Shown piece after piece: positions 1-64,000 of a DNA stretch of 64,000 nucleotides. A program made the position numbers and the translations under genes. The stretch spans positions 1 to 64,000 of the forward strand of contig NZ_BDJC01000008.1 of assembly GCF_002005565.1 (NCBI RefSeq), read 5' to 3'. A model generated the notes under the pieces. It saw only the letters and a program-made list of their open reading frames with translations, searched no databases and was not told the origin of the DNA. Every line of letters begins with the position of its first letter. The stretch's first letter is position 1. The DNA is from Streptomyces sp. JHA26 (lineage in GTDB: Bacteria; Actinomycetota; Actinomycetes; Streptomycetales; Streptomycetaceae).

Positions 1-66
1 CGCCGCGGCGGCCGCCCGGGCGAGGACGCCGGCGAACCGGCGCCTGCTCCAGCCACCACCGCTCAT
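1..66 (-). CDS. N-terminus of an exported protein, cut by the left edge
   Basis: Reading the minus strand from an ATG at 66 gives MSGGGWSRRRFAGVLARAA, which then runs off the window. The twin arginines followed by F and a hydrophobic Ala-rich stretch look like the start of a Tat signal peptide. A GGAG-like ribosome binding site lies 6-10 bases upstream. The frame lies directly downstream of the gene at 107-1162 on the same strand. Only 22 codons are visible, so the product cannot be named. Confidence 0.45.
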   Translation of the reverse strand, partial: MSGGGWSRRRFAGVLARAAAAA

Positions 67-106
67 GCGCGCTCCGTTCCGTCGCCCCGTCCCGTCCGCC
101 CCGTGT

Positions 107-1162
107 CTACCAGTCGCCGTCCTGCACCGGTGCCCCCGGGGCGTCACCGAGGGGCTGGATCTGCTGCGGGGCGGGCTGCTGCCAGGGCTCGTGGTCGTCG
201 CCGATCCAGTCCCCGACCGGCTTGACGTCCTGGAGCGGCTCGGCCGGCGCCAGATCCTGGGCGTCCTGGTCGTAGTAGTCGAACCACGGCAGACCCGCCC
301 TGGTGTACGCGGCCCGGTCCACGGGGGACGGCGGTGGTGCCTCGCCGGTGATGCGCCGCCACTCGGGAGGCGTCACCAGGTGCACGAAGACCCGGCCCGC
401 CGGCCGCTCGGCCCAGTCGGTCAAGGGCCGTTCGTCCTGGTAGACCTCCTGTCGCATGGAGCCGCCGACGCCCAGTCCCATGGCGGGCGCGGACCGCTGC
501 GGGGCCCCGCCGGCGGGCGCCGGGGCCGCGCCCGGGGCGGGCGGCGCCGCCATCGGCATCGCGGTCCCGAAGGCGCTGCGCGGCCGGATCCCCCGGGCGC
601 GCAGCGTCTCGGCCCGGCGCCGCTCCTCCTCGCGCCAGCGGGCCAGCTCCCGGTCGTTCAGGGGGAAGGCCTGCATCTGCACGCCGCCCCACACCTCCTC
701 GCCGGTCACCTGGCCCTCGACGGTCGCACCCATGCCGAGCGGCACCGCCACGAACTGGCGGACCGTGCCCGCCCCCGAGTTGATGCCGTCCAGCCAGGGC
801 TGCCGGGGGAGCACCACGTAGTTCTGCGGGTCGCGGGAGAGCCGGTCGCTCCACGGCCTGCCCGACACCGCGCACACCTTGCCCACCCCGACCTGGAGGG
901 CCGCGGGCTCCGTGGTGCCGGCGAAACTCAGCCACATGGCCTCGCGCAGGTACACGGGCAGCATCACGCCGCCGCGCGCCCGCCACGCCTCGGGGACCGT
1001 GTCGGCGTAGTCGGCGACCCGGCGGACCGGGAACTCGCCGAGCCCCGGCGGCAGCGGATGCGTGCCCGTCTCGGGCAGCCGCAGGGTGCGGATGAACCGC
1101 ACCGCCGCACCGCCCGGCAGCCGCAGCGTGTTCCCGTCGATCCGCACGCCGGTTCCCGTCAT
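107..1162 (-). CDS. conserved hypothetical protein, about 351 aa
   Basis: I do not recognise a family. The protein begins MTGTGVRIDGNTLRLPGG and has a mostly beta-looking first 180 residues. A Pro/Ala/Gly-rich linker follows (about residues 195-235), then a segment ending in an acidic, Gln- and Pro-rich tail. There is no signal peptide or membrane segment. The ATG at 1162 was chosen because GAGGGGG sits 7-13 bases upstream; the open frame extends 39 codons further, but that part has poor coding character. It lies 91 bp downstream of the FUSC-family membrane gene on the same strand and may be co-transcribed with it. Confidence 0.6.
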   Translation of the reverse strand: MTGTGVRIDGNTLRLPGGAAVRFIRTLRLPETGTHPLPPGLGEFPVRRVADYADTVPEAWRARGGVMLPVYLREAMWLSFAGTTEPAALQVGVGKVCAVSGRPWSDRLSRDPQNYVVLPRQPWLDGINSGAGTVRQFVAVPLGMGATVEGQVTGEEVWGGVQMQAFPLNDRELARWREEERRRAETLRARGIRPRSAFGTAMPMAAPPAPGAAPAPAGGAPQRSAPAMGLGVGGSMRQEVYQDERPLTDWAERPAGRVFVHLVTPPEWRRITGEAPPPSPVDRAAYTRAGLPWFDYYDQDAQDLAPAEPLQDVKPVGDWIGDDHEPWQQPAPQQIQPLGDAPGAPVQDGDW

Positions 1163-1253
1163 CCGTACGCCCCCTCTTCCCGTCGCCGGGCCTCCACCCG
1201 GCCGGCCGTGCCCGTCGGTGCCCGTCGGCGCGCGTCCGTTTCCGTCCGTGTCT

Positions 1254-2525
1254 TCAGTGAGAACGACGCCCGGCGGCACCCCGGTTCCGGCGCGGCCGTG
1301 TCACCTTGCGCACCCGGTCCCACATCCGCGTCAGCCGCGGGCGGCGTTCGCGCTGCTCACGCGTGTGGTGGTCCAGTTCCTCCAGCAGCCTGCGCGAGCG
1401 GTGCTCGGTGTCCATCTCGTCGATGATGCGGTTGACCTCGGTCAGCACCGCCCCCTGCAACTGCCACTGCCGGGCGTCGTGCTGGATCTCCTCCAGCAGC
1501 AACTGGGCGAGCTTGTCCCGGGTGACCGCGGCCTGCCGCAGCTCGGCGGTCAGCCGTTCCTCCGCCGACTCGGCGTTCTCGCTGACGCTGGTGGTGACCA
1601 GGACCGAGAAGCTGACCACGGCGTCGGCGATCTCGGACAGCAACTGCTGGATGGTCGCACCCGTCTCCGGGGGGAACAGGGGATCCGGCTCACGTTCCTT
1701 CGCGAGGTCGGTGAGGGTGCGCGCCAGGACCCGCAGCACCACCGTGCAGATCTCCAGGGTGTCCAGACCGGTGCGCAGCACCACGCGGTGCAGCAGCCCC
1801 TCCCGGACCCGCGGGTTGAGCCGCAGGCTGTCCTCGGCCTGTCTCAGGTCCTCGTCCACCTCGGCGATGTCGTGGTCGAGGCGGCGGGCCTCGTGCAGTC
1901 GGGCAGCCGCCTCGTGGAACGGCGTGCTGCCCGCGGCCTCCTCACCCATGCGCAGCATCAGCTGCCGCACCCGCCGGGCCAGCCCCTCGATCGACTCCCC
2001 GGCCTGCTCCACCCACACCGGAGGAGCGAAGAGCAGGTTGAAGACCAGTCCGACGATCGCCCCGATCAGCGTCTCCACCACCCGGGCCCAGGCCAGCGTC
2101 CCGTGCGAGGTCACCCCGAGCACCAGCATCGCGCTGATCGCCACCTCGGCCACGAACTCGTGCGCCCGCACCAGGTGCCCGACGCCCAGCGCCGCCACGA
2201 TCACCAGCGCGAGGCTCCACCAGCTCAGTCCCACCACCGCGCTGAAGACGATGGCGACCAGGACACCGGCCACCACCGCGTTCACCCGTCGGACGCTCAT
2301 CTTCAGCGTGGCGTACAGGGTGACCTGGACGACCAGCAGCGCGGTGAGGGGTGCGGTGAGCGGCGCCGCCGACTTGTCGGGGCTCAGCCGCACCGCGATG
2401 ACATAGGCGATCGACGCCGCGGCGGCCGAGCGCAGCGCCTGCACGACCATCGGATCCCGGTGCCATCGGGCCAGGCGCTTCGCCTCTCGCGCGGCGGACG
2501 CCACGGTCTCACGTACATCCAGCAT
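1254..2525 (-). CDS. FUSC/aromatic acid exporter family membrane protein
   Basis: 423 aa. After a short cytosolic start, residues about 25-190 hold five or six hydrophobic segments, including LTALLVVQVTLYATLKMS, which resembles the core of ArAE/FUSC-type transporters. The rest is a long, charged, helical cytosolic domain with heptad-like runs, ending in a strongly basic tail. Members of this superfamily are proposed efflux permeases for aromatic acids or other small anions; the substrate here is unknown. The start at 2525 is preceded by GGGGAAGGGGAA; upstream in-frame ATGs lack a ribosome binding site. A second family member lies at 5110-6420. Confidence 0.75.
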   Translation of the reverse strand: MLDVRETVASAAREAKRLARWHRDPMVVQALRSAAAASIAYVIAVRLSPDKSAAPLTAPLTALLVVQVTLYATLKMSVRRVNAVVAGVLVAIVFSAVVGLSWWSLALVIVAALGVGHLVRAHEFVAEVAISAMLVLGVTSHGTLAWARVVETLIGAIVGLVFNLLFAPPVWVEQAGESIEGLARRVRQLMLRMGEEAAGSTPFHEAAARLHEARRLDHDIAEVDEDLRQAEDSLRLNPRVREGLLHRVVLRTGLDTLEICTVVLRVLARTLTDLAKEREPDPLFPPETGATIQQLLSEIADAVVSFSVLVTTSVSENAESAEERLTAELRQAAVTRDKLAQLLLEEIQHDARQWQLQGAVLTEVNRIIDEMDTEHRSRRLLEELDHHTREQRERRPRLTRMWDRVRKVTRPRRNRGAAGRRSH

Positions 2526-2646
2526 CCTCGGGCTGTTCCCCTTCCCCAGGCGCATCGAACGTATCCGGACAGACGGTAACCGGACGTAGGAGGCCAAAAC
2601 CCCCCTCACGCGCCGGGCGCCGCCCGATGGGCCGAGGGTGGGTGGA

Positions 2647-3141
2647 TCAACCGGTGATCTTGGCGAGGAAGGCCGACAGATTGCCCGTGGTGCGGGCGAT
2701 CTGTTCCTCCAGGGTGAGGCTCTCCTCGAAGCGGGCGCCGGTCTCCGGCACCTTCTTGCCGCGCAGGTACAGGGAACAGGCGAGGTCGGTGCACATGTAC
2801 AGGCCGACCGAGTTGCCCTCGCGTCCGGCCGGACCCGCCTTCCGCGCGGTCATCAGCGACACGCCGCCCCGGGGATGGGTGGTCAGGCACAGCGAGCACA
2901 TGCTGCGGTGGAAGAAGCCGCGCTGGGCCGGCTGGAAGCGCAGTGCGACACCGACGAGGCGCCCGCCCTCCTCGGTGACCAGGTAGCTCCGGTCGGGCGC
3001 TCCGGGGTCCCGCCAGCCCAGGAAGTCGAGATCGTCCCACGGACGCTCGTCGAGGTCGCGGGGGACGGCCAGGCGTTTCGCCTCGCCCTTCGAGCAGTTG
3101 ACGAAGGAGCCGCGGATGTCCCGCTCGGTGAGTGTTCTCAT
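2647..3141 (-). CDS. FBP-type (FusB-like) treble-clef zinc-finger protein
   Basis: 164 aa. The C-terminal half carries CSLC (about residues 82-85) and CTDLAC (about 117-122) within a Gly- and Arg-rich segment. This pattern matches the EF-G-binding FBP/FusB C-terminal treble-clef zinc finger. Characterised FusB-type proteins bind elongation factor G and release it from fusidic-acid-stalled ribosomes; most actinobacterial members are untested. Translation starts at MRTLTERDIRGSF, with a GGAGGCCTTCC-type ribosome binding site just upstream. The promoter region has repeated CCTAGG motifs (separate entry). Confidence 0.7.
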   Translation of the reverse strand: MRTLTERDIRGSFVNCSKGEAKRLAVPRDLDERPWDDLDFLGWRDPGAPDRSYLVTEEGGRLVGVALRFQPAQRGFFHRSMCSLCLTTHPRGGVSLMTARKAGPAGREGNSVGLYMCTDLACSLYLRGKKVPETGARFEESLTLEEQIARTTGNLSAFLAKITG

Positions 3142-3185
3142 GGAAGGCCTCCGGATGTGACGGCGGTCGGTCGTGGGACCGTGAA

Positions 3186-3212
3186 CCTAGGGGGTCTAGG
3201 GTTCTGCCTAGG
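3186..3212. promoter_or_regulatory. repeated CCTAGG motifs upstream of the FBP gene
   Basis: CCTAGG occurs at 3186-3191 and 3207-3212, with TCTAGG between them at 3195-3200. On the minus strand these form AACCCTAG and CCTAGGTT arms about 45-70 bp upstream of the FBP start. The spacing fits an operator or promoter element for that gene, and the element may also serve the divergent gene at 3414. The binding protein is unknown. Confidence 0.35.
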
Positions 3213-3413
3213 GTAAGTAGCCACACGTCGGCCGGGCCAACGGATTTCGCGGCAGGCCTCCGGAACGCCGCTGGGCCGGCGCCCGGCGATCCCCTCCCCG
3301 TCCGGCGCGCGGCCCCCGGCGGACGAGCGCCGCGCCGAGGTTTCGCCGGTGACCGCGGAGGTACCCGGCGTGGCTCGTACGACCCGACGGAGACCACTGG
3401 GAGGGAGAGCGCC

Positions 3414-3701
3414 GTGACCGACCACCGCCTCGAAGGACCGGGGGAGAACGGTGCCCCCGTGCCGCGGGACCTGCCCGACCAGCAGGCCGGCACCGGCGAG
3501 GACCCCTGGGAGGCCGCGCCCTCCCGTGCGGAGCCGGAGACCGCCGACGACACCGAGGAGCAGGCCGACCGCGACGAACCGGCGGACCGGGGCGGCACCG
3601 ACGTCCCCGACACGGACGAAGCCGGGACCGGCCGCCGGGGCGCACCGCGCTCCGGCAACGTGCACCCCGAGCACCCCGAACCCGACGAGTCCTCCGGCTG
3701 A
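3414..3701 (+). CDS. small acidic, probably disordered hypothetical protein
   Basis: 95 aa, GTG start. GGGAGGGAGAG sits 5-12 bases upstream of the GTG at 3414 and fixes the start; no ATG fits. The protein is dominated by Asp, Glu, Pro, Gly and Thr (for example EEQADRDEPADRGG) and has no Cys, signal peptide or membrane segment, so it is likely disordered and soluble. Third codon positions are nearly all G/C, supporting real coding. It is divergent from the FBP gene and convergent with the epimerase gene. No function can be assigned. Confidence 0.65.
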   Translation: MTDHRLEGPGENGAPVPRDLPDQQAGTGEDPWEAAPSRAEPETADDTEEQADRDEPADRGGTDVPDTDEAGTGRRGAPRSGNVHPEHPEPDESSG

Positions 3702-3788
3702 CGGCACGGGGCGCCGCGCGCACTCCGGCGCGGGACGGCCGGCCGAGACGGATCCGATCCGCCCGGCCGGCCGTCCCGCATCCGGCGC

Positions 3789-4820
3789 TCAGCCGACCTT
3801 GCGTCCCCGCAGCGGTTCCGTCGCCGCGCCCGCGCCCTCCCGGAAGCCCCGCAGGAACTCCTCCAGCACCTCCGTCGCCGTGCGCACCGGGCGCCAGCCG
3901 AGCTCCACGCGCGCCCGCGTGCAGTCCATCAGAGGGAGCCGCAGCACCGCGTCGAACAGGTGCGGGGACGCCGGCAGCAGGTGCAGCCCCCACGCGGCGG
4001 CGATCGCCGAACGGGCCGCCGTGCGGGGCAGCCGCACCGGCCGGGTCCCGGTCATCTCGCCCAGCAGCTCCGCGTCGACCGGCGGGTCGGTCGCCAGGTT
4101 GTACGGACCCCGGGCGTCCGGCGTACGCACCGCCAGCCGGTAGGCGTCCGCGGCGTCGTCGGTGTGCAGCACCTGCATCCGCAGCCCCGGGACGTCCGGC
4201 AGGAACGGCAGCCGCTCCGGACGGGCCAGCGCCCCGGGCAGGAACTTGCCGCCGAAGATCCGGCGCTGTTCGCTCGCCGACTCCCGCTTGAAGAGGAAGC
4301 CCGGCCGCATCCGGACCACCCGGACGTCCGGGTGGTCGCGTTCGAAGATGTCCAGGGACCGCTCCAGGTAGGCCTTCTCCCGGCAGTACGCCGCGTCCGG
4401 CCAGCCGTGCGTCGGCCATGACTCGTCCACGGCGCGGTCCTTCGGCCCCGGCGAGTACGCGCCGACCGACGAGGCGTGCACCAGCGTCGGCACCCTGGCC
4501 GCGGCCACCGCCTCGAAGACCCGCAGGGAGCCGAGGACGTTCGTGCGCCAGGTCGTCGCGGGATCGTGCGTCGGCTGGAACGCCCACGCCAGGTGGACCA
4601 CCGCGTCGGCACCCGCGAAGAGACCGGCCGTGTCGGCCTGCTCGGAGGCCAGGTCGACCGCCGCCCACTCCGTCTTCGGGGGCGACCACGCGGGGATCCG
4701 CCGCGCCAGTCCCAGGACCGAACCGACCTCCGGATCCTCCGAGAGGAGTCTCACCACACTGGTGCCCACGTTGCCGGTCGCGCCCGTGACCACGATCCTG
4801 CTGCCCGTTGCGCTGCTCAC
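3789..4820 (-). CDS. NAD-dependent epimerase/dehydratase (extended SDR)
   Basis: 343 aa, GTG start. The N-terminus VSSATGSRIVVTGATGNVG contains the Rossmann GxxGxxG motif. The catalytic pair is YCREK (YxxxK), following a conserved Ser in VHASSVGAYSPG. These are the marks of extended short-chain dehydrogenases acting on nucleotide sugars or related carbonyl substrates; the exact substrate cannot be read from sequence. GGGAGGAGCGCAAG directly precedes the GTG at 4820, so the longer frame to 4859 is rejected. A strong hairpin at 4891-4923 lies just upstream. Confidence 0.8.
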   Translation of the reverse strand: MSSATGSRIVVTGATGNVGTSVVRLLSEDPEVGSVLGLARRIPAWSPPKTEWAAVDLASEQADTAGLFAGADAVVHLAWAFQPTHDPATTWRTNVLGSLRVFEAVAAARVPTLVHASSVGAYSPGPKDRAVDESWPTHGWPDAAYCREKAYLERSLDIFERDHPDVRVVRMRPGFLFKRESASEQRRIFGGKFLPGALARPERLPFLPDVPGLRMQVLHTDDAADAYRLAVRTPDARGPYNLATDPPVDAELLGEMTGTRPVRLPRTAARSAIAAAWGLHLLPASPHLFDAVLRLPLMDCTRARVELGWRPVRTATEVLEEFLRGFREGAGAATEPLRGRKVG

Positions 4821-4890
4821 CTTGCGCTCCTCCCGTCCGCCTGCCAGTTCGGAGGCCACGGGTACCCCGCCCTGCCGCGGGCAAAGAAGA

Positions 4891-4923
4891 GCCCCGACCG
4901 GACGGGGGGATCACGGTCGGGGC
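4891..4923 (-). terminator. hairpin between the two minus-strand genes
   Basis: Perfect 10-bp inverted repeat GCCCCGACCG / CGGTCGGGGC with a 13-base loop. It lies about 190 bp after the FUSC gene stop (5110) and 70 bp before the epimerase start, so it probably ends the upstream transcript. There is no T tract. Nothing else convincing was found between 4821 and 5109. Confidence 0.5.
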
Positions 4924-5109
4924 GGTCTGTGGCGGATACGGACGGCGGTCGCCTCTCGGCGAGGGGCTCCACAGGGCTTCAGCCGAACGATCGTCCCTGT
5001 GGGCGATAGGTGAGGCCCGGGGACACTGTCCCGTCCGTACCCACGCTCTCTTCAACGGCGGACATCCTCCCGGTGTTCCACCGTCTGTCATGTTCTGGGG
5101 TGATCCGCG

Positions 5110-6420
5110 TCACTGGTTCCCGAGCTCGGGACCGACCTCGGCCCACAGGTTCTCGGCCTGGAGCAGCAGCGCGCCCAGCACCGACGCCTGCGCGGCGCCC
5201 TGCCCGGCGTGCTTCCGCAGCCCGTCCTGCAACTGCCGGTGCAGCTCCTCCATCGTCTCCTCCGTCGCCTCGGCCGATTCCTCCTGCCCGGCCGCGCCCT
5301 TCGGGTCCTGCACGTCCTGCGTGTCCCGGGGGTGGGGGTCCGCCGCCCCGCCCACCATGCGGCCGGCCTGCGCGTGGCAGGAGTCGCCGATCAGCTTCAG
5401 CAGACGCGCGTACAGGTCGAGCACCGGGCCCTCGGGCATGGCGGGTGTGCGGTTCTCGTCGGCCGCCACCGCCAGCGCCCGGGTGAGCGCCGTGATGTTC
5501 CCGGTGACCCGGGTCCACCGCTGGTCCTCCTCCTCGGGCGGGGCCGGAGGGGGCGCCCGGTGCAGTGCGCGCAGCGGGCCGTAGGTCAGCCGCAGGCTCT
5601 CCTGGCTCCAGGACCGCGCCGACGTCAGCGCCTGCACGCGCCGCTGCAGCCGCGTGGACTCGCTCGACCAGCCGGCCGCGGTCTGCGCGTCCCACTCGTT
5701 CTCCCGCAGGTCGGCCGCGACGGTGTGCAGGACGTCGCCCGCGTCCCGGGCCAGCGCCGCGAGGTTCTCGTGGACGTCCCGCAGGTGGATCGGCGGCAGC
5801 ACGAACGCGTTCACCGCGATGCCGATGACCGCGCCGAGCGCCGCCTGCCCCACCCGGTGCCCGACCGCGGCCGCGGAGACCGGTGTCCCCGCGGCCAGGA
5901 CGAACACCGCCGTGGTGGCCGCGTAGACGCCCTGCTGGCCGAAGCGCGGCCAGTTCGCGAGCAGCATCAGCAACGGCAGGGACAGCGCCAGCGCCCCGGT
6001 GGTGTCGTCGGTGATCACCTGGGCCGCGGAGGCCACCAGCGACCCGAGGCAGATCGCCCCGAACTGCTGACCGCCCTGGCGTACGGAGCTGTAGACGGTG
6101 GCCTGGACGAGGACCACCGCCACCCAGGGGGCCATCAGGGCCATCGGATCGCCGAGCCAGACGCCCGCCACGGCCCAGGCGAGCAGAGCCGCGCCCGCGG
6201 CCTTCAGCGACTGGACGACCAGGTCGCGTTCCCGGCCCGGCCCCTGCCAGGCGGCCCGGACGGCCTGCCCGACGGCACCGGCCTCCCGCCGTGCCCAGTC
6301 CACCGGCCGTGCTCCGCGCAGCGCCCGCGTCAGGACGTTCCACCACCGCCGGCGCCCCGTCCCGGCACCCCAGCCGTCGTTCCCGGCCGCTCGCCGGGTG
6401 TCGTGCTCCACGTCCGTCAT
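5110..6420 (-). CDS. second FUSC/aromatic acid exporter-like membrane protein
   Basis: 436 aa. Residues about 70-215 hold five or six membrane helices, including LLAWAVAGVWLGDPMALMAPW and a VQATVYSSVRQGGQQ segment typical of FUSC/ArAE permeases. A long, charged, helical cytosolic domain follows, with a Pro/Glu-rich insert. The layout matches the protein at 1254-2525, which suggests paralogues with different cargo. The ATG at 6420 was kept because the frame has coding character from there. Substrate unknown. Confidence 0.75.
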   Translation of the reverse strand: MTDVEHDTRRAAGNDGWGAGTGRRRWWNVLTRALRGARPVDWARREAGAVGQAVRAAWQGPGRERDLVVQSLKAAGAALLAWAVAGVWLGDPMALMAPWVAVVLVQATVYSSVRQGGQQFGAICLGSLVASAAQVITDDTTGALALSLPLLMLLANWPRFGQQGVYAATTAVFVLAAGTPVSAAAVGHRVGQAALGAVIGIAVNAFVLPPIHLRDVHENLAALARDAGDVLHTVAADLRENEWDAQTAAGWSSESTRLQRRVQALTSARSWSQESLRLTYGPLRALHRAPPPAPPEEEDQRWTRVTGNITALTRALAVAADENRTPAMPEGPVLDLYARLLKLIGDSCHAQAGRMVGGAADPHPRDTQDVQDPKGAAGQEESAEATEETMEELHRQLQDGLRKHAGQGAAQASVLGALLLQAENLWAEVGPELGNQ

Positions 6421-6460
6421 ACGCGTCGTGCGGGGCCGAACGTCCTCATGACCGGGCGGC

Positions 6461-7117
6461 TCATGCCAGCGGGCTGTTCGCGAGCGAGGCCAGCAGGTCG
6501 GCCGGGTCCGCGTACACCGCGTCGGCGCCCGCCTCCTCCAGGTCGGCCCGCGGCAGGCCCCCGCACAGCACGCCCACGCACCGCACCCCGGCGCGGCTGC
6601 CGGCGCGCATGTCCCAGACCGTGTCGCCGACGAACACGGCCCGCTCGGCCGGCACCCCGGCGAGTTCCAGGGCGTGCTCCACCGGCTCCGGCGCGGGCTT
6701 GCCCGCGTCGACGTCGTCGGCGCTCGCGGTGGCGGAGATCACGTCGTCGGCGTCGATCGCCCGCCGCAGCGCGCCCAGCTCGGCGCCGCCCGCCGAGGTG
6801 GCGAGGACGACCTTCCAGCCGTCGCCGGCCAGGCGCCGCAGCAGCTCCCCCGCCTCCGGCAGCGCCGGCAGCCGGTCGAAGTACTGCCCGTAGAGCGCCT
6901 TGTGGGCGGCGCTCAGCTGCGCGTCCTGGTCCTTGTCCCGGTCCTCGCCCAGCAGGTGGCCGATCAGGTCGGTGGAGGCCAGACCCACCGCACGGTGGAC
7001 GGCGTGCATAGGCACCCGGTGGCCCGCCTGCCGGAACGCCTCCCACCAGGTGACCACGTGCAGATGATTGGTGTCGACGAGGGTTCCGTCGACGTCGAAC
7101 ACGGCCGCCCGTTCCAT
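6461..7117 (-). CDS. HAD-family phosphatase (phosphoglycolate phosphatase / beta-PGM type)
   Basis: 218 aa. Motif I is FDVDGTLVDT near residues 7-16 (nucleophile Asp and acid/base Asp). A helical cap follows, then motif II around VLATSAGG, motif III Lys in GKPAPEP and motif IV GDTVWDM. This is a complete HAD subfamily IA enzyme, likely a small-molecule phosphatase or phosphomutase. AAGGAAGGAACGGTGC precedes the ATG at 7117. It is divergent from the SDR at 7368. Substrate cannot be told. Confidence 0.85.
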   Translation of the reverse strand: MERAAVFDVDGTLVDTNHLHVVTWWEAFRQAGHRVPMHAVHRAVGLASTDLIGHLLGEDRDKDQDAQLSAAHKALYGQYFDRLPALPEAGELLRRLAGDGWKVVLATSAGGAELGALRRAIDADDVISATASADDVDAGKPAPEPVEHALELAGVPAERAVFVGDTVWDMRAGSRAGVRCVGVLCGGLPRADLEEAGADAVYADPADLLASLANSPLA

Positions 7118-7298
7118 GCACCGTTCCTTCCTTCGCGCTGTGTCGGCCCGGCGGGTACCACGTCAGCCGCCCGCCACTCCGGCCGGTACCCGGCCCCGAC
7201 GGGTCCAAGGCCGACGACGCGTCGAGCGACCGGACGGTCCCGCCTCCTCCGGCACCTGCGGGGCCCCGCGGGGCCGAGGCCGTACGACGGCCCCGGCG

Positions 7299-7323
7299 GT
7301 TTGTCCGCGCGGACCCCGGGTAC
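7299..7323 (+). promoter_or_regulatory. stress-sigma (SigB-like) promoter
   Basis: GTTT, 15 bases, then GGGTAC. This matches the Streptomyces SigB-group consensus GNNTN14-16GGGTAY. It ends 44 bp upstream of the SDR start at 7368. The spacer contains the palindrome GTCCGCGCGGAC (7303-7314), which could also bind a regulator. Confidence 0.5.
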
Positions 7324-7367
7324 TGCGATGCCCCGTCACACCGTCCGCGCCCCCGAGGAGGCCCGCC

Positions 7368-8177
7368 GTGCCCAGTCCCACGCCGACCGACACCAAGGTG
7401 GCCGTCGTCACCGGTTCCGACTCGGGGATCGGCCGCGCCACCGCCGTACGCCTGGCCGAGGCGGGCATGGACATCGGCATCACCTGGCACACCGACGAGG
7501 AGGGCGCCGAGCGGACCGCCGAGGAGGTCCGCGCCCTCGGACGCCGCGCCGAGGTCGCCCACGTGGACCTGACCCGGCTGCCCGGGGCCGCCGAGACGGT
7601 GGACGCGCTGTGCGAACGGCTCGGCCGGATCGACGTCCTGGTCAACAACGCCGGCACCGGCACCGCCACGCCCTTCCTCGACCTCGGCCTCGACGACCTG
7701 CGCCACGTCCTGGACGTCGACCTGGCCGGGCCCTTCCTGTGCGGGCAGAACACGGCCCGGCGCATGATCCGCCAGGGCGACGGCGGCCGGATCGTCAACG
7801 TGACGTCCGTGCACGAGCACCAGCCGCGGGTGGGCGCCGCGCCGTACTGCGCGGCCAAGGGCGGCCTCGGCCTGCTCACCCAGGTCATGGCGATCGAGCT
7901 GGCCGAACACGGCATCACCGTGAACTCCGTGGCCCCGGGCGAGATCGCCACCCCGATGACCGGCCAGGAGGACACCGACCCGCACACCGAGCACCGCCCC
8001 GGCGTGCCGCTCGGCCGTCCCGGCGACGCCCGCGAGGTCGCCGCCGTCATCGCCTTCCTCGCCGGGCCCGAGGCCTCGTACGTCACCGGCGCGTCCTGGA
8101 GCGTGGACGGCGGCATGCTCCGCATGGGACCGATGGCCGGATCGCACCTGACGGGCGACGACTGGCGGCGCCCCTGA
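7368..8177 (+). CDS. SDR-family oxidoreductase, glucose 1-dehydrogenase-like
   Basis: 269 aa, GTG start with GAGGAG 7-12 bases upstream. Classical SDR marks are present in order: TGSDSGIG cofactor loop (about residues 14-21), NNAG (about 90), a catalytic Ser in NVTSVHE and YCAAK (YxxxK), then PGEIATPM after the active site. The C-terminus is typical (VTGASWSVDGGML). It acts in the cytosol on an alcohol/ketone pair with NAD(P). The upstream SigB-like promoter suggests stress induction, as seen for related general-stress dehydrogenases in other bacteria; that link is inference. Confidence 0.85.
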   Translation: MPSPTPTDTKVAVVTGSDSGIGRATAVRLAEAGMDIGITWHTDEEGAERTAEEVRALGRRAEVAHVDLTRLPGAAETVDALCERLGRIDVLVNNAGTGTATPFLDLGLDDLRHVLDVDLAGPFLCGQNTARRMIRQGDGGRIVNVTSVHEHQPRVGAAPYCAAKGGLGLLTQVMAIELAEHGITVNSVAPGEIATPMTGQEDTDPHTEHRPGVPLGRPGDAREVAAVIAFLAGPEASYVTGASWSVDGGMLRMGPMAGSHLTGDDWRRP

Positions 8178-8238
8178 TCGGGCCCTCGCGGATCCGGCCA
8201 CGAGGCCGCTCCCGGGGTTTGCGGCCTACCCTCGAGTC

Positions 8239-8484
8239 ATGACCGAAATCGCGAGCCCGCACATCGGCAGTCCGCGGATCCTCGTGCTCGGGGTGCAGCC
8301 GGGCACGCCGCCGTTCCGGATCGTGGAGATCGACGGTCAGGTGGTCGGAGAGGCGACGACCGTCGTCGACGTCCTGGAGGCCGCCGCCGCCTTCGGCATC
8401 AAGGTCCACGACCTCGACGACCCCGACGTGGTCCGCTGGGTGGGCGGGGACAAGTTCACCTGGACGCCGCGCACCCAGGTGTAG
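8239..8484 (+). CDS. small conserved hypothetical protein, 81 aa
   Basis: MTEIASPHIGSPRILVLGVQ begins a compact alpha/beta-looking protein with no Cys, signal peptide or membrane segment. Proteins of this length and pattern occur widely in Streptomyces without known function. No ribosome binding site is present. Instead TACCCT (8227-8232) lies exactly six bases before the ATG, which predicts a leaderless mRNA. It stands alone between the SDR and the convergent GH16 gene. The 299 bp that follow hold only a terminator. Confidence 0.7.
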   Translation: MTEIASPHIGSPRILVLGVQPGTPPFRIVEIDGQVVGEATTVVDVLEAAAAFGIKVHDLDDPDVVRWVGGDKFTWTPRTQV

Positions 8485-8745
8485 TGGTCACGAGCACACC
8501 TGGCGGCCCGAGCCGGGGATTCCGTCGTCGCCGACCGGTGCCCGGCGGGCCGCGCCGGCGGGCCGGGCGCGCACGGCCGCGTCCCGGCCGCGGGGCGAGG
8601 CCGACGGCACCCGCGGGCGGATCCGGTTCTCCCGCACGCCGGGCGTAGGCGTCCGGCGGTGGACGTGGCCGCCCGTCCGGGCCGTCGGCCGGGAGTCCGG
8701 TGCAGCCCGGTCGCTGCCGGGCCCCGCGCAGCGGCCGGGAGCAGC

Positions 8746-8767
8746 GGGGGTCCGCGTACGGACCCCC
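8746..8767 (-). terminator. terminator of the GH16 gene
   Basis: Perfect 9-bp stem GGGGGTCCG / CGGACCCCC with loop CGTA, 16 bp beyond the GH16 stop codon on the minus strand. Confidence 0.65.
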
Positions 8768-8783
8768 CGTCCCCGGCGTCGCG

Positions 8784-10037
8784 TCAGCCGACCGTCCACT
8801 TCTGGTTGGCGCCTCCCGTGCAGGTCCAGATCTGCAGCCGGGTGCCGTTGGCCGAGTTGTTGCCGGCGACGTCGAGGCACTTGTCGGCCTGCGGATTGAC
8901 GATGTCGTGCGCGGCGGTGACGACCCAGCGCTGGGCGGCGGTGCCGTTGCAGTCCCACAGCTGGACGACGGTGCCGTCCGCGGTGCCGCCGCCGTTGACG
9001 TCCAGGCACTTGCCGAGCGCCCGGATCGTGCCGTCGGAGCCGACCGTCCACCGCTGGGCGGCGGTGCCGTTGCAGTCGTAGAGCTGCACCGGGGTGCCGT
9101 TGGCGGTGTTCGCGGCGGCGACGTCCACGCACTTGCCGGCCAGGCCCCGGATCGCGCCGCCGTTCGCCGAGTCGCTCGTCGTCACCGACACGTGGTCCAC
9201 CACCAGCGTCTGCGGGAAGGTCGTGGAACCGTCCGGGTCGCCCGGCCAGTAGCCGCCGACCGCCAGGTTCAGGATCAGGAAGAACGGCTTGTTGAACACC
9301 CACTGCCTGCCGCCCAGATCGGCCGGGGTGCGCCGCTGGTAGACGTTGCCGTCCACCGACCAGGTGATGGAGTCGGGCGCCCAGTCGACGGCGAAGGTGT
9401 GGAAGGCGTCCGCGAAGGCCTGGCCGCCCGGCAGGGTGTAGCCGGCGCCGATGCCGCCGGAGCCGGAGTAGCCGGGGCCGTGGATCGTGCCGTGGACGGT
9501 GGAGGGCTCGAAGCCGACGTTCTCCATGATGTCGATCTCGCCCGAGTCCGGCCAGTTGACCGGTGTGCCCAGCATCCAGAACGCCGGCCACATGCCCTGC
9601 CCGCGCGGGATCTTCATCCGCGCCTCGACGTGCCCGTACTGCGCGCTGAACTTCCCGGAGGTGTTGAGCCGGGCCGAGGTGTACTGGCAGGTGCCGTACC
9701 AGCACTGGTAGTTGGCCGGGTTCTCGCGACGGGCCGTGATGACCAGGTGACCCTGGCCGTCCAGGGCCGCGTTCTTGTTGCCGGACGTGTAGTACTGCCG
9801 TTCGTGGTTGTTGACGTTGTCGCCGGTCTCGATCTGCCACTTCGAGGAGTCGACGGCCGCACCGGCCGGACCGTCGAAGGTGTCGGAGAACGTCACGGCG
9901 GCGGCCGCGGTGGTGGTGCCGGCGGCCCCGGCGGCTTCGGGATCGGCCTGGGCGGGACCGGCCACGAGCGAGGCGGCCAGTCCGGCGGACAGGGCGGCGG
10001 CGAGGAGACATCTACGGAGCAACAGTGGGCGGGCCAC
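8784..10037 (-). CDS. secreted GH16 endo-beta-glucanase (laminarinase-like) with ricin-type lectin domain
   Basis: 417 aa. Residues 1-31 are a Sec signal peptide (Arg pair, long hydrophobic run, GPAQA cleavage). The GH16 jelly-roll domain spans about residues 48-290 and carries the catalytic GEIDIMENVG (ExDxxE: nucleophile, helper Asp, acid/base Glu). Residues about 298-417 are a ricin/CBM13 beta-trefoil with three repeats ending in QRW, QRW and QKW. GH16 enzymes of this type cleave beta-1,3 or mixed-linkage beta-glucans outside the cell; the lectin domain anchors them to polysaccharide. Its promoter and operator are at 10109-10154. Confidence 0.9.
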   Translation of the reverse strand: MARPLLLRRCLLAAALSAGLAASLVAGPAQADPEAAGAAGTTTAAAAVTFSDTFDGPAGAAVDSSKWQIETGDNVNNHERQYYTSGNKNAALDGQGHLVITARRENPANYQCWYGTCQYTSARLNTSGKFSAQYGHVEARMKIPRGQGMWPAFWMLGTPVNWPDSGEIDIMENVGFEPSTVHGTIHGPGYSGSGGIGAGYTLPGGQAFADAFHTFAVDWAPDSITWSVDGNVYQRRTPADLGGRQWVFNKPFFLILNLAVGGYWPGDPDGSTTFPQTLVVDHVSVTTSDSANGGAIRGLAGKCVDVAAANTANGTPVQLYDCNGTAAQRWTVGSDGTIRALGKCLDVNGGGTADGTVVQLWDCNGTAAQRWVVTAAHDIVNPQADKCLDVAGNNSANGTRLQIWTCTGGANQKWTVG

Positions 10038-10108
10038 GGCTCTCCCTTCGTGCGGCGTCCCGTGGCGGGAGCGCCGGCAGAGGTGGGGGGTAAGGGTGTC
10101 GCCTCTTG

Positions 10109-10154
10109 ATTTAAGGAGTGAGATAAGAGCCCGTCAATACTTTGGTACGGACCA
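10109..10154 (-). promoter_or_regulatory. promoter and palindromic operator of the GH16 gene
   Basis: On the minus strand TTGACG (10132-10137), a 17-base spacer and TTAAAT (10109-10114) form a housekeeping-type promoter. Just upstream of the -35 box lies TGGTCCGTACCA (10143-10154), an inverted repeat. It shares the outer TGGTC and ACCA positions with the TGGTCTAGACCA core bound by DasR-type GntR regulators. Which protein binds is inference. Confidence 0.5.
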
Positions 10155-10188
10155 CTTGGCCTCGTCTCGGGCAGGAGCCCGGCCCCGC

Positions 10189-10728
10189 TCAGTCCCGGGG
10201 CCGGCGCGCGTGCACCGCGCGGCTGGTCCGCCGACCCAGGAGCAGGTAACCGACCAGCGCGCCCGCGCTGTTGAGGATGACGTCGTCGATGTCGAAGGCC
10301 CGCCCGGTGACCAGGGCGCCCTGCGCGAACTCCACCAGCAGCATCACCACGGCGGTCAGCAGCAGCACCCGCAGCACCCCGCGCGTGCGCGGCGCGACCA
10401 CCGGGGCCAGGACGCCGAAGGGGACGCCCAGCAGCAGGTTGCCGCCGACCTGTTTCACGGCGTCGCGCAGCGCGGGCTGGTCCAGGTAGGCCCGCAGGGA
10501 GCGGCCGGGACGCATGTTGGTGTGCGTCAGCGCCTCCGAGGCGGGGGAGGGGTGCAGGGTCAGCCGGGCCAGTACGGCCGCGAACGCCACCATGAACACG
10601 AACGCGCACGCCATCGCCAGCAGGCGCAGCGGGAGGGCGAGCGGGTGCCGTTCGCGCCGGTCGGCGTCCCGCACCTTGGCGGCGCGGGGGCGCCACGGGG
10701 AACTCGGTCGTGGGACGGCGCGAGCCAT
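10189..10728 (-). CDS. VanZ-family membrane protein
   Basis: 179 aa with four predicted membrane helices at about residues 31-57, 92-110, 117-137 and 147-164. The pair of family motifs is present: NLLLGVPFGVLAP and DIDDVILNSAGALVGYLLLG. VanZ-like proteins are widespread in actinobacteria; the founding member gives low-level teicoplanin resistance, but most have unknown roles at the envelope. CTGGAGGACCGC precedes the ATG at 10728. The neighbours give no functional hint. Confidence 0.8.
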   Translation of the reverse strand: MARAVPRPSSPWRPRAAKVRDADRRERHPLALPLRLLAMACAFVFMVAFAAVLARLTLHPSPASEALTHTNMRPGRSLRAYLDQPALRDAVKQVGGNLLLGVPFGVLAPVVAPRTRGVLRVLLLTAVVMLLVEFAQGALVTGRAFDIDDVILNSAGALVGYLLLGRRTSRAVHARRPRD

Positions 10729-10822
10729 GCGGTCCTCCAGTCGTCGACTTCCCCGCGTGCCGGTGCGGTTACCCGCGAAGCCGCCGGGGATGCGGGGCCT
10801 TCCCCGGTCCGGGTCCCGCGGT

Positions 10823-11485
10823 TCAGGAGCCGTAGGTCACCCGTACCTCCTCGAAGCCGAGGGAGTGCAGCAGGCCCTGGAGCATCGCCGTGGTGTTGCC
10901 CTCGGCCCGCGTGGTCAGCCCGCTCTCCTTCGCGGCGTCGCCGATGTGCCGGGCGGCGAGTTTCTGCACGGCCTGCTCGCCGTTGGGGTTGTCCGAGAAC
11001 AGGTCGCCGAGCCGGTCGAGGAGGCCCCGTTGCTTGGAGACGGCGTACGAGTGCTCCGGGTCGAGGGCCGGTTCGCCCAGCGCGGCGTGCGGCAGCCGCA
11101 GCGTGGCCGACGTGCGGTCGTCGTTCACCGTCACGTCGTCCTCGCCCACCTCGCCGAGGTCGACGTAGGCGTCGACGGTCCCGGCGCCGACGTACAGGGT
11201 GCGGGTGCCGCGGATCGCGTCGGGCAGGAACCTGGCGTCCTTCTCCAGGTCCACGACGACCTGGAAGGAGCCGGAGGCGGCCTGGTAACGGCTGAGGTCC
11301 TGGACGGACTTCAGCAGCGCGGGCCCGGAACGGTCGTGGGTCTCGGAGCCGAACAGGTCCTTCAGGCCCGGCAGGACGCTCAGCCGCAGTCCCGCGAAGA
11401 GGACGACGAGCACCAGCACGATCACGCTCAGCGCCTTGGCCCAGCCCGGTATCCGTCCGGGGCGGTGCCTGATGGGAGTCGTCAT
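10823..11485 (-). CDS. DUF4230 domain membrane-anchored protein
   Basis: 220 aa. One membrane helix near the N-terminus (WAKALSVIVLVLVVLFAGLRL, about residues 15-35) is followed by an extracytoplasmic DUF4230-like domain. That domain contains SFQVVVDLEKDARFLPDAI and ends EEVRVTYGS. The ATG at 11485 has a strong GGAAGGAGGG upstream. The frame could start at 11524, where its ATG overlaps the stop of the frameshifted gene upstream. Function of the family is unknown. Confidence 0.7.
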   Translation of the reverse strand: MTTPIRHRPGRIPGWAKALSVIVLVLVVLFAGLRLSVLPGLKDLFGSETHDRSGPALLKSVQDLSRYQAASGSFQVVVDLEKDARFLPDAIRGTRTLYVGAGTVDAYVDLGEVGEDDVTVNDDRTSATLRLPHAALGEPALDPEHSYAVSKQRGLLDRLGDLFSDNPNGEQAVQKLAARHIGDAAKESGLTTRAEGNTTAMLQGLLHSLGFEEVRVTYGS

Positions 11486-11520
11486 GGCGACGGCCCTCCT
11501 TCCTGCTGTCCGCATGCCCC

Positions 11521-12041
11521 TCATCCCCCTTGCCAGACACGGAAGTCGGTGATCAGGCGGGAGCGCGGAGGCGGGTGGGGGCGCGGGGCGGTGGTCGGTG
11601 CGGTGGCTTCAGCGACCGGTTCCGCGACGGTCGGGAGGATCACACCCCCCTCCCCGCGCGTGAGCCCGGGCAGGCGCAGTTCGGCCTGCCGCACACGCCG
11701 GGCCGGGGTCGTCCCCGAGTGCCGCCAGGATGTCCGTGTCCACCTCGGCGGTACGGGCGGCGGGCCAGTGGGTCCGTCGGGCGACAGGGCCGCACGCGGG
11801 CACCGGCCCGGTCGATCGTGTCGACGAGGACGAGCGCGGGCAGCCGCAGCCACAGCCGCCGCAGGGTGCGCATCAGCGCCCGCGTCCGCGCCTGGGCGCC
11901 CTCCACGGCGGACAGCAGCGGCACCGTGCCGTCCAGGACCTCCACGACCGCGGAGCGGAGGGCGATGCCGCGCCGGCGCTCGATCCCGCCGTCGTCCGTA
12001 CGGGTGTCCCCGGCGGCGACAGGGAACACGGACGGCGTCAT
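11521..12041 (-). pseudogene. frameshifted hypothetical gene (two shifts)
   Basis: Three consecutive segments on the minus strand have coding-type third positions, each in a different frame. The first runs from the ATG at 12041 (ribosome binding site GGAAGG 8 bases upstream) and reads well through LRLPALVLVDTIDRAGA to about 11800. The second carries ARTAEVDTDILAALGDDPG to about 11705. The third carries RQAELRLPGLTRGEGG and LITDFRVWQGG to the stop at 11521. Each junction needs the same +1 offset. Either the gene is decayed or the assembly has two base errors. The family is not recognised. Confidence 0.45.
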
Positions 12042-12125
12042 CGTGACGCCTTCCCCCGGGCCCGCCGCAACCGGATTTCCGTAAGCTGAGGTCCCGGCCG
12101 GACAGGATCACGCGAGGAGCGGTCC

Positions 12126-13082
12126 GTGCGAGACATCGCCGTGTTCAGCGGTAGTGCCCACCCCGAGCTGGCCGAGGAGGTCTGTGCCCACCTGGGCGTG
12201 CCCCTCAGCCCCGTCCGGGTCAGCCGGTTCGCCAACGACTGCCTGGAGGTGCAGCTTCGGGCCAACTGCCGGGAGCGGGACGTCTTCCTGGTCCAGTCGC
12301 TGGTCAAGCCGGTGCAGGAGCACCTGGTCGAGCTGCTGCTGATGTGCGACGCGGCCCGCGGGGCGTCGGCCGGGCGCATCACCGTCGTCCTGCCGCACTA
12401 CTCCTACGCCCGCTCGGACAAGAAGGACGCACCGCGCATCTCGCTCGGCGGGCGCCTGGTCGCCGACCTGCTGGTGGCGGCGGGCGCCGGCCGGGTCCTC
12501 GCCATGACCCTGCACTCGCCCCAGGTGCACGGCTTCTTCCCGGTCCCGGTCGACCACCTGCACGCGCTGCGCGAACTGGCCGCGCACTTCCGGCAGTACG
12601 ACCTGTCCCGGACCACGGTGGTCTCGCCGGACCTCGGCAACGCCAAGGAGGCCGCCGCGTTCGCCCGGCTGCTCGGCGCCCGGGTGGCGGCGGGCGCCAA
12701 GCAGCGGTTCGCCGACGACCGGGTCAGCATCAGCGCCGTGATCGGGGACGTCGCCGGGCGCGACGTCATCGTGCTCGACGACGAGATCGCGGGCGGCAGC
12801 ACCGTGCTGGAACTCCTGGACCGGCTGCGGGAACAGGGCCCGCGCACGGTCCGGCTCGCCTGCACGCACGGGCTGTTCGCGGCCGGTGCGCTCGGCCGGC
12901 TCAGCGAGCAGCCCGACGTGCTGGAGATCGTGTGCACCAACACCGTGCCGGTGCCGGCCGACGGCCACACGGAGAAGCTGCGGGTCCTGTCCGTCGCCCC
13001 CGCGCTCGCCGAGGCCGTGCGCCGCATCCACAACGGCGAGTCGGTCAGCGCCCTGTTCGACGCCCCTGCCGCGGCGGACTGA
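12126..13082 (+). CDS. prs: ribose-phosphate diphosphokinase (PRPP synthetase)
   Basis: 318 aa, GTG start with GAGGAG 6 bases upstream. The protein matches PRPP synthetases end to end. RDIAVFSGSAHPELAEE opens the first phosphoribosyltransferase fold, ANCRERDVFLVQS and HYSYARSDKKDAPR form the ATP and flexible-loop region, HSPQVHGFFPVPVDHL carries metal-binding His/Asp residues, and IVLDDEIAGGSTV is the PRPP-binding loop. The enzyme makes 5-phosphoribosyl-1-diphosphate from ribose-5-phosphate and ATP for nucleotide, His and Trp synthesis. Because it stands outside a housekeeping cluster, it may be a second, non-essential copy (inference). Its 3' end overlaps the convergent STAS gene by 38 bp. 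Confidence 0.88.
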   Translation: MRDIAVFSGSAHPELAEEVCAHLGVPLSPVRVSRFANDCLEVQLRANCRERDVFLVQSLVKPVQEHLVELLLMCDAARGASAGRITVVLPHYSYARSDKKDAPRISLGGRLVADLLVAAGAGRVLAMTLHSPQVHGFFPVPVDHLHALRELAAHFRQYDLSRTTVVSPDLGNAKEAAAFARLLGARVAAGAKQRFADDRVSISAVIGDVAGRDVIVLDDEIAGGSTVLELLDRLREQGPRTVRLACTHGLFAAGALGRLSEQPDVLEIVCTNTVPVPADGHTEKLRVLSVAPALAEAVRRIHNGESVSALFDAPAAAD

Positions 13083-13434
13083 CGCCGAGCACCTCCGTCA
13101 GGGTCGGCCGCGGGGGCAGCAGCCGCGCGAGTCCGGTGATCCGCAGCATGCGCAGCGTCAGCGGATGGACGCACACCAGGTGCACCTGGCCGCCCCCGTC
13201 GAGCACCCGGCGCCGGGCCCGGTACAGCAGCCGCAGCCCCGAACAGTCGAAGAACTCGACCCCGCCGAGGTCGAGCACGATCCGGGCACCGGGACGCCCC
13301 GTCTCCCGGTCCAGGTGCGGGACGATCTCGTCGGCCGACGCGATGTCGATCTCGCCGAGGAACTCCAGCACCGTGTGCCCCCGGTCACGGCGGACGCGCA
13401 GATGCCTGGTGAGCGACGCGGATTCCTGTCGCAC
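13045..13434 (-). CDS. STAS-domain anti-sigma factor antagonist
   Basis: 129 aa, GTG start with GGAGG 11 bases upstream. The STAS fold covers nearly the whole protein. VLEFLGEIDIASADE is the first strand-helix unit, and FFDCSGLRLL holds the Ser that partner kinases phosphorylate in SpoIIAA/RsbV-type proteins. Such antagonists free sigma factors by binding the anti-sigma kinase. The large HATPase-containing phosphatases at 23017 and 48554 are the type of proteins that act on STAS partners, but pairing is not shown. It converges with prs. Confidence 0.85.
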   Translation of the reverse strand: MRQESASLTRHLRVRRDRGHTVLEFLGEIDIASADEIVPHLDRETGRPGARIVLDLGGVEFFDCSGLRLLYRARRRVLDGGGQVHLVCVHPLTLRMLRITGLARLLPPRPTLTEVLGVSPPRQGRRTGR

Positions 13435-13518
13435 GACGACAACGCCTCCAGCCTGCTCCGGGGGCCCAACTGCCCAACCTCACACGCAAGTTACCCCGAA
13501 CGAGCGAGATTGAGCATG

Positions 13519-13541
13519 TTCGATCGACATATGTCATCGAA
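13519..13541. promoter_or_regulatory. compound palindrome upstream of the STAS gene
   Basis: TTCGAT, one base, GACATATGTC, then ATCGAA. The outer arms are exact inverted repeats around a perfect 10-bp inner palindrome. It sits in a locally AT-rich stretch about 85 bp upstream of the STAS start and 19 bp from the end of the oxidoreductase gene. An operator is likely; the regulator is unknown. Confidence 0.4.
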
Positions 13542-13559
13542 TTCTTACGGCGCGGTCCG

Positions 13560-14510
13560 TCAGTCGACCACGAGGACCAGCTTCCCCGTCGTGCGGCCCG
13601 TCTCACCGAGCTCGTGGGCCTTCGCCGCCTCGGCCAGCGGGAACGTCTTCTCGATCGTGGCCCGCAGCCTGCCCGACTCGACCAGGCCGGCGATCTCCCG
13701 CATGTCGGCCCGGTCCGCGTCGACCAGCATCCGCACCGCCCGCACGCCGAGCCGCTCCGCCTCCTCGAAGAACTCGTCCGAACCGACCGGCAGGATCGAC
13801 ACCACGATCCCGCCCGGCCGCAGCACGCGCAGGGACCGCAGCGAGGTCTCACCGCCGAGCGTGTCCAGGACGACGTCGACGTCCTTCACGGCCTCGGTGA
13901 CGTCCGTCTCCCGGTAGTCCACCGTCTCGTCCACGCCGAGGGAGCGCAGGAACTCGTGCTTGCCCGCGCTCGCCGTGCCGATCACGTAGGCGCCCCGGGC
14001 CTTGGCGATCTGCACCGCCACGTGCCCCACACCGCCCGCGGCGGCGTGGATCAGCACCCGCTGCCCCTCCCGCAGGTCCGCCCGCTCCACCAGGGCCTGC
14101 CACGCCGTCAGCGACACCAGCGGGAGCGCGCCGGCCTGGACGTGGTCGATCCCGGCGGGCTTGTGGGTGAAAGCGCGGGCCGGGGCCGTGACGTACTCGG
14201 CGTGGGAGCCGTGGCCGAACGGGTAGGACAGCATGCCGAAGACCTCGTCGCCCGGCCGGAACGCGGCGACGCCGATCCCCACCGCCTCCACCACGCCCGA
14301 GACGTCCCAGCCCAGGACGAAGGGCGGCTCGCCGAGGAAGCCGCCGTTCGCCCGGTGCTTCCAGTCGGTCGGGTTCACTCCGGCGGCACGCACCCGTACC
14401 AGCACCTCGTTCGGGCGCGGCTCGGGCCGTTCCAGCCGTACTTCACGCAGTACCTCGGGACCGCCGAGGGTGTCCTGGCTGATGGCTCGCATCGTGTTCA
14501 CATCGCTCAT
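13560..14510 (-). CDS. NADP-dependent zinc-less quinone oxidoreductase (MDR family)
   Basis: 316 aa. The N-terminal GroES-like fold includes LVRVRAAGVNPTDWKHR and GWDVSGVVEAVG. The Rossmann domain begins at VLIHAAAGGVGHVAVQIAK (AxxGxxG). The structural and catalytic zinc Cys residues of alcohol dehydrogenases are absent, placing it with QOR/zeta-crystallin-type enzymes that reduce quinones or enones with NADPH. It is divergent from the GlxA-type regulator at 14582. The shared 71 bp hold an operator-like inverted repeat, so the regulator probably controls this gene. Confidence 0.85.
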   Translation of the reverse strand: MSDVNTMRAISQDTLGGPEVLREVRLERPEPRPNEVLVRVRAAGVNPTDWKHRANGGFLGEPPFVLGWDVSGVVEAVGIGVAAFRPGDEVFGMLSYPFGHGSHAEYVTAPARAFTHKPAGIDHVQAGALPLVSLTAWQALVERADLREGQRVLIHAAAGGVGHVAVQIAKARGAYVIGTASAGKHEFLRSLGVDETVDYRETDVTEAVKDVDVVLDTLGGETSLRSLRVLRPGGIVVSILPVGSDEFFEEAERLGVRAVRMLVDADRADMREIAGLVESGRLRATIEKTFPLAEAAKAHELGETGRTTGKLVLVVD

Positions 14511-14546
14511 GGTGACCCAGCCTGCCGTCCTCCGCCCCTCAGGGAA

Positions 14547-14575
14547 ATGGCATGATTGCCATGCTCCGATAGAAT
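14547..14575 (+). promoter_or_regulatory. operator and leaderless promoter of the regulator gene
   Basis: ATGGCATGATTGCCAT (14547-14562) is a perfect inverted repeat with 6-bp arms, placed where the -35 box would be. TAGAAT (14570-14575) is the -10 hexamer and ends six bases before the ATG at 14582, predicting transcription from the start codon itself. The site lies between divergent genes and could serve both. Confidence 0.5.
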
Positions 14576-14581
14576 CGTGCC

Positions 14582-15550
14582 ATGCAGCATGCGAAGCGCC
14601 CCGCGGGGCGGACGGAACGGGTCGTGGTACTGGCCCTCGACGGCGCCTATCCCTTCGAGCTGGGCATTCCCAGCCGGATCCTCGGTGCCGCCGACGGCCG
14701 GTACGAGGTGATCACCTGCACCGCCGACGGCCGGCCGGTGCGCACCGACGCGGACTTCACCGTCACCGCCGACCACGGACCCGAGGCGCTGGACTCGGCC
14801 GACACGGTGGTCGTCCCCGCCGTCTCGCCCTCCCTGGTCACCGACGAACCGGCCCCCGAGGTCACGGCCGCCCTCGCGCGCGTCCGCCCCGACGCCCGCA
14901 TCGTGTCCATCTGCACCGGCGCCTTCGTCCTGGCCGCCGCCGGGCTCCTCGACGGCCGCCGGGCGACCACCCACTGGCAGCTCGCCGACCGGTTCCGGCG
15001 CATGTTCCCGCACATCCCCCTCGACCCGGACGTCCTCTTCGTGGCCGACGGCCGCATCATCACCTCGGCGGGCGCGGCCTCCGGCGTCGACGTCTGCCTC
15101 CACCTCGTGCGCGAGGACCACGGCAGCGAACTGGCCAACAAGGTCGCCCGCCGCTGCGTGGTGCCGCCCTTCCGGGACGGCGGACAGGCGCAGTACATCG
15201 AGCAGCCGGTGCCCGAACAGGGCGCCGCGAGCACGGCGGCGACCCGGGCCTGGGCCTTGGACCACCTCGACGAACCCCTGACGCTGGCCCGCCTCGCCGC
15301 GCACGCCCGGATGAGCCTGCGCACCTTCGCCCGCCGCTTCCACGACGAGGTGGGCATGAGTCCCGGCCGCTGGCTGACCCAGCAGCGCATCGCCCGGGCC
15401 CGGCACCTGCTGGAGGCCAGCGACCTTCCGGTCGACCGGATCGCCGGCCAGGTCGGCTTCGCCACGGGCGCCTCGCTGCGCCAGCACCTGCACGCGTCGA
15501 TCGGCGTCTCGCCCCAGGTGTACCGCCGGACGTTCCAGTCGGCGCGCTGA
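14582..15550 (+). CDS. GlxA-type transcriptional regulator (DJ-1/PfpI plus AraC DNA-binding domain)
   Basis: 322 aa. Residues about 12-185 are a DJ-1/PfpI-like amidotransferase fold, including SICTGAFVLAAAGLLDGR with the Cys at the nucleophile elbow and the helper sequence ATTHW. Residues about 225-320 are an AraC/XylS double helix-turn-helix (LARLAAHARMSLRTFARRF and IAGQVGFATGASLRQHL). Proteins of this build sense small metabolites and act as activators or repressors. No ribosome binding site precedes the ATG; a -10 box six bases upstream implies leaderless translation. Divergent placement points to the oxidoreductase at 13560 as a target. Confidence 0.87.
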   Translation: MQHAKRPAGRTERVVVLALDGAYPFELGIPSRILGAADGRYEVITCTADGRPVRTDADFTVTADHGPEALDSADTVVVPAVSPSLVTDEPAPEVTAALARVRPDARIVSICTGAFVLAAAGLLDGRRATTHWQLADRFRRMFPHIPLDPDVLFVADGRIITSAGAASGVDVCLHLVREDHGSELANKVARRCVVPPFRDGGQAQYIEQPVPEQGAASTAATRAWALDHLDEPLTLARLAAHARMSLRTFARRFHDEVGMSPGRWLTQQRIARARHLLEASDLPVDRIAGQVGFATGASLRQHLHASIGVSPQVYRRTFQSAR

Positions 15551-15719
15551 GCGGGCTCTCGGCGGGCCGTCGTCCCGCCATGGCCGGTGAGGGACGGTCA
15601 GGAGGCCCTGCGCGCAACGTCGTCGGCCGGTGACCGACTGAATCCGCCGGGCCGGGATATGCGCAAGGCAGAGGGCCGCGGGGTCCGACGCCCCGTGCCC
15701 GGAATTCCTCGGAGGAGAC

Positions 15720-16115
15720 ATGGCACTGGTCAACGCGGGCGTCGTGGTGCTCGACTGCGCCGAACCCGAGAAGCTCGCCGAGTTCTACAAGGGTCTGCTG
15801 GGCGCGGAGGAGACCGACGTGTCCGCCAACCGCATCGAGATCGAGGGCCCCACGGGCTTCCGCATGGCGTTCCGGCGGGACGTCAACGCGACCCCGCCGA
15901 GCTGGCCCCGTCCCGAGAACTCCCTCCAGGCCCACCTGGACTTCGTGGTGGAGGACCTGGACGCGGCCGAGCGCGGGGTCGTGGGGCTCGGCGGGCGTCC
16001 GCTGGAGGCGAAGGACGCGGCGGGCCCGCACGAGGAGCGCGGCTTCTCCGACCCGGCGGGCCACTCCTTCACCCTGCGCCGCAGCACGCCGCCGACGGCA
16101 CCCAAGCAGGGCTGA
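15720..16115 (+). CDS. VOC-family (glyoxalase/dioxygenase-like) protein
   Basis: 131 aa with GGAGGAGAC directly before the ATG. Two beta-alpha-beta-beta-beta modules are visible: ALVNAGVVVLDCAEPEKLAEFYKGLLG (first) and LQAHLDFVVEDLDAAERGV (second), ending in FSDPAGHSFTL. His and Glu positions in the modules resemble a metal site, but the set is incomplete for a glyoxalase I. It could be an antibiotic-binding or dioxygenase-like member. It ends at a bidirectional terminator shared with the DUF4235 gene. Confidence 0.8.
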   Translation: MALVNAGVVVLDCAEPEKLAEFYKGLLGAEETDVSANRIEIEGPTGFRMAFRRDVNATPPSWPRPENSLQAHLDFVVEDLDAAERGVVGLGGRPLEAKDAAGPHEERGFSDPAGHSFTLRRSTPPTAPKQG

Positions 16116-16160
16116 GGCCCCACGGCCCGGGTGCCGTCGGCGGCGTGCGTGCGTGCGGCC

Positions 16161-16188
16161 GGGCGGCCGGACTCCGGTCCGGCCGCCC
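16161..16188. terminator. bidirectional terminator between convergent genes
   Basis: Perfect 12-bp stem GGGCGGCCGGAC / GTCCGGCCGCCC with a 4-base loop, lying between the VOC gene (plus) and the DUF4235 gene (minus). Confidence 0.65.
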
Positions 16189-16223
16189 CGTCCGCTCAGG
16201 CCCGTCCGCTCGGTCCCGTCCGG

Positions 16224-16526
16224 TCAGTCCCGTCCGCCCTTGTCGCCGCCCGGCCAGACCCCGGTCGACCGCTCGATCGCCTTGGCGCCCGTCCGGTCCA
16301 CGGCGCTGCGCACCGCGGCGAAGATGGCGCCCTGGACCGCCGCGGCCAGGAGGATCTCGCCCCAGCCGCGGTCCCGGTCCAGGGCGTCGGGCGCGTCGTC
16401 CTCGTGCCGGATCAGCTTCCACGTCTTCTGGAAGGCCGCCCCGGCCAGCGCACCACCCGCCCAGCCCAGGACGAAGCCGACGGGCTTGTACGCGAGGGGG
16501 AGCTTCTGCTTCTTCTTCTTGCCCAC
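16224..16526 (-). CDS. DUF4235 small membrane-associated protein
   Basis: 100 aa. A Lys-rich start (MGKKKKQKLPLAYKPVG) is followed by one glycine-rich hydrophobic segment (GFVLGWAGGALAGAAFQ) and a second (ILLAAAVQGAIFAAVRSAV). It then ends in DRTGAKAIERSTGVWPGG. The order and the Gly-Trp-Pro-Gly end fit DUF4235, a family common in actinobacteria with no known role. It is 58 bp downstream of the glutathionyl-hydroquinone-reductase-like gene and probably shares its transcript. Confidence 0.8.
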   Translation of the reverse strand: MGKKKKQKLPLAYKPVGFVLGWAGGALAGAAFQKTWKLIRHEDDAPDALDRDRGWGEILLAAAVQGAIFAAVRSAVDRTGAKAIERSTGVWPGGDKGGRD

Positions 16527-16584
16527 GTGGGTCTCCTTCGGGTTCGGTCGGTGATGTCGGGGCGTGACGCGTACGGCCGCGGGA

Positions 16585-17610
16585 TCAGGGCCTGCCGGCC
16601 GCCGGTACCTCCTCGCCGGCGGGCACCGGACCGGGCGGGGTGCCGTCGCCGAACGGGCGTCCGCCCAGCTCCTGCCGGTGGTGCGGCGTGAGCCATCCGG
16701 ACAGGTCCGGGCCCAGCGGCACGATGCCGGTCGGGTTGATGCCGGTGTGGACCTGGTGGTAGTGGCGCTTGATGTGGTCGAAGTCGACGGTGTCGCCGAA
16801 GCCGGGCGTCTGGAACAGGTCGCGGACGTAGGCCCACAGCACCGGATTCTCCGCCAGTTTCCAGCGGTTGCACTTGAAGTGGCCGTGGTAGACGGCGTCG
16901 AAACGCACCAGCGTGGTGAACAGCCGGATGTCCGCCTCCGTGATCGTGTCCCCGACCAGGTAGCGCTGCCGTTCCAGCCGGGACGCCAGCTGCTCCAGGC
17001 GGCGGAACACGTCCGAGCAGGCGGCCTCGTACTCCTCCTGCCCGGTGGCGAAGCCCGCCCGGTACACGCCGTTGTTGACGTCGTGGTAGACGCCGGCCAT
17101 CACCTCGTCGATCTCGTCCCGCAGGGCGTGCGGATACAGGTCGGGCGCACCGGGCCGGTGCAGGGACGTCCACTCGGTCGCGAGATCCAGGGTGATCTGC
17201 TGGTAGTCGTTGGTCACCAGCCTCCCGCTGGGCACGTCCACGACCGCCGGGACGCTCACCCCACCCGGATAGCCGGTCTCCCGCTCGTCGTAGGCCTCGC
17301 TGAGGAAGCGGATGCCGAGGACCGGGTCACGGCCGTCCGGGTCCAGGGTGAACCGCCAGCTGCGGTCGTCCTGGATCGGGTCGGCGACCGCCAGGGACAG
17401 GGCGTCCTCCAGGCCGAGCAGCCGCCGGGAGACCAGGGCCCGGCTCGCCCACGGACAGGCGCGGCTGACCACCAGTCGGTAACGTCCGGCCGCCACCGGC
17501 CAGCCGTCGCGGCCGTCCGCGGTGATCCGGTCGGCGAAGTGGCTCCTGGACCGCTTGAACGCCTTCCGGCCGTAGCCGCTGTTGCCGGACGTCCCGTCGT
17601 CGCCGCTCAT
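16585..17610 (-). CDS. glutathione S-transferase Xi-class / glutathionyl-hydroquinone reductase-like
   Basis: 341 aa. The thioredoxin-fold half has the catalytic SRACPWASRA (CPW motif, Cys at about residue 53) that defines Xi-class GSTs and ECM4/YqjG-type glutathionyl-hydroquinone reductases. The all-helical C-terminal half includes NNGVYRAGFATGQEEYE and HYHQVHTGINPTGIVP, also typical. Actinobacteria use mycothiol rather than glutathione, so the thiol partner is probably mycothiol (inference). The ATG at 17610 has GGGAGG 8 bases upstream; the frame to 17745 is rejected. Confidence 0.87.
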   Translation of the reverse strand: MSGDDGTSGNSGYGRKAFKRSRSHFADRITADGRDGWPVAAGRYRLVVSRACPWASRALVSRRLLGLEDALSLAVADPIQDDRSWRFTLDPDGRDPVLGIRFLSEAYDERETGYPGGVSVPAVVDVPSGRLVTNDYQQITLDLATEWTSLHRPGAPDLYPHALRDEIDEVMAGVYHDVNNGVYRAGFATGQEEYEAACSDVFRRLEQLASRLERQRYLVGDTITEADIRLFTTLVRFDAVYHGHFKCNRWKLAENPVLWAYVRDLFQTPGFGDTVDFDHIKRHYHQVHTGINPTGIVPLGPDLSGWLTPHHRQELGGRPFGDGTPPGPVPAGEEVPAAGRP

Positions 17611-17732
17611 GGGACGAACCTCCCTGTCGTCGGTGGGTCCTGGTAACGCGTTCCCCGTTTTCGGCCGTCGGCACGGGTGGGCCACCCGCAAGGCGGGTGT
17701 GAGCCCGGCCGGCAGGGGGCAGTCGGCGAATC

Positions 17733-18776
17733 GTGAACCGGACAACCTCGAACGGGACAGCGAACGAACGGACCGACGGAAAGGACGACGGGACCGACGG
17801 GACCGGCGGGACCGACGGATCCGGCAGCAAGGCGGACCGCAGGACGCGGATCACCGTGCTGGTCGCCCTGGCGGCCAACCTGGTGATCGCGGTCGCCAAG
17901 GCGGTCGGCGGCTTCTTCGCGGGATCGCCCGCGCTGCTGTCGGAGGCCGCGCACTCGGTGGCCGACAGCCTGAACGAGGTCTTCCTCCTCGCCGCGCTGC
18001 GCCGCAGCCGCCGCCCCGCCGACCGCCGCCACCCCTTCGGCTACGGCAAGGAACGCTTCTTCTGGTCGCTGCTGGCGGCCGTGGGAATCTTCGTCATGGG
18101 CGGCTGCTTCTCGTTCTTCCAGGGCGTCGAGGCCCTCCGGACGGGCGCGGAGGAGGAACCCAGCGGCTACGTGGCCGGCCTGATCGTGCTCGGCGTCGCC
18201 CTGATCGCCGAGGGCGCCTCGCTGCTGCGGGCGCTGCACCAGGTGCGCCGGCAGGGCGGGGCCGCCGCCGGGATGCGCGACCCGGCCCTGCGCACGGTCG
18301 TCGCCGAGGACGGCACCGCGGTGCTCGGCGTCACCCTCGCCATGATCGGCATGATCCTGCACATGGTCACCGGACAGGTCGTGTGGGAGGCCTGCGCCTC
18401 GCTCGCCATCGGCGCGCTGCTCGTGTACGTGGCCTACCGGCTGGGCCGCGAGGCCCGTGACCAGCTGATCGGCGAGGCCGCGGATCCGGAGGCGAGCGGT
18501 CGCATCCGCGCGCTGCTCCGGGCGCAGCCGGAGATCGACAGTGTCGAGGCGCTGTTCACGATGAAGACGGGCCTCGACTCCACGTTGGTGGCCGCCCGCA
18601 TCGACCTGGTGCCCGGCCTGGACAGCGAGCGGGTGGAGGAGGTGTCCGTGCGCATCAAGAGGTCCATCGCCCACACCGTCCCCGAGGCCCGGCAGATCTT
18701 CCTCGACGTCACCGACCGGACCGCGCGCGAGACGGCGGAAAGCCCCGCCGCGACGGGGGAACGCGGCGGGGCCTGA
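17733..18776 (+). CDS. cation diffusion facilitator (CDF) metal exporter
   Basis: 347 aa, GTG start. A Gly/Asp/Thr-rich cytosolic tail (residues 1-35) leads into six membrane helices (about 38-240). The metal site is visible as LLSEAAHSVADSLNE (HxxxD) in helix 2, with a matching VVAEDGTAVLG (ExxxD-like) in helix 5. FGYGKERFFWSLL lies between helices 2 and 3. The C-terminal ferredoxin-like cytosolic domain spans about 255-325. CDF proteins export Zn, Fe, Co or Mn by proton antiport; the Asp in place of a second His suggests Fe, Mn or Co as much as Zn. It is divergent from the Xi-class GST gene. Confidence 0.87.
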   Translation: MNRTTSNGTANERTDGKDDGTDGTGGTDGSGSKADRRTRITVLVALAANLVIAVAKAVGGFFAGSPALLSEAAHSVADSLNEVFLLAALRRSRRPADRRHPFGYGKERFFWSLLAAVGIFVMGGCFSFFQGVEALRTGAEEEPSGYVAGLIVLGVALIAEGASLLRALHQVRRQGGAAAGMRDPALRTVVAEDGTAVLGVTLAMIGMILHMVTGQVVWEACASLAIGALLVYVAYRLGREARDQLIGEAADPEASGRIRALLRAQPEIDSVEALFTMKTGLDSTLVAARIDLVPGLDSERVEEVSVRIKRSIAHTVPEARQIFLDVTDRTARETAESPAATGERGGA

Positions 18777-18841
18777 CCCTCGTGTGCCCGGTGCCGGCCG
18801 GGCCATGCACGAGGATCCGGACTTTCTCGCCCGGCCCGGGA

Positions 18842-19291
18842 TCAGTTCCCGCCGGCCGGTTCCAGCACGAAGACCGGGATCTCCCGGTCCGTCTTCTCCT
18901 GGTACTCGGCGTACGTCGGGAACGCCGCGACGGCCCGCTCCCACCACTCGGCCTTCTCCGCGCCGGTGACCTCGCGGGCCGTCATGTCCTGCTTCACCGG
19001 GCCGTCCTGGAGCTCCACACGGGGATCGGCCTTGACGTTGTGGTACCAGACCGGGTGCCGAGGCGCCCCGCCCAGGGAGGCCACCACCGCGTAGCGGCCC
19101 TCGTGCTCGACGCGCATCAGCGGCGTCTTGCGGATCTTGCCGCTGCGGGCGCCCCGCGTGGTCAGCACGATCACGGGCAGGCCCGTGTCCAGGAGGGTCG
19201 TCCCCTGCGTGCCGCCGGAGCTCTCGTAGAGCTCCACCTGCTCGCGCACCCACTGCGTCGGGCTGGGTTCGTACTCGCCCTCAAGAGGCAT
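18842..19291 (-). CDS. deazaflavin (F420)-dependent nitroreductase family protein
   Basis: 149 aa. The sequence follows the DDN family: [24 protein letters not shown] near residues 35-58 (the RxGxxRxTPL F420-binding signature) and [19 protein letters not shown] near 82-100. These small split-barrel enzymes use reduced F420 to reduce quinones or nitro compounds at the membrane. The ATG at 19291 ([12 protein letters not shown]) matches the usual family start; the frame to 19363 is rejected. Confidence 0.85.
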
Positions 19292-19441
19292 GGTTTCCGT
19301 CCCATCGTCGCGTCGTACGGCTGACTGGCACCGCGGTCCGACACCGGCCGGTGCACGCTCCATCCATACCGCATCCCGGCCGTGGACCGCCGACGTCCGC
19401 GCGACACGCGGTGCCCGGCGCGGAGCCGGAAGGCCGCGCGG

Positions 19442-20014
19442 TCACGGCGTCGGCGCACCCGCCCCGGCGGCCGCCAGGAGCACCCGGGCGGCCTCCCGAG
19501 CCTCCTGCGCGGGCTCCGGGCCGCCCGTGAGGCCCGCCGTCGTCATGGCGCCCTCGGCCAGCAGGAACAACTGCCCGCCCACCGCGGCGGACAGTCCCGC
19601 CTCGGCCGCCAGACCGTCGAGGAACTCCCGGAACGCCCGCTTGTGCGCCCGCACGTGCTCCGCGACCCGGGGCGAGCCGGCGCCCAGCTCGCCGTACGCG
19701 TTCAGCCACGCGCAGCCGCGGAAGTCCGGCTCGGCGAACCACCGCGCGAGCCAGTCGAAGACGGCCAGGATCCGGGGGACCGCGCCCTCGTGCCGGTCGA
19801 CGTACCGCGCCAGCCGGCCCCGCCAGCGCACGTCGCGCCGCTCCAGGTACGCCAGCACCAACTGCTCCTTCGCCGGGAACAGCTGGTAGAGGCGCTTGAG
19901 CGAGACCCCCGAGGCGCCGCGGACGTCGTCCATGCCGACGGCCTGGACGCCCCGCCCGTAGAAGAGCCGCTCCGCGGCGTCCAGCGCCCGCTCGCGGGCG
20001 GCCTCGCTGTCCAT
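19442..20014 (-). CDS. TetR/AcrR-family transcriptional regulator
   Basis: 190 aa. The N-terminal helix-turn-helix is clear: ALDAAERLFYGRGVQAVGMDDVRGASGVSLKRLYQLFPAKEQLV (about residues 8-50). The C-terminal ligand domain resembles the TetR_C LmrA/YxaF-like type, with FRGCAWLNAYGELG. The ATG at 20014 has AGGAAGAGG upstream. The gene is divergent from the DUF1348 gene, and two near-identical 16-18 bp palindromes lie in the gap, so it most likely represses itself and that neighbour. Confidence 0.88.
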   Translation of the reverse strand: MDSEAARERALDAAERLFYGRGVQAVGMDDVRGASGVSLKRLYQLFPAKEQLVLAYLERRDVRWRGRLARYVDRHEGAVPRILAVFDWLARWFAEPDFRGCAWLNAYGELGAGSPRVAEHVRAHKRAFREFLDGLAAEAGLSAAVGGQLFLLAEGAMTTAGLTGGPEPAQEAREAARVLLAAAGAGAPTP

Positions 20015-20035
20015 GAAGGGCCTCTTCCTTGACGT

Positions 20036-20088
20036 GAGAACGATCGTTCTCCTACCGTAACAGGCACAGTGGAGAACGACCGTTCTCC
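20036..20088. promoter_or_regulatory. two TetR-type operators
   Basis: GAGAACGATCGTTCTC (20036-20051) is a perfect palindrome. GGAGAACGACCGTTCTCC (20071-20088) has perfect 8-bp arms. Their centres are 36 bp apart, between the divergent TetR and DUF1348 genes; one sits near each start. Confidence 0.75.
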
Positions 20089-20111
20089 AGTCTGTCGACG
20101 GAGGGTTCGCC

Positions 20112-20573
20112 ATGTCCACCGACCGCCCGCCCCTGCCACCGTTCAGCCGTGAGACCGCCGCCCGGAAGGTCCAGGCGGCCGAGGACGCCTGGAACACCCG
20201 CGACCCCCACAAGGTCGCGCTCGCCTACTCCGAGGACTCGGTCTGGCGCAACCGCGACACCTTCCTCACGGGCCGGGCCGCCATCGTCGAGTTCCTGACC
20301 GCCAAGTGGGCGCGCGAGCGCGAGTACGCGCTGCGCAAGGACCTGTGGGCCTTCGACGGCAACCGCATCGCCGTCCGCTTCCAGTACGAGTCGCGCGACA
20401 CCGAGGGGCAGTGGTGGCGCTCCTACGGCAACGAACTGTGGGAGTTCGACGAGCACGGCCTGATGACGCGGCGGGAGGCGAGCATCGACGACGTCCCCAT
20501 CGAGGAGGCGGACCGCCGCATCCGCGGCCCGCGGCCCGAGGCGGAGCGGGGACTGTCCTTCCCCCTGCGGTAG
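20112..20573 (+). CDS. NTF2-like protein of the DUF1348 family
   Basis: 153 aa; GGAGG is 8 bases upstream of the ATG. A single SnoaL/NTF2-like cone fold covers residues about 15-135: [55 protein letters not shown] and [18 protein letters not shown]. These are DUF1348 hallmarks. The pocket is rich in Trp, Arg and Asp but the substrate is unknown. Two palindromes shared with the divergent TetR gene indicate that it is repressed until a ligand appears. Confidence 0.83.
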
Positions 20574-20604
20574 GCCCGGCCGGCCGGTTGAGTAGGGTTC
20601 CGGC

Positions 20605-21147
20605 GTGACCCGACCGGCCCGAAGCACCGAGAAGCCCTTCCTCTACGTCGTCGTCTGCGCCGCCGGGGTGGCCTCCGGCGTCGGCGGGCTGATCACCGCC
20701 GCGCGGGAACGCGGCTGGGAGACCGGCGTCATCGCGACACCGGTCGCCATGGGCGGTTTCTTCGACGCCGCCGACGTCGAGGCACGCGCCGGCCGCCCGA
20801 TCCGCTCGGCCTGGCGCTCGCCGGCCGACCCGCGGCCCTTCCCGGCGCCCGACGCCGTCGTGGTCGCGCCCGCCACCTTCAACACGATCAACAAGTGGGC
20901 CGCCGGTCTGGCCGACACCCTCGCCGTGGCCACCCTGTGCGAGGCGTGCGGCCTCGGCGTCCCCGTCGCCGTCCTGCCGTGCGTGGCCGACGCGCTGGCC
21001 GCCCATCCCGCCTACCGGGAGAGCCTGGAGAGACTGCGCGGGATGGGGGTGCGCTTCGGCGACCCGTACGCGGGACAGGCCGAAACGGGCGGCGGTCGCC
21101 CGGAGTTCCGCTGGGAGCGGGCCCTCGACCTGATCGAGGAGCCCTGA
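20605..21147 (+). CDS. flavoprotein (HFCD / phosphopantothenoylcysteine decarboxylase-like)
   Basis: 180 aa, GTG start. YVVVCAAGVASGVGGLITAARERGWE opens a Rossmann-like flavodoxin fold, and VVAPATFNTINKWAAGLADTLA is the conserved FMN-binding segment of HFCD flavoproteins. The catalytic His and C-terminal Cys flap of true PPC decarboxylases are not evident, so decarboxylase activity is uncertain. No ribosome binding site: TAGGGT (20593-20598) lies six bases before the GTG, predicting a leaderless mRNA. It lies 31 bp after the DUF1348 gene but probably has its own promoter. Confidence 0.8.
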   Translation: MTRPARSTEKPFLYVVVCAAGVASGVGGLITAARERGWETGVIATPVAMGGFFDAADVEARAGRPIRSAWRSPADPRPFPAPDAVVVAPATFNTINKWAAGLADTLAVATLCEACGLGVPVAVLPCVADALAAHPAYRESLERLRGMGVRFGDPYAGQAETGGGRPEFRWERALDLIEEP

Positions 21148-21220
21148 CCCGTTCCGGGCCCGGGCCCGCACGAGGACGTACGCTCGCCTGGTACCGATCC
21201 GGAAGGCAGGAGCAGCAACG

Positions 21221-22189
21221 ATGCAGTACGTGAAGCTCGGTTCGACGGGCCTGGACGTCTCGCGGATCTGTCTGGGGTGCATGACCTACGGCGTTCCCGA
21301 CCGCGGTGCGCACGAGTGGACCCTCGACGAGGAGGCCTCGCGCCCGCTGATCCGGCAGGCGCTGGAGGCCGGCGTGACCTTCTTCGACACGGCCAACGTC
21401 TACTCCGACGGCACCAGCGAGGAGATCGTCGGCAAGGCACTCGCGGACTTCGCCCGCCGGGACGAGATCGTGCTCGCGACCAAGGTGCACGGCCGCATGC
21501 GGCCCGGACCCAACGGCGCCGGACTGTCCCGCAAGGCGATCATGACCGAGATCGACCACAGTCTGCGGCGCCTGGGCACCGACTACGTCGACCTCTACCA
21601 GATCCACCGCTTCGACCCGGACGCGCCGGTCGAGGAGACGATGGAGGCGCTGCACGACCTGGTGAAGGCGGGCAAGGTGCGCTACATCGGGGCCAGTTCG
21701 ATGTACGCCTGGCAGTTCTCCAAGATGCAGTACACCGCCGAACGGCACGGCTGGACCAGGTTCGTCTCCATGCAGAACCACTACAACCTCCTCTACCGCG
21801 AGGAGGAGCGCGAGATGCTGCCGCTCTGCGCGGACCAGGGCGTCGGCGTGCTGCCCTGGAGCCCGCTGGCCCGCGGCCGCCTCACCCGGGACTGGGGAGC
21901 GGAGACCGGGCGCAGCGCCACCGACGCCTTCGGCAGCACGCTCTACCAGGAGGGCGACCGCGCCGTCGTCGAGGCCGTCACCCGCATCGCGGAGGACCGC
22001 GGTGTACCGCGCGCCCAGGTGGCGCTCGCCTGGCTGCTGCACCAGGCCCCGGTGACCGCGCCGATCATCGGCGCCGCCAAGCCGCGGCACCTCGAGGACG
22101 CCGTGGCGGCGGTCGAACTCGCCCTCACCGACAAGGAGATCGAGGAGCTGGAGCGGCCGTACGCGCCGCACCCGATCGCCGGTCACTGA
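21221..22189 (+). CDS. aldo/keto reductase
   Basis: 322 aa. The TIM-barrel AKR signature is complete: FFDTANVYSDGTSEEIVGKAL (catalytic Asp and Tyr), VLATKVHG (Lys), YVDLYQIHRFD (His), and the C-terminal NADPH-binding IIGAAKPRHLEDAVAAVE. It reduces aldehydes or ketones with NADPH in the cytosol. GGCAGGAGCAGCAACG precedes the ATG. Only 19 bp separate its stop from the convergent lipoprotein gene. Confidence 0.9.
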   Translation: MQYVKLGSTGLDVSRICLGCMTYGVPDRGAHEWTLDEEASRPLIRQALEAGVTFFDTANVYSDGTSEEIVGKALADFARRDEIVLATKVHGRMRPGPNGAGLSRKAIMTEIDHSLRRLGTDYVDLYQIHRFDPDAPVEETMEALHDLVKAGKVRYIGASSMYAWQFSKMQYTAERHGWTRFVSMQNHYNLLYREEEREMLPLCADQGVGVLPWSPLARGRLTRDWGAETGRSATDAFGSTLYQEGDRAVVEAVTRIAEDRGVPRAQVALAWLLHQAPVTAPIIGAAKPRHLEDAVAAVELALTDKEIEELERPYAPHPIAGH

Positions 22190-22208
22190 CCGAGGGGCGT
22201 CCGGGCGC

Positions 22209-22910
22209 TCAGGGCCCCGTCCCGGGGGCCAGGACGGTGACGGACACCGACGACTCGTTGCCGCCCACCGGGACCTCACCGGCCGTCCACGTCACCTCGA
22301 TCGGCTCCCGTTCGTCCGGCGGGGTGACCAGCAGTGCCGCCGGGGCCGCGGTGCGGGCGCCGCTGATCTGCGGGCTGGAGAAGGACAGTCCGGCCCACGC
22401 GCTGCCGCCCGGCGTCAGCGTGACCGTCCGCGGTGAGGCGGGGGTGCGCTCCGGGGCGGGGCCCAGCTGCTTGCCGGACGCGTCCACGAAGGCGGCGCCC
22501 GGATAGCCGTACAGGGTGCAGGTGCGCGCGGAGGTGTTGGTCAGCACGAGGGGGAAGTTGCGCTGCCCGGCTCCGGGGTCGACGCGGCCGACCGAGGCGC
22601 GCAGCTCGGAGGTGTGGCAGCGGTCGTCGGTGCGGGCGGACGCGGACGCGGAACCGGCCGTGTCGCTGGGCACGGCGCCGACCGTCGGTGAGCCGTCGGT
22701 GCCCCGGCCCGGGCCGGCCGTCGGTCCGCCGTCGGCGCCCCGGTCCGGAAGCGTGCTGCCGCCGGTCGCACCGGTCGAGTGCTCGGCCCGGCCGGACTGC
22801 GTCGCGCTCGCCGTGCCGCTGTCGGTTCCGCAGGCGGTCAGCATGCCGAGCACCGCGACCGTGCTCGCCAGCAGGGCCGTCCGCCCTACGGGCTGGGACG
22901 TCTTCGCCAT
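22209..22910 (-). CDS. DUF4232 lipoprotein
   Basis: 233 aa. The lipoprotein signal is MAKTSQPVGRTALLASTVAV followed by LGMLTAC (Cys at about 27). A Gly/Thr/Ser/Asp-rich linker runs to about residue 93, then a beta-sandwich domain of DUF4232 type (CHTSELRASVGRVDPGAGQRNFPLVLTN to the end). The two Cys of that domain (CHTSEL and ARTCTLYGYPG) probably form a disulphide. The protein is predicted to sit on the outer face of the membrane. Function unknown. GGAG is 5 bases before the ATG at 22910. Confidence 0.8.
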   Translation of the reverse strand: MAKTSQPVGRTALLASTVAVLGMLTACGTDSGTASATQSGRAEHSTGATGGSTLPDRGADGGPTAGPGRGTDGSPTVGAVPSDTAGSASASARTDDRCHTSELRASVGRVDPGAGQRNFPLVLTNTSARTCTLYGYPGAAFVDASGKQLGPAPERTPASPRTVTLTPGGSAWAGLSFSSPQISGARTAAPAALLVTPPDEREPIEVTWTAGEVPVGGNESSVSVTVLAPGTGP

Positions 22911-23016
22911 CGCTTCTCCACACTCCCGTGAGGTTCGTCGCGCACGGTCCGGCACGGGTGCCGGACGGCACGCCCTGCCTTCGAGTGTCCCGTGTCACGG
23001 GCCCGGAAACCGAGGG

Positions 23017-25395
23017 TCACTCGTCTTCGAGCAGGGCCAGCTCCGCCCAGATCGTCTTGCCCTCCGTGGTGTGCCGGCTGCCCCAGCGCTGGGTGAGCTG
23101 GGCCACCAGCAGCAGACCGCGCCCGCCCTCGTCCCAGGTCTTGGCCCGGCGCAGGTGCGGCGCGGTGTGGCTGGTGTCGGAGACCTCGCAGATCAGCGTG
23201 GTCCTGTCGTGGATCAGCCGCAGCCGGATGGGCGGCGAACCGTACCGGATGGCGTTGGTGACCAGCTCGCTCACCACCAGTTCGGCGGTGAAGGACGCCT
23301 CCAGCAGCGCCCAGGCGGACAACTGGTCGACGACCTGCTTGCGGATGGGGGCGACCAGTGACGGGTCGGCGGGAATGTCCCAGGTGGCCACCTGGCCGGG
23401 GGGCAGTCCCCGGGTACGGGCCAGCAGCAGCGCCACGTCGTCGGTGGCGCCGCCGCTCGGCAGCAGGGCGTGCAGCACACGGTCGCAGGCCGCGTCCAGC
23501 GAGTCGGCGGGGACGGCCAGGGCCTCGCGCAGCAGCGCCTGACCGGCGTCGGCGCCGCGGTCGCGGCCCCTGACCAGTCCGTCGGTGTAGAACGCGAGCA
23601 CGCTGCCCTCGCCCAGTTCCAGCTCGGCGGACTCGAAGGGCAGACCGCCCACGCCGAGCGGCGGACCTGAGGGCAGCTCGAGCTGCCGGGGTGGTCCGTC
23701 CGGCGGGACCAGCACGGGCGGCGGGTGTCCGGCCCGGGCGAGGGAGAAGTGCCGGGAGACCGGGTCGTACACCGCGTACAGACAGGTGGCGCCGACCTCG
23801 CCCGCACCGTCGCCGCCGGCCTCCTCCGACAACCGGACGACCAGGTCGTCCAGGTGGGTGAGCAGCTCCTCGGGGGTCAGGTCGATGTCGGCGAGGGTGC
23901 GCACGGCGGTCCGCAGCCGGCCCATGGTGGCCGATGCCTGGATGCCGTGGCCGACGACGTCCCCGACGACCAGCGCGACCCGCATCCCGGACAGGGGGAT
24001 GATGTCGAACCAGTCGCCGCCCACCCCGGAACGGGCCGCCGGGAGGTAGCGGGAGGCCGCCTCCAGCGCGACGGTGGGAGGCAGCCACCGGGGGAGCAGG
24101 CTGCGCTGCAGCATCAGGGTCGTCTCGCGCTCGCGGGAGTAGCGGCGGGCGTTGTCGATGCAGACCGCGGCGCGGGCGCTGACCTCCTCGGCCAGCAGCA
24201 TGTCGTCGTGCGTGAACGCGTAGGGGCGGCGGAACCGGGTGAAGACGGCGATGCCCAGGGTGGTCCCACGGGCCTGCAGCGGGACGGACATCGTGGAGTG
24301 GATGCCGTACTCCTCGATCCGCCCGACCCGGACCGGATCCCACTCCCGCCACCGCTCCAGGTCGCCGGAGGGCACCGCGGCGATGATCGCGTGCCCCGCG
24401 GCCAGGCACTGGGCCTGGGGCGAGTCCGCCGGATAGACGTCGAGGCGGCCCGGCTCGGCCACCGCTTCCGGGCATCCCGGGTTGACCGACTGGTGGGCGG
24501 CCCGGCGCAGGGCGACCGGCGGCGTCGGCACGGTGACGGGATCGTCACCGTGCTCCTGCGGGTCCAGCAGGTCGACGCTGACGAAGTCGGCGAGCGAGGG
24601 GACGCACACGTCGGCCAGCTCCTGCGCGGTGCGGGTGACGTCGAGGGTGGTGCCGATGCGGACGCTGGCCTCGTTGACCAGCTGGAGCCGTTCCCGGGCG
24701 AGGTGCTGTTCGGTGAAGTCGTGAGCGGTCACGCAGACACCGAGCACCTCGCCGTCGGCGCCGGTGAGCGGGGCGATGCGGGCGAGCCAGGCGTGGGCGC
24801 GGCTCTCGCTGGGGGCCTTGAGGTACGTGTGCATGTCGTGGCCCTGGCCGGTGGCGAGCACGCGCCGCATGTGCTCCTCCAGCTCCGCGGCCTGCCTCCG
24901 GCCTCCCAGGTCGGTGGCCCGCAGACCGCGGAGGCGGTCCGGGGGGAGCCCGAAGAGCCGTGCCATGGTGTCGTTCACCCCGCGGACGCGGAGCCGGTCG
25001 TCGAAGATCATCGTGGCGCAGGGCGACTGGGTCAGGGCGGCACCGACCAGCGGGTCGTCCGGCTGCCCGGGGCCGTTGTCCAGGGGGGAGACGGCCAGCC
25101 ACGTGCCCGGGCCGTCGGTCTCGGGCGGTCTGTGGCGGGCGAGCACCCACACGGAGACCGTGTGCCCGTCGCGGTGCCGCAGCGCCAGCGTCCCGTTCCA
25201 GCGCTCGGCGCCGGGTTCGAGCGCCGGGCCGTCGTCCGCGTCGGCCAGCAGCTCGGCGGCGGGGCGCCCCACGACGTCGGCGGCCGGGTGGCCCAGCAGC
25301 AGGCGGGCACCCTCGCTCCACTCCCGCAGCGTCCCGGAGTCGTCGACGACGGCGCGGGCCGCGGCGGCGTCGTCGTGCGGGTTGACCGGACTCAT
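23017..25395 (-). CDS. PAS-PAS-GAF-SpoIIE phosphatase with C-terminal anti-sigma-type kinase domain
   Basis: 792 aa. In order: a PAS domain (about 15-115), a second PAS (about 120-240), a GAF domain (about 250-420), a PP2C-like SpoIIE phosphatase (about 440-650; GGDWFDIIPLSG and VVGDVVGHGIQASATMGRLR hold the metal-binding Asp residues), and a HATPase domain (about 665-790; ELVTNAIRYG, the N box). Such proteins dephosphorylate STAS antagonists and phosphorylate or bind them, linking small-molecule or redox sensing to sigma-factor release. A close relative is at 48554-50995 and a STAS protein at 13045-13434. GGAG precedes the ATG at 25395; a longer GTG start at 25422 is possible. Confidence 0.87.
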   Translation of the reverse strand: MSPVNPHDDAAAARAVVDDSGTLREWSEGARLLLGHPAADVVGRPAAELLADADDGPALEPGAERWNGTLALRHRDGHTVSVWVLARHRPPETDGPGTWLAVSPLDNGPGQPDDPLVGAALTQSPCATMIFDDRLRVRGVNDTMARLFGLPPDRLRGLRATDLGGRRQAAELEEHMRRVLATGQGHDMHTYLKAPSESRAHAWLARIAPLTGADGEVLGVCVTAHDFTEQHLARERLQLVNEASVRIGTTLDVTRTAQELADVCVPSLADFVSVDLLDPQEHGDDPVTVPTPPVALRRAAHQSVNPGCPEAVAEPGRLDVYPADSPQAQCLAAGHAIIAAVPSGDLERWREWDPVRVGRIEEYGIHSTMSVPLQARGTTLGIAVFTRFRRPYAFTHDDMLLAEEVSARAAVCIDNARRYSRERETTLMLQRSLLPRWLPPTVALEAASRYLPAARSGVGGDWFDIIPLSGMRVALVVGDVVGHGIQASATMGRLRTAVRTLADIDLTPEELLTHLDDLVVRLSEEAGGDGAGEVGATCLYAVYDPVSRHFSLARAGHPPPVLVPPDGPPRQLELPSGPPLGVGGLPFESAELELGEGSVLAFYTDGLVRGRDRGADAGQALLREALAVPADSLDAACDRVLHALLPSGGATDDVALLLARTRGLPPGQVATWDIPADPSLVAPIRKQVVDQLSAWALLEASFTAELVVSELVTNAIRYGSPPIRLRLIHDRTTLICEVSDTSHTAPHLRRAKTWDEGGRGLLLVAQLTQRWGSRHTTEGKTIWAELALLEDE

Positions 25396-25544
25396 CGTCG
25401 CCACTCCATTGCGCACACCCACAGTGAACAGCGCGTCACCTGGGCCCCAGCCTAGTGCGTCCGCGCTCCGCGCGGACCCGAACCACCGGGCTCACGGAGC
25501 CCCCTCGGCACACGGGCCGCCCGGTCCCCGGGGCGCCCGGGACA

Positions 25545-25619
25545 GAAAGTGCTTTCCGTGGCCTTGACGAGCGCATACGAACCGACGTCAGAATCTGTTT
25601 GCTCACGATCACTTGTGAG
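25545..25619 (+). promoter_or_regulatory. operator elements upstream of the GH2 gene
   Basis: GAAAGTGCTTTC (25545-25556) has 5-bp inverted arms like LacI-family operators. TTGACG (25564-25569) is a good -35 box. CTCAC (25602-25606) and GTGAG (25615-25619) form a second inverted repeat about 32 bp before the start codon. The layout suggests repression of the GH2 gene, but the regulator is not in the window. Confidence 0.4.
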
Positions 25620-25650
25620 TACTTCTGATTCTTGATGAGGGAGACTCGGC

Positions 25651-28600
25651 ATGACGGTCACGCGCAGATCGGTCCTGATCGCCTCCGCGGCGACGCCCAC
25701 GGCGGGCGTCCTGCTGGGCGCCCCGTCGGCGTGGGCCGGGGACGCGGCGGGAGAGGGCACGGGCCGCCGCACGGTCCCCCTGCGGGACGGCTGGCGCTTC
25801 GCCCTGGTCGATCCGGACGGGACCGCCGACCCGTCCGGGGCGTACGCGCGGGCCGCCGAACCGGACTTCGACGACTCGGCGTGGCGCGAGGTGGCCGTCC
25901 CGCACGACTGGAGCATCGAGCAGACGCCCACCACCGAGCACGGCACCACCAGCGGCACCGGCTTCCTGCCGGGCGGCCTCGGCTGGTACCGCCTCGCCTT
26001 CACCCTGCCGTCCGCGCTGGCCGGGAAGCGGATCTCGGTCGAGTTCGACGGCGTCTACATGGACTCCCGCGTCCACTGCAACGGCCGGGAGGTCGGCCGA
26101 CACCCCTACGGGTACACCGGTTTCGCCCTCGACCTCACCGACCTGGTGCACACCGACGGCCGCACCGAGAACGTCCTCGCCGTCGAGGTGCGCAACCAGC
26201 TGCCCAGCAGCCGCTGGTACTCGGGCAGCGGCATCTACCGCGAGGCCCGGCTCGTCGTCACCGAACCGGTGCACGTGCGGCGCTGGGGCACGTACGTCAC
26301 CACGCCCGAGGTGAGCGGCGAACGCGCCCTCGTCCGGGTGGAGACGGCCGTCGTCAACGCCTCGGGAGCCGCGCGCGAGGTCGAGATCAGGTCGACGGTC
26401 GAGGACGCCGAGGGGCGTACGGTGGCCCGCGCCGCCTCCACGGTCACCGTCGCGGACGACCGCAGCGAGACCCACGAACTCACCGTCCGCCGCCCCCGGT
26501 TGTGGGACTTCGCGGACCCGTACCGCTACACCCTGCGCACCGAACTGCGCGTCGGCGGACGCACGGTCGACACCTACCGCACCCCCTTCGGCGTCCGCAC
26601 GTTCCGCATCGACCCCGACGAGGGTTTCCACCTCAACGGAGCCCACGCCAAGATCAAGGGCGTCGACCTGCACCACGACCTCGGCGCGCTCGGCGCGGCC
26701 GTCAGCGTCGACGCGATCCGCCGGCAGATGACCCTCATGAAGTCGATGGGCGTCAACGCCTTCCGCACCTCCCACAACCCGCCCTCGCCCGAGATGATCG
26801 AGGTCTGCGAGGAACTGGGCATCGTGATGCTGGTGGAGGCCTTCGACTGCTGGCGCACCGGCAAGAACCGGTACGACTACGGCCGGTTCTTCGACGAGTG
26901 GTGCGAGCGGGACGCCACCGAGATGGTGCTCGCGGCCCGCAACTCGCCCGCCGTCGTCATGTGGTCGATCGGCAACGAGATCCCCGACTCCACCTCCACC
27001 GCCGGCCTGGCGATGGCCGACCGGATCATCGCCGCGATCCGGGCCGCCGACGCCACCCGGCCGCTCGTCATCGGCTCCGACAAGTACCGCCGGCTGCCCG
27101 CCAAGGGCTCGGCGGCCGACCTGATGCTGGCCAAGCTCGACGGACTCGGCCTCAACTACAACACCGCCAAGTCGGTGGACGACCTGCACGCGGCGTACCC
27201 GCACCTGTTCCTGTTCGAGTCCGAGTCGTCCTCCGAGACCTCCACGCGCGGCACCTACCAGGAGCCCGAGCACCTCAACACCGGCGAGAACCACACGCCC
27301 GGCGGGCGGGCGACCTCGTCGTACGACAACAACCTCGCCTCCTGGACCATGAGCGGCGAGTACGGGCACAAGAAGGACCGGGACCGCAAGTGGTTCGCCG
27401 GGCAGTTCCTGTGGTCGGGCATCGACTACATCGGGGAGCCCACGCCGTACGACGTCTTCCCGGTGAAGGCGTCCTTCTTCGGCGCGGTCGACACCGCGGG
27501 CTTCCCGAAGGACATGTACCACCTGTTCCGCAGCCAGTGGACCGACGAGCCGATGGTCCACCTGCTGCCGGCCACCTGGAACCACCGCGAGGGCGACACC
27601 GTCGAGGTCTGGGCGTACGCCAACGTCGACACCGTCGAGCTGTTCCTGAACGGGAAGTCCCTCGGCGTACGCCGGTTCGACACCAAGAGGACGGTGGACG
27701 GGCGGACCTACCTGGAGACCACCGAGGCCACCGGCGACGACAAGACCTTCACCGACGGCCCGTACCCCGGCAGTTACACCAGCCCGAACGGCAGCGCGGG
27801 CAAGCTCCACCTGACCTGGAAGGTGCCCTTCGCACCGGGCGAGCTGAAGGCCGTCGCCCGGCGCGGCGGCAGGACCGTCGCCACCGACGTCCTGCGCACC
27901 GCCGGGGCGCCGCACGCCCTGCGCCTCACCCCGGACCGGGAGACCGTCGCCGCCGACGGCCGCTCCCTGGTCTTCGTGACCGCCGAGGTGGTCGACCGGC
28001 GCGGGGTGGTGGTGCCCGGCGCCGAGCACCTGATCTCCTTCGAGGTCGGGGGCGGCTCCCTCGCCGGGGTGGACAACGGCCGCCAGGAGAGCGCCGAGCG
28101 GTACCAGGCGAGCACCCGCACCGCCTTCCACGGCAAGGCCCTCGCCATCGTGCGCTCCGGCACCCGGCCGGGGACGGTGCGCGTGACCGCCCGCGCGGAC
28201 GGACTGCGCGCGGACACGGCGACGGTGCGCGCCCGGCGGGCCGCGTCCCCCGCGACCACCCCGGCTCCCCGGTTCGCGCCCGAGCACCCGGCGCCGGTGG
28301 TCCACCCGCACGCGGACGCGAGCTACTCCGGACGCCCCGACACCCTGCCCGCCGCCATGCTCGACGGAGACCCGGCCACCGGCTGGTCCAACGGCTTCCA
28401 CAAGGCGGCCACCGCGCTGCTGCCCGCCTTCGACGGGGCCCGTGCCGAGGACTGGGTCTCGGTGGACCACGGGCGGACCCGCCGCTACGGCCGGGTCGAG
28501 GTCTCCTTCACCGTGGACGCCGCGCACAGCCTGCCCGCCGCGGTGGAGGTCGCCGTCTGGGACGGCCGCGCGTGGCGGACGGCCGAGGGCGCCCGCACCG

Positions 28601-28746
28601 AGTGGGCCGGCGCGTCCGACGCCCCCACGGTGATCACCTTCGACCCGGTGCGCGGGTCCCGCGTCCGGCTCACACTGACGAGCCGCCACCCCGGTGAGGC
28701 GCGGGGAGCGGTCCGGATCAGCCGGCTGGAGGCACCCGCCGTCTGA
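25651..28746 (+). CDS. exported GH2 beta-galactosidase-like glycoside hydrolase
   Basis: 1031 aa. A Tat-type signal (TRRSVLIASAATPTAGVLLG, ending SAWA) is followed by a sugar-binding jelly roll (about 45-215), an Ig-like domain (about 220-320) and a TIM barrel (about 325-600). WSIGNEIPD carries the acid/base Glu (about residue 441), and FLFESESSSETSTRG carries the nucleophile, most likely its second Glu (about 526). Further Ig-like domains precede a C-terminal discoidin-like carbohydrate-binding module (about 880-1031). It should release beta-linked sugars outside the cell; galactose specificity is a family guess. ATG at 25651 after GAGGGAG. Confidence 0.88.
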   Translation: MTVTRRSVLIASAATPTAGVLLGAPSAWAGDAAGEGTGRRTVPLRDGWRFALVDPDGTADPSGAYARAAEPDFDDSAWREVAVPHDWSIEQTPTTEHGTTSGTGFLPGGLGWYRLAFTLPSALAGKRISVEFDGVYMDSRVHCNGREVGRHPYGYTGFALDLTDLVHTDGRTENVLAVEVRNQLPSSRWYSGSGIYREARLVVTEPVHVRRWGTYVTTPEVSGERALVRVETAVVNASGAAREVEIRSTVEDAEGRTVARAASTVTVADDRSETHELTVRRPRLWDFADPYRYTLRTELRVGGRTVDTYRTPFGVRTFRIDPDEGFHLNGAHAKIKGVDLHHDLGALGAAVSVDAIRRQMTLMKSMGVNAFRTSHNPPSPEMIEVCEELGIVMLVEAFDCWRTGKNRYDYGRFFDEWCERDATEMVLAARNSPAVVMWSIGNEIPDSTSTAGLAMADRIIAAIRAADATRPLVIGSDKYRRLPAKGSAADLMLAKLDGLGLNYNTAKSVDDLHAAYPHLFLFESESSSETSTRGTYQEPEHLNTGENHTPGGRATSSYDNNLASWTMSGEYGHKKDRDRKWFAGQFLWSGIDYIGEPTPYDVFPVKASFFGAVDTAGFPKDMYHLFRSQWTDEPMVHLLPATWNHREGDTVEVWAYANVDTVELFLNGKSLGVRRFDTKRTVDGRTYLETTEATGDDKTFTDGPYPGSYTSPNGSAGKLHLTWKVPFAPGELKAVARRGGRTVATDVLRTAGAPHALRLTPDRETVAADGRSLVFVTAEVVDRRGVVVPGAEHLISFEVGGGSLAGVDNGRQESAERYQASTRTAFHGKALAIVRSGTRPGTVRVTARADGLRADTATVRARRAASPATTPAPRFAPEHPAPVVHPHADASYSGRPDTLPAAMLDGDPATGWSNGFHKAATALLPAFDGARAEDWVSVDHGRTRRYGRVEVSFTVDAAHSLPAAVEVAVWDGRAWRTAEGARTEWAGASDAPTVITFDPVRGSRVRLTLTSRHPGEARGAVRISRLEAPAV

Positions 28747-28758
28747 GCGGCCGGGCAG

Positions 28759-28791
28759 CGGTCCGGACGGGGACCAGTCCCGTCCGGACCG
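28759..28791 (+). terminator. terminator of the GH2 gene
   Basis: Perfect 13-bp stem CGGTCCGGACGGG / CCCGTCCGGACCG with a 7-base loop, 12 bp after the GH2 stop. The next base begins the -35 box of the GH9 promoter. Confidence 0.75.
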
Positions 28792-28851
28792 TTGACGGGC
28801 TGTCATGTCTGCCACAAACATGGCCCCCGACCGCTTCTGGGAGCGCTCCCA
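28792..28851 (+). promoter_or_regulatory. GH9 promoter with CebR box
   Basis: TTGACG (28792-28797) and a weak -10 around 28816-28821 are followed by TGGGAGCGCTCCCA (28838-28851). That is exactly the 14-bp palindrome bound by the cellobiose-responsive repressor CebR in Streptomyces. Lying just downstream of the -10 box, it would block transcription until cello-oligosaccharides release CebR. Confidence 0.85.
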
Positions 28852-28897
28852 CGCCTTCGGTGGCGCTTCCCGTCCCTCACCCCCGAGGAGCCCGGAC

Positions 28898-31141
28898 GTG
28901 AAAAGACGCAGAACCGCGCTCGTCTCCCTGACGGCCCTGCTCGCGGCGGCCGTCACCGCGCTGCCCGCCGCGCCGGCCGGCGCCGACGAGACCGAGCAGG
29001 TCAAGAACGGCACCTTCGACAACGGCACCGAGTCCTGGTGGGCGAGCAGCAACGTCACCGCGGCCGTGTCCGACGGCCGGCTGTGCGCCGACGTCCCCGG
29101 CGGCACCGCCAACCGCTGGGACGCCGCCGTCGGCCAGAACGACATCACCCTGGTGGCGGGGGAGACGTACCGCTTCTCCTTCACCGCGAACGGTGATCCG
29201 GCCGACCACGTGGTCCGGGCGATCGTCGGCCTGTCGGTGTCCCCGTACGACACCTACTACGAGGTCAGCCCCCGGCTGAGCGTCTCCGGCGACACCTACT
29301 CGTACACCTTCACCTCGCCTGTCGACACCACCCAGGGCCAGGTCGGCTTCCAGCTCGGCGGCACCCCCGACGCCTGGCGGTTCTGCGCGGACGACGTGTC
29401 CCTGCTGGGCGGCGTCGCACCGGAGCCGTACGTGCCCGACACCGGACCGCGGGTGCGGGTCAACCAGGTCGGCTACCTGCCGTCCGGACCGAAGAACGCC
29501 ACGCTGGTCACCGACGCGACCGCGCGCCTGCCCTGGCAGCTGAAGAACGCCGGCGGCCGGGTCGTCGCCCACGGCTGGAGCGTGCCGCGCGGCGTCGACG
29601 CCTCCTCCGGGCAGAACGTCCACTCGATCGACTTCGGCCGCTACACGCGCCGCGGAGACGGCTACACCCTGGTCGCCGACGGGGAGACGAGCCGCCCGTT
29701 CGACATCGGCACGGCCGCCTACGAGCGGCTGCGCCTGGACTCCGCGAAGTACTACTACACGCAGCGCAGCGGCATCGCCATCAGCGACGAACTGCGCCCG
29801 GGCTACGCCCGCCCCGCCGGACACGTGGGCACGGCGCCCAACCAGGGCGACACCGAGGTGCCGTGTCAGCCCGGCGTGTGCGACTACACCCTCGACGTCT
29901 CGGGCGGCTGGTACGACGCCGGCGACCACGGCAAGTACGTCGTCAACGGCGGCATCTCCACCTGGGAGCTGCTGAGCACCTACGAGCGTTCGCTGCACGC
30001 CCGCACCGGGGAACCCCGCAAGCTCGGCGACGGCTCGCTGGACATCCCCGAGAGCGGCAACAAGGTGCCGGACATCCTCGACGAGGCCCGCTGGGAGCTG
30101 GAGTTCCTGCTGAAGATGCAGGTGCCGGCCGGGCAGCCGCTGGCCGGAATGGCCCACCACAAGATCCACGACGAGCAGTGGACCGGGCTGCCGCTGCTGC
30201 CGAGCGCCGACCCGCAGAAGCGCGAGCTGCACCCGCCGACCACCGCGGCGACCCTCAACCTGGCGGCCACGGCCGCCCAGGCGGCCCGCCTCTACCGCCC
30301 CTACGACCGCGCCTTCGCGGCGAAGGCGCTCGACGCCGCGCGCACGGCCTGGTCGGCGGCCCTCGCCCACCCGGACGTGCTCGCCGACGAGAACGACGGC
30401 GTCGGCGGCGGGGCCTACCCTGACAGCCGGGTCGACGACGAGTTCTACTGGGCGGCCGCCGAGCTGTACCTGACGACGGGGGAGCGGACCTTCGAGAAGT
30501 ACGTGCTGGCGTCCCCCGTCCACACCGCCGACATCTTCGTCCCGCTCGGCTTCGACTGGGCGCGTACCGCGGCGGCGGCCCGCCTCGACCTGGCCACCGT
30601 GCCGAACCGGCTCCCCGGCCGGGACGCCGTGCGCCGCTCCGTCGTGAAGGGCGCCGACCGCTACCTCGCCGCGCTGAAGGCGCACCCCTACGGGATGCCG
30701 TACGCGCCCGACGGGAACGTCTACGACTGGGGCTCCAACGCCCAGGTCCTCAACAACGCGGTCGTCCTCGCCTCCGCCTACGACATCACCGGCGCCTCCG
30801 CGTACCGGAACGGCGCCGTCCAGACCATGGACTACATCCTGGGCCGCAACGCGCTGAACATCTCCTACGTCACCGGCTACGGCGAGGTCAACGCCCACCA
30901 CCAGCACAGCCGCTGGTACGCAGGCCAGCTCGACCCCGCCCTGCCGGACCCGCCGGACGGCACCCTCTCCGGCGGGCCGAACTCGAACATCCAGGACCCC
31001 TACGCGCAGGGCAAACTCCAGGGCTGCGTGGGCCAGTTCTGCTACATCGACGACATCCAGTCCTGGTCGACCAACGAGCACACCATCAACTGGAACGCGG
31101 CGCTGACCCGCCTGGCCTCCTTCGTGGCGGACCAGGGCTGA
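28898..31141 (+). CDS. secreted GH9 endoglucanase with CBM4-like module
   Basis: 747 aa, GTG start with GAGGAG 7 bases upstream. The longer frame from 28805 would run through the CebR operator and is rejected. Sec signal: [20 protein letters not shown] ending AGADE. A CBM4/9-like beta-sandwich (about 35-170), an Ig-like cellulase N-terminal domain (about 180-270) and the GH9 barrel (about 275-745) follow. [13 protein letters not shown] holds the catalytic-base Asp pair; [14 protein letters not shown] holds the C-terminal acid Glu region. Cellulose cleavage outside the cell, under CebR control. Confidence 0.93.
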
Positions 31142-31202
31142 CCCTCCGCTCACCCGTTCGCTTCCCGCGGTACCGCCGCGCCGCTGCTCTGACCTGGAGG
31201 TA

Positions 31203-31231
31203 TTTACGGGTCAGTACCCGCGCGGTACCGT
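31203..31231 (+). promoter_or_regulatory. promoter and operator of the toxin-antitoxin pair
   Basis: TTTACG (31203-31208), a 17-base spacer and TACCGT (31226-31231), ending seven bases before the ATG at 31239, so the mRNA is probably leaderless. The inverted repeat CGGGTcagtACCCG (31207-31220) fills the spacer, and CGGTACCG (31223-31230) overlaps the -10 box. Both are placed for autoregulation by the ribbon-helix-helix protein. Confidence 0.5.
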
Positions 31232-31238
31232 GGGAGGC

Positions 31239-31487
31239 ATGCCAGCTCTGAACGTGGAGTTCAGCGACCGCGAGCTCGAGGACCTGCGGCAGATCGCCAA
31301 GGAACGCGGTACGTCGATGAAGGCGCTCGTGCGGGAGGCCGCCGCCGCCGACATAGCCCGGCACCGGGCGCTGCAGGAGGGTGCGGAGGCGTTCCGCCGG
31401 TTCTTCACCGCCCACGCCGACGAGTTCGCGGCCGCCTTCCCCGACGACGAACCACCGCCCGCCCGGGGCGAGGGGCGGGCCGCCTGA
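31239..31487 (+). CDS. ribbon-helix-helix antitoxin
   Basis: 82 aa. LNVEFSDRELEDLRQIAKER gives a beta strand followed by a helix, then GTSMKALVREAAAADIARHR gives the second helix, the CopG/Arc-type ribbon-helix-helix fold. The rest is a helical, acidic tail suited to binding a toxin. It is three bases upstream of the Fic-like gene and shares its promoter, which carries inverted repeats. By analogy with Phd/Doc-type modules it should bind and silence its partner and repress the operon. Confidence 0.75.
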   Translation: MPALNVEFSDRELEDLRQIAKERGTSMKALVREAAAADIARHRALQEGAEAFRRFFTAHADEFAAAFPDDEPPPARGEGRAA

Positions 31488-31490
31488 CCC

Positions 31491-31868
31491 ATGGCACCCG
31501 CACTGCACATCGACGTCCCCTGGCTGCTCCAGCGTCACGAGGAGGTGCTGCCGGAGCAGCCCACGATCAACGACTTCTCCGCGCTGGTCGCCGCCGTCGC
31601 GCGGCATCGCGTCGACCCGCCCCGCCTCGGGGTGGACTCCGACCCCGCCTGGCGGGCCGCCGCGCTGCTGCACACCCTCGCCGTGCTCAGGCCCCTGCCG
31701 TCGGCCAACGCCCGCTTCGCCTGCGCGACGGCCGTGGCGTACATGTTCGCCAGCGGCGTCGGCATCGACCCGCCCTACGGCGCCCTGGTCGACCTCGCGC
31801 GCGATCTGCTCACCGGTGACGCCGACGTCTACGGGGCGGCCGACCGCCTGCGGTCCTGGCAGATCTGA
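31491..31868 (+). CDS. Fic/Doc-like toxin with altered active site
   Basis: 125 aa, all helical. The segment AALLHTLAVLRPLPSANARFACATAVAYMFASGVGIDP aligns with the core of Doc-type Fic proteins. In place of HxFxxGN(G/K)R the motif reads RPLPSANAR: the catalytic His is Arg and the first Gly is Ala, while Asn and the final Arg remain. Doc phosphorylates EF-Tu and other Fic proteins AMPylate targets, both needing that His. The protein may be inactive, use another residue, or act by binding. It follows the antitoxin by three bases. Confidence 0.65.
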   Translation: MAPALHIDVPWLLQRHEEVLPEQPTINDFSALVAAVARHRVDPPRLGVDSDPAWRAAALLHTLAVLRPLPSANARFACATAVAYMFASGVGIDPPYGALVDLARDLLTGDADVYGAADRLRSWQI

Positions 31869-31878
31869 GACCCCCGCC

Positions 31879-31999
31879 GCCCTTCCCGGAGCCGTCGGCC
31901 GAGGGACGGGAGGAACGGGACCGGCGGCCCTCCCGCGCGGGAACGCCGCCGTCCCGCGCGGGAACGCCGCCGTCCCGCGCGGGATCTTCCGGGAAGGGC
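31879..31999. repeat. three tandem palindromes inside a larger inverted repeat
   Basis: TCCCGCGCGGGA occurs at 31931-31942, 31952-31963 and 31973-31984, spaced exactly 21 bp and separated by near-identical ACGCCGCCG-type linkers. The whole is flanked by a perfect 12-bp inverted repeat, GCCCTTCCCGGA (31879-31890) and TCCGGGAAGGGC (31988-31999). It starts 10 bp after the toxin stop. The rest of the 31869-32368 gap holds a TTGACC-like -35 at 32172 and no convincing gene. Confidence 0.7.
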
Positions 32000-32368
32000 C
32001 GTCGCCGGTTCACCGCGCCGGGTCGCACGCCGGGAGCGTGCGCGGCGCACCGGAGTGTGCGGGCCTTTCGCACGGGGCGCGCCGGGACATCCGAAAACCC
32101 GTGTAAACGGCATCAGTTGTCGAGGCTTCCGGATTTCTTCCCCAGAGGTCCGACGTTTCCCGGACGCCTTGTTGACCATGAGTGGTTTGTGCGAGAGTGA
32201 AGCACTCGTGCGGGGGGTGAAGGCCGGGTCTCGCACGCACCGTGGGAAACCGGGTCCGATTTCGCCGTGGCGAATTCACGCCCCACGCCGCGCCCAAAAG
32301 GTATACACCAATTCCCTTTCGGCGACCGGAACTTCCGCGTCACCTGCACGTGGGAAGGAAACAGCTCA

Positions 32369-33979
32369 GTGCCCACCCCCCACCCCCCTCGTCCCGTCCA
32401 CCCGCCCTCCGGCGGGGGCCCCGGGGAGTCCGACGAGTGGCTGGCCGCCCGGCTCCGGGACGGCCCGGAGAGCGAGGCCTCCCGCGCCGCCGCGCTGCTG
32501 ACGGCCCGGCACTGGGGACCGGCCCACGACTACGCGGCCATCTGCCTGGCCGCGTCGGGGCAGACCGCCGCCATGGTCACCGCCGCCGCCCAGCACCGGG
32601 TCCTGGACCGTCTCGCCCAGGGCGAACCGGCCACGGCCCTGCGCCCGCGCCTGCTGGTGGCCGTGCGCGACACCGTCCGCCAGTGGTCGGCCGACGACGC
32701 GGTCAACGGCCTTCTGCCGCAGCTGCTCAAACCCGCCGGCGGGCGCGGTATGCGGGCGGCCACGTCCCTGATTCCGGAAAACCGCACCCTGGCCGCGCGC
32801 GCATTCGCGTCCCTTCCCGGACCGGCCCGTTGTTTGCTGTGGCACACGGAGGTCGAGGGAGAACCCATAGATGTGCCGGCCGCTCTCCTCGGCATGGACA
32901 CCGACATCGCGTCGGCCACGCTCGAACAGGCGCGTGAGCAATTCCGCGACGGCTGCCTGAACGCCCACCGGCAACTCGCGCCGACCCAGGACTGCCGCTT
33001 CCACAACCGCCTCCTCGACGTCCCGATCCGCCGCGGCGGGGATCTGCTGCCGGACGTGCGGAAGCACCTGGCGGAATGCCGGCACTGCCGCCACGCGGCC
33101 GAACAACTCGCCCATTTCGAACGCGAACTGGGCCCCCTGATCGCGGAGGCGGTGCTCGGCTGGGGCGTCCGGCGCTACCTCGACTCCCGTCCGGGCCGCG
33201 CGGACCGGGGCGCGCAGACCAGGGCCGCCGCCCGGCACCGCGGCGCCCGCCCCGGCCTGCTGTCCCGGCTCCCCGGGCCCGTCCGCCGGTTCCCGGGCCG
33301 GCCACGCTCCGCCCGGTCGGTGCTCCGGGGCGTCGGCGCCGCCTCGGCGGGGGTACTGGGGGTCGTGCTCGTGGTGAACGTGTGGTCCTACGACGGCGGC
33401 GGCGCCGGTCCGGCCGCGTCCACCAGCGCCGTCGACGGCCGGGACGCGGCGTCCGCCACCTCCCGCTCGGGGCCGCCCGGCGCCGCCGGGCTGCCCACGG
33501 CCGCTGCCCCCACCCGGCTGCGCAACGCCGCCGCCGGCCTCTGCCTCGACGTACGGGGCGAGCCGAAGGCCGGGGCGGGCGCCCGGCTGGCGGCGTGCTC
33601 CGAGGCGTGGACGCAGCAGTGGACCCTGCAGGACGACGGCCTGCTGCGCAGCGTCGCCGACCCCGGGCTGTGCCTGGACTCGCGGGCGGACGCCGGCGTC
33701 GTCATCCTCGGCACCTGCGCCGACGAGGGGACCGAGCGGGGCGACGACGTGCGCTACGACCGCACCGCTCAGGGCGCGCTGCTGCCGCGCTGGCAGGACC
33801 AGCTCGCCCTCGCCGCCACCGCCGGCGCGCCGGACGCCGACGTCGTCGTCAAGGTGCACGACGGCTCCACCGGGCAGCGCTGGCGCATCGAGAAGGCGCC
33901 GGAGGCGGACGGCTCGCTGTCGATCGCCGGGACCGACGCGGCCGGGGACGTACGGCCCGCGGAACTCTCGGGCCCCTAG
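32369..33979 (+). CDS. sigma-factor-like / zinc-finger / transmembrane / ricin-lectin fusion
   Basis: 536 aa, GTG start at 32369 after GGGAAGGAAAC. The longer frame from 32267 lacks a ribosome binding site. Residues about 20-200 are helical and laid out like an ECF sigma factor, with a first helical region (ALLTARHWGPAHDYAAICLA) and a second (FASLPGPARCLLWHTEVEGE), but degenerate. Next comes a zinc-binding anti-sigma-like motif, HLAECRHCRHAAEQL (about 232-246). One membrane helix follows (GVGAASAGVLGVVLVVNVWSY, about 322-343) and then an outside ricin-type trefoil (about 380-525). This predicts a single-chain sensor of external sugar or cell wall coupled to transcription. Confidence 0.7.
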   Translation: MPTPHPPRPVHPPSGGGPGESDEWLAARLRDGPESEASRAAALLTARHWGPAHDYAAICLAASGQTAAMVTAAAQHRVLDRLAQGEPATALRPRLLVAVRDTVRQWSADDAVNGLLPQLLKPAGGRGMRAATSLIPENRTLAARAFASLPGPARCLLWHTEVEGEPIDVPAALLGMDTDIASATLEQAREQFRDGCLNAHRQLAPTQDCRFHNRLLDVPIRRGGDLLPDVRKHLAECRHCRHAAEQLAHFERELGPLIAEAVLGWGVRRYLDSRPGRADRGAQTRAAARHRGARPGLLSRLPGPVRRFPGRPRSARSVLRGVGAASAGVLGVVLVVNVWSYDGGGAGPAASTSAVDGRDAASATSRSGPPGAAGLPTAAAPTRLRNAAAGLCLDVRGEPKAGAGARLAACSEAWTQQWTLQDDGLLRSVADPGLCLDSRADAGVVILGTCADEGTERGDDVRYDRTAQGALLPRWQDQLALAATAGAPDADVVVKVHDGSTGQRWRIEKAPEADGSLSIAGTDAAGDVRPAELSGP

Positions 33980-34204
33980 AAGGCGCCCTCGAAGAGCCCG
34001 CGGGTCGCTTCCCGGCCCCCTGCCCGGGAGTCCCGTTCGCCGCCGACGGCCGGCCGCGCACGTGCGGCCCGAGACCCGAACGGCCCGCGGGCTCCCGTCC
34101 CCCAGGCACAACGGGGGGTCTCGCGGTCACCGGCGTTCCGCCGGTGGCCGCGGTCGCGACGGTGCCGGAGGGGCGTTCGGCGCGGACCGCCTAGGCTTGT
34201 CATC

Positions 34205-34810
34205 GTGAACCGATGGGAGCAGCTGACCGGCGGCAGGTCCGGCGAGCAGTACGCCGCGCGTTTCGCGGAACTCGCCGACCAGGGGCAGGACGTGCACGGC
34301 GAGGCGCGGTTCTGCGCCGCGCTGGTGCCTCCGGGGGCACGGGTGCTGGACGCCGGCTGCGGCACCGGGCGGGTCCTGATCCAGCTCGCCCGCCTCGGAC
34401 GCGGCGGCGTGGGCGTGGACCAGGACGCTTCCATGCTGGCCGTGGCACGCCGGAGCGCGCCGGAACTGACCTGGCTGCGGGCCGACCTCGCGGACTTCGA
34501 CCCGGCCGCCGCGGGCATCACCGCCGACTTCGACCTCGTCGTCGCCGCGGGCAACGTCTTCCCGCTCCTCGCTCCGGGCACCGAGGCCGCCGTCGCCGCG
34601 ACGCTGGCCCGTGCCCTGCGCCCGGGAGGCCTGCTCGTCGCCGGCTTCGGCCTGGACCGGGACCACCTGCCCGTGCCCCCCGGCCTGACCCTCGCGGAGT
34701 ACGACGCCCACTGCGCCTCGGCCGGTCTCACCCTCACCGACCGCTTCGCCACCTGGGACGCCGACCCGTACGACGGCGGCGGCTACGCGGTCAGCGTCCA
34801 CCGCCGCTGA
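34205..34810 (+). CDS. class I SAM-dependent methyltransferase
   Basis: 201 aa, GTG start. VLDAGCGTGRVLIQLARLG is motif I (SAM binding), GVDQDASMLAVARR motif II with the acidic residue that holds the ribose, and FDLVVAAGNVFPLL motif IV. The protein is a compact Rossmann methyltransferase without an obvious substrate domain, so the substrate is unknown. TAGGCT (34192-34197) lies seven bases before the GTG and no ribosome binding site is seen, suggesting leaderless translation. It is convergent with the lactate-monooxygenase-like gene, three bases away. Confidence 0.83.
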   Translation: MNRWEQLTGGRSGEQYAARFAELADQGQDVHGEARFCAALVPPGARVLDAGCGTGRVLIQLARLGRGGVGVDQDASMLAVARRSAPELTWLRADLADFDPAAAGITADFDLVVAAGNVFPLLAPGTEAAVAATLARALRPGGLLVAGFGLDRDHLPVPPGLTLAEYDAHCASAGLTLTDRFATWDADPYDGGGYAVSVHRR

Positions 34811-34813
34811 CCC

Positions 34814-35983
34814 TCAGGCGGGCTCCTCGACGAGGTCGGCCGGCCCGGGCGTGGTGGGGGAGGCGTGCCCGGACAGGGCGAGCGTCAGGTCGAGTTCGGC
34901 CAGCAGGCAGCGGATCACGTGCTCGACGCCCGCCTGCCCGTCCAGGCCGAGGCCGTAGACGTACGGGCGGCCCAGCAGTACCGCCCGCGCGCCGAGCGCG
35001 AGCGCCTTGAAGACGTCGTCGCCGGTGCGGACGCCGCTGTCGAACAGCACGGTGAGCCGGTCACCGACCGCCTCCACCACGCCCGGCAGCGCGTCGGCCG
35101 CCGCGATCGAACCGGCCACCTGACGCCCGCCGTGGTTGGACACCACCACGCCGTCCATCCCGGCGTCGGCGGCGAGCCGGGCGTCGTCCGGGTGCAGGAC
35201 GCCCTTGAGGACGATCGGACCGTCCCAGTTCTCCCGCAGGAACGCCAGGTCCGGCCAGGTCTTGCCCGGGTCGGAGAACATGCCGACGAAGTGCATCACC
35301 GCCGCGTTCGCATCCTCGTGCACCGGCTTCGCCAGACCCGCCCGGAACGCCGGGTCCGAGAAGTAGTTGGCGGTGCCCACCCCGTGCAGGAACGGCAGGT
35401 ACGCCTGGTCGAGGTCGCGCGGGCGCCACGACAGCAGCGGGGTGTCCAGGGTGACGAAGAGGGCCGTGAACCCGGCCGCCCCCGCCCGGTCCAGGAAGCT
35501 GCGGGCCACCTCGCGGTCCTTCGGCCAGTACAGCTGGAACCAGCGCTCGGCGTCCCCCATCGCCTCGGCGACCTGCTCCATCGGCGTGCTGGACGCCGAG
35601 GACAGGACGAACGGCACGCCCTGCGCGGCGGCGGCCCGGGCGGCGGCCCGCTCCGCGTCCGGATGCATGATCGACAGCACACCGACGGGCGCCAGCGCCA
35701 GCGGGGCCGGCAGCGCGCGCCCCAGCACCTCGACCGAGAGGTCCCGCTCGTGCACGTCCCGCAGCATCCGCGGCACGATCCGGCGCCGCTGCAGGGCCCG
35801 CCGGTTGGCGCGGGCCGTGGAGCCGTCGCCCGCGCTGCCCGCGACGTACCCCACGGGGCCGGGACCGAGCCGTCGTTCGGTCAGTTCCTCCAGCCGGGTC
35901 AGGTCGGTCGGCAGCCGCGGCACCGCGCCCGTCATCCCGTTCAGGTAGATCTCGTACTGGAAGTCCGCCCAGTGCTTCGCCAT
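34814..35983 (-). CDS. lactate 2-monooxygenase / FMN alpha-hydroxy-acid oxidase family
   Basis: 389 aa. FMN-dependent TIM barrel: WFQLYWPKDREVARS, FTALFVTLDTPLLSWRPRD, IVLKGVLHPDDARLA (catalytic-site Lys) and VVSNHGGRQVAGSI with the active-site His and Arg. The N-terminus (FQYEIYLNGMTG, VGYVAGSAGDGSTARANRRAL) and the length fit lactate 2-monooxygenase better than cytochrome-linked lactate dehydrogenases. It would oxidise L-lactate or a related 2-hydroxy acid. The ATG at 35983 follows GGCGGGACGTACGG; the frame open to 36334 is rejected. A 12-bp palindrome lies 48 bp upstream. Confidence 0.85.
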   Translation of the reverse strand: MAKHWADFQYEIYLNGMTGAVPRLPTDLTRLEELTERRLGPGPVGYVAGSAGDGSTARANRRALQRRRIVPRMLRDVHERDLSVEVLGRALPAPLALAPVGVLSIMHPDAERAAARAAAAQGVPFVLSSASSTPMEQVAEAMGDAERWFQLYWPKDREVARSFLDRAGAAGFTALFVTLDTPLLSWRPRDLDQAYLPFLHGVGTANYFSDPAFRAGLAKPVHEDANAAVMHFVGMFSDPGKTWPDLAFLRENWDGPIVLKGVLHPDDARLAADAGMDGVVVSNHGGRQVAGSIAAADALPGVVEAVGDRLTVLFDSGVRTGDDVFKALALGARAVLLGRPYVYGLGLDGQAGVEHVIRCLLAELDLTLALSGHASPTTPGPADLVEEPA

Positions 35984-36333
35984 CCGTACGTCCCGCCTCT
36001 CGTCGTCGAGCTCGCGCGCCGCCAGCACCATACTCATGAGTAGGTCGAGGGGGATCCGGCGGGTGCCGGACTGTTTCGGGAATGTTTCCGGCCTATTGGC
36101 GAACGCGCGGATCACGCCATCCGGCCAGATCGCATGATCGAGAACCGCCCAGTTCCGGACTTGGAACGTTCTAATTCCGTAACTTCCCGCCACTGATTCA
36201 ATACGCAAGGTTACCGAAACCGGCGGGGTCGATGTGTCTTTCGGCGGCGGACTCGGCAGACTCGCGCTCGCCGCCCCGGCACCCACCGGGCCGGGCCGGC
36301 ACCACCCTCGAACCGAGCGGAAGGATGCACACA
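35984..36333. other. 350-bp intergenic region between divergent genes
   Basis: No gene seen. The stretch 36060-36230 is clearly less GC-rich than its surroundings, as expected for promoters of both the hydroxy-acid oxidase (minus) and the protease inhibitor (plus). It holds the palindromes given at 36031 and 36152-36167. Open frames crossing it have no start signals. Confidence 0.6.
36031..36042 (-). promoter_or_regulatory. palindromic operator upstream of the 2-hydroxy-acid oxidase
   Basis: TACTCATGAGTA is a perfect 12-bp palindrome 48 bp before the ATG at 35983. Farther upstream GTTCC (36152-36156) and GGAAC (36163-36167) form a second inverted repeat. Confidence 0.4.
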
Positions 36334-36768
36334 ATGCGGAACACCGCGCGCTGGGCAGCGACTCTGGGCCTGACGGTCACCGCCGTCTGCGGGCCCCTCG
36401 CCGGGACCTCCCTCGCCTCCCCGGCCACCGCCCCCGCGTCGCTCTACGCCCCCTCGGCCCTGGTGCTGACCGTGGGGCACGGAGAGAGCGCTGCCACCGC
36501 CGCGCCGCTGCGCGCCGTCACCCTGACCTGCGCACCGAGCCCCTCCGGCACCCACCCGGCCGCCGCCTCGGCCTGCGCCGAACTGCGCGGCGCCGGCGGC
36601 GACCTCGACGCCCTGACGGGCGACACCGATGTGCTGTGCACCCGGGAGTACGCCCCGGTCGTCGTCACCGTCGACGGGGTATGGCAGGGCCGGCGCGTCT
36701 CCTACGAGCGCGCCTTCGCCAACGAGTGCGCGAAGAACGCGGTCAGCACGAGCGTCTTCGCGTTCTGA
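36334..36768 (+). CDS. subtilisin inhibitor (SSI family) precursor
   Basis: 144 aa. A Sec signal ([20 protein letters not shown] to about SLASPATA) is followed by a mature domain of about 110 residues. It matches Streptomyces [21 protein letters not shown], four Cys for two disulphides, and the near-invariant [20 protein letters not shown] to SVFAF. The reactive-site loop reads [11 protein letters not shown], putting Arg at P1 and Glu at P1', where classic SSI has Met-Val; Arg at P1 predicts inhibition of trypsin-like as well as subtilisin-like proteases. Start at 36334 (GGAAGGA 8 bases upstream); ATG 36325 is a weaker option. Secreted dimer. Confidence 0.93.
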
Positions 36769-36859
36769 GAGACCGGGACCGTGCGGTCCGCGCGACGTGA
36801 CCGGCCGCTCGTCGCTGGGGAGTGCGAGCGCCGACGCGTGGACAGGACGCGGTCCCGCA

Positions 36860-36901
36860 CCGGGGACGGCGGGCGGAGTGGGGCCGCCCGCCGCTCCCCG
36901 G
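36860..36901. terminator. bidirectional terminator between SSI and CDGSH genes
   Basis: Stem GGCGGGCGG (36868-36876) with CCGCCCGCC (36884-36892), extended outward by CCGGGGA and TCCCCGG with one bulge. It lies between convergent genes. Confidence 0.65.
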
Positions 36902-36924
36902 TATCACGACCGGCCCGTCGGGCT

Positions 36925-37155
36925 TCAGTCCTCGCCCGCCGGGCCGTCGCCCCGCCCGGACGACCGGGCGCGGTGACTGGTGTCGCACCAGGGGTAGCGC
37001 CGGCTGCGGCGACAGGTGCACAGGGCGACCCGGAAGCGGTCGGAGGACACCGTCGTGCCGTCCTCCAGCTCGACCTCCACCGGCCCCTCCACCAGGATCG
37101 GCCCCCGGCGCCGGACGGTGATCCTACGGGGCGTGTCAGACGGGGAGTTCGGCAC
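36925..37155 (-). CDS. CDGSH-type iron-sulfur protein
   Basis: 76 aa, GTG start. The cluster-binding motif is CTCRRSRRYPWCDTSH (about residues 47-62): three Cys and one His in the CxCx(n)PxCDxxH pattern of CDGSH/mitoNEET proteins, which hold a labile 2Fe-2S cluster. ITVRRRGPILVEGPVEVELEDG precedes it as the usual beta segment. Its start overlaps the end of the methyltransferase gene by 20 bp, with GAGGAGGAGC upstream, so translation is coupled. It may pass electrons or a cluster to the iron enzyme encoded first in the same operon. Confidence 0.85.
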   Translation of the reverse strand: MPNSPSDTPRRITVRRRGPILVEGPVEVELEDGTTVSSDRFRVALCTCRRSRRYPWCDTSHRARSSGRGDGPAGED

Positions 37156-37789
37156 GGACGACCACCAGCTCCTCCTCGTCGTCGGCCAGGGACAGCAGGC
37201 CCCGCTGCCGCAGCCAGCGTTCCCGGCCACGCACCACGGGTCCGAAGGCGATCCGCTGCCGCCGGGTCACCGCGGCCTTCAGACCGGCCTCCCGCAGACA
37301 TCCGACGGTCCGCCCGGGATCGCTCAGCGCGGACTGCACGAGCAGCAGCACACCACCGGGCCGCAGCAGGGCGGGAGCCTCCCGGCAGATCCGGTCCAGC
37401 ACCAGCCGGCCGTCGTGACCCGCGTCCCAGGCCCGGGCCGCACCGCGCGGCCGCCGGCCGCCGCCCGGCGCCGGGACGTACGGCGGATTGGCCAGGACGA
37501 GGTCGAACGTCTCGCCCCGCACCGGGGTGAAGAGGTTGCCGCGCAGAACGCGGACGCGCACACCGGCCCGCGACGCGTTCAGCCGGGCGGCCCACACGGC
37601 ACGCCGGGACACGTCCACGGCGGTGACCCGGCCGCCCCGCCGGGCGGCGGCCAGGGCCAGGGCGCCCGTACCCGTTCCCACGTCCAGGACGGCCGCACCC
37701 GGGGGCAGCGACTCGTCGGACAGGGCCCCGATCAGCAGGGCGGTGTCCTCCTGAGGGGCGTAGACGCCCGGTAGCACCATGAAATTCAC
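37136..37789 (-). CDS. HemK2/MTQ2-type protein methyltransferase
   Basis: 217 aa. VLDVGTGTGALALAAARRGGR is the SAM motif, and FDLVLANPPYVPAP is the NPPY catalytic motif of N5-glutamine methyltransferases and related N-methyltransferases. It lacks the N-terminal helical domain of release-factor methyltransferase PrmC, so it resembles the shorter HemK2/MTQ2 type. The GTG at 37789 overlaps the stop of the upstream gene as GTGA. Its target here is unknown; an inviting one is a Gln or Lys of a neighbour or of a ribosome-linked protein (inference). Confidence 0.85.
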   Translation of the reverse strand: MNFMVLPGVYAPQEDTALLIGALSDESLPPGAAVLDVGTGTGALALAAARRGGRVTAVDVSRRAVWAARLNASRAGVRVRVLRGNLFTPVRGETFDLVLANPPYVPAPGGGRRPRGAARAWDAGHDGRLVLDRICREAPALLRPGGVLLLVQSALSDPGRTVGCLREAGLKAAVTRRQRIAFGPVVRGRERWLRQRGLLSLADDEEELVVVRAELPV

Positions 37790-38841
37790 GGAACCCGCGT
37801 ACCCCGGCGCTCATGAAATATGGGGCCTCCGGAGGACTCGCGGGACACGCCCGCCAGGGGAGTGCGCAGGGAGGAGCGGCCGGCGCGCCAGTCGGCGAGC
37901 AGCCGGTCGCCGAAGCGGTCCTCCAGGAACCCGGTGGCGTCGATGCCGAAGACGATGTCCGCCGCGAGCTGCGGTTCCTGCTCCAGCAGACCGTCGATCA
38001 CCTCGTGCCGGACGATCTGCTCGTGCACCGCGTCGGCCTCGACGTGCTCGTCGTAGAAGTGCTCGGCGGCGGGCCCGGCACCGGTACGGCGCATCGCCTC
38101 GGCGAGCCGCCGGGAACCGGGCGACGAGGTGATCTCGACCGCCGCGAAGTGACCGACCAGGGCGCCGCGCAACGCCCGGTGCAGGCCGAACAGGGACATC
38201 ATGTTCACCGTGGCCAGGCACTCGGCCGAGGCCGCGTCGAGATGACGCCCGTACGCCGTGTCCAGCCCCAGGTCCGTCATCAGGTCGGCGAACAGCCGGG
38301 CGTGCACCCGCTCGGCGCGGCCGCCGCCGTACTCGTCGAACTCCACCGCCGCCATCGCCGCCTTCGCGCGGCCCCACAGCCGCGGCAGCACCCACGCGTG
38401 CGGGTCGGCCTCCTTGAGGTGGTACAGGGAGCGCTGGGCCGCGTACTCCCGCAGGTGCCACAACTCGCCCTCGTCCCGCAGGAAGTGGCTCACGCCCTTG
38501 CCGTCGACCGGCTCGACCAGCAGCGCCCCGACCGCGTCCGCCACGCTGTCGTGGACCGGCGTGTCGGCGCGCAGCGCGGACAGGAAGCGGTCCTCCAGCG
38601 CCGCCCGGACGCGCAGCAGGCCGGGGTCCCACTCCAGGTCGGGGGAGACGCCGGCGAAACCGCGGTAGTGCAGCTCGTAGCACTGGTACAGGGCCAACTG
38701 CAGGTCGTCGCCGTACGGTGACGCGGCGGCGACGTCCTCGAGGCGGGGCAGCGGGCCCGTGCCGAGCAGGTACGAGCCGACGGCCGCGGAGAGCGGGCCC
38801 CGGGCCGTCGGCGGCTGTGGTTCTTCGCGGACGTTCTCCAT
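37786..38841 (-). CDS. haem-oxygenase-like iron-containing redox enzyme (possible diiron oxidase)
   Basis: 351 aa, all helical. The central part has the acidic and His residues expected of haem-oxygenase-like diiron oxidases: VEFDEYGGGRAERVHARLF (about 185-205) and HFYDEHVEADAVHEQIVRHE (about 265-285). ELWHLREYAAQRSLYHLKEADPH lies before them. This is the iron-containing redox enzyme family (Haem_oxygenas_2-like), whose known members perform N-oxygenation or oxidative C-C cleavage. First gene of a three-gene coupled operon with a methyltransferase and a CDGSH protein. Substrate unknown. Confidence 0.8.
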   Translation of the reverse strand: MENVREEPQPPTARGPLSAAVGSYLLGTGPLPRLEDVAAASPYGDDLQLALYQCYELHYRGFAGVSPDLEWDPGLLRVRAALEDRFLSALRADTPVHDSVADAVGALLVEPVDGKGVSHFLRDEGELWHLREYAAQRSLYHLKEADPHAWVLPRLWGRAKAAMAAVEFDEYGGGRAERVHARLFADLMTDLGLDTAYGRHLDAASAECLATVNMMSLFGLHRALRGALVGHFAAVEITSSPGSRRLAEAMRRTGAGPAAEHFYDEHVEADAVHEQIVRHEVIDGLLEQEPQLAADIVFGIDATGFLEDRFGDRLLADWRAGRSSLRTPLAGVSRESSGGPIFHERRGTRVP

Positions 38842-38894
38842 GCGCTGCGGGTACCCGTCGGACGCCGTCGCATCCGTGCCGGGCCCCGCGGCGC

Positions 38895-39077
38895 CTACTC
38901 CTTGCCGGACTCCTCCTGAGCCTCGACGTTCGGGGAGGTGGCGTCGCCCGCCTCGCCCCGGTGCCGCCGCTCCCGCGCGGACTCCGCGTCGCGGTTCTCG
39001 GCCTCCTCGATCTCGCGCATGACCTCCTCGATGGCCGTCTCGGGCTGCTGGTGGTCGCCGTCTCCGCCGTGGGACAC
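38895..39077 (-). CDS. small charged hypothetical protein, 60 aa
   Basis: GTG start with GAGGAG 6 bases upstream. The protein is highly charged and helical: ETAIEEVMREIEEAENRDAESARERRHRGE, with few hydrophobics and no Cys. It is likely a short coiled coil or disordered protein. It lies 54 bp upstream of the iron-enzyme operon and could be its first gene, or a separate transcript. Function unknown. Confidence 0.6.
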   Translation of the reverse strand: MSHGGDGDHQQPETAIEEVMREIEEAENRDAESARERRHRGEAGDATSPNVEAQEESGKE

Positions 39078-39141
39078 GAAGGACTCCTCTTCTCGTTCGG
39101 TCGGGTGCGGCCGCCGGCCCCGCCAGGGGCCGGCGGCGGTG

Positions 39142-40152
39142 TCAGTTCGCCGTGGCCGCGATGCGCAGCGGCACCGGGTCGGCGGCGGCGGGCTCGTCGC
39201 TGCGGCGGGCGACCTCCGCCCACCAGGACGGCCCGTCCTCGATGTGGCGCAGCAGGACGCCCTCGCGGATCGCCCAGGGGCACAGCGTCACCGACTCCAG
39301 TCCGGTCAGCTTCATCGCCGTGTGCCCGACCACCGCGCCCGCCAGGCTCTGCGCGGAGCGCGGCGCGGAGATGCCGGGCAGGCGGGCCCGCTCGGCGGCG
39401 GACAGGGCGGCCAGCCGGCCGATCGCCCGCTTCAGGTCCGCGCAGCTCATCCGGCGTTCCTCGAAGGGGCCGTGGCGGCCGGGCAGGGCCCCGCACAGCC
39501 GCCCGAGCTGCTGGAACGTCCGGGAGGTCGCCACCGCCGTGCGCGGCCCCTCCCAGCGGATCCGCGCCGCGACGTCCCGCAGCTGGTGGCGGACCCTGCG
39601 GCGCAGCGCCCGCAGCTGCTCCGGATGCGGCGCGTCCTGGCCGCCCGCGAGGAACTCGTGGGTCAGCCGCCCGGCGCCCAGCGGCAGCGACGCCACGAAG
39701 TCGGGCAGCCGACCGCGGCCGAAGGCGACCTCCAGCGAGCCGCCGCCGATGTCCAGCAGGGCGAGCGGACCCGCCCGCCAGCCCATCCAGCGCCGGGCGC
39801 CGAGGAACGTCAGCTCGGCCTCCACCTCGCCCGGCAGGGTGCACAGACCGACCCCGGTGCGGGCCCGGACGGTGTGCAGCACCTCCCGGCGGTTGGGCGC
39901 GGCACGCACCACGGCGGTCGCGAAGGCCAGCGGGTCGGCCGCACCCCACCGGGCCGCGGTCCGGTTCGCGTCGGCGACCGCCGCCACCAGCCGCTCCACG
40001 GCCTCCTCGGGCACCGGAGCACCCGGCGGGACCTGCTCGGACAGCCGCAGGCGCCACTTCGCCGTGTGGACCGGCAGCGGAACACCGCCCTCCGCGTCCG
40101 CCACCACGAGCCGGACGGTGTTCGACCCCACATCCACCACGCTGATTCGCAT
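39142..40152 (-). CDS. Ppx/GppA-family exopolyphosphatase / pppGpp phosphatase
   Basis: 336 aa. ISVVDVGSNTVRLVVADAEGG at the start is the phosphate-1 motif of the actin-like ASKHA fold. LALLDIGGGSLEVAFG is the phosphate-2 region, and the second lobe includes VVGHTAMKLTGLESVTLCPWAIREG. Such enzymes remove terminal phosphates from polyphosphate and from pppGpp. Length is that of the short actinobacterial form (about 310-340 aa), which lacks the C-terminal HD domain. ATG at 40152 is the family start; the extra 17 codons upstream are rejected. No clear ribosome binding site. Confidence 0.87.
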   Translation of the reverse strand: MRISVVDVGSNTVRLVVADAEGGVPLPVHTAKWRLRLSEQVPPGAPVPEEAVERLVAAVADANRTAARWGAADPLAFATAVVRAAPNRREVLHTVRARTGVGLCTLPGEVEAELTFLGARRWMGWRAGPLALLDIGGGSLEVAFGRGRLPDFVASLPLGAGRLTHEFLAGGQDAPHPEQLRALRRRVRHQLRDVAARIRWEGPRTAVATSRTFQQLGRLCGALPGRHGPFEERRMSCADLKRAIGRLAALSAAERARLPGISAPRSAQSLAGAVVGHTAMKLTGLESVTLCPWAIREGVLLRHIEDGPSWWAEVARRSDEPAAADPVPLRIAATAN

Positions 40153-40246
40153 GAAAGCGCAGGTACCCACTTTGCGCCGGTCCAACTGCGCACCGGCCGA
40201 CACCTGCGGACCGGCGCCTCGGACCGGACACCGCCGGACCGGCGCC

Positions 40247-43069
40247 TCAGGCCAGCTGCCGCCGCACCAGCTCGTGCAGCCGGCCGCCCGTGTCCGCCAG
40301 CAGCTCCGCCGGCGGGCCCTGCTGGGCGATCCTGCCGTCCTCCATCACGATCACGCGGTCGGCGTCCATCACCGTGGTCAGCCGGTGCGCGATGACGATG
40401 CGGGTGGCGTTCAGCGCCTTGGTCGATTCGATCACCGTGCGCTGCGTCTCGTTGTCCAGGGCGCTGGTCGCCTCGTCGAAGAAGAGCACGCGCGGCCGGC
40501 GGATCAGCGCCTGCGCGATCATCAACCGCTGCCGCTGGCCCCCGGAGACCGCACCGCTGCCCGACACGATGGTGTGCAGGCCCATCGGCATCCGCTTGAT
40601 GTCCTCGGCCAGCCCCGCCATCTCCGCCGCCGCCATCACCTCCTCCGGCGTGTACGGCTCGGTACCGCAGATGACGTCCATGATCGAGCCGGTGAACGGC
40701 TGCGCGTGCTGGAGCACCACCCCGCACTGCCGGCGCACGGCGGACGGATCGAGCGCGGCCAGGTCCTGGCCGTCGTACAGGACGCTGCCCGACAGCGGAC
40801 GGTCGAAGCCGATCAGCAGCCTCAGCAGGGTCGACTTGCCGCAGCCGCTGGGCCCGACGACCGCCACGAACTCGCCCGGCCGCACCGCGAACGACACGTC
40901 GTCCAGCACCAGCGGCCCGTCGTCGGTGTACCGGAACGACAGCCGCCGCGCCTCGACCGCCCCCGACAGCGGCCCCGGCCGGGTGCTCGCCGTGCGCACC
41001 TCGGGCGCCGCCTCCAGCACCGGCTTGATCTCCTCGAACAGCGGCAGCGCCGCCACCGCCGACACGAAGGCACCGGTCAGCTGGGTGACCGAGGTCAGCA
41101 GCATCGTCACCGACGTGCTGAAGGTGAGGAACGCCGCCGCCGACATCGAACCGCGCGCCGGGCCGGCCAGCAGCATGAACATCAGCAGCGTGCACAGCGG
41201 CAGGTACACCGCGCCGAGCACCGCGTTGAGGTTCTTGACGCGTCCGGCCCGCTGCTGGAGCTCACGGCTGCGCGCGAACTGCGCCGCCCAGGCCGCGTAG
41301 GCGTAGTTCTCGGCCGCCGCGACCCGCAGCTTGGGCAGGCCGCGCAGGGTCTGGAAGGCCTGGTTGTTCAGCTTGTTCGTGAGCCGCACCAGCCGCCGCT
41401 GCCAGCGCACCTGCCACAGCCCGAGCCCCAGGAACACCGCGGCGACGACCACCAGCATGCCGATCGCCGCGAGCGCCATCGGCACGCTGTACCAGAGCAG
41501 CAGCCCCAGGTTCATCGCGCCGACGGTCACCGACTGGGCCACCGTCGGCCCGACCCCGGCCAGCAGCCGGCGGATCGCGCTGATCCCCATGGCCGCGCTC
41601 GCCAGCTCACCCGTGGAGCGCTCGGTGAAGAACCGGGTCGGCAGCCGCAGCAGCCGGTCCCACACGGCCGGCTGGAGGGTCGCCTCGATACGGCCCTCCA
41701 GCCGCAGGATCGTCAGGTTCTGCAACAGCGTGAACGCCGCCGCGACGACACTGCTCAGCATCACCGCCAGACACACCTGCACGATCAGCCCGGTCTGCGC
41801 CTTCGGCACGAACTCGCCGAGCACCTTGCCGGTCGCGAGGGGCACCAGCGCGCCGATCGCCACCGTCACCAGCCCGGAGAGCAGCAGACTCGCCAGATCA
41901 CCGCGCGTGCCCCGCAGACAGAACCGCAGCAGCCGCAGCGGACCGAGCCGGCGCTCGGGCAGCGGCCGGTAGAACATCACCGCGCGCGGCTCGAACTCCT
42001 CGGCGTTGGCCTTCTCGACCGGCGTCTCCCGGCCGGTCGCCGGATGCACGGCCACATAGCCGCCACGCCGCCACAGCAGCGCCACCGGCGCGCCCGACAG
42101 GGCCCGGTGCCCGACCAGCGGCCCGACGTCGTCCCGCCACCAGCGGCCGTCCAGCCGCACGGCCCGGGTGCGGACCCGGGAGGCCAGGGCGATCCGCTCC
42201 ACCGGGTCGAGCCGGTCGCTCTCGGTGCCGTTCTGCGCGGGCTCGGCCAGCGTGATGCCGGCCGCACGGGCGACCAGCTCGCAGGCCGCGTGGGTGGCGT
42301 CGGCGTCGGCGGCCGTGACGCGCCGGCCCGACCGCCCGCCGATGGAGGCCAGCAGCGTCCGGTCGGCCTGGGCGCGGACCGCCTCACCGGCCTTGATGCC
42401 GGCCGCCGTGCGCGTCTCGTGGGTGCGCTCCAGCTCCTCGATCCAGCGGTCCAGCGTGGTCAGCAGCCGGTACTGCTGGTCGACCATGCTCTGCCACAGC
42501 GCGGGGTCCATCAGCAGGTCGGCGGCCGCCTCCTCGCCGTACACCGCGCCGTACTGCACGCTGCCGGGCGGCACCTGCATCCAGAACACGTCGTCGTCGG
42601 TGGGTGCCGCCACCCGCTCGGAGGCCATCGGCGCCTGGAAGAGGATGGACAGACTGCGCCCGACGCCCAGGGCGAGGGCGTACTCCAGCGGACTCGTCGT
42701 CGGCGGCACGTACCGGGGGTTGCCGTACTCGTCGTACGACCAGGTCTGCGTGGCCGCCGGCTGGTACAGCTCGCGCAGCCCGATGCGGTGCACCACGCAG
42801 TCCCGCAGGGGACGGGCGACCAGCGTGTGCTGCGGGCCGGCCACCGGACCGAGCAGCACCGAGCCCGCCTCCAGACGGCCCAGGTGGTGCCAGTGGCCCT
42901 GCTGGCCCGCGTCCACCGCGAACAGGTCCACCGCGCCGGACACGACCAGCCAGAGCACCTGCGGGCCCTCCAGGTCGAGGCGGGTGAACCCGGAGCAGTC
43001 GACGCGTGTGCCCAGGGAGCCGAGCGCGCCGAGGACCAGATCGCCCTGCCCTTCGTGCACCGTCGTCAT
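40247..43069 (-). CDS. NHLM-type peptide export ABC transporter (permease-ATPase, no peptidase)
   Basis: 940 aa. The N-terminal quarter is a cyclic-nucleotide-binding-like and helical domain unique to the NHLM bacteriocin-type ATPase. It is followed by five or six membrane helices (about 385-670) and a nucleotide-binding domain with GPSGCGKST (about 740), VSGGQRQRL (about 840) and RVLFFDEATSALD (about 860). There is no C39 peptidase. These proteins accompany a C39-containing partner in NHLP-type RiPP export loci. It begins one base after the stop of the C39 transporter gene, so the two are one unit, probably a heterodimer (inference). Confidence 0.9.
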   Translation of the reverse strand: MTTVHEGQGDLVLGALGSLGTRVDCSGFTRLDLEGPQVLWLVVSGAVDLFAVDAGQQGHWHHLGRLEAGSVLLGPVAGPQHTLVARPLRDCVVHRIGLRELYQPAATQTWSYDEYGNPRYVPPTTSPLEYALALGVGRSLSILFQAPMASERVAAPTDDDVFWMQVPPGSVQYGAVYGEEAAADLLMDPALWQSMVDQQYRLLTTLDRWIEELERTHETRTAAGIKAGEAVRAQADRTLLASIGGRSGRRVTAADADATHAACELVARAAGITLAEPAQNGTESDRLDPVERIALASRVRTRAVRLDGRWWRDDVGPLVGHRALSGAPVALLWRRGGYVAVHPATGRETPVEKANAEEFEPRAVMFYRPLPERRLGPLRLLRFCLRGTRGDLASLLLSGLVTVAIGALVPLATGKVLGEFVPKAQTGLIVQVCLAVMLSSVVAAAFTLLQNLTILRLEGRIEATLQPAVWDRLLRLPTRFFTERSTGELASAAMGISAIRRLLAGVGPTVAQSVTVGAMNLGLLLWYSVPMALAAIGMLVVVAAVFLGLGLWQVRWQRRLVRLTNKLNNQAFQTLRGLPKLRVAAAENYAYAAWAAQFARSRELQQRAGRVKNLNAVLGAVYLPLCTLLMFMLLAGPARGSMSAAAFLTFSTSVTMLLTSVTQLTGAFVSAVAALPLFEEIKPVLEAAPEVRTASTRPGPLSGAVEARRLSFRYTDDGPLVLDDVSFAVRPGEFVAVVGPSGCGKSTLLRLLIGFDRPLSGSVLYDGQDLAALDPSAVRRQCGVVLQHAQPFTGSIMDVICGTEPYTPEEVMAAAEMAGLAEDIKRMPMGLHTIVSGSGAVSGGQRQRLMIAQALIRRPRVLFFDEATSALDNETQRTVIESTKALNATRIVIAHRLTTVMDADRVIVMEDGRIAQQGPPAELLADTGGRLHELVRRQLA

Positions 43070-43070
43070 C

Positions 43071-45293
43071 TCACCGCTCCCCGACCAGCGCCGCGTACGC
43101 GCCGCCGCGCGCCACCAGTTCCTCGTGCCGCCCGCGCTCCACGACCGTGCCGTGCTCCAGGACGACGATCTCGTCGCTGTCCCGCACGGTGCTCAGCCGG
43201 TGCGCGATCACCACGCACGCGCAGCCGCGCCGGCGCAGGTTGTCCATCACCACCAGCTCGGTCTCCGCGTCCAGCGCGCTGGTCACCTCGTCCAGGACCA
43301 GGATGCTGGGCCTGCGCACCAGCGCCCGCGCGATCTCCAGCCGCTGGCGCTGACCGCCGGAGAAGTTCCGGCCGTCCTGCTCGACCCGGCTGTGGATGCC
43401 GCCCGGCCGGCGCATCACCACGTCGTACAGCGCGGCGTCCCTGAGCGCCTCCACCACGGCGTCGTCGGGGACCGACGGGTCCCACAGCGCCACGTTGTCG
43501 CGCACCGAGCCCTCGAAGAGGAACACGTCCTGGTCGACGAAGGAGACGGAGGACGCCAGCGCCCCGCGCGGAATGTCCTCCAGCCGCTGCCCGTCGATCC
43601 GGATCACGCCCTCCCACGGGGTGTACAGGCCGGAGATCAGCCGGGACACCGTGGACTTGCCGCTGCCCGAACCGCCGACGAGGGCCACCTGCCGCCCCGG
43701 ACCGACCGTCAGGTCGAAGCCGGTCAGCAACGGCTTGTCGAGGGGGCTGTAGCCGAACGAGATGTTCTCCAGCTCGACGTGGCCGTGCAGCCGGCGCGTG
43801 GAGTCGCCGCCGCCGGGACGGCCGTACAGCGGGTCGGTCCGGAAGTTCTCCACGTCCTTCAGCCGGGCCACGTCGGCCGCGAAGTCCTGGATGCGGCCCG
43901 CGACACCGTTCAGCCGGGTCAGCGGCGCCGTGAAACGGGTGACCAGCGCCTGGAAGGCGACCAGCAGACCGACCGAGATGTGCCCCTCGACCGCCCGCAT
44001 GCCGCCGATCCACAGGATCAGCGCGCTGTTGAGCGTGGCGAGCGTCGGCGCGACCACACCCAGCCAGGCGCTCGGCACCCCGAGCCGCTGCTGCTCCTCC
44101 AGCGTGGTGGCGTGCTGCCCGGCCCACTTGCGGAAGTAGCCGTCCTCACCGCCGGTCGCCTTCATCGTCTCGATCAGCTGAAGACCCGTGTACGCGGTGT
44201 TGGTCAGCCGGGCGGTGTCCGCGCGCAGCTTGGCCGTCCGCGTCGCGCGCAGTTTGATCACGACCCGCATCGCGACGACGTTCAGCAGCGCCACGCCGAT
44301 GCCGACGAACGTCAGCTGGGGGTCGTAGGTGTACAGCAGCACGGCGTACAGCACGACGACGATCGCGTCGACGCCCGCCGCGGCGAGGTCGCGGGCCAGG
44401 GTCTCGGCGACGGCGTCGTTGGACTGCAGGCGCTGCACCAGGTCGGCCGGGCTGCGCTGCGAGAAGAACGTCACCGGCAGCCGCAGCAGGTGCCGCAGGA
44501 AGCGGGCGCTGGAGAGGGTGGAGGAGATGATGCGGCCGTGCAGCAGGTTCGCCTGCTGCAGCCAGGTCAGCACCACCGTGAGCAGCACGCACGCCGCCAT
44601 CGACGTGAACAGCACGCCCAGCAGCGAGGTCTGCCCGCCGATCAGGAACATGTCGATGTAGGTGCGGCTCAGCGCGGGCACCGCCGCGCCCACCACGACC
44701 AGCAGCAGGCTCGCCAGCACGGCGGCGGGCAGCGTGCCCGCGGTGCCGCGCAGCCGGGCCGGCATCGCACCGAGCACGCCCGGCCTGCGGCCGCCCCGGA
44801 CGAAGTCCTCGCCGGGCTCCATGGTCAGCACGACCCCGGTGAAGCTGCCGTCGAAGTCCTCCAGGGACACGAAACGGCGGCCCTTGCCCGGGTCGTTGAT
44901 GAACACCCCGCGTCGGCCGAAGCGCCGGCCCATGCCGTCGTAGACGACGTAGTGGTTGAACTCCCAGAACAGGATGGCCGGCGCCGTCACCTCGGCGAGG
45001 GCGGCCAGGTCCATCTGCATGCCCTTGGCGGTGAAACCGTAACTGCGCGCCGCCTTCAGCAGGTTGCTCGCCCGGGATCCGTCGCGGGAGACACCGCAGG
45101 CGATGCGCAGCTCCTCCAGCGGGACGTGCCGGCCGTAGTGGCCGAGCACCATCGCGAGGGAGGCGGCGCCGCACTCGACGGCCTCCATCTGGAGCACGGT
45201 GGGCGTACGGACGGTCTTCGCCCGGCCCTTGGGCACCGTGCGCCGGGGCGGCGCGGCGCGGCGTCTGCCCCGGGTGTCGGTCGCGGTACTCAC
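43071..45293 (-). CDS. C39 peptidase / permease / ATPase of NHLP-type peptide export
   Basis: 740 aa, GTG start. Residues about 30-150 form a C39 peptidase with Cys41 (AVECGAASLAMVLGHYGRH), His114 (FNHYVVYDG) and Asp134 (FINDPGKG), all present. Membrane helices span about 160-430. The ATPase has VGGSGSGKST, FSGGQRQRLEIARAL and ILVLDEVTSALD. C39 domains cut after a double glycine, which fits the VSGG site of the peptide at 46198-46413. The GTG overlaps the adaptor gene stop as GTGA. It should cleave the leader and export the core peptide. Confidence 0.93.
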   Translation of the reverse strand: MSTATDTRGRRRAAPPRRTVPKGRAKTVRTPTVLQMEAVECGAASLAMVLGHYGRHVPLEELRIACGVSRDGSRASNLLKAARSYGFTAKGMQMDLAALAEVTAPAILFWEFNHYVVYDGMGRRFGRRGVFINDPGKGRRFVSLEDFDGSFTGVVLTMEPGEDFVRGGRRPGVLGAMPARLRGTAGTLPAAVLASLLLVVVGAAVPALSRTYIDMFLIGGQTSLLGVLFTSMAACVLLTVVLTWLQQANLLHGRIISSTLSSARFLRHLLRLPVTFFSQRSPADLVQRLQSNDAVAETLARDLAAAGVDAIVVVLYAVLLYTYDPQLTFVGIGVALLNVVAMRVVIKLRATRTAKLRADTARLTNTAYTGLQLIETMKATGGEDGYFRKWAGQHATTLEEQQRLGVPSAWLGVVAPTLATLNSALILWIGGMRAVEGHISVGLLVAFQALVTRFTAPLTRLNGVAGRIQDFAADVARLKDVENFRTDPLYGRPGGGDSTRRLHGHVELENISFGYSPLDKPLLTGFDLTVGPGRQVALVGGSGSGKSTVSRLISGLYTPWEGVIRIDGQRLEDIPRGALASSVSFVDQDVFLFEGSVRDNVALWDPSVPDDAVVEALRDAALYDVVMRRPGGIHSRVEQDGRNFSGGQRQRLEIARALVRRPSILVLDEVTSALDAETELVVMDNLRRRGCACVVIAHRLSTVRDSDEIVVLEHGTVVERGRHEELVARGGAYAALVGER

Positions 45294-46096
45294 GGCAGCA
45301 GCCAATCGACGGGACGCTGCCCGGCCAGCCGGATGGAGCCCGTGGCCAGCGTCATGGAGGTCAGTTCGTACGGCGGTCCGTCCGCGGACGACCACGCGTA
45401 ACCGCTCTTCGTGGACGTCGAGGTGTCGAGGCGCACCGTCACGGCGACCGGCCTGCCGTCCTTCGTGAACTGCTCGCCGAGCCCGCCGTCCCCGAGGAAC
45501 GCGCCGATCGACCGCGCCGACTGGGCCGAGCGGTCCACCGACGCCACGTGGCCGCGCAGCACGCCGTACTCCTGGGCCGGCACCGACTGGACGGTCAGGT
45601 CGACCGGGGCGTCGGCCGGGATGGCGGCGGCGTTCTCGGCGGGGACGTAGACGGTGGCGTAGAGCGGGTCGCCGGCGTGGGCGACCTTCTCGATCGACGC
45701 GACGTCCGCGCCGGTCCGGATGATCTGGCCGACGGCGGCGGCGAGCGCGCTGACGCGGCCCGCGTCGAGCGAGCGGACGACGGTGTCGCCCTCGGCGGTG
45801 CGGACCTTCAGCACCGGCGAACCGGCGGCCAGCCGTTCGCCCTGCCGGGCGAGGACGGCGGTGACCTGACCGGAGACCGGGCTCTGCAGGACGTAACTGC
45901 CCTGCCCGTGGGTGAGGACGGCGGGTGCGCCGACCGTGGAGGCCACCGAGCCGGTCACCGCCCACACGGACGCGGCGGCCATCGCGACGACGGTCACGGA
46001 CAGCACCAGCCAGCCCTGCGGGCGGGCGAAGCGCACCGGAAGGTCGAGCTCCTCCGGTGACTGGAGTTTGGCGAGGGCCTGTTGGCGGAACTGCAC
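45290..46096 (-). CDS. HlyD-family adaptor of the peptide exporter
   Basis: 268 aa, GTG start. One membrane helix (WLVLSVTVVAMAAASVWAVTG, about 28-48) is followed by a lipoyl/barrel-sandwich half (SYVLQSPVSGQVTAVLARQGERL) and a beta-barrel part (PLYATVYVPAENAAAIPADAPV). The long coiled-coil hairpin of Gram-negative adaptors is missing, as usual in actinobacterial NHLP loci. It likely links the transporter to the cell-wall side. It is separated from the precursor gene by a strong hairpin and overlaps the C39 transporter by four bases. Confidence 0.85.
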   Translation of the reverse strand: MQFRQQALAKLQSPEELDLPVRFARPQGWLVLSVTVVAMAAASVWAVTGSVASTVGAPAVLTHGQGSYVLQSPVSGQVTAVLARQGERLAAGSPVLKVRTAEGDTVVRSLDAGRVSALAAAVGQIIRTGADVASIEKVAHAGDPLYATVYVPAENAAAIPADAPVDLTVQSVPAQEYGVLRGHVASVDRSAQSARSIGAFLGDGGLGEQFTKDGRPVAVTVRLDTSTSTKSGYAWSSADGPPYELTSMTLATGSIRLAGQRPVDWLLP

Positions 46097-46147
46097 GTCG
46101 GACGTATCCCAGGAGATCGCTGTGAAGCCGTCGGGGAACGGCCGAGA

Positions 46148-46178
46148 AGTCCCGGAGCCGGGGTACGGCTCCGGGACT
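46148..46178 (-). terminator. hairpin between the peptide gene and its export genes
   Basis: Perfect 12-bp stem AGTCCCGGAGCC / GGCTCCGGGACT with a 7-base loop, 20 bp after the precursor stop and 52 bp before the adaptor start. As a partial terminator or processing site it would keep precursor mRNA more abundant than exporter mRNA. Confidence 0.65.
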
Positions 46179-46197
46179 CAGCGGCACGAGGGCGCGA

Positions 46198-46413
46198 TCA
46201 GAGACCGGCGACCAGGTTGGTGACCGGAGCCGTGTTCAGGCCCGTGACACCCTCGACGGTGCCGACGACGGTGTTGAGCAGGCCCGAGACCGGGGCGATG
46301 CCGTCCACCAGGCCGGTGACGGTGCCGACGGCGTTCACGTTCAGGCCGCCGGAGACGTTGTCGAGCTCGGCGTCGGAGATCTCGACGGTCTCGACCTGGG
46401 GGGTGGAGTTCAT
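46198..46413 (-). CDS. double-glycine precursor peptide of the NHLP-type export system
   Basis: 71 aa. The leader (residues 1-23) ends ISDAELDNVSGG, a classic C39 cleavage signal. The predicted 48-residue core starts LNVNAVGTVTGLVDGIAPVS. It has no Cys, Lys, Arg, His or aromatic residue; it is rich in Val, Gly, Thr, Leu and Asn and carries one Asp and one Glu. Two related stretches begin VGTV and include APV. Without Cys it cannot form lanthionine, so labels such as lantipeptide would mislead. GAAGGGA precedes the ATG. No LanM, LanB, radical-SAM or cyclodehydratase gene is adjacent. Confidence 0.85.
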   Translation of the reverse strand: MNSTPQVETVEISDAELDNVSGGLNVNAVGTVTGLVDGIAPVSGLLNTVVGTVEGVTGLNTAPVTNLVAGL

Positions 46414-46980
46414 GATGGAACTTCCCTTCGTATAGCCAATTCACAAGGGGGGAGCGGCCCCCTCTGGGGACAGATGACGGCCGCGACCACGGGCGGCCGG
46501 GCGTCCGTCTCCGGAGCCCTCCGCGGCCCCCGCGGTGCGATGGATCAAAGCACGCGGCCGGTCGGCCCTTCCAATCAATCACCGCTCTCACCTGGGCTCT
46601 TGCGACGCCGAGGCGCCCAACCGTGCAGGAGTGCGCACGTCTTCGCGGCGACTTCTTCACACCGGGGACGGCATCGGGCCGTGCGGCTCCCCGCCCGCGG
46701 CGCCGCGAATCCGGCACTCCCGCACCAAAGGCGTGCGCGCCCCCCGGCGATTGTGGAGAACGGCCAATCCGCGTGACCGGGTTGGGCAGCCGATGTGCAG
46801 ATTCGCTGAAGCCGGGATTCCGCTCCGCGAGTGGAACGGAGCGTGTCCGCCCGGACACGGAGCGTGCCGAGGTGACGCGATTGAACGGCCCGTACGGACC
46901 GTGCGTACCAACAGCCGTCCAGGCGCCCCCGAACTGCCGCCGTACGGCGGCACGAACCCCGTCCCAGGAGGTCGAGAAGC
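46414..46980. other. 567-bp intergenic region between peptide gene and protease
   Basis: No gene with a credible start was found. On the plus strand GTGTCCG/CGGACAC (46843-46858) and the perfect palindrome GCCGCCGTACGGCGGC (46936-46951) lie in the leader of the protease mRNA. The second one ends 15 bp before its AGGAGG. The peptide promoter must lie in the first part, but no consensus hexamers stand out. Confidence 0.55.
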
Positions 46981-48336
46981 TTGAGTCACAAGCGAATCCC
47001 GAAGCGCAGGGCCGCGATGGCGGCGGGCGCGGTGGTGGCGCTCGGCGCGGCCGCCGTCCTGCTGCCGAACGCCAACGCCTCCCAGGACGGCGGTGATCCG
47101 GGCGCCACCGCCGCGCCGAGGACACTCAAGGCGGCGGAGGCCCCGGACCTCGCCTCACAGCTCTCCGGACTGCTCGGCGACGCCTTCGCCGGCTCCTACT
47201 ACGACGCCGGCAGGCAGCAGCTCGTCGTCAACGTCGTGGCCGGCGACGACAACGACGTCGTCGTGCGGGCAAAGGAGGCGGGCGCGGCCGTCCGCGAGGT
47301 GGACAACAGCATCGCCGAACTGAGGGCCGGCGCACGGACCCTGAAGACCGAGGCGACCATTCCCGGCACCTCGTGGGCCGTCGACCCCCGGACCAACAAG
47401 ATCCTCGTCACCGCCGACAGCACCGTCACCGGCGCCGCGTGGGACCGGCTGGAGTCCACCGTCGACAGGCTCGGGCCCGGCATGGCCACCCTCAGGAAGT
47501 CGGCCGGAACCTTCACACCCTTCGTGTCCGGCGGGGACGCCGTCTTCGGCGGCGGTGCCCGCTGCTCGCTCGGCTTCAACGTCACCGCGGCGGACGGCTC
47601 GCCCGCCTTCCTGACGGCCGGTCACTGCGGCGTCGCCGCCGCGCAGTGGTCCGACGCGCAGGGCGGGCAGCCGATCGCCACCGTCGACCAGGCCGTCTTC
47701 CCCGGCCAGGGCGACTTCGCGCTCGTCACCTACGACGACCCCGCGACCGAGGCGCCGAGCGAGGTGAACGTCGGCGGCCGGACCGTCGCGATCAGCGGCG
47801 CGGCGGAGGCGACGGTCGGACAGCAGGTCTTCCGGATGGGCAGCACCACCGGACTGGCCGACGGACAGGTCCTCGGCCTGGACGCCACCGTGAACTACCC
47901 CGAGGGCACCGTCACCGGCCTCATCCAGACCGACGTGTGCGCCGAACCCGGGGACAGCGGAGGCTCCCTGTTCACCCGGGACGGCCTCGCGATCGGCCTC
48001 ACGTCCGGCGGCAGCGGCGACTGCACGGTGGGCGGCGAGACGTTCTTCCAGCCGGTCACCACGGCCCTGCAGGCGGTCGGCGCGACGCTCGGCGACGGCG
48101 GCGCGGGCGACCAGGCGGGCGGAGGGGACTCCGGCGCGGGCGACCGGGCCGGTGGCGCGGGGACCGGTGCCGGCGACCAGGCCGGTGGCGCGGAGGCCGG
48201 TGTCGGCGACCAGGCCGGTGGCGCGGAGGCCGGTGACGCCACGGGGGACGCCGACGACGGGACAGGGGCCGGGCAGGCCGGCGACGGGACGGGCGCCGGC
48301 AGCCCGGACGGCTCCGGACCGACCCGGACCCACTGA
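46981..48336 (+). CDS. secreted S1-family (alpha-lytic/streptogrisin-like) serine protease
   Basis: 451 aa, TTG start, fixed by AGGAGG 9 bases upstream. Signal peptide: KRIPKRRAAMAAGAVVALGA to about NANA. A propeptide follows (about 35-185), then the chymotrypsin-fold catalytic domain with His in LTAGHCGVA (about 215), Asp in GQGDFALVTY (about 244) and Ser in [11 protein letters not shown] (about 326). The last 85 residues are a Gly/Ala/Asp-rich tail with four 11-residue repeats (GDQAGGAEAG type), perhaps a wall-spanning spacer. It is divergent from the peptide-export locus. A paralogue with a membrane helix instead of this tail is at 60400-61761. Confidence 0.9.
   Translation: MSHKRIPKRRAAMAAGAVVALGAAAVLLPNANASQDGGDPGATAAPRTLKAAEAPDLASQLSGLLGDAFAGSYYDAGRQQLVVNVVAGDDNDVVVRAKEAGAAVREVDNSIAELRAGARTLKTEATIPGTSWAVDPRTNKILVTADSTVTGAAWDRLESTVDRLGPGMATLRKSAGTFTPFVSGGDAVFGGGARCSLGFNVTAADGSPAFLTAGHCGVAAAQWSDAQGGQPIATVDQAVFPGQGDFALVTYDDPATEAPSEVNVGGRTVAISGAAEATVGQQVFRMGSTTGLADGQVLGLDATVNYPEGTVTGLIQTDVCAEPGDSGGSLFTRDGLAIGLTSGGSGDCTVGGETFFQPVTTALQAVGATLGDGGAGDQAGGGDSGAGDRAGGAGTGAGDQAGGAEAGVGDQAGGAEAGDATGDADDGTGAGQAGDGTGAGSPDGSGPTRTH
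48106..48237 (+). repeat. four tandem 33-bp repeats in the protease tail
   Basis: Four in-frame copies of an 11-codon unit, GDQAGGGDSGA, GDRAGGAGTGA, GDQAGGAEAGV and GDQAGGAEAGD, with the last two nearly identical in DNA. Copy number may vary between strains. Confidence 0.8.
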
Positions 48337-48381
48337 CTCCCGCCACCCGCTCCGATCCTCCCTCCCACCCGCCCCGTACGG

Positions 48382-48433
48382 GTCCGCGGCCCGGTCCGGC
48401 CCTCCCGCCGGAGGGCCGGACCGGGCCGCGGAC
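48382..48433 (+). terminator. very strong terminator after the protease gene
   Basis: Perfect 24-bp stem (48382-48405 with 48410-48433) around a CGCC loop, starting GTCCGCGGCCCGG. It lies 46 bp after the protease stop and isolates the downstream phosphatase gene. Confidence 0.8.
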
Positions 48434-48553
48434 CTCCTCATCCAGTACGGGAGGCGCACCGTCTCCTCGTCCGGACGAAGCCCCCGCGCCCGGATCGCAG
48501 GTTCCCCGCTCACAGGGGCTGCGCGGCCGTCCCATACGCGCTGTAATGGCGAC

Positions 48554-50995
48554 GTGGTCAGTGAGGGCACCGCGGAGAGCGGGACGAGAACGCTGCGTGC
48601 CGAGGATGCCCTGAAGGCGATCGCCGCCCTCCCGGACCGGAGGGAACGACTGCGCCGCGTCCTGGAACAGGCGCTCGTGTTCGGCGGAGCCGCCTTCGCC
48701 GCCGTGTACACACCCGGCGAGGACCGCGAGCTGCTCTGCCTCGCCGAGTCGGTGGGCGTGCCGAGGACGCTGTACGGCCTGCGCGACAGCTATCCCGCGG
48801 ACGGCGGCTCCCCGGTCGCCGACGCCCGCCGGGGCGGGGCGCCGGTGTGGCTCGGCCCCGAGGCGTTCGCCGAGTCCGCCGAATCGCGGCGCGTCCCCTC
48901 CAGCGGCTTCTCCCTCGCCGCCCTGCCCGTGCCGCGCGACGGCGGCTGTCTGCTCGCCCTGACCGAGTGCCCGGGGGGCTTCGGCCCCGAGGAGCGGGCC
49001 TGCCTGGAACTGGTCGCCGAGGCGACCGTCGGCCCCGCCCCGCCCGTGGCCACCGAGAGCCGGGAACTGCGGCCGGACGCGTTCTCCCTGGCCATGGACA
49101 CCGGCCGGGTCCGGGTCGGCGACGACATCCTCAGGCTGTTCGCCCTCACCCCGGACGACTTCGACGGCAGGGTCGAGACGCTGCTCGGCCTGACCGTGCC
49201 CGAGGACCTGCCCTCGCTGATGTCCGTGGTGGAGGCCGACCACATGTCCATCGGCGACCGGGAGCTGGAGTTCCGGGTGCTGCAGCCCACCGGCCCGCCG
49301 AAATGGCTGCGACTGCGCGGGCGCCTGCTGCCGGGTGGCGACGGACGGCCGGCCCGCCTCGTGGGCACCGTCGCCGACGCCTCCACCCTGCGCCCCGACG
49401 TGACCGACGTCGCCCGCGTCCAGCGCCTGGCCGCCGCCCTGGCCACCGCGGGCACCGTCCGCGACGTCAGCCAGGCCGTGGTCGCCGCCCTGCGCAGGCC
49501 GCTGCGCGCCGACCGGATCGCCCTGGCCGAGCTGGAGAACGACCGTCTCGTCGTCACCGTCCTCGACCCGCCCGAACCGGAGTCGTGGCCCGAGCTGTGG
49601 CGGCTGGAGTGGCGCACCGAGTGGCCCGACGCCCCCGTGCGCGCCATGCCCACCCTCGCCGCGGCGCTGCGCGAGGGGCGCGCCCAGATCTGGCCGGCCG
49701 GCACCGCACTGGAACCGGCGCTCGCCGACGTCGGGCCCGGCGGCCTGGCCGTCCTGCCGCTGCCGGCCGCGGGCCGCACGGCCGGCGTCTGCCTGATCGG
49801 CTGGGACTCCCCGCACGACTTCGGCCCCGACGAGCGCGCCCTGCTCACCGCCTCCGCCGGCCTCGCCGGGCAGGCCCTGATGCGCGCCCACGCCTTCGAC
49901 GCCGAGCACGAACTCGTCGGCATGCTCCAGCGCCAGCTGCTCCCGCGCCGGCTGCCGAAACTGCCCGGCGCGGTCGCCGCCGCCCGCTACCTGCCCAGCA
50001 CGGCCGGACTGGAGCTCGGCGGCGACTGGTACGACGTGATCCCGCTGCCCGACCACCACGTCGCCCTCGTCATCGGCGACGTCCAGGGCCACAGCGCCGG
50101 CGCCGCCACCCTCATGGGCCAGATGCGCACCGCCCTGCGCGCCTACGCCGTCGAGGGACACCCGCCCGACGTGGTCGTCTCCCGGGCCAACCGCCTCCTG
50201 GCGGACATGGGCACCGACCTCTTCGCCACCTGCGTCTACGTCGACCTCGACATGGAGGAGGGCTCCGCCTGGTGCGTCCGCGCGGGGCACCCGCCGCCGG
50301 TGCTGCGCCACCCCGACGGCACCACGGAGATCGCGGAGGCGGAGGGCGGTCCGCCGCTCGGCGTGGTGGCGCAGGCCGACTTCCCGATGAGCCCGCTCCG
50401 GCTGCGCCCCGGCACCCTGATCGCCCTCACCACGGACGGGCTCGTGGAGTCCGCCGACGCCGACATCGACGAGGGCATGGACCGCTTCGCGCACGCGCTG
50501 GCCGTGTCCGACCCCGCCCACCTCGGTCTCGTCGCCGACGCCCTGCTCGGCAACGCCCGCCGCAGCGACGACGTCGCCCTGCTGCTGGTGCGCTACGACG
50601 GCATGCGGACGCGTCCGCTGCGCGAGACCTGGACGGTGTGGCGGCTGCCCGAGGCCGTCCGGCACGCCCGCCGCTTCACCCACCGCACCCTGCGCTCGTG
50701 GGGCGTGCCGCCGGCCGACGTCGACGCCGTGCTCCTCGTCGTCTCCGAGCTGGTCACCAACGCCCTGGTGCACACCGAGGGCACGGTCCGCCTCGACCTC
50801 ACCCTGGTGGGCGGCCGGCTGCGCGTCGCGGTCGCCGACGCGTCACCGCGCACGCCCGCCAAACCGACCAGCATCGGCTGGGAGGCCACGGGCGGGCGCG
50901 GCATCCTGCTGGTCGAGGCGGTGTCGACCACGTGGGGGACGCTGCCGGTCAGCGGGGGCAAGCAGGTGTGGAGCGAGATCGCGCTGGGCCGGTGA
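48554..50995 (+). CDS. GAF-PAS-GAF-SpoIIE phosphatase with anti-sigma-type kinase domain
   Basis: 813 aa, GTG start. N-terminal GAF-like domain (about 15-160), PAS domain (about 165-270; PKWLRLRGRLLPGGDGRPARLVG), second GAF (about 285-440), SpoIIE/PP2C phosphatase (about 465-670; GGDWYDVIPLPDHHVALVIGD, then GHSAGAATLMGQMR) and HATPase (about 690-810; VVSELVTNALVHTEGTVRLD). It likely controls phosphorylation of a STAS antagonist in response to a signal bound by PAS or GAF. TGTAAT (48542-48547) ends six bases before the GTG, with no ribosome binding site, so the mRNA is probably leaderless. Same architecture class as 23017-25395. Confidence 0.87.
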   Translation: MVSEGTAESGTRTLRAEDALKAIAALPDRRERLRRVLEQALVFGGAAFAAVYTPGEDRELLCLAESVGVPRTLYGLRDSYPADGGSPVADARRGGAPVWLGPEAFAESAESRRVPSSGFSLAALPVPRDGGCLLALTECPGGFGPEERACLELVAEATVGPAPPVATESRELRPDAFSLAMDTGRVRVGDDILRLFALTPDDFDGRVETLLGLTVPEDLPSLMSVVEADHMSIGDRELEFRVLQPTGPPKWLRLRGRLLPGGDGRPARLVGTVADASTLRPDVTDVARVQRLAAALATAGTVRDVSQAVVAALRRPLRADRIALAELENDRLVVTVLDPPEPESWPELWRLEWRTEWPDAPVRAMPTLAAALREGRAQIWPAGTALEPALADVGPGGLAVLPLPAAGRTAGVCLIGWDSPHDFGPDERALLTASAGLAGQALMRAHAFDAEHELVGMLQRQLLPRRLPKLPGAVAAARYLPSTAGLELGGDWYDVIPLPDHHVALVIGDVQGHSAGAATLMGQMRTALRAYAVEGHPPDVVVSRANRLLADMGTDLFATCVYVDLDMEEGSAWCVRAGHPPPVLRHPDGTTEIAEAEGGPPLGVVAQADFPMSPLRLRPGTLIALTTDGLVESADADIDEGMDRFAHALAVSDPAHLGLVADALLGNARRSDDVALLLVRYDGMRTRPLRETWTVWRLPEAVRHARRFTHRTLRSWGVPPADVDAVLLVVSELVTNALVHTEGTVRLDLTLVGGRLRVAVADASPRTPAKPTSIGWEATGGRGILLVEAVSTTWGTLPVSGGKQVWSEIALGR

Positions 50996-51047
50996 GACCG
51001 CCGGGCCCGTCCGCCGGACACCGCCCCGCACCCGACCGGAACCGGAC

Positions 51048-51072
51048 GGATCGCCGCCGCCCCGCCGGGTAC
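51048..51072 (+). promoter_or_regulatory. stress-sigma (SigB-like) promoter of the CBS gene
   Basis: GGAT, 15 bases, then GGGTAC, matching GNNTN14-16GGGTAY. The -10 lies inside the palindrome CCGGGTACCCGG (51065-51076). The ATG is 42 bp downstream. Confidence 0.45.
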
Positions 51073-51113
51073 CCGGCCGGTGAAGCCGACAGCGACTCCC
51101 CGAGGAGGACGTC

Positions 51114-51533
51114 ATGACACAGCACGTCCGCGACATCATGACCGCCGACCCGGTGACCGTCGAGCCGCAGACCTCGGTCACCGCGGTGGCCCGCATCATG
51201 CGCGACCAGGACCTCGGAGCCGTCCTGGTGACGGAGGACGACCGGCTGCGCGGACTGGTCACCGACCGCGACCTGGTGATCCGCTCCGTCGCGGAGGGCG
51301 GCGACTTGGAACAGACCACCGTGGCCGGCGCCTGCAGCGACGACCTGGTGACCGTCGGCCCCGACGACGAACTGGACCGTGCGATCCGGGTGATGCGCGA
51401 GCACGCCGTACGCCGCGTCCCGGTCGTCGACGGCGGACACCCCGTGGGCATCGTCGCCCTGGGCGACCTGGCCATGGAGCGCGACCCGGACTCGGCGCTG
51501 GGCGACATCAGCGTGGCCCGGCCCAACCCGTGA
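51114..51533 (+). CDS. two-CBS-domain protein
   Basis: 139 aa with GAGGAGG upstream. It consists of a CBS pair: VRDIMTADPVTVEPQTSVTAVARIM to DRLRGLVTDRDLVIR, and VTVGPDDELDRAIRVMREHAVRRVPVVDGG to VGIVALGDLAM. Stand-alone CBS pairs bind adenosine nucleotides and regulate partner proteins. In Streptomyces many are induced under stress; the SigB-like promoter at 51048 agrees with that. The small gene at 51633 follows on the same strand. Confidence 0.87.
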   Translation: MTQHVRDIMTADPVTVEPQTSVTAVARIMRDQDLGAVLVTEDDRLRGLVTDRDLVIRSVAEGGDLEQTTVAGACSDDLVTVGPDDELDRAIRVMREHAVRRVPVVDGGHPVGIVALGDLAMERDPDSALGDISVARPNP

Positions 51534-51632
51534 GGACGGCGCGCGCCGGTTTCACCGGCGCGCGCCCGGGGACCCGCCGGACAACGGCACCGGACACAGA
51601 AGCCGGACACAGAAGAAGGAAGATGATGCTCC

Positions 51633-51812
51633 GTGACCGCGGACACCAGCGAGAAACCCGCCGTCCGCCGCCTGGAGACGGGCTGGTCGCAAGCCCGCCG
51701 CCTGCGCACCAAGGGCGCCCTGCGCACCTGGGTGCCGGCCGTCGAGGACGGTGACACCCCGCGCGCGCCGCAGGCGGGCCAGGAGTCGAACATCGTCCGG
51801 GGCGAGGACTGA
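51633..51812 (+). CDS. small basic-acidic hypothetical protein, 59 aa
   Basis: GTG start; an in-frame TGA at 51624-51626 makes it the only possible start. AAGGAAG lies about 12 bases upstream. The protein starts VTADTSEKPAVRRLETGWSQ, has a basic helix (ARRLRTKGALRTWVPAV) and ends in an acidic tail (ESNIVRGED). Third positions are almost all G/C, unlike the overlapping frames. No family recognised. It follows the CBS gene by 99 bp and may share its transcript. Confidence 0.6.
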   Translation: MTADTSEKPAVRRLETGWSQARRLRTKGALRTWVPAVEDGDTPRAPQAGQESNIVRGED

Positions 51813-51981
51813 CCGCACCCCGCGACCGAGATCGTCGAGCGCCGGCCACCGTGCCGGCGCGGCCCGTGTCCGGGCCCGCCGCCCCCGGGTCCCCGACTGC
51901 GGCGACGGGCAGGACCGACCGGTTGCCGGCCGGACGGCCCCGCCCGCTCACGGAGGATTCCGCGCGCTTGGAGTGGATCAC

Positions 51982-52482
51982 GTGCGCCTGCTGCTCATGT
52001 CCGACACCCACCTGCCGAAGCGGGCCAGGGAACTGCCCGCGCCCCTGCTGGCGGAGATCCCGCGCGCCGACGTCGTCCTGCACGCGGGGGACTGGGTCGA
52101 CACGGACACGCTCGACCTCCTGGAGGACCGCAGCCGGCGACTCGTCGCGGTGTACGGCAACAACGACGGACCCGGCCTGCGCGCACGGCTGCCCGAGGTG
52201 GCCCGCGCCGACCTCGGTGGCCTGCGCTTCGGCGTCGTCCACGAGACGGGTGCCGCCAAGGGCCGGGAGGCACGCTGTGCCGCCCGTTTCCCCGACCTCG
52301 ACGTGCTGGTCTTCGGCCACAGCCACATCCCGTGGGACACCACGGCCGACACCGGCCTGCGGCTGCTCAACCCCGGCTCCCCGACCGACCGGCGGCGCCA
52401 GCCGTACTGCACGTACATGACCGCCACGGTCGCCGACGGCCGCCTCGAGGACGTCGGACTGCACCGCCTGCCGCGGCGTTAG
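51982..52482 (+). CDS. YfcE/MJ0936-type metallophosphoesterase
   Basis: 166 aa, GTG start preceded by TTGGAG. Metal ligands appear in the family order: LLMSDTHLPKRA (DxH), LHAGDWVDTD (GD), VYGNNDGPGLRARLP (GNND), VVHETGA (H) and VFGHSHIPW (GHSH), giving a binuclear metal site. Such enzymes hydrolyse phosphodiesters in vitro; natural substrates are mostly unknown. The frame upstream of 51982 has no coding character. A terminator at 52528 follows. Confidence 0.87.
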   Translation: MRLLLMSDTHLPKRARELPAPLLAEIPRADVVLHAGDWVDTDTLDLLEDRSRRLVAVYGNNDGPGLRARLPEVARADLGGLRFGVVHETGAAKGREARCAARFPDLDVLVFGHSHIPWDTTADTGLRLLNPGSPTDRRRQPYCTYMTATVADGRLEDVGLHRLPRR

Positions 52483-52527
52483 CCGGCTCCACAGGGCAGG
52501 GGGAGGGAGAGGGGGAGGAACAGGGAC

Positions 52528-52553
52528 GGGCAGCGCCCACGAGGGCGCTGCCC
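52528..52553 (+). terminator. terminator after the metallophosphoesterase gene
   Basis: Perfect 11-bp stem GGGCAGCGCCC / GGGCGCTGCCC with loop ACGA, 45 bp after the stop. Confidence 0.7.
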
Positions 52554-52723
52554 GCTACGTGCCGGGTCGCTCCATGTCGGGGGAAGCGGCCCGGGCGCTA
52601 TGAGTGTGCGCTGTCACGGACCTCCTTCCGTCAGGAGTGCTGCGGAGGTCATGCATGCCTCATCCGATGCCGGGCGACTACCCCCCTGCGCGCGGCTCAC
52701 ACACGAAGGCGCGGACATTTTCG

Positions 52724-52750
52724 GTGCGGGCCGCGGGCTGCGGCCCGCAC
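52724..52750 (-). terminator. terminator of the beta-propeller gene
   Basis: Perfect 11-bp stem GTGCGGGCCGC / GCGGCCCGCAC with a 5-base loop, 6 bp beyond the stop of the minus-strand gene. Between 52554 and 52723 I see only a weak inverted repeat (GACCTCC / GGAGGTC) and no gene. Confidence 0.6.
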
Positions 52751-52756
52751 ACCGGG

Positions 52757-54016
52757 TCAGTCGGCCGACGGCCCGGTCCAGCCGGCCGTGACATGGCCGA
52801 GCCGGACGCGCTGCGGATGGTCGCCGACCGGGACGGAGACCGTCTTCTCGCCGGTCGCGAAGTCGATGGCGGTGACCTGGTCGGCGCCGCTCTCGGAGAC
52901 CACGCACTGGGTGCCGTCGCCGCTGACCGTGGCCCAGTAGGGTTTGGCGGCCGTGACCAGCGGGCCCTCCTCCAGTGTCGTACGGTCGACGACCGTCGCG
53001 TAGTCGTCCATCGTGCCCGCGACGCAGATCTTGGCGCCGTCCGGGCTCATGGACAGGCCGTGGTGCCGCGAGTCGTTGACCCAGGTGGTGCGGTCCTCGC
53101 TGGTGGCGGGATTCTTCGGCAGGGTCTTGGTCCGGGTGATCCGGTCGGTGGCGAGGTCGTACTCGAAGAAGCCGTTGAAGAAGGAGACCTGGAAGTACAG
53201 CTTGGACTCGTCGGGCGAGAACACGGCGGGCCGTACGGCGTCGGAGTGGTCGCCGAGACCGGCCGCGTCGAGACGCTCGCGCATGTCGATCACCTTGACC
53301 TGCCGGAACGTCGTCGCGTCCACGACGGTGATGCGCCGGTCACCCTTCGTCCAGTCCAGCCAGGGGGCGTCGAGCGCGGTGTTGACCTCGCCGATGGACA
53401 TGTTCCAGATGTACTTGCCGTCCTTGGTGAAGATGTTCTCGTGCGGCTTGGCCCCGGTGCCGAAGGACCCGAGCTGCCGGCCCGTGTCGATGTCCAGCAC
53501 GTGCACGGTGTTCGACGTGGAGGCCGACACCGCGACCCGGGTGCCGTCCGGCGAGACCGCCATGTGGTCGGCGCGGTGACCCGACACGGGGAACCGCCAG
53601 TTGAGGCGCCCGGTGGCGAGGTCGATGGACACGACGTCCGCGAAGCTCGGCCGGGAGACGACGACCGCCTTCCCGTCCGGCGTCGAGTACATGTCGTCGA
53701 CGAACTGGTCGTGCCCCTCGCCGACACTGTTGCGGATGGCCTGGAAGTAGATCCACCGGATCGGGTCGGCGTTGATCTCGGCCATCCGCTCCTTCCGGTC
53801 GGGGATGACACTGATCCGGCCGATCCTCGCGAAGTCGCCGGTGGAGCGGATGACGTCGGCGGTGCCGTCCCAGTTGTTGCCGACGAACATCACCTCGCGC
53901 AGCGCGGTGGGGGCGTCCGGGGACGTGGTGGCGGCGGTCGCCGTCACGGGAGCGGTGACGGTGAGCGCGAGGGCGGCGGCCATGGAGCAAAGGTGCCTGG
54001 ATCTGGGGACAGGCAT
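52757..54016 (-). CDS. exported YncE-like beta-propeller protein
   Basis: 419 aa. Sec signal: PRSRHLCSMAAALALTVTAPVTATAA. The rest is a seven-bladed propeller of YVTN/cytochrome-D1-like repeats. Blade-type motifs include MAVSPDGTRVAVSASTSNTV, HVLDIDTGRQLGSF, GLSMSPDGAKICVAGTMDDY and ATVSGDGTQCVVSESGADQV. Known relatives bind DNA, act as scaffolds or accompany redox proteins; no catalytic residues identify a reaction. GAGGAGAGAGC precedes the ATG at 54016. An operator-like inverted repeat lies at 54092. Confidence 0.82.
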   Translation of the reverse strand: MPVPRSRHLCSMAAALALTVTAPVTATAATTSPDAPTALREVMFVGNNWDGTADVIRSTGDFARIGRISVIPDRKERMAEINADPIRWIYFQAIRNSVGEGHDQFVDDMYSTPDGKAVVVSRPSFADVVSIDLATGRLNWRFPVSGHRADHMAVSPDGTRVAVSASTSNTVHVLDIDTGRQLGSFGTGAKPHENIFTKDGKYIWNMSIGEVNTALDAPWLDWTKGDRRITVVDATTFRQVKVIDMRERLDAAGLGDHSDAVRPAVFSPDESKLYFQVSFFNGFFEYDLATDRITRTKTLPKNPATSEDRTTWVNDSRHHGLSMSPDGAKICVAGTMDDYATVVDRTTLEEGPLVTAAKPYWATVSGDGTQCVVSESGADQVTAIDFATGEKTVSVPVGDHPQRVRLGHVTAGWTGPSAD

Positions 54017-54091
54017 GCTGCTCTCTCCTCTGGAGGCGGGGGCGGGGCGCGCGGGTGCGGGAACCCCGGACGGAGCTGCGTCCGGAGTGAA

Positions 54092-54107
54092 CTTACTGAA
54101 AAGTAAG
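54092..54107 (-). promoter_or_regulatory. inverted-repeat operator of the beta-propeller gene
   Basis: CTTACT, GAAA, AGTAAG: perfect 6-bp arms, 76 bp before the ATG at 54016. On the minus strand a TTGTGG -35-like box lies upstream, so the repeat would cover the -10. The rest of the 54017-54340 gap holds no gene. Confidence 0.5.
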
Positions 54108-54293
54108 GAAGGGCTGCCCTTCTCCACAAGACCGCGTACACGACAAAACCGGCCCGGGCGCGAGGAGGTGGCGCCGGGGCCGGCGCACAGGAGGACACGG
54201 CTGCCGGACCGCCGCGACGCTCGACGAGGCCGTCGGCGGACCACCGGCCGGCTCCTGTCCGCCCTTCGGTCACCGGACCGTCGCACCGGTGAC

Positions 54294-54323
54294 CCCGGGG
54301 CCCGGAAACGCCCGGGCCCCGGG
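54294..54323 (-). terminator. terminator of the NTF2-like gene
   Basis: Perfect 12-bp stem CCCGGGGCCCGG / CCGGGCCCCGGG with a 6-base loop, 17 bp beyond the stop at 54341. Confidence 0.7.
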
Positions 54324-54340
54324 CCGTTCCGCCGCTCCGG

Positions 54341-54706
54341 CTACTCGTCCCAGGCCTGGATCATGGTCTGCCGGACGATCTTCCCGTCCCGCAGCGACAT
54401 CATCGACTCCGCCAGGACCCGGGCGCCGTCGGGATAGGCGCAGGACTCCGTGAAGGCGGCCTGGTCGCCCTGGACGACGCAGTTCTCGAGCCGGTGCGTC
54501 ATGTCGCGGCTGTAGACGTCGTCGAGCAACTCGGCGATCTCGTCGCGGCCGTGCAGGACCTTGGGGCTGCTGGGCTGGGTGTAGCGGTCCACGATGCGGA
54601 CCTCCGCGTCGTCCGCGTAGAGCGACAGGAGGGTTTCCGCCGTCTCTTCCTCGATGCCCCGGCGCAGCGCTTCGATGTCGAAGCCGGGGCCTGTGCTGGT
54701 GCCCAT
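54341..54706 (-). CDS. NTF2/SnoaL-like protein
   Basis: 121 aa; a full AAGGAGGT ribosome binding site precedes the ATG at 54706. The cone-shaped SnoaL-type fold is suggested by LLSLYADDAEVRIVDRYTQ, VLHGRDEIAELLDDVYSRD and DGARVLAESMMSLRDGKIVRQTMIQAWDE. Family members include isomerases, cyclases and ligand-binding proteins; nothing here fixes the role. It lies downstream of nothing obvious on the same strand and has its own terminator. Confidence 0.75.
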   Translation of the reverse strand: MGTSTGPGFDIEALRRGIEEETAETLLSLYADDAEVRIVDRYTQPSSPKVLHGRDEIAELLDDVYSRDMTHRLENCVVQGDQAAFTESCAYPDGARVLAESMMSLRDGKIVRQTMIQAWDE

Positions 54707-54879
54707 GACGACCTCCTTCGAAGGCCGCGGCCCGACCGGGAACGGGCCGCCGAGGGCCTCCCCTTCGAGAGTCCTCCGCCCGGACGGCTCCGGCAAGCCC
54801 CGTCGTACCGCTGCTCCCGACGGGTGAGGACGCCCCGTCCGCCCGTGTCCGCCACCGTCCCGCCGGCGTTGCCGAAGAC

Positions 54880-55161
54880 ATGATCCCCACACGACGTATC
54901 GCCACCGCCGCCGCTCTCGCCGCGGCTGTCACCGCACTCGTCGCACCGACGGCGAGCGCCGCCGGCACGGGCTCGCCGGCCAACGGCACACTCGTCCCGG
55001 TGCCCCACTCGCTCGCCGCCGACGGCCTGCCCCTCGGGGGCGAGGACGCCCGGACGACCCCCTCCACCCACCTGCACCGGCCCGACACCCGCGACCAGGT
55101 GCGGCAGCTCACCCTCGTCGGCCTGCTGTCACCGGTGCTCGGCCCCGCCACCCGGGGCTGA
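54880..55161 (+). CDS. small secreted hypothetical protein, 93 aa
   Basis: [20 protein letters not shown] followed by VAPTASA is a clean Sec signal. The mature part (about 66 aa) is rich in Pro, Gly, Thr and Leu (LVPVPHSLAADGLPLGG, RQLTLVGLLSPVLG) and has no Cys. No family is recognised, though short exported proteins of this kind are common in Streptomyces. The ribosome binding site is weak (GAAGA). A strong terminator follows 19 bp after the stop. Confidence 0.6.
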   Translation: MIPTRRIATAAALAAAVTALVAPTASAAGTGSPANGTLVPVPHSLAADGLPLGGEDARTTPSTHLHRPDTRDQVRQLTLVGLLSPVLGPATRG

Positions 55162-55179
55162 CGCCCGCGCCGCCCCCCC

Positions 55180-55220
55180 CGCACAGGGCCGCCCACGTCC
55201 GGGCGGCCCTCACCTGTGCG
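55180..55220 (+). terminator. strong two-part hairpin terminator
   Basis: Inner stem GGGCCGCCC / GGGCGGCCC with a 6-base loop, extended by an outer CGCACAG / CTGTGCG pairing across a small bulge. Confidence 0.75.
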
Positions 55221-55361
55221 CGGGCCCTGCCACGGGCCGCGCGGACGCGGTCCGCCGTTCACCGGCCCGGACGCGCGGACCGCCCCGTCACCGGCGTCCT
55301 GCCGATCAGTTGCGCGTAGGGTCGGGAGGAACCACGAGTGGCCGAAGAAGGAGTCAGGACC

Positions 55362-56450
55362 ATGGCGCAGGAAGTACGCGGCGTGATCGCACCGGGCAAG
55401 GACGAGCCGGTACGGATCGAGACGATCGTCGTGCCCGATCCGGGACCGGGCGAGGCCGTGGTCGAGATCCAGGCCTGCGGCGTGTGCCACACCGACCTGC
55501 ACTACAAGCAGGGCGGCATCAGCGACGACTTCCCCTTCCTGCTCGGCCACGAGGCCGCGGGCGTGGTGGAGTCGGTCGGCGCCGGAGTCACCGACGTGGC
55601 CCCCGGCGACTTCGTGATCCTCAACTGGCGTGCGGTGTGCGGCACGTGCCGGGCGTGTCTGCGCGGACGCCCCTGGTACTGCTTCGACACCCACAACGCG
55701 AAGCAGAGGATGACCCTCGCCTCCACCGGCCGGGAACTCTCCCCGGCGCTCGGCATCGGCGCCTTCGCCGAGAAGACCCTGGTCGCCGCCGGACAGTGCA
55801 CCAAGGTCGACCCGGCCGTCTCCGCCGAGGTGGCCGGACTGCTGGGCTGCGGCGTGATGGCCGGCATCGGCGCCGCCGTCAACACCGGCAACGTCGGCCG
55901 CGGCGACACCGTCGCCGTCATCGGCTGCGGCGGCGTCGGCGACGCGGCGATCGCCGGCTCCCGCCTCGCCGGAGCCGCGAAGATCATCGCCGTCGACATC
56001 GACGACCGCAAACTGGAGACCGCCCGCTCCATGGGCGCCACCCACACCGTCAACTCCCGCGAGAACGACCCCGTCGAGGCGATCCGCGAACTGACCGGCG
56101 GCTTCGGCGCCGACGTCGTCATCGAGGCGGTCGGCCGCCCGGAGACCTACCGGCAGGCCTTCTACGCCCGCGACCTGGCCGGCACCGTCGTCCTCGTCGG
56201 CGTGCCCACACCCGAGATGAAGCTCGAACTGCCGCTCCTCGACGTCTTCGGCCGCGGCGGATCGCTGAAGTCCTCCTGGTACGGCGACTGCCTGCCCTCC
56301 CGCGACTTCCCGATGCTCATCGACCTCCACCTCCAAGAACGCCTGGACCTCGGCGCGTTCGTGACCGAGACCATCCGCCTCGACGAGGTCGAGAAGGCCT
56401 TCGAGCGGATGCACGCCGGCGACGTGCTGCGTTCGGTGGTGGTGCTGTGA
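55362..56450 (+). CDS. mscR: S-(hydroxymethyl)mycothiol dehydrogenase / S-nitrosomycothiol reductase
   Basis: 362 aa zinc-dependent class III-type alcohol dehydrogenase. [20 protein letters not shown] is the typical start of mycothiol-dependent formaldehyde dehydrogenases. The catalytic zinc ligands lie in [11 protein letters not shown] and [11 protein letters not shown], the structural zinc Cys cluster in [15 protein letters not shown], and the NAD fold at [15 protein letters not shown]. It oxidises the mycothiol adduct of formaldehyde to S-formylmycothiol. Start 55362 is the family start (AAGGAG 9 bases upstream); the GTG at 55338 also has a good site. Its stop overlaps the MBL gene by one base. 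Confidence 0.9.
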
Positions 56451-57079
56451 TGACCGCCCGCATCGAACGCCTCGTCACCTCCGGCACGTTCAGCCTCGAC
56501 GGCGGCACCTGGGACGTCGACAACAACGTCTGGCTCGTCGGCGACGACCACGAGGTCGTCGTCATCGACGCCGCCCACGACGCCGACGCCATCGCCGAGG
56601 CCGTCGGGGACCGGCGCCTGACCGCCATCGTGTGCACCCACGCCCACAACGACCACGTGAACGCCGCTCCCGCCCTCGCCGAGCGCACCGGCGCCACCAT
56701 CTGGCTGCACCGCGACGACATGCCGCTGTGGCAGCAGACCCACCCCGACCGGGAACCGGACGCCTGGCTGACCGACGGCCAGGTCATCGAGGCCGCCGGC
56801 GCCGACCTGACGGTCCTGCACACCCCCGGACACGCCCCCGGCGCCGTCTGCCTGTACGACCCGGGCCTCGGCACCGTCTTCACCGGCGACACGCTCTTCC
56901 AGGGCGGCCCCGGCGCCACCGGACGCTCCTACTCCCACTTCCCGACGATCATCGACTCGATCCGCGACCGGCTCCTCGTGCTGCCGCCCGGCACGGAGGT
57001 CCGCACCGGCCACGGCGACCCGACCACGATCGGCGCCGAGGCCCCGCACCTGGAGGAGTGGATCCGGCGCGGCCACTGA
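56450..57079 (+). CDS. MBL-fold hydrolase coupled to MscR
   Basis: 209 aa. Zinc ligands: CTHAHNDHVN (HxHxDH), HTPGHAPGAVCLY (H), FTGDTLFQG (D) and GHGDPTTIG (H). The fold and ligands match glyoxalase-II-like thioesterases. Overlap with mscR in TGATG implies coupled translation. The natural inference is that it hydrolyses S-formylmycothiol or a related mycothiol thioester, completing formaldehyde removal; the same gene pairing is known from mycobacteria. Confidence 0.87.
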   Translation: MTARIERLVTSGTFSLDGGTWDVDNNVWLVGDDHEVVVIDAAHDADAIAEAVGDRRLTAIVCTHAHNDHVNAAPALAERTGATIWLHRDDMPLWQQTHPDREPDAWLTDGQVIEAAGADLTVLHTPGHAPGAVCLYDPGLGTVFTGDTLFQGGPGATGRSYSHFPTIIDSIRDRLLVLPPGTEVRTGHGDPTTIGAEAPHLEEWIRRGH

Positions 57080-57227
57080 CACCGGGCCGCGTGGCATACC
57101 CGGCACCAAGCCGGGAGACACGCGGAAAAGGTGACAGAAGATGTCCGGTTTCCCGGGCAGTCTCGATCACGACATCGCTCATCCGCGGTCGGGATGGGCT
57201 CGTGAAGAGAAGGAACGGGAACCGGAC

Positions 57228-58142
57228 ATGACACATTCACTCGAGGGCAAGGTCGCACTGGTCGCCGGAGCGACCCGCGGCGCCGGACGCGGCATCGCCG
57301 TCGAACTGGGCGCGGCCGGCGCCACCGTCTACGTCACCGGCCGCACCACCCGCGCCCGGCGCTCGGAGTACGACCGCCCCGAGACCATCGAGGACACCGC
57401 CGACCTGGTCACCGAGGCCGGCGGCAAGGGCATCGCCGTCCCCACCGACCACCTCGAGAAGGCCGAGGTCGCCGCGCTCGTCGACCGCATCGCCCGCGAG
57501 CAGGGCCGCCTCGACGTCCTGGTCAACGACATCTGGGGCGGCGAGAGCCTCTTCGAGTGGGACAAGCCCGTCTGGGAGCACGACCTCGACAAGGGCCTCA
57601 AGCTCCTGCGGCTCGCCGTGGAGACCCACGCGATCACCAGCCACCACGCCCTGCCCCTGCTGCTGCGCAACCCCGGCGGGCTCGTGGTCGAGGTCACCGA
57701 CGGCACCGCCGACTACAACCGCGACCGCTACCGGGTCTCCTTCTTCTACGACCTCGCCAAGTCCTCGGTGCTGCGCATGGCCTTCGCCCTCGGCCACGAA
57801 CTCGGATCGCGCGGCGCCACCGCCGTCGCGCTGACACCGGGCTGGATGCGCTCGGAGATCATGCTCGACGAATTCGGCGTGCGGGAGGACAACTGGCGCG
57901 ACGCCCTCGACCGCGTCCCCCACTTCGCCATCTCCGAGACCCCCCGCTACGTCGGCCGCGCCGTGGCCGCACTGGCCGCCGACCCGGGAGTGGCACGCTT
58001 CAACGGCCTCTCCCTCTCCAGCGGCGGTGTCGCACAGGAGTACGGCTTCACCGACCTCGACGGCAGCCGTCCCGACGCCTGGCGCTACCTCGTCGAGGTC
58101 CAGGACGCGGGGAAGCCGGCGGACGTGACCGGTTACCGCTGA
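57228..58142 (+). CDS. SDR-family oxidoreductase (atypical, NDIW motif)
   Basis: 304 aa. The Rossmann start LEGKVALVAGATRGAGRGIA has the TGxxxGxG-like loop. The usual NNAG reads VLVNDIWGGE, and the catalytic region is YRVSFFYDLAKSSVLRM with Tyr and Lys in YDLAK (YxxxK). Other features are PGWMRSEIMLDEFG and the C-terminal GGVAQEYGFTDLDG. This variant form is a recognised SDR subgroup without a known substrate. GGAACGGGAACC precedes the ATG at 57228. It follows the mycothiol pair by about 150 bp. Confidence 0.83.
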   Translation: MTHSLEGKVALVAGATRGAGRGIAVELGAAGATVYVTGRTTRARRSEYDRPETIEDTADLVTEAGGKGIAVPTDHLEKAEVAALVDRIAREQGRLDVLVNDIWGGESLFEWDKPVWEHDLDKGLKLLRLAVETHAITSHHALPLLLRNPGGLVVEVTDGTADYNRDRYRVSFFYDLAKSSVLRMAFALGHELGSRGATAVALTPGWMRSEIMLDEFGVREDNWRDALDRVPHFAISETPRYVGRAVAALAADPGVARFNGLSLSSGGVAQEYGFTDLDGSRPDAWRYLVEVQDAGKPADVTGYR

Positions 58143-58182
58143 CCACCGGGCGCCCGCGCCCTACCGCCGGTCCCGTGACCGG

Positions 58183-58212
58183 CATACGGTCGGTCCCATG
58201 ACCGACCGTATG
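58183..58212 (+). promoter_or_regulatory. perfect inverted repeat spanning the SDR start codon
   Basis: CATACGGTCGGT (58183-58194) and ACCGACCGTATG (58201-58212) are exact 12-bp reverse complements around CCCATG. The loop holds the start codon of the next gene (58198-58200), and the left arm holds its -10 hexamer TACGGT (58185-58190). It is either an operator blocking the promoter or, in RNA, a hairpin presenting the start codon in its loop. Confidence 0.7.
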
Positions 58213-58998
58213 CGTTTCGAGGGACACGGCGTGCTCGTCACCGGCGCCGCGCGCGGCATCGGCGCCGCCACCGCCGCACGGCTCGCCGAGGAGGGGGCCG
58301 GGGTGCTGGTGACCGACGCGGACCGGCCCGCAGCCGAGGAGACCGCGGCGGCGCTGCGTGAACGGGGACTCGCAGCCGAGGCCCTCGGCTGCGACGTCTC
58401 CGACCGGGCGTCCGTCGAGGCGGCCGTCGCCCGTGCCGTCGACGTCTTCGGCTCCCTCGACGTGCTGGTCAACAACGCCTACGCCTGCACCCCCGACGCC
58501 CCGCTCTTCGAGGACGAACCGGACGAGGCGTGGGCGCGTGACCTCGACGTCACCCTCACCGGCGCCTACCGCTGCTGCCGCGCCGCCCTGCCCCGCCTGG
58601 CGGCCTCCGGTCGCGGCGCGATCGTGAGCATCGGATCGGTCAACGGCGCCCAGGACTTCGGCAACCACGCCTACAGTGCCGCCAAGGCGGGTCTGGCCTC
58701 CCTGACCCGCACCCTCGCCGGACACGCCGCCGCGCGGGGCGTCCGCGTCAACCTGGTGGCGCCGGGCACCGTGCGCACCACGGCCTGGGAGGGCCGGGAC
58801 GAGGAACTGGCGGCGCTGAGGGGGCTGTATCCTCTGGGGCGGGTCGGAGAGCCCGGGGACATCGCGGCGGCCGTCGCCTTCCTCGCCTCGCGCGACGCGT
58901 CCTGGATCACCGGGACCACTCTGACCGTCGACGGCGGCCTGACCGCGGTCAACACCGGATTCCGGCAGGCTCTGAAGGGACGGGGCGGCACGGACTGA
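58198..58998 (+). CDS. classical SDR-family oxidoreductase
   Basis: 266 aa. GVLVTGAARGIGAATAARLA is the cofactor loop, LVNNAYACTPDAP the NNAG-type motif (Gly replaced), SIGSVNGAQDFGNHAYSAAKAGL the catalytic Ser and YxxxK, and the end reads TTLTVDGGLTAVNTG. NAD(P)-dependent alcohol/ketone conversion, substrate unknown. There is no ribosome binding site; TACGGT lies seven bases before the ATG, suggesting a leaderless mRNA. The start lies in the loop of the inverted repeat above. Confidence 0.87.
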   Translation: MTDRMRFEGHGVLVTGAARGIGAATAARLAEEGAGVLVTDADRPAAEETAAALRERGLAAEALGCDVSDRASVEAAVARAVDVFGSLDVLVNNAYACTPDAPLFEDEPDEAWARDLDVTLTGAYRCCRAALPRLAASGRGAIVSIGSVNGAQDFGNHAYSAAKAGLASLTRTLAGHAAARGVRVNLVAPGTVRTTAWEGRDEELAALRGLYPLGRVGEPGDIAAAVAFLASRDASWITGTTLTVDGGLTAVNTGFRQALKGRGGTD

Positions 58999-59160
58999 CG
59001 GGGCCGCCGACGCGGGCCCCCGTTGTCGTTCGTCACTGTTTCGTCGCGATGCGGCGCGACGGGCAACCGAGGCCACCGGCCGGCTGTCTAGCACGCGGGG
59101 ATCGCACCACGGGCGACCTTCCGCCCACTCCACCGCTTCGACGCGAAAGGCTGACCGGCC

Positions 59161-59856
59161 ATGGGGGACATACGCAGACGGGGTGCCGTCGCACTCGGAC
59201 TCACCGCACTGGTGGCGCCGCTCACACTCGCGCTCGGTGCCGCACCGGCGCAGGCCGCGAGCTGCACCACGCAGACGGGCCCGTACCAGAAGAAGGTCGA
59301 GAAGTTCCTCGGCCGCCCGGCCGACGGCAAGCAGTCCGCCGCCGACTGCAAGGCGACCCGGGCCTTCCAGACCAAGCACGGCATCACACCGAACATCGGG
59401 TACGCCGGCCCCGTGACCTGGGGCGTGATGGACCTGATGAACAAGCAGAAGGCCGTCGGCAAGAACCCGAACAAGTCGGGCAAGTGCCCCACCAACAAGG
59501 GTCGCATCGCCTGCGTGGACCTCACGCTCCAGCTCAGCTGGATCCAGGACGGCAAGAAGCTCGTCTACGGCCCCGTCCCCGTCCGCACGGGCCGCAACGG
59601 CTACGAGACCCGCACCGGCCTGAAGAAGATCTACTGGCGGCACATCGACCACGTCTCCACGATCTACGACGTGCCGATGCCCTACAGCCAGTTCTTCGAC
59701 GGCGGCGAGGCCTTCCACTCGGTCGGCGTCAGCATGTGGAACCCGCCGGGCTCCCACGGCTGCGTCAACATGACGAAGACCGCCGCCAAGAAGTACTGGT
59801 CGCTGCTGAGGAACGGCGACGACGTCTACGTGTACGGCCGCAAGCCGGGCACCTGA
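59161..59856 (+). CDS. secreted L,D-transpeptidase with peptidoglycan-binding domain
   Basis: 231 aa. Sec signal (RRRGAVALGLTALVAPLTLA to AQA). A peptidoglycan-binding-like domain covers about 38-95 (YQKKVEKFLGRPADGKQS, KATRAFQTKHGITPN). The YkuD catalytic domain follows (about 118-228) with AFHSVGVSMWNPPGSHGCVNM holding the His and the nucleophilic Cys (about residue 201). It should form 3-3 cross-links in peptidoglycan or attach proteins to it. Start ATG at 59161. Between 59857 and 60099 I see only GC-rich inverted sequence. Confidence 0.9.
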   Translation: MGDIRRRGAVALGLTALVAPLTLALGAAPAQAASCTTQTGPYQKKVEKFLGRPADGKQSAADCKATRAFQTKHGITPNIGYAGPVTWGVMDLMNKQKAVGKNPNKSGKCPTNKGRIACVDLTLQLSWIQDGKKLVYGPVPVRTGRNGYETRTGLKKIYWRHIDHVSTIYDVPMPYSQFFDGGEAFHSVGVSMWNPPGSHGCVNMTKTAAKKYWSLLRNGDDVYVYGRKPGT

Positions 59857-60099
59857 CGGACCCGGGCACCCGACGAGCGGGGGCGCGTCCCGTCGGGGGC
59901 GCGTCCCCGCCCGCCGTTGTGACCCCTGACACCGGCGCAGGGCGGGGCGTGTGCGTCAGGGCACAGTCGACGGGGACGAACTCGCCGCCGGGTCTTGACA
60001 GATGGGGAGATCGACGTGACCAGTAACACGGTCCGTTATGTCCGTTTGGCTCGTGATTACTCACCTCGTCTTCACGTCCGGCCCCGTATGCTTCACAGC

Positions 60100-60273
60100 A
60101 TGTCCACCACTGTTGAACCCTCCTCCGAGCGATCGGCTGCCGAGGTCAACGAGGAGATCCGGGCCCTGTGGCTCCGGTCGGGCGGGACACTGAGCGTCGA
60201 GCAGCGCGAGGAGTACCAGCGGCTCGTCCTGGAGTGGGCCGCCGCGGCCCCCGAGCCGGCGAAGGCCGCCTGA
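60100..60273 (+). CDS. small conserved helical protein, 57 aa
   Basis: MSTTVEPSSERSAAEVNEEI then RALWLRSGGTLSVEQREEYQ then a short helix ending EPAKAA. Soluble, helical, no Cys. TATGCT (60087-60092) ends seven bases before the ATG and there is no ribosome binding site, so translation is probably leaderless; upstream ATGs lack signals. A classical terminator follows. Short proteins of this pattern recur in Streptomyces without assigned function. Confidence 0.7.
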   Translation: MSTTVEPSSERSAAEVNEEIRALWLRSGGTLSVEQREEYQRLVLEWAAAAPEPAKAA

Positions 60274-60305
60274 CCGCCTGGGACTCCTCGGCGTACCGCA
60301 GCCCC

Positions 60306-60324
60306 AGCACCCCGTCGGGGTGCT
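60306..60324 (+). terminator. rho-independent terminator
   Basis: AGCACCCC / GGGGTGCT, 8-bp stem with loop GTC, followed by CTTCTCTT, a T-rich tail unusual for this window. Confidence 0.85.
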
Positions 60325-60399
60325 CTTCTCTTACCGTCCGCAGCCGTCCGTCACGGCGCCGACGGCTCCACCCGTCGGCGCCCGCCACGGCTCGGCCAC

Positions 60400-61761
60400 T
60401 CAGCCCCACGTGCCCGAGTAGTGCCGCCGGTAGGCCTTGCGGTCCTGTTCCGCGCGCAGCCACCGGGTGGCCGCCAGCGCGACCAGGCTGCCCGCGATCA
60501 CCAGCAGACCGGGACCGGCGTTGCGGCGGTCCGTGAGCCGCGCCAGCAACGCGGTGCCGTCGAGGCCCGTCGCCGCCGTGGACGCCCCCGGCGACACCGC
60601 ACCCGCGGCGGCGCCACCGGAGGGCGCCGGCCCGGGCGCGGCCCGCTGCCCGGACCCGTCCGGCGACGAGACGATCATCCGCACACCGAGCGCCGTCAGC
60701 GCCTCCGTCACCGGCTGGAAGAACGTCGTGCCGCCCTCGGTGCAGTCGCCGCTGCCCCCCGACGTCACGCCGAGCGCGATCCCCTCGGAGAACAACGGAC
60801 CCCCGCTGTCCCCGGGCTCGGCGCACACGTTCGTCCGGATGAGGCCGGAGACGGTGCCCTCCGGGTAGTTCACCGTCGCGTCGAGCGCGGTGACCCGGCC
60901 GTCGCGCAGTCCGCTGGTGCTGCCGCTGCGGAAGACCCGCTGTCCGACGGCCGCTTCCCCGGTGCCCGTGATCCGCACCCCTTTGCCGTCGCCGACCGCC
61001 ACCACGCCGGCGCCGTCCCCCGCCCTGCCGTTCGCGTACTCCACCAGGGAGAAGTCGTCACCGGGGAAACTCCCGGCGACCGTCCTCCCGATCTCCCGGC
61101 CGCCCCCGTCGGCCCCGAACCACACCGATCCCGTGGGCCCGCAGTGACCGGCGGTGAGGATGAAGTCGCCACGGCCGTCGGTCACGTTGAAACCCGCCGA
61201 GCAGCGGCCGGCCGCCGACAGGATCGGCCGCGCCCCGTTCAGCCGCGTCGTGAACGCGCCCTCGGTGCGCTCCATGCGGACGAAACCGCCGATGCCCTCC
61301 GCGACCTTCGTCAGCCGTGACCAGTCGGCTCCGGAGACGGTGCTGTCACCCTGGACCACCACCTCGTTGGACCGGTAGTCGAGGGACCACGCCGTCCCCG
61401 CCACCCGGGGCGCCGAACGCAGCGCGGCCGTCGCCGACCTCAGCTCCGCCAGGCTGTGCCGGACGACCTTCGCCGCGGCGCCCGCACGCCGCACCTCGTC
61501 GGCCGCCCCGTCGTCGGTGACCGCGACGACCGGCCGCCCGTCGGAGCCGACCCAGTGACCCGCCGTGCGGGAGGTGCCGAGGCGGGACACGAGGGCGCTG
61601 CCGACGTCCGACACCGGCAGCGCCTTCGTGTGCGGGACGGCCGGGGCACCGGGAGGCTCACCCGCCACGGCCCGGGTGACCATCGCGGTGCCCAGGAGAA
61701 GTCCGCCGACGGCGGCCAGCCGTGCCACTCGCCGGACGATGCGTCGTCGTGCGTGCCTCAT
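60400..61761 (-). CDS. membrane-anchored S1-family serine protease
   Basis: 453 aa. Signal-like start ([20 protein letters not shown]), propeptide region to about 195, then the chymotrypsin fold with [10 protein letters not shown] (His), GDDFSLVEY (Asp) and [11 protein letters not shown] (Ser). A Ser/Pro/Ala/Gly-rich linker leads to a C-terminal membrane helix ([20 protein letters not shown], about 408-428) and a short basic tail, [15 protein letters not shown]. The protease domain closely follows the one at 46981-48336 (for example [20 protein letters not shown]), but this copy is tethered to the membrane. GGGAG precedes the ATG. Confidence 0.9.
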
Positions 61762-61941
61762 GCGTGTGCTCCCGGACCCGGATGCGCGGCGTCACCACCG
61801 CGGGGGCCGCGGACGTCGAGCGCCCTCCCTCCATACGGGCCCGGCAGCGGCCCCGTTCACCGCCCCGGTGATCCCCTCCCGTCCTCCCGGCACCCCGGTG
61901 TCCCGTTTCCCGGTCGCCCCACGGCCTCTATCTTGAGCCCC

Positions 61942-63120
61942 ATGACCAGGATCCCGCAGGACCAGCCCGGTGGACCCGACCCCCTGCGCGCGCTCACCCT
62001 CGACCGGCTGCGCCGCCGTACGAGCATGAAGTGGCGCACCCACCCCGACGACGTGCTGCCGCTGTGGGTGGCCGAGATGGACGTGCCGCTCGCCGAACCC
62101 GTCGTGCGCGCCGTCACCGACGCCATGGAACTCGGCGACACCGGCTACCCCGCCGGAACCGCCTACGCGGAGGCGCTGGCCGCCTTCGCGGGCAAGCGCT
62201 GGGGCTGGGACGACCTCGCCGTGGAACGCACCGCGCTCGTGCCCGACGTGATGCTGGGCGTCGTCGAGATGCTCAAGCTGGTCACCGGCCCCGGCGACCC
62301 GGTGATCGTCAATCCGCCGGTGTACCCGCCGTTCTACCAGTTCGTGACCCACATGGAGCGGCGCGTGGTCGAGGCGCCCCTCGGCGCGGACCTGCGCATC
62401 GACCCGCAGGTGCTGGAGGACGCCTTCCGGCGGGCGGTCGCCGACGGTGGGCGGGCCGCCTACCTGCTGTGCAGCCCGCACAACCCGACCGGCACCGTGC
62501 ACACCGCCGAGGAACTGGCCACGGTCGCCGCCCTCGCCGAACGGTACGGCGTCCGGGTCGTGGCCGACGAGATCCACGCGCCCGTCGTCGCCGGCGGCGT
62601 GCGGTTCGTGCCGTACCTGAGTGTCCCCGGCGCCGAACGCGGCCTGTCGCTGATGTCGGCCTCCAAGGGCTGGAACCTGCCCGGACTCAAGGCGGCACTC
62701 GCCCTCGCAGGCCCCGGCGCCGCCGGGGACCTGGACCGGATGCCCGAGGAGGTCGGACACGGCCCGAGCCATGTCGGCGTCATCGCCCACACCGCCGCCC
62801 TGCGCGACGGCGTCCCCTGGCTGGACGCCGTGCTCGCCGGACTCGACGGGAACCGGCGGCTGCTCACCGACCTGCTGGCCGCGCACCTGCCCGGCGTCGT
62901 CCACCACCCCGGGGAGGCGACCTACCTGGCCTGGCTCGACTGCCGCGCGCTCGGCCTCGGCGACGACCCGGCGGAGGCCTTCCTGCGACGCGGCCGGGTG
63001 GCGCTCAGCCCGGGCCCGGACTTCGGCACCGGCGGGGCGGGCCACGTCCGGCTCAACCTCGCCACCTCCCCGGAGGTGATCACGGAGGCGGTACGGAGGA
63101 TGGCGTCGGCCCTGACGTGA
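61942..63120 (+). CDS. MalY/PatB-type PLP-dependent C-S lyase / aminotransferase
   Basis: 392 aa fold-type I PLP enzyme. [26 protein letters not shown] is the diagnostic MalY/PatB start. Other marks are [26 protein letters not shown] (Asn), [11 protein letters not shown] (Asp) and [14 protein letters not shown] with the PLP Lys (about residue 242), then the C-terminal Arg in [10 protein letters not shown]. The family splits cystathionine or other cysteine conjugates. TATCTT (61929-61934) lies seven bases before the ATG with no ribosome binding site, suggesting a leaderless mRNA. It is divergent from the anchored protease. Confidence 0.88.
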
Positions 63121-63188
63121 GCCGCGGCGCCCGGAATTCGTCGCGTACGGGTGACGCACCGGAGCGGGCGGCCCTAGACTTCCGGCCC

Positions 63189-63575
63189 ATGGACGAGGCG
63201 TCACTGGCCCGGCTCGGTGCCGGCAAGTACCTGTCGGTCACCAGCTACCGCAAGGACGGCACTCCGGTCGCCACCCCGGTGTGGGTCGTGCGCGACGGGG
63301 ACGTGCTGGGCGTGTGGACGGCCGCCGACTCCTGGAAGGTCAAGCGCATCCGCAGGCGTGCCGACGTCCTGGTCGGCCCCTGCGACGTGCGGGGCAATCC
63401 GACGGGCGACCGGGTCCCGGCGACCGCCGAGATCGGCGACGCGGCCACGGCCGGCCGCTACCGCGCGCTCATCGCCCGCAAGTACGGCGTCGTCGGACGG
63501 CTCACCCTCCTCGGGAGCCGGCTGCGCCGGGGACTGGACGGCACCGTGGGGATCACGATCACGCTCACGTCCTGA
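63189..63575 (+). CDS. PPOX-class (F420-type) oxidoreductase
   Basis: 128 aa split-barrel protein: LGAGKYLSVTSYRKDGTPVATPVW, VWTAADSWKVKRIRRRADVLVGPCDVRGNPTGD and YRALIARKYGVVGRLTLLGSR. This is the small PPOX/pyridoxamine-oxidase-like family, many of which use F420. GTGACG (63151-63156), 18 bases and TAGACT (63175-63180) form a promoter whose -10 ends eight bases before the ATG, so little or no leader is made. Substrate unknown. Confidence 0.85.
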   Translation: MDEASLARLGAGKYLSVTSYRKDGTPVATPVWVVRDGDVLGVWTAADSWKVKRIRRRADVLVGPCDVRGNPTGDRVPATAEIGDAATAGRYRALIARKYGVVGRLTLLGSRLRRGLDGTVGITITLTS

Positions 63576-63584
63576 AGGCCCGCC

Positions 63585-63998
63585 TCAGGTCCAGGCCCGG
63601 TACGGCTCGTCGACCAGCTGGAAGACCGGCTCACCCCGCACCGGGTCCTTGGCCGTGGACAGGCGCACCCGGTCCCCGCTGTGGATGCCGATGAGCGGGC
63701 CCGTGACCCGGCCGCGCACGACGAAGCCCTCGGCCATCTCGATCAGGGACACATTGCGCGCGGCGGGGGTGTTGCGGTGCACCACGGTGGCGTGGCGCAC
63801 CGTCCCGGTGCCCTCGCTGCGCTCCGTGCGCAGGTCGCTGCCGCGGCAGACCGGACACAGCAGCCGGTGGTACATGGAGGTGCCGCACCAGGTGCAGCGC
63901 TGGAACCAGATGGCGTCGGTCTCCGGGGTCCCGGGGTCGAGCACGGCCGTCGCGGGGCCGGCCGCCTGCTGAGCGACGCTTCCTGAGGGGTGGTACAC
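63585..63998 (-). CDS. zinc-ribbon OB-fold (DUF35-type) protein, possibly extending past the right edge
   Basis: At least 137 aa. IWFQRCTWCGTSMYHRLLCPVCRGSDLRT is a rubredoxin-like zinc ribbon (CxxC ... CxxC). It is followed by an OB fold (GTVRHATVVHRNTPAARNVSLIEMAEGFVVRGRVTGP, IGIHSGDRVRLST). Such proteins pair with thiolases, where the OB fold shapes the CoA-substrate site; a thiolase-like gene would be expected just beyond the window. The GTG at 63998 is the last possible start in view, but the frame is open to the edge, so the true start may lie outside. Confidence 0.75.
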   Translation of the reverse strand: MYHPSGSVAQQAAGPATAVLDPGTPETDAIWFQRCTWCGTSMYHRLLCPVCRGSDLRTERSEGTGTVRHATVVHRNTPAARNVSLIEMAEGFVVRGRVTGPLIGIHSGDRVRLSTAKDPVRGEPVFQLVDEPYRAWT

Positions 63999-64000
63999 GC

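Follow-up and report, generated by a model that had tools for sequence, protein, structure and literature searches.

The window (the whole stretch analysed, 64,000 nucleotides of contig NZ_BDJC01000008.1 from Streptomyces sp. JHA26) contains a block of four open reading frames, all on the minus strand, for a peptide precursor, an HlyD-like protein, a C39-ABC protein and a second ABC protein. The features of the locus are listed below.

46571..46576, minus strand: GATTGG box, part of the composite motif 46542-46576
46542..46553, minus strand: GTGCTTTGATCC box, 17 bases after GATTGG
46421..46429, minus strand: ribosome-binding-like site GAAGGGAAG, read by eye, with like sites in most relatives' upstream sequences
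46198-46413, minus strand: precursor, 71 aa, with VSGG at residues 20-23, a 48-residue core and no Cys
46345..46413, minus strand: leader, 23 aa, MNSTPQVETVEISDAELDNVSGG (leader model A1)
46201..46344, minus strand: core, 48 aa, without Cys, Lys, Arg or aromatic residues; net charge -2, GRAVY +1.0
46147..46179, minus strand: 14-bp stem-loop in the gap between precursor and hlyD; z -3.6 for the 101-nt gap
45290-46096, minus strand: hlyD-like adaptor, 268 aa, GTG start, PF13437 match
43071-45293, minus strand: C39 peptidase-ABC transporter of the NHLM ABC1 type, 740 aa, TIGR03796
40247-43069, minus strand: second ABC transporter without a peptidase domain, of the NHLM ABC2 type, 940 aa, TIGR03797

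All four genes were found at the positions given in the preliminary description, and its account of the precursor (71 aa, a VSGG site, a Cys-free core of 48 residues) agreed with our reading. The tight packing that it reported was also seen: a GTGA overlap joins hlyD and the C39 gene, and the second ABC gene follows after a gap of one base. A GAAGGG ribosome-binding-like site, recognised by eye 5' of most relatives, supports the start of the 71-aa precursor. As described earlier, the block is flanked by Ppx/GppA and a protease, the latter of the alpha-lytic type. A heme-oxygenase-like protein and a methyltransferase are encoded 1.4-3.1 kb outside the block. The stem-loop at 46147..46179 likely acts as an attenuator or RNA end; an Rfam search of positions 46000-47100 gave three matches, all under their gathering scores.

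The C39 triad residues, named earlier as Cys41, His114 and Asp134, are all present in the translation of the C39-ABC protein. This protein passed the curated NHLM_micro_ABC1 model (TIGR03796) at 1026.8 bits against a cut-off of 853.3, and it aligned over nearly its full length with the solved C39 peptide exporters 4ry2 and ComA (8hf7). The second ABC protein passed NHLM_micro_ABC2 (TIGR03797; 896.2 bits, cut-off 709.4), and the HlyD protein matched NHLM_micro_HlyD (TIGR03794) at 144.1 bits, short of its cut-off of 156.2. A single C39-ABC match per genome (E<=1e-150) was found in 216 of 224 exporter-positive genomes; three candidates were scored per genome, and match numbers could be low.

A search for homologous four-gene loci, which the preliminary description had proposed, revealed the block in all 60 of the other Streptomyces loci fetched and read, each with the order precursor-hlyD-ABC1-ABC2. 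In three of them (L073, L074 and L087) the precursor was located via its leader. The leader pattern did not pick up the precursor of one further locus (L064), which leaves 60 linked precursors (the window and 59 of the 60 loci). The flanks are not conserved, with the protease neighbour in 29/60 loci and Ppx/GppA in 14/60. In the near clade, the SSI and protease neighbours are conserved, so that the flanks vary only outside this clade.

At E<=0.001 the precursor has matches in 194 of 295 Streptomyces genomes, a recurrence far beyond chance. Its leader has the invariant residues D, LD and GG. The linked cores are 48-58 residues long with a net charge of -1 to -4, and neither Cys nor Lys occurs in any of the 60; mean hydropathy is positive in 60/60 linked cores and in 61/61 cores of the stand-alone genes described below. 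In pairwise estimates over 26 near-clade precursors, where dS is small, mean dN/dS of the linked core was about 0.65; the leader had 0.21 and the C39-ABC protein 0.13. An argument for strong purifying selection on the linked core thus failed; its rather free evolution fits, but does not prove, a compositional role.

Against the PDB, the precursor family gave five matches (E 0.14-0.51), none convincing, and in the same database the leader region weakly resembled a solved Nif11-domain protein (E 0.27). Neither TIGR03793 nor TIGR03798, the NHLP/Nif11 precursor models, matched the precursor in an NCBIfam search at E<=0.1. Weak matches, all under cut-off, were obtained with the CTB family bacteriocin model (E 0.011), Bacteriocin_IIc (E 0.085; 13.3 bits, cut-off 27.1) and TIGR01847 (E 0.06; 14 bits, cut-off 15.7). 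Together with the double-glycine leader, the C39-ABC exporter and the label bacteriocin that available passages of two S. coelicolor papers give the locus, these matches would suit a bacteriocin of the classical kind, unmodified and lethal to related strains. We regard this explanation as improbable, however, because every linked core is negatively charged and free of Lys, recognisable cores are spread over two thirds of the genus and do not vary by strain, and the tight block has no extra gene and hence no immunity gene inside.

No modification enzyme was recognisable inside the four-gene block, as had been noted before. In the host draft genome (169 contigs), no LanC-like domain (PF05147) was found at E<=1e-10, with 3 candidates scored, and at this threshold the domain is absent also from 13 others of 48 exporter-positive genomes. 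In the 34 of these 48 with LanC-like matches, the closest match on the exporter's own contig lay about 49 kb off, a distance that refers to same-contig matches only. The precursor scored 14 bits with the Pfam Type-A lantibiotic model, under the cut-off of 21.7. As far as sequence tools reach, the lack of Cys in all linked cores and of a LanC-like domain in the host rules out a lanthipeptide, which upholds the earlier claim that the peptide cannot be one. The public name "type A2 lantipeptide", which PMC13047742 uses, is very probably wrong, since a LanC-like domain is missing from the host genome at the threshold used.

An unlinked enzyme of RiPP type, for example one epimerising, methylating or oxidising non-Cys residues, might nevertheless modify the cores. 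Available parts of PMC2887384 tie the exporter cassette to precursors that come with TOMM or LanM-type enzymes, and the heme-oxygenase-like protein and methyltransferase lie close by. This pair was set aside as modifiers, as it occurs in only 12/60 other loci, and a crude test for CxxxCxxC-bearing neighbours found few (1/454 at linked loci and 2/392 at stand-alone loci); with no LanC-like domain at E<=1e-10 in the host either, we consider such modification rather improbable. Given the absence of an enzyme from the block, the Cys-free linked cores and the absence of a LanC-like domain at that threshold, the simplest interpretation is that a linear hydrophobic peptide is exported.

The leader is found well beyond the linked precursors. 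Leader model A1 gave 340 matches, spread over 218 of 295 Streptomyces genomes (at most 29 candidates were scored per genome, and match numbers could be low) and none in 268 genomes from 113 other genera of the class. At E<=0.001, two to five matches per genome were found in 100 of the 218 leader-positive genomes and one in the other 118. In plain genome counts, which ignore shared ancestry, leader and exporter occur together in 217 genomes, the exporter alone in 7, the leader alone in 1 (79% complete) and neither in 70. To sample stand-alone genes, 80 loci were examined, in sets of 20 and 60, leaving out presumed linked matches and the matches G148:C21 and G141:C2; 69 had a precursor and 11 had none by the pattern used. 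This gave 61 precursors in 60 exporter-free loci and 10 precursors in 9 exporter-bearing loci.

We compared the 61 stand-alone precursors with the window peptide. Their leaders have a median identity of 70% to its leader, but their cores, of 28-56 residues and in ten unrelated groups, are no closer to its core than shuffled sequences (median z 0.7, 0/61 above 5). The linked cores, by comparison, have a median z of 15 with 54/59 above 5. Cys is present in 10/61 stand-alone cores, one of which has two or more, and the case against modification is therefore weaker for this set. Dispersed leader-bearing genes with unrelated cores were not found described in our literature search.

The preliminary description had proposed a dedicated exporter of a linear hydrophobic peptide. 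The linear hydrophobic peptide remains the simplest reading, but "dedicated" does not hold, as the leader also occurs on dispersed genes with unrelated cores and nearly all exporter-positive genomes have one C39-ABC match. The exporter might still serve the linked peptide only, with the stand-alone leader genes being decaying duplicates or exported otherwise; linked cores do form one recognisable family, and over half of the leader-positive genomes have a single match. This is unlikely, since the stand-alone leaders stay similar while their cores differ wholly, the frames read are open, many of these genes keep the two-box element described next, and no leader occurs in the 70 exporter-free genomes, the sole leader-only genome being incomplete.

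The linked and many stand-alone genes share a promoter-like element of two boxes, GATTGG-N16/17-GTGCTTTGATCC. Among 30 genomes, 22 carry the exact composite motif and 8 do not. It was found at 26 sites, 22 of them linked and 4 stand-alone; each lies in front of a leader-bearing precursor, and a reversed control gave 0. In a further motif search, 30 of 36 matches were examined, and 25 of them precede a leader precursor and 5 do not, one of these five lying in an exporter-free genome; here the reversed control gave 1 match in 34 genomes. The GTGCTTTGATCC box was found within 400 bases upstream, with at most 3 mismatches, at 59/60 linked precursors, 44 of them exact. Among the stand-alone precursors, 15/61 have no such box within 2 mismatches, and only 36/61 have both boxes in relaxed form. 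Across the upstream regions of 944 genes, the 12-base box occurs within 3 mismatches in 60, including 14 exact copies, but this set contains the precursors themselves and its rate is not usable as background. The element was not found described in the literature, and the papers retrieved with the motif string were, among the matches listed, unrelated.

We favour, at a probability of roughly two in three, the reading that a shared exporter handles a family of peptides that is defined by its leader and partly co-regulated. These peptides would be linear, hydrophobic and mostly acidic, and we infer for them cleavage, export and a surface function. A common regulator or sigma factor would act on the two-box element and switch the precursors on, and transcription from the linked precursor would be stopped in part at the hairpin and otherwise continue into the exporter genes. 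Induction in S. coelicolor was stronger for the precursor (log2 6.3) than for the exporter genes (4.25-4.4) (PMC6629963, available passages). The C39 domain would recognise the leader through D, LD and GG and cut after Gly-Gly whatever the core. The C39-ABC protein, the second ABC protein and HlyD would together remove the leader and likely secrete linked and scattered peptides alike, and the cores would be released unmodified, to function on the surface of the hyphae or within the matrix. Such a role fits the report that SCO0753, the S. coelicolor counterpart, ranks first among the induced genes of a mutant with dispersed growth, although that source does not show cause (PMC6629963, available passages). 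The ECF sigma factor SCO0864 is raised in that mutant as well.

The peptides could instead be pheromone-like signals sensed by the producer. They are small and predicted to be secreted, a pheromone model, VP1, matches the leader weakly and far under its cut-off (E 0.025), and according to passages of PMC6629963, SCO0753-SCO0756 expression depends on a two-component system; PMC11043171, as far as its passages go, concerns a system other than sco5282/sco5283. The block nevertheless holds no receptor or kinase and its flanks are not conserved, the linked core evolves fairly freely and the stand-alone cores are unrelated between groups, which makes signalling rather improbable.

Returning to the shared exporter, we see evenly balanced odds that it belongs to a genus-specific export regulon, in which promoter element and leader stay constant, the core is freely exchanged, and each species puts its own mix of unmodified hydrophobic peptides on its hyphae. 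If the exporter does serve the whole leader family, it alone would condition the exterior of the filament with a changeable peptide set in a major antibiotic-producing genus. A locus that many Streptomyces records name "bacteriocin" or "type A2 lantipeptide" would then be open to testing as a system that secretes linear peptides of the surface or matrix, and candidate substrates can be listed by leader and promoter-like element. It could also tie the S. coelicolor morphology switch Sco5282/Sco5283 to a well-delimited group of secreted peptides.

SapB and the chaplins are secreted hydrophobic Streptomyces peptides with surface roles; SapB is a lanthipeptide and chaplins use a Sec signal, and neither is known to use the present leader. 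In the prochlorosins, one LanM enzyme serves up to 29 precursors (PMC3951391, available passages). They resemble the present family in having a conserved leader, very different cores and one machine, but their shared machine is a lanthionine synthase, whereas in Streptomyces it would be an exporter only. By gene order and description, the locus is SCO0753-SCO0756 of S. coelicolor: the window agrees with the described order of Cys-free hydrophobic peptide, HlyD, ABC, ABC and exopolyphosphatase. The available passages of PMC6629963 (Arroyo-Perez 2019) describe SCO0753 as probably exported by its neighbours, suggest HlyD/ABC export and a surface role, and mention SapB; the cassette is therefore not new. 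In contrast, these passages make no mention of the leader family elsewhere, the two-box element or the genus-wide co-occurrence.

The exporter cassette itself (TIGR03794/03796/03797) was defined in PMC2887384. As far as passages of that source go, its NHLP/Nif11 loci have the same three exporter proteins and precursors with double-glycine leaders, but the window precursor matches no NHLP/Nif11 model and its block lacks a modification enzyme. The cyanobacterial C39/HlyD bacteriocin groups likewise combine a C39-ABC protein, a peptidase-free ABC protein and HlyD with double-glycine precursors (PMC3140520, available passages); they differ in phylum and leaders, and the Streptomyces precursors are dispersed single genes, many of which share a promoter-like element.

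The host Streptomyces genome comprised 7.34 Mb in 169 contigs, and its four-gene block (40247-46413) proved to be as the preliminary description had it: all four genes were present on the minus strand, tightly packed, in the order of 71-residue precursor, HlyD-like adaptor, C39 peptidase-ABC protein and second ABC protein (ABC2). The leading gene was as follows:

46198-46413, minus strand: precursor, 71 aa, first gene of the block

The C39-ABC and ABC2 proteins exceeded their NHLM cut-offs, and the HlyD-like adaptor scored below its own. The peptidase residues Cys41, His114 and Asp134, which had been reported earlier, were all found in the C39-ABC protein, and this protein could be aligned over nearly its whole length with C39 peptide exporters of known structure (4ry2 and related entries, ComA).

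Matches to the precursor were found in 194 of 295 Streptomyces genomes (E<=0.001), and matches to the C39-ABC model in 224 (E<=1e-150). Scores were above the curated cut-off in 218 of these exporter-positive genomes, and a single match was present in 216 of the 224. We then compared 60 loci of about 12-20 kb each, picked to cover near and far relatives. The order hlyD-ABC1 (the C39-ABC gene)-ABC2 with a leader-bearing precursor ahead was observed in all 60, while of the two flanking genes, the protease was retained in 29 loci and Ppx/GppA, at the opposite end, in 14; the conserved unit is the four-gene block. Other neighbors in the window included a subtilisin-inhibitor (SSI) gene (36232-36768), also near the block in 24 of the 60 other loci, and two overlapping genes (37136-38841), one for a heme-oxygenase-like iron-containing redox protein and one for a small-domain methyltransferase, both of which adjoined the block in 12 of 60. 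On the opposite strand, past the protease gene, lay the gene for a large SpoIIE phosphatase (48152-50995) that also has PAS and GAF domains and a kinase-like ATPase domain.

The 60 linked cores, that is, those encoded beside exporter genes, contained no Cys, Lys, Trp or Tyr and had net charges of -1 to -4 and a mean GRAVY of about 1. No LanC-like domain (PF05147, E<=1e-10) was found in 14 of 48 exporter-positive genomes, the host genome among them, and where one was present on the exporter's contig, the nearest was about 49 kb away. Within the tests run (the LanC-like search, and other modifying enzymes crudely), the proposal of a linear, unmodified peptide was upheld. Many rows listed in public records name this Cys-free precursor family "type A2 lantipeptide", which is likely a misannotation, as the Cys-free linked cores and the LanC-like search contradict it.

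A precursor search of 16 genomes also revealed weaker matches, most of which covered just the N-terminal part of the peptide. In 20 such regions, the same kind of leader was followed by unrelated cores. Their neighbors mostly differed, although a phosphatase-like family was seen at varying positions in 6 of the 20, and three loci of one core type had two further families in common. A leader model built from 33 rows gave 340 matches in 218 of the 295 Streptomyces genomes, with two to five matches in 100 genomes. Ignoring kinship among species, 217 genomes had both leader and exporter, one (79% complete) the leader only, seven the exporter only and 70 neither. The seven (G028, G038, G058, G100, G120, G188 and G287) had lower-scoring C39-ABC matches (E 1e-284 to 1e-160), which are perhaps exporters for a different precursor family. 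In a class-wide draw, again ignoring kinship, the leader was found in 22 of 28 Streptomyces genomes and in none of 268 genomes from 113 other genera. The leader thus extends beyond the exporter locus.

From 80 loci, we read 61 stand-alone precursors without a nearby exporter. Their leaders had a median identity of 70% to the window leader, and the similarity of their cores to the window core was at the level of shuffled sequences (median z 0.7, none of 61 above 5); for linked cores, z was above 5 in 54 of 59. The stand-alone cores formed five groups (20, 20, 7, 5 and 4 members) and five singletons. Mean hydropathy was positive in all 61, net charge was -1 to -4 in 57, and Cys occurred in 10, with two or more in one. 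Seven neighbor families were common to at least four stand-alone loci; four were confined to one core group each, and the remaining three, which by eye resembled common regulators or phosphatases, spanned groups. One core group had a neighbor common to five loci, and its copy in locus L274 by eye resembled an RNA polymerase sigma factor. The host genome itself carried one stand-alone precursor (contig C1, L199:8408-8722) in which this leader preceded an unrelated core with two Cys; the 12-base box described in the next paragraph lay 113 bases upstream, with one mismatch. The core of a further stand-alone precursor (L213:8470-8721) contained an HHG-repeat stretch and is possibly metal-binding, and one exporter-bearing locus (L315:4044-4920) had a tandem pair of leader-bearing precursors about 640 bases apart.

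Upstream of linked precursors, we found GATTGG followed after 16-17 bases by GTGCTTTGATCC, a promoter-like spacing that makes this element a putative promoter. The second, 12-base box was exact at 44 of 60 linked precursors and had at most three mismatches at 59; at stand-alone precursors, it had at most two mismatches in 46 of 61, and both boxes were found in relaxed form in 36. The exact composite pattern occurred 26 times (22 of 30 genomes; reversed control, 0), each time followed by a leader-bearing precursor (22 linked, 4 stand-alone). The 12-base box alone occurred 36 times in 34 genomes (reversed control, 1), and a leader precursor followed 25 of the 30 occurrences examined.

Among 26 near-clade precursors, mean dN/dS was about 0.21 for the leader versus 0.65 for the core (C39-ABC protein, 0.13). 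The leader is thus conserved and the core fairly unconstrained, a pattern that would be expected if the exporter recognizes the leader and the function of the core depends on its composition. Precursor dS was low: near-clade loci showed roughly half the synonymous divergence in the precursor that they showed in the C39-ABC gene, hinting at high expression or a constrained RNA.

The exporter had been regarded as dedicated to one peptide, which is probably wrong, since the same leader is found on stand-alone genes with unrelated cores. Our best reading is that a genus-specific exporter would serve a set of hydrophobic peptides defined by their leader, with a common element ahead of many of their genes; cleavage, export and surface action of these peptides are predictions from sequence. 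Such a leader family with a common element was not found described in the open-access literature searched, and a text search of that literature with the second-box string gave nothing relevant among the matches listed.

The locus itself is already known in part. SCO0753-0757 of S. coelicolor was matched to the block by gene order and description. In the passages of PMC6629963 that concern it, no gene was induced more strongly than SCO0753 (log2 6.3) upon activation of the kinase Sco5282, compared with the null strain, in which SCO0753 and the exporter genes were nearly silent; the exporter genes were up 4.25-4.4 in the same comparison. The 101 nt that separate the precursor gene from hlyD fold into a 14-bp stem-loop (z -3.6), which agrees with this stronger induction of the precursor. 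Three other papers mention a tag of the locus, listing it only as bacteriocin or efflux. PMC6629963 describes the SCO0753 peptide as hydrophobic and without cysteines, with conserved gene order and likely export, and proposes a change in the hyphal surface; the main inference of the preliminary description, export of a Cys-free hydrophobic peptide, had therefore already been published for the S. coelicolor counterpart.
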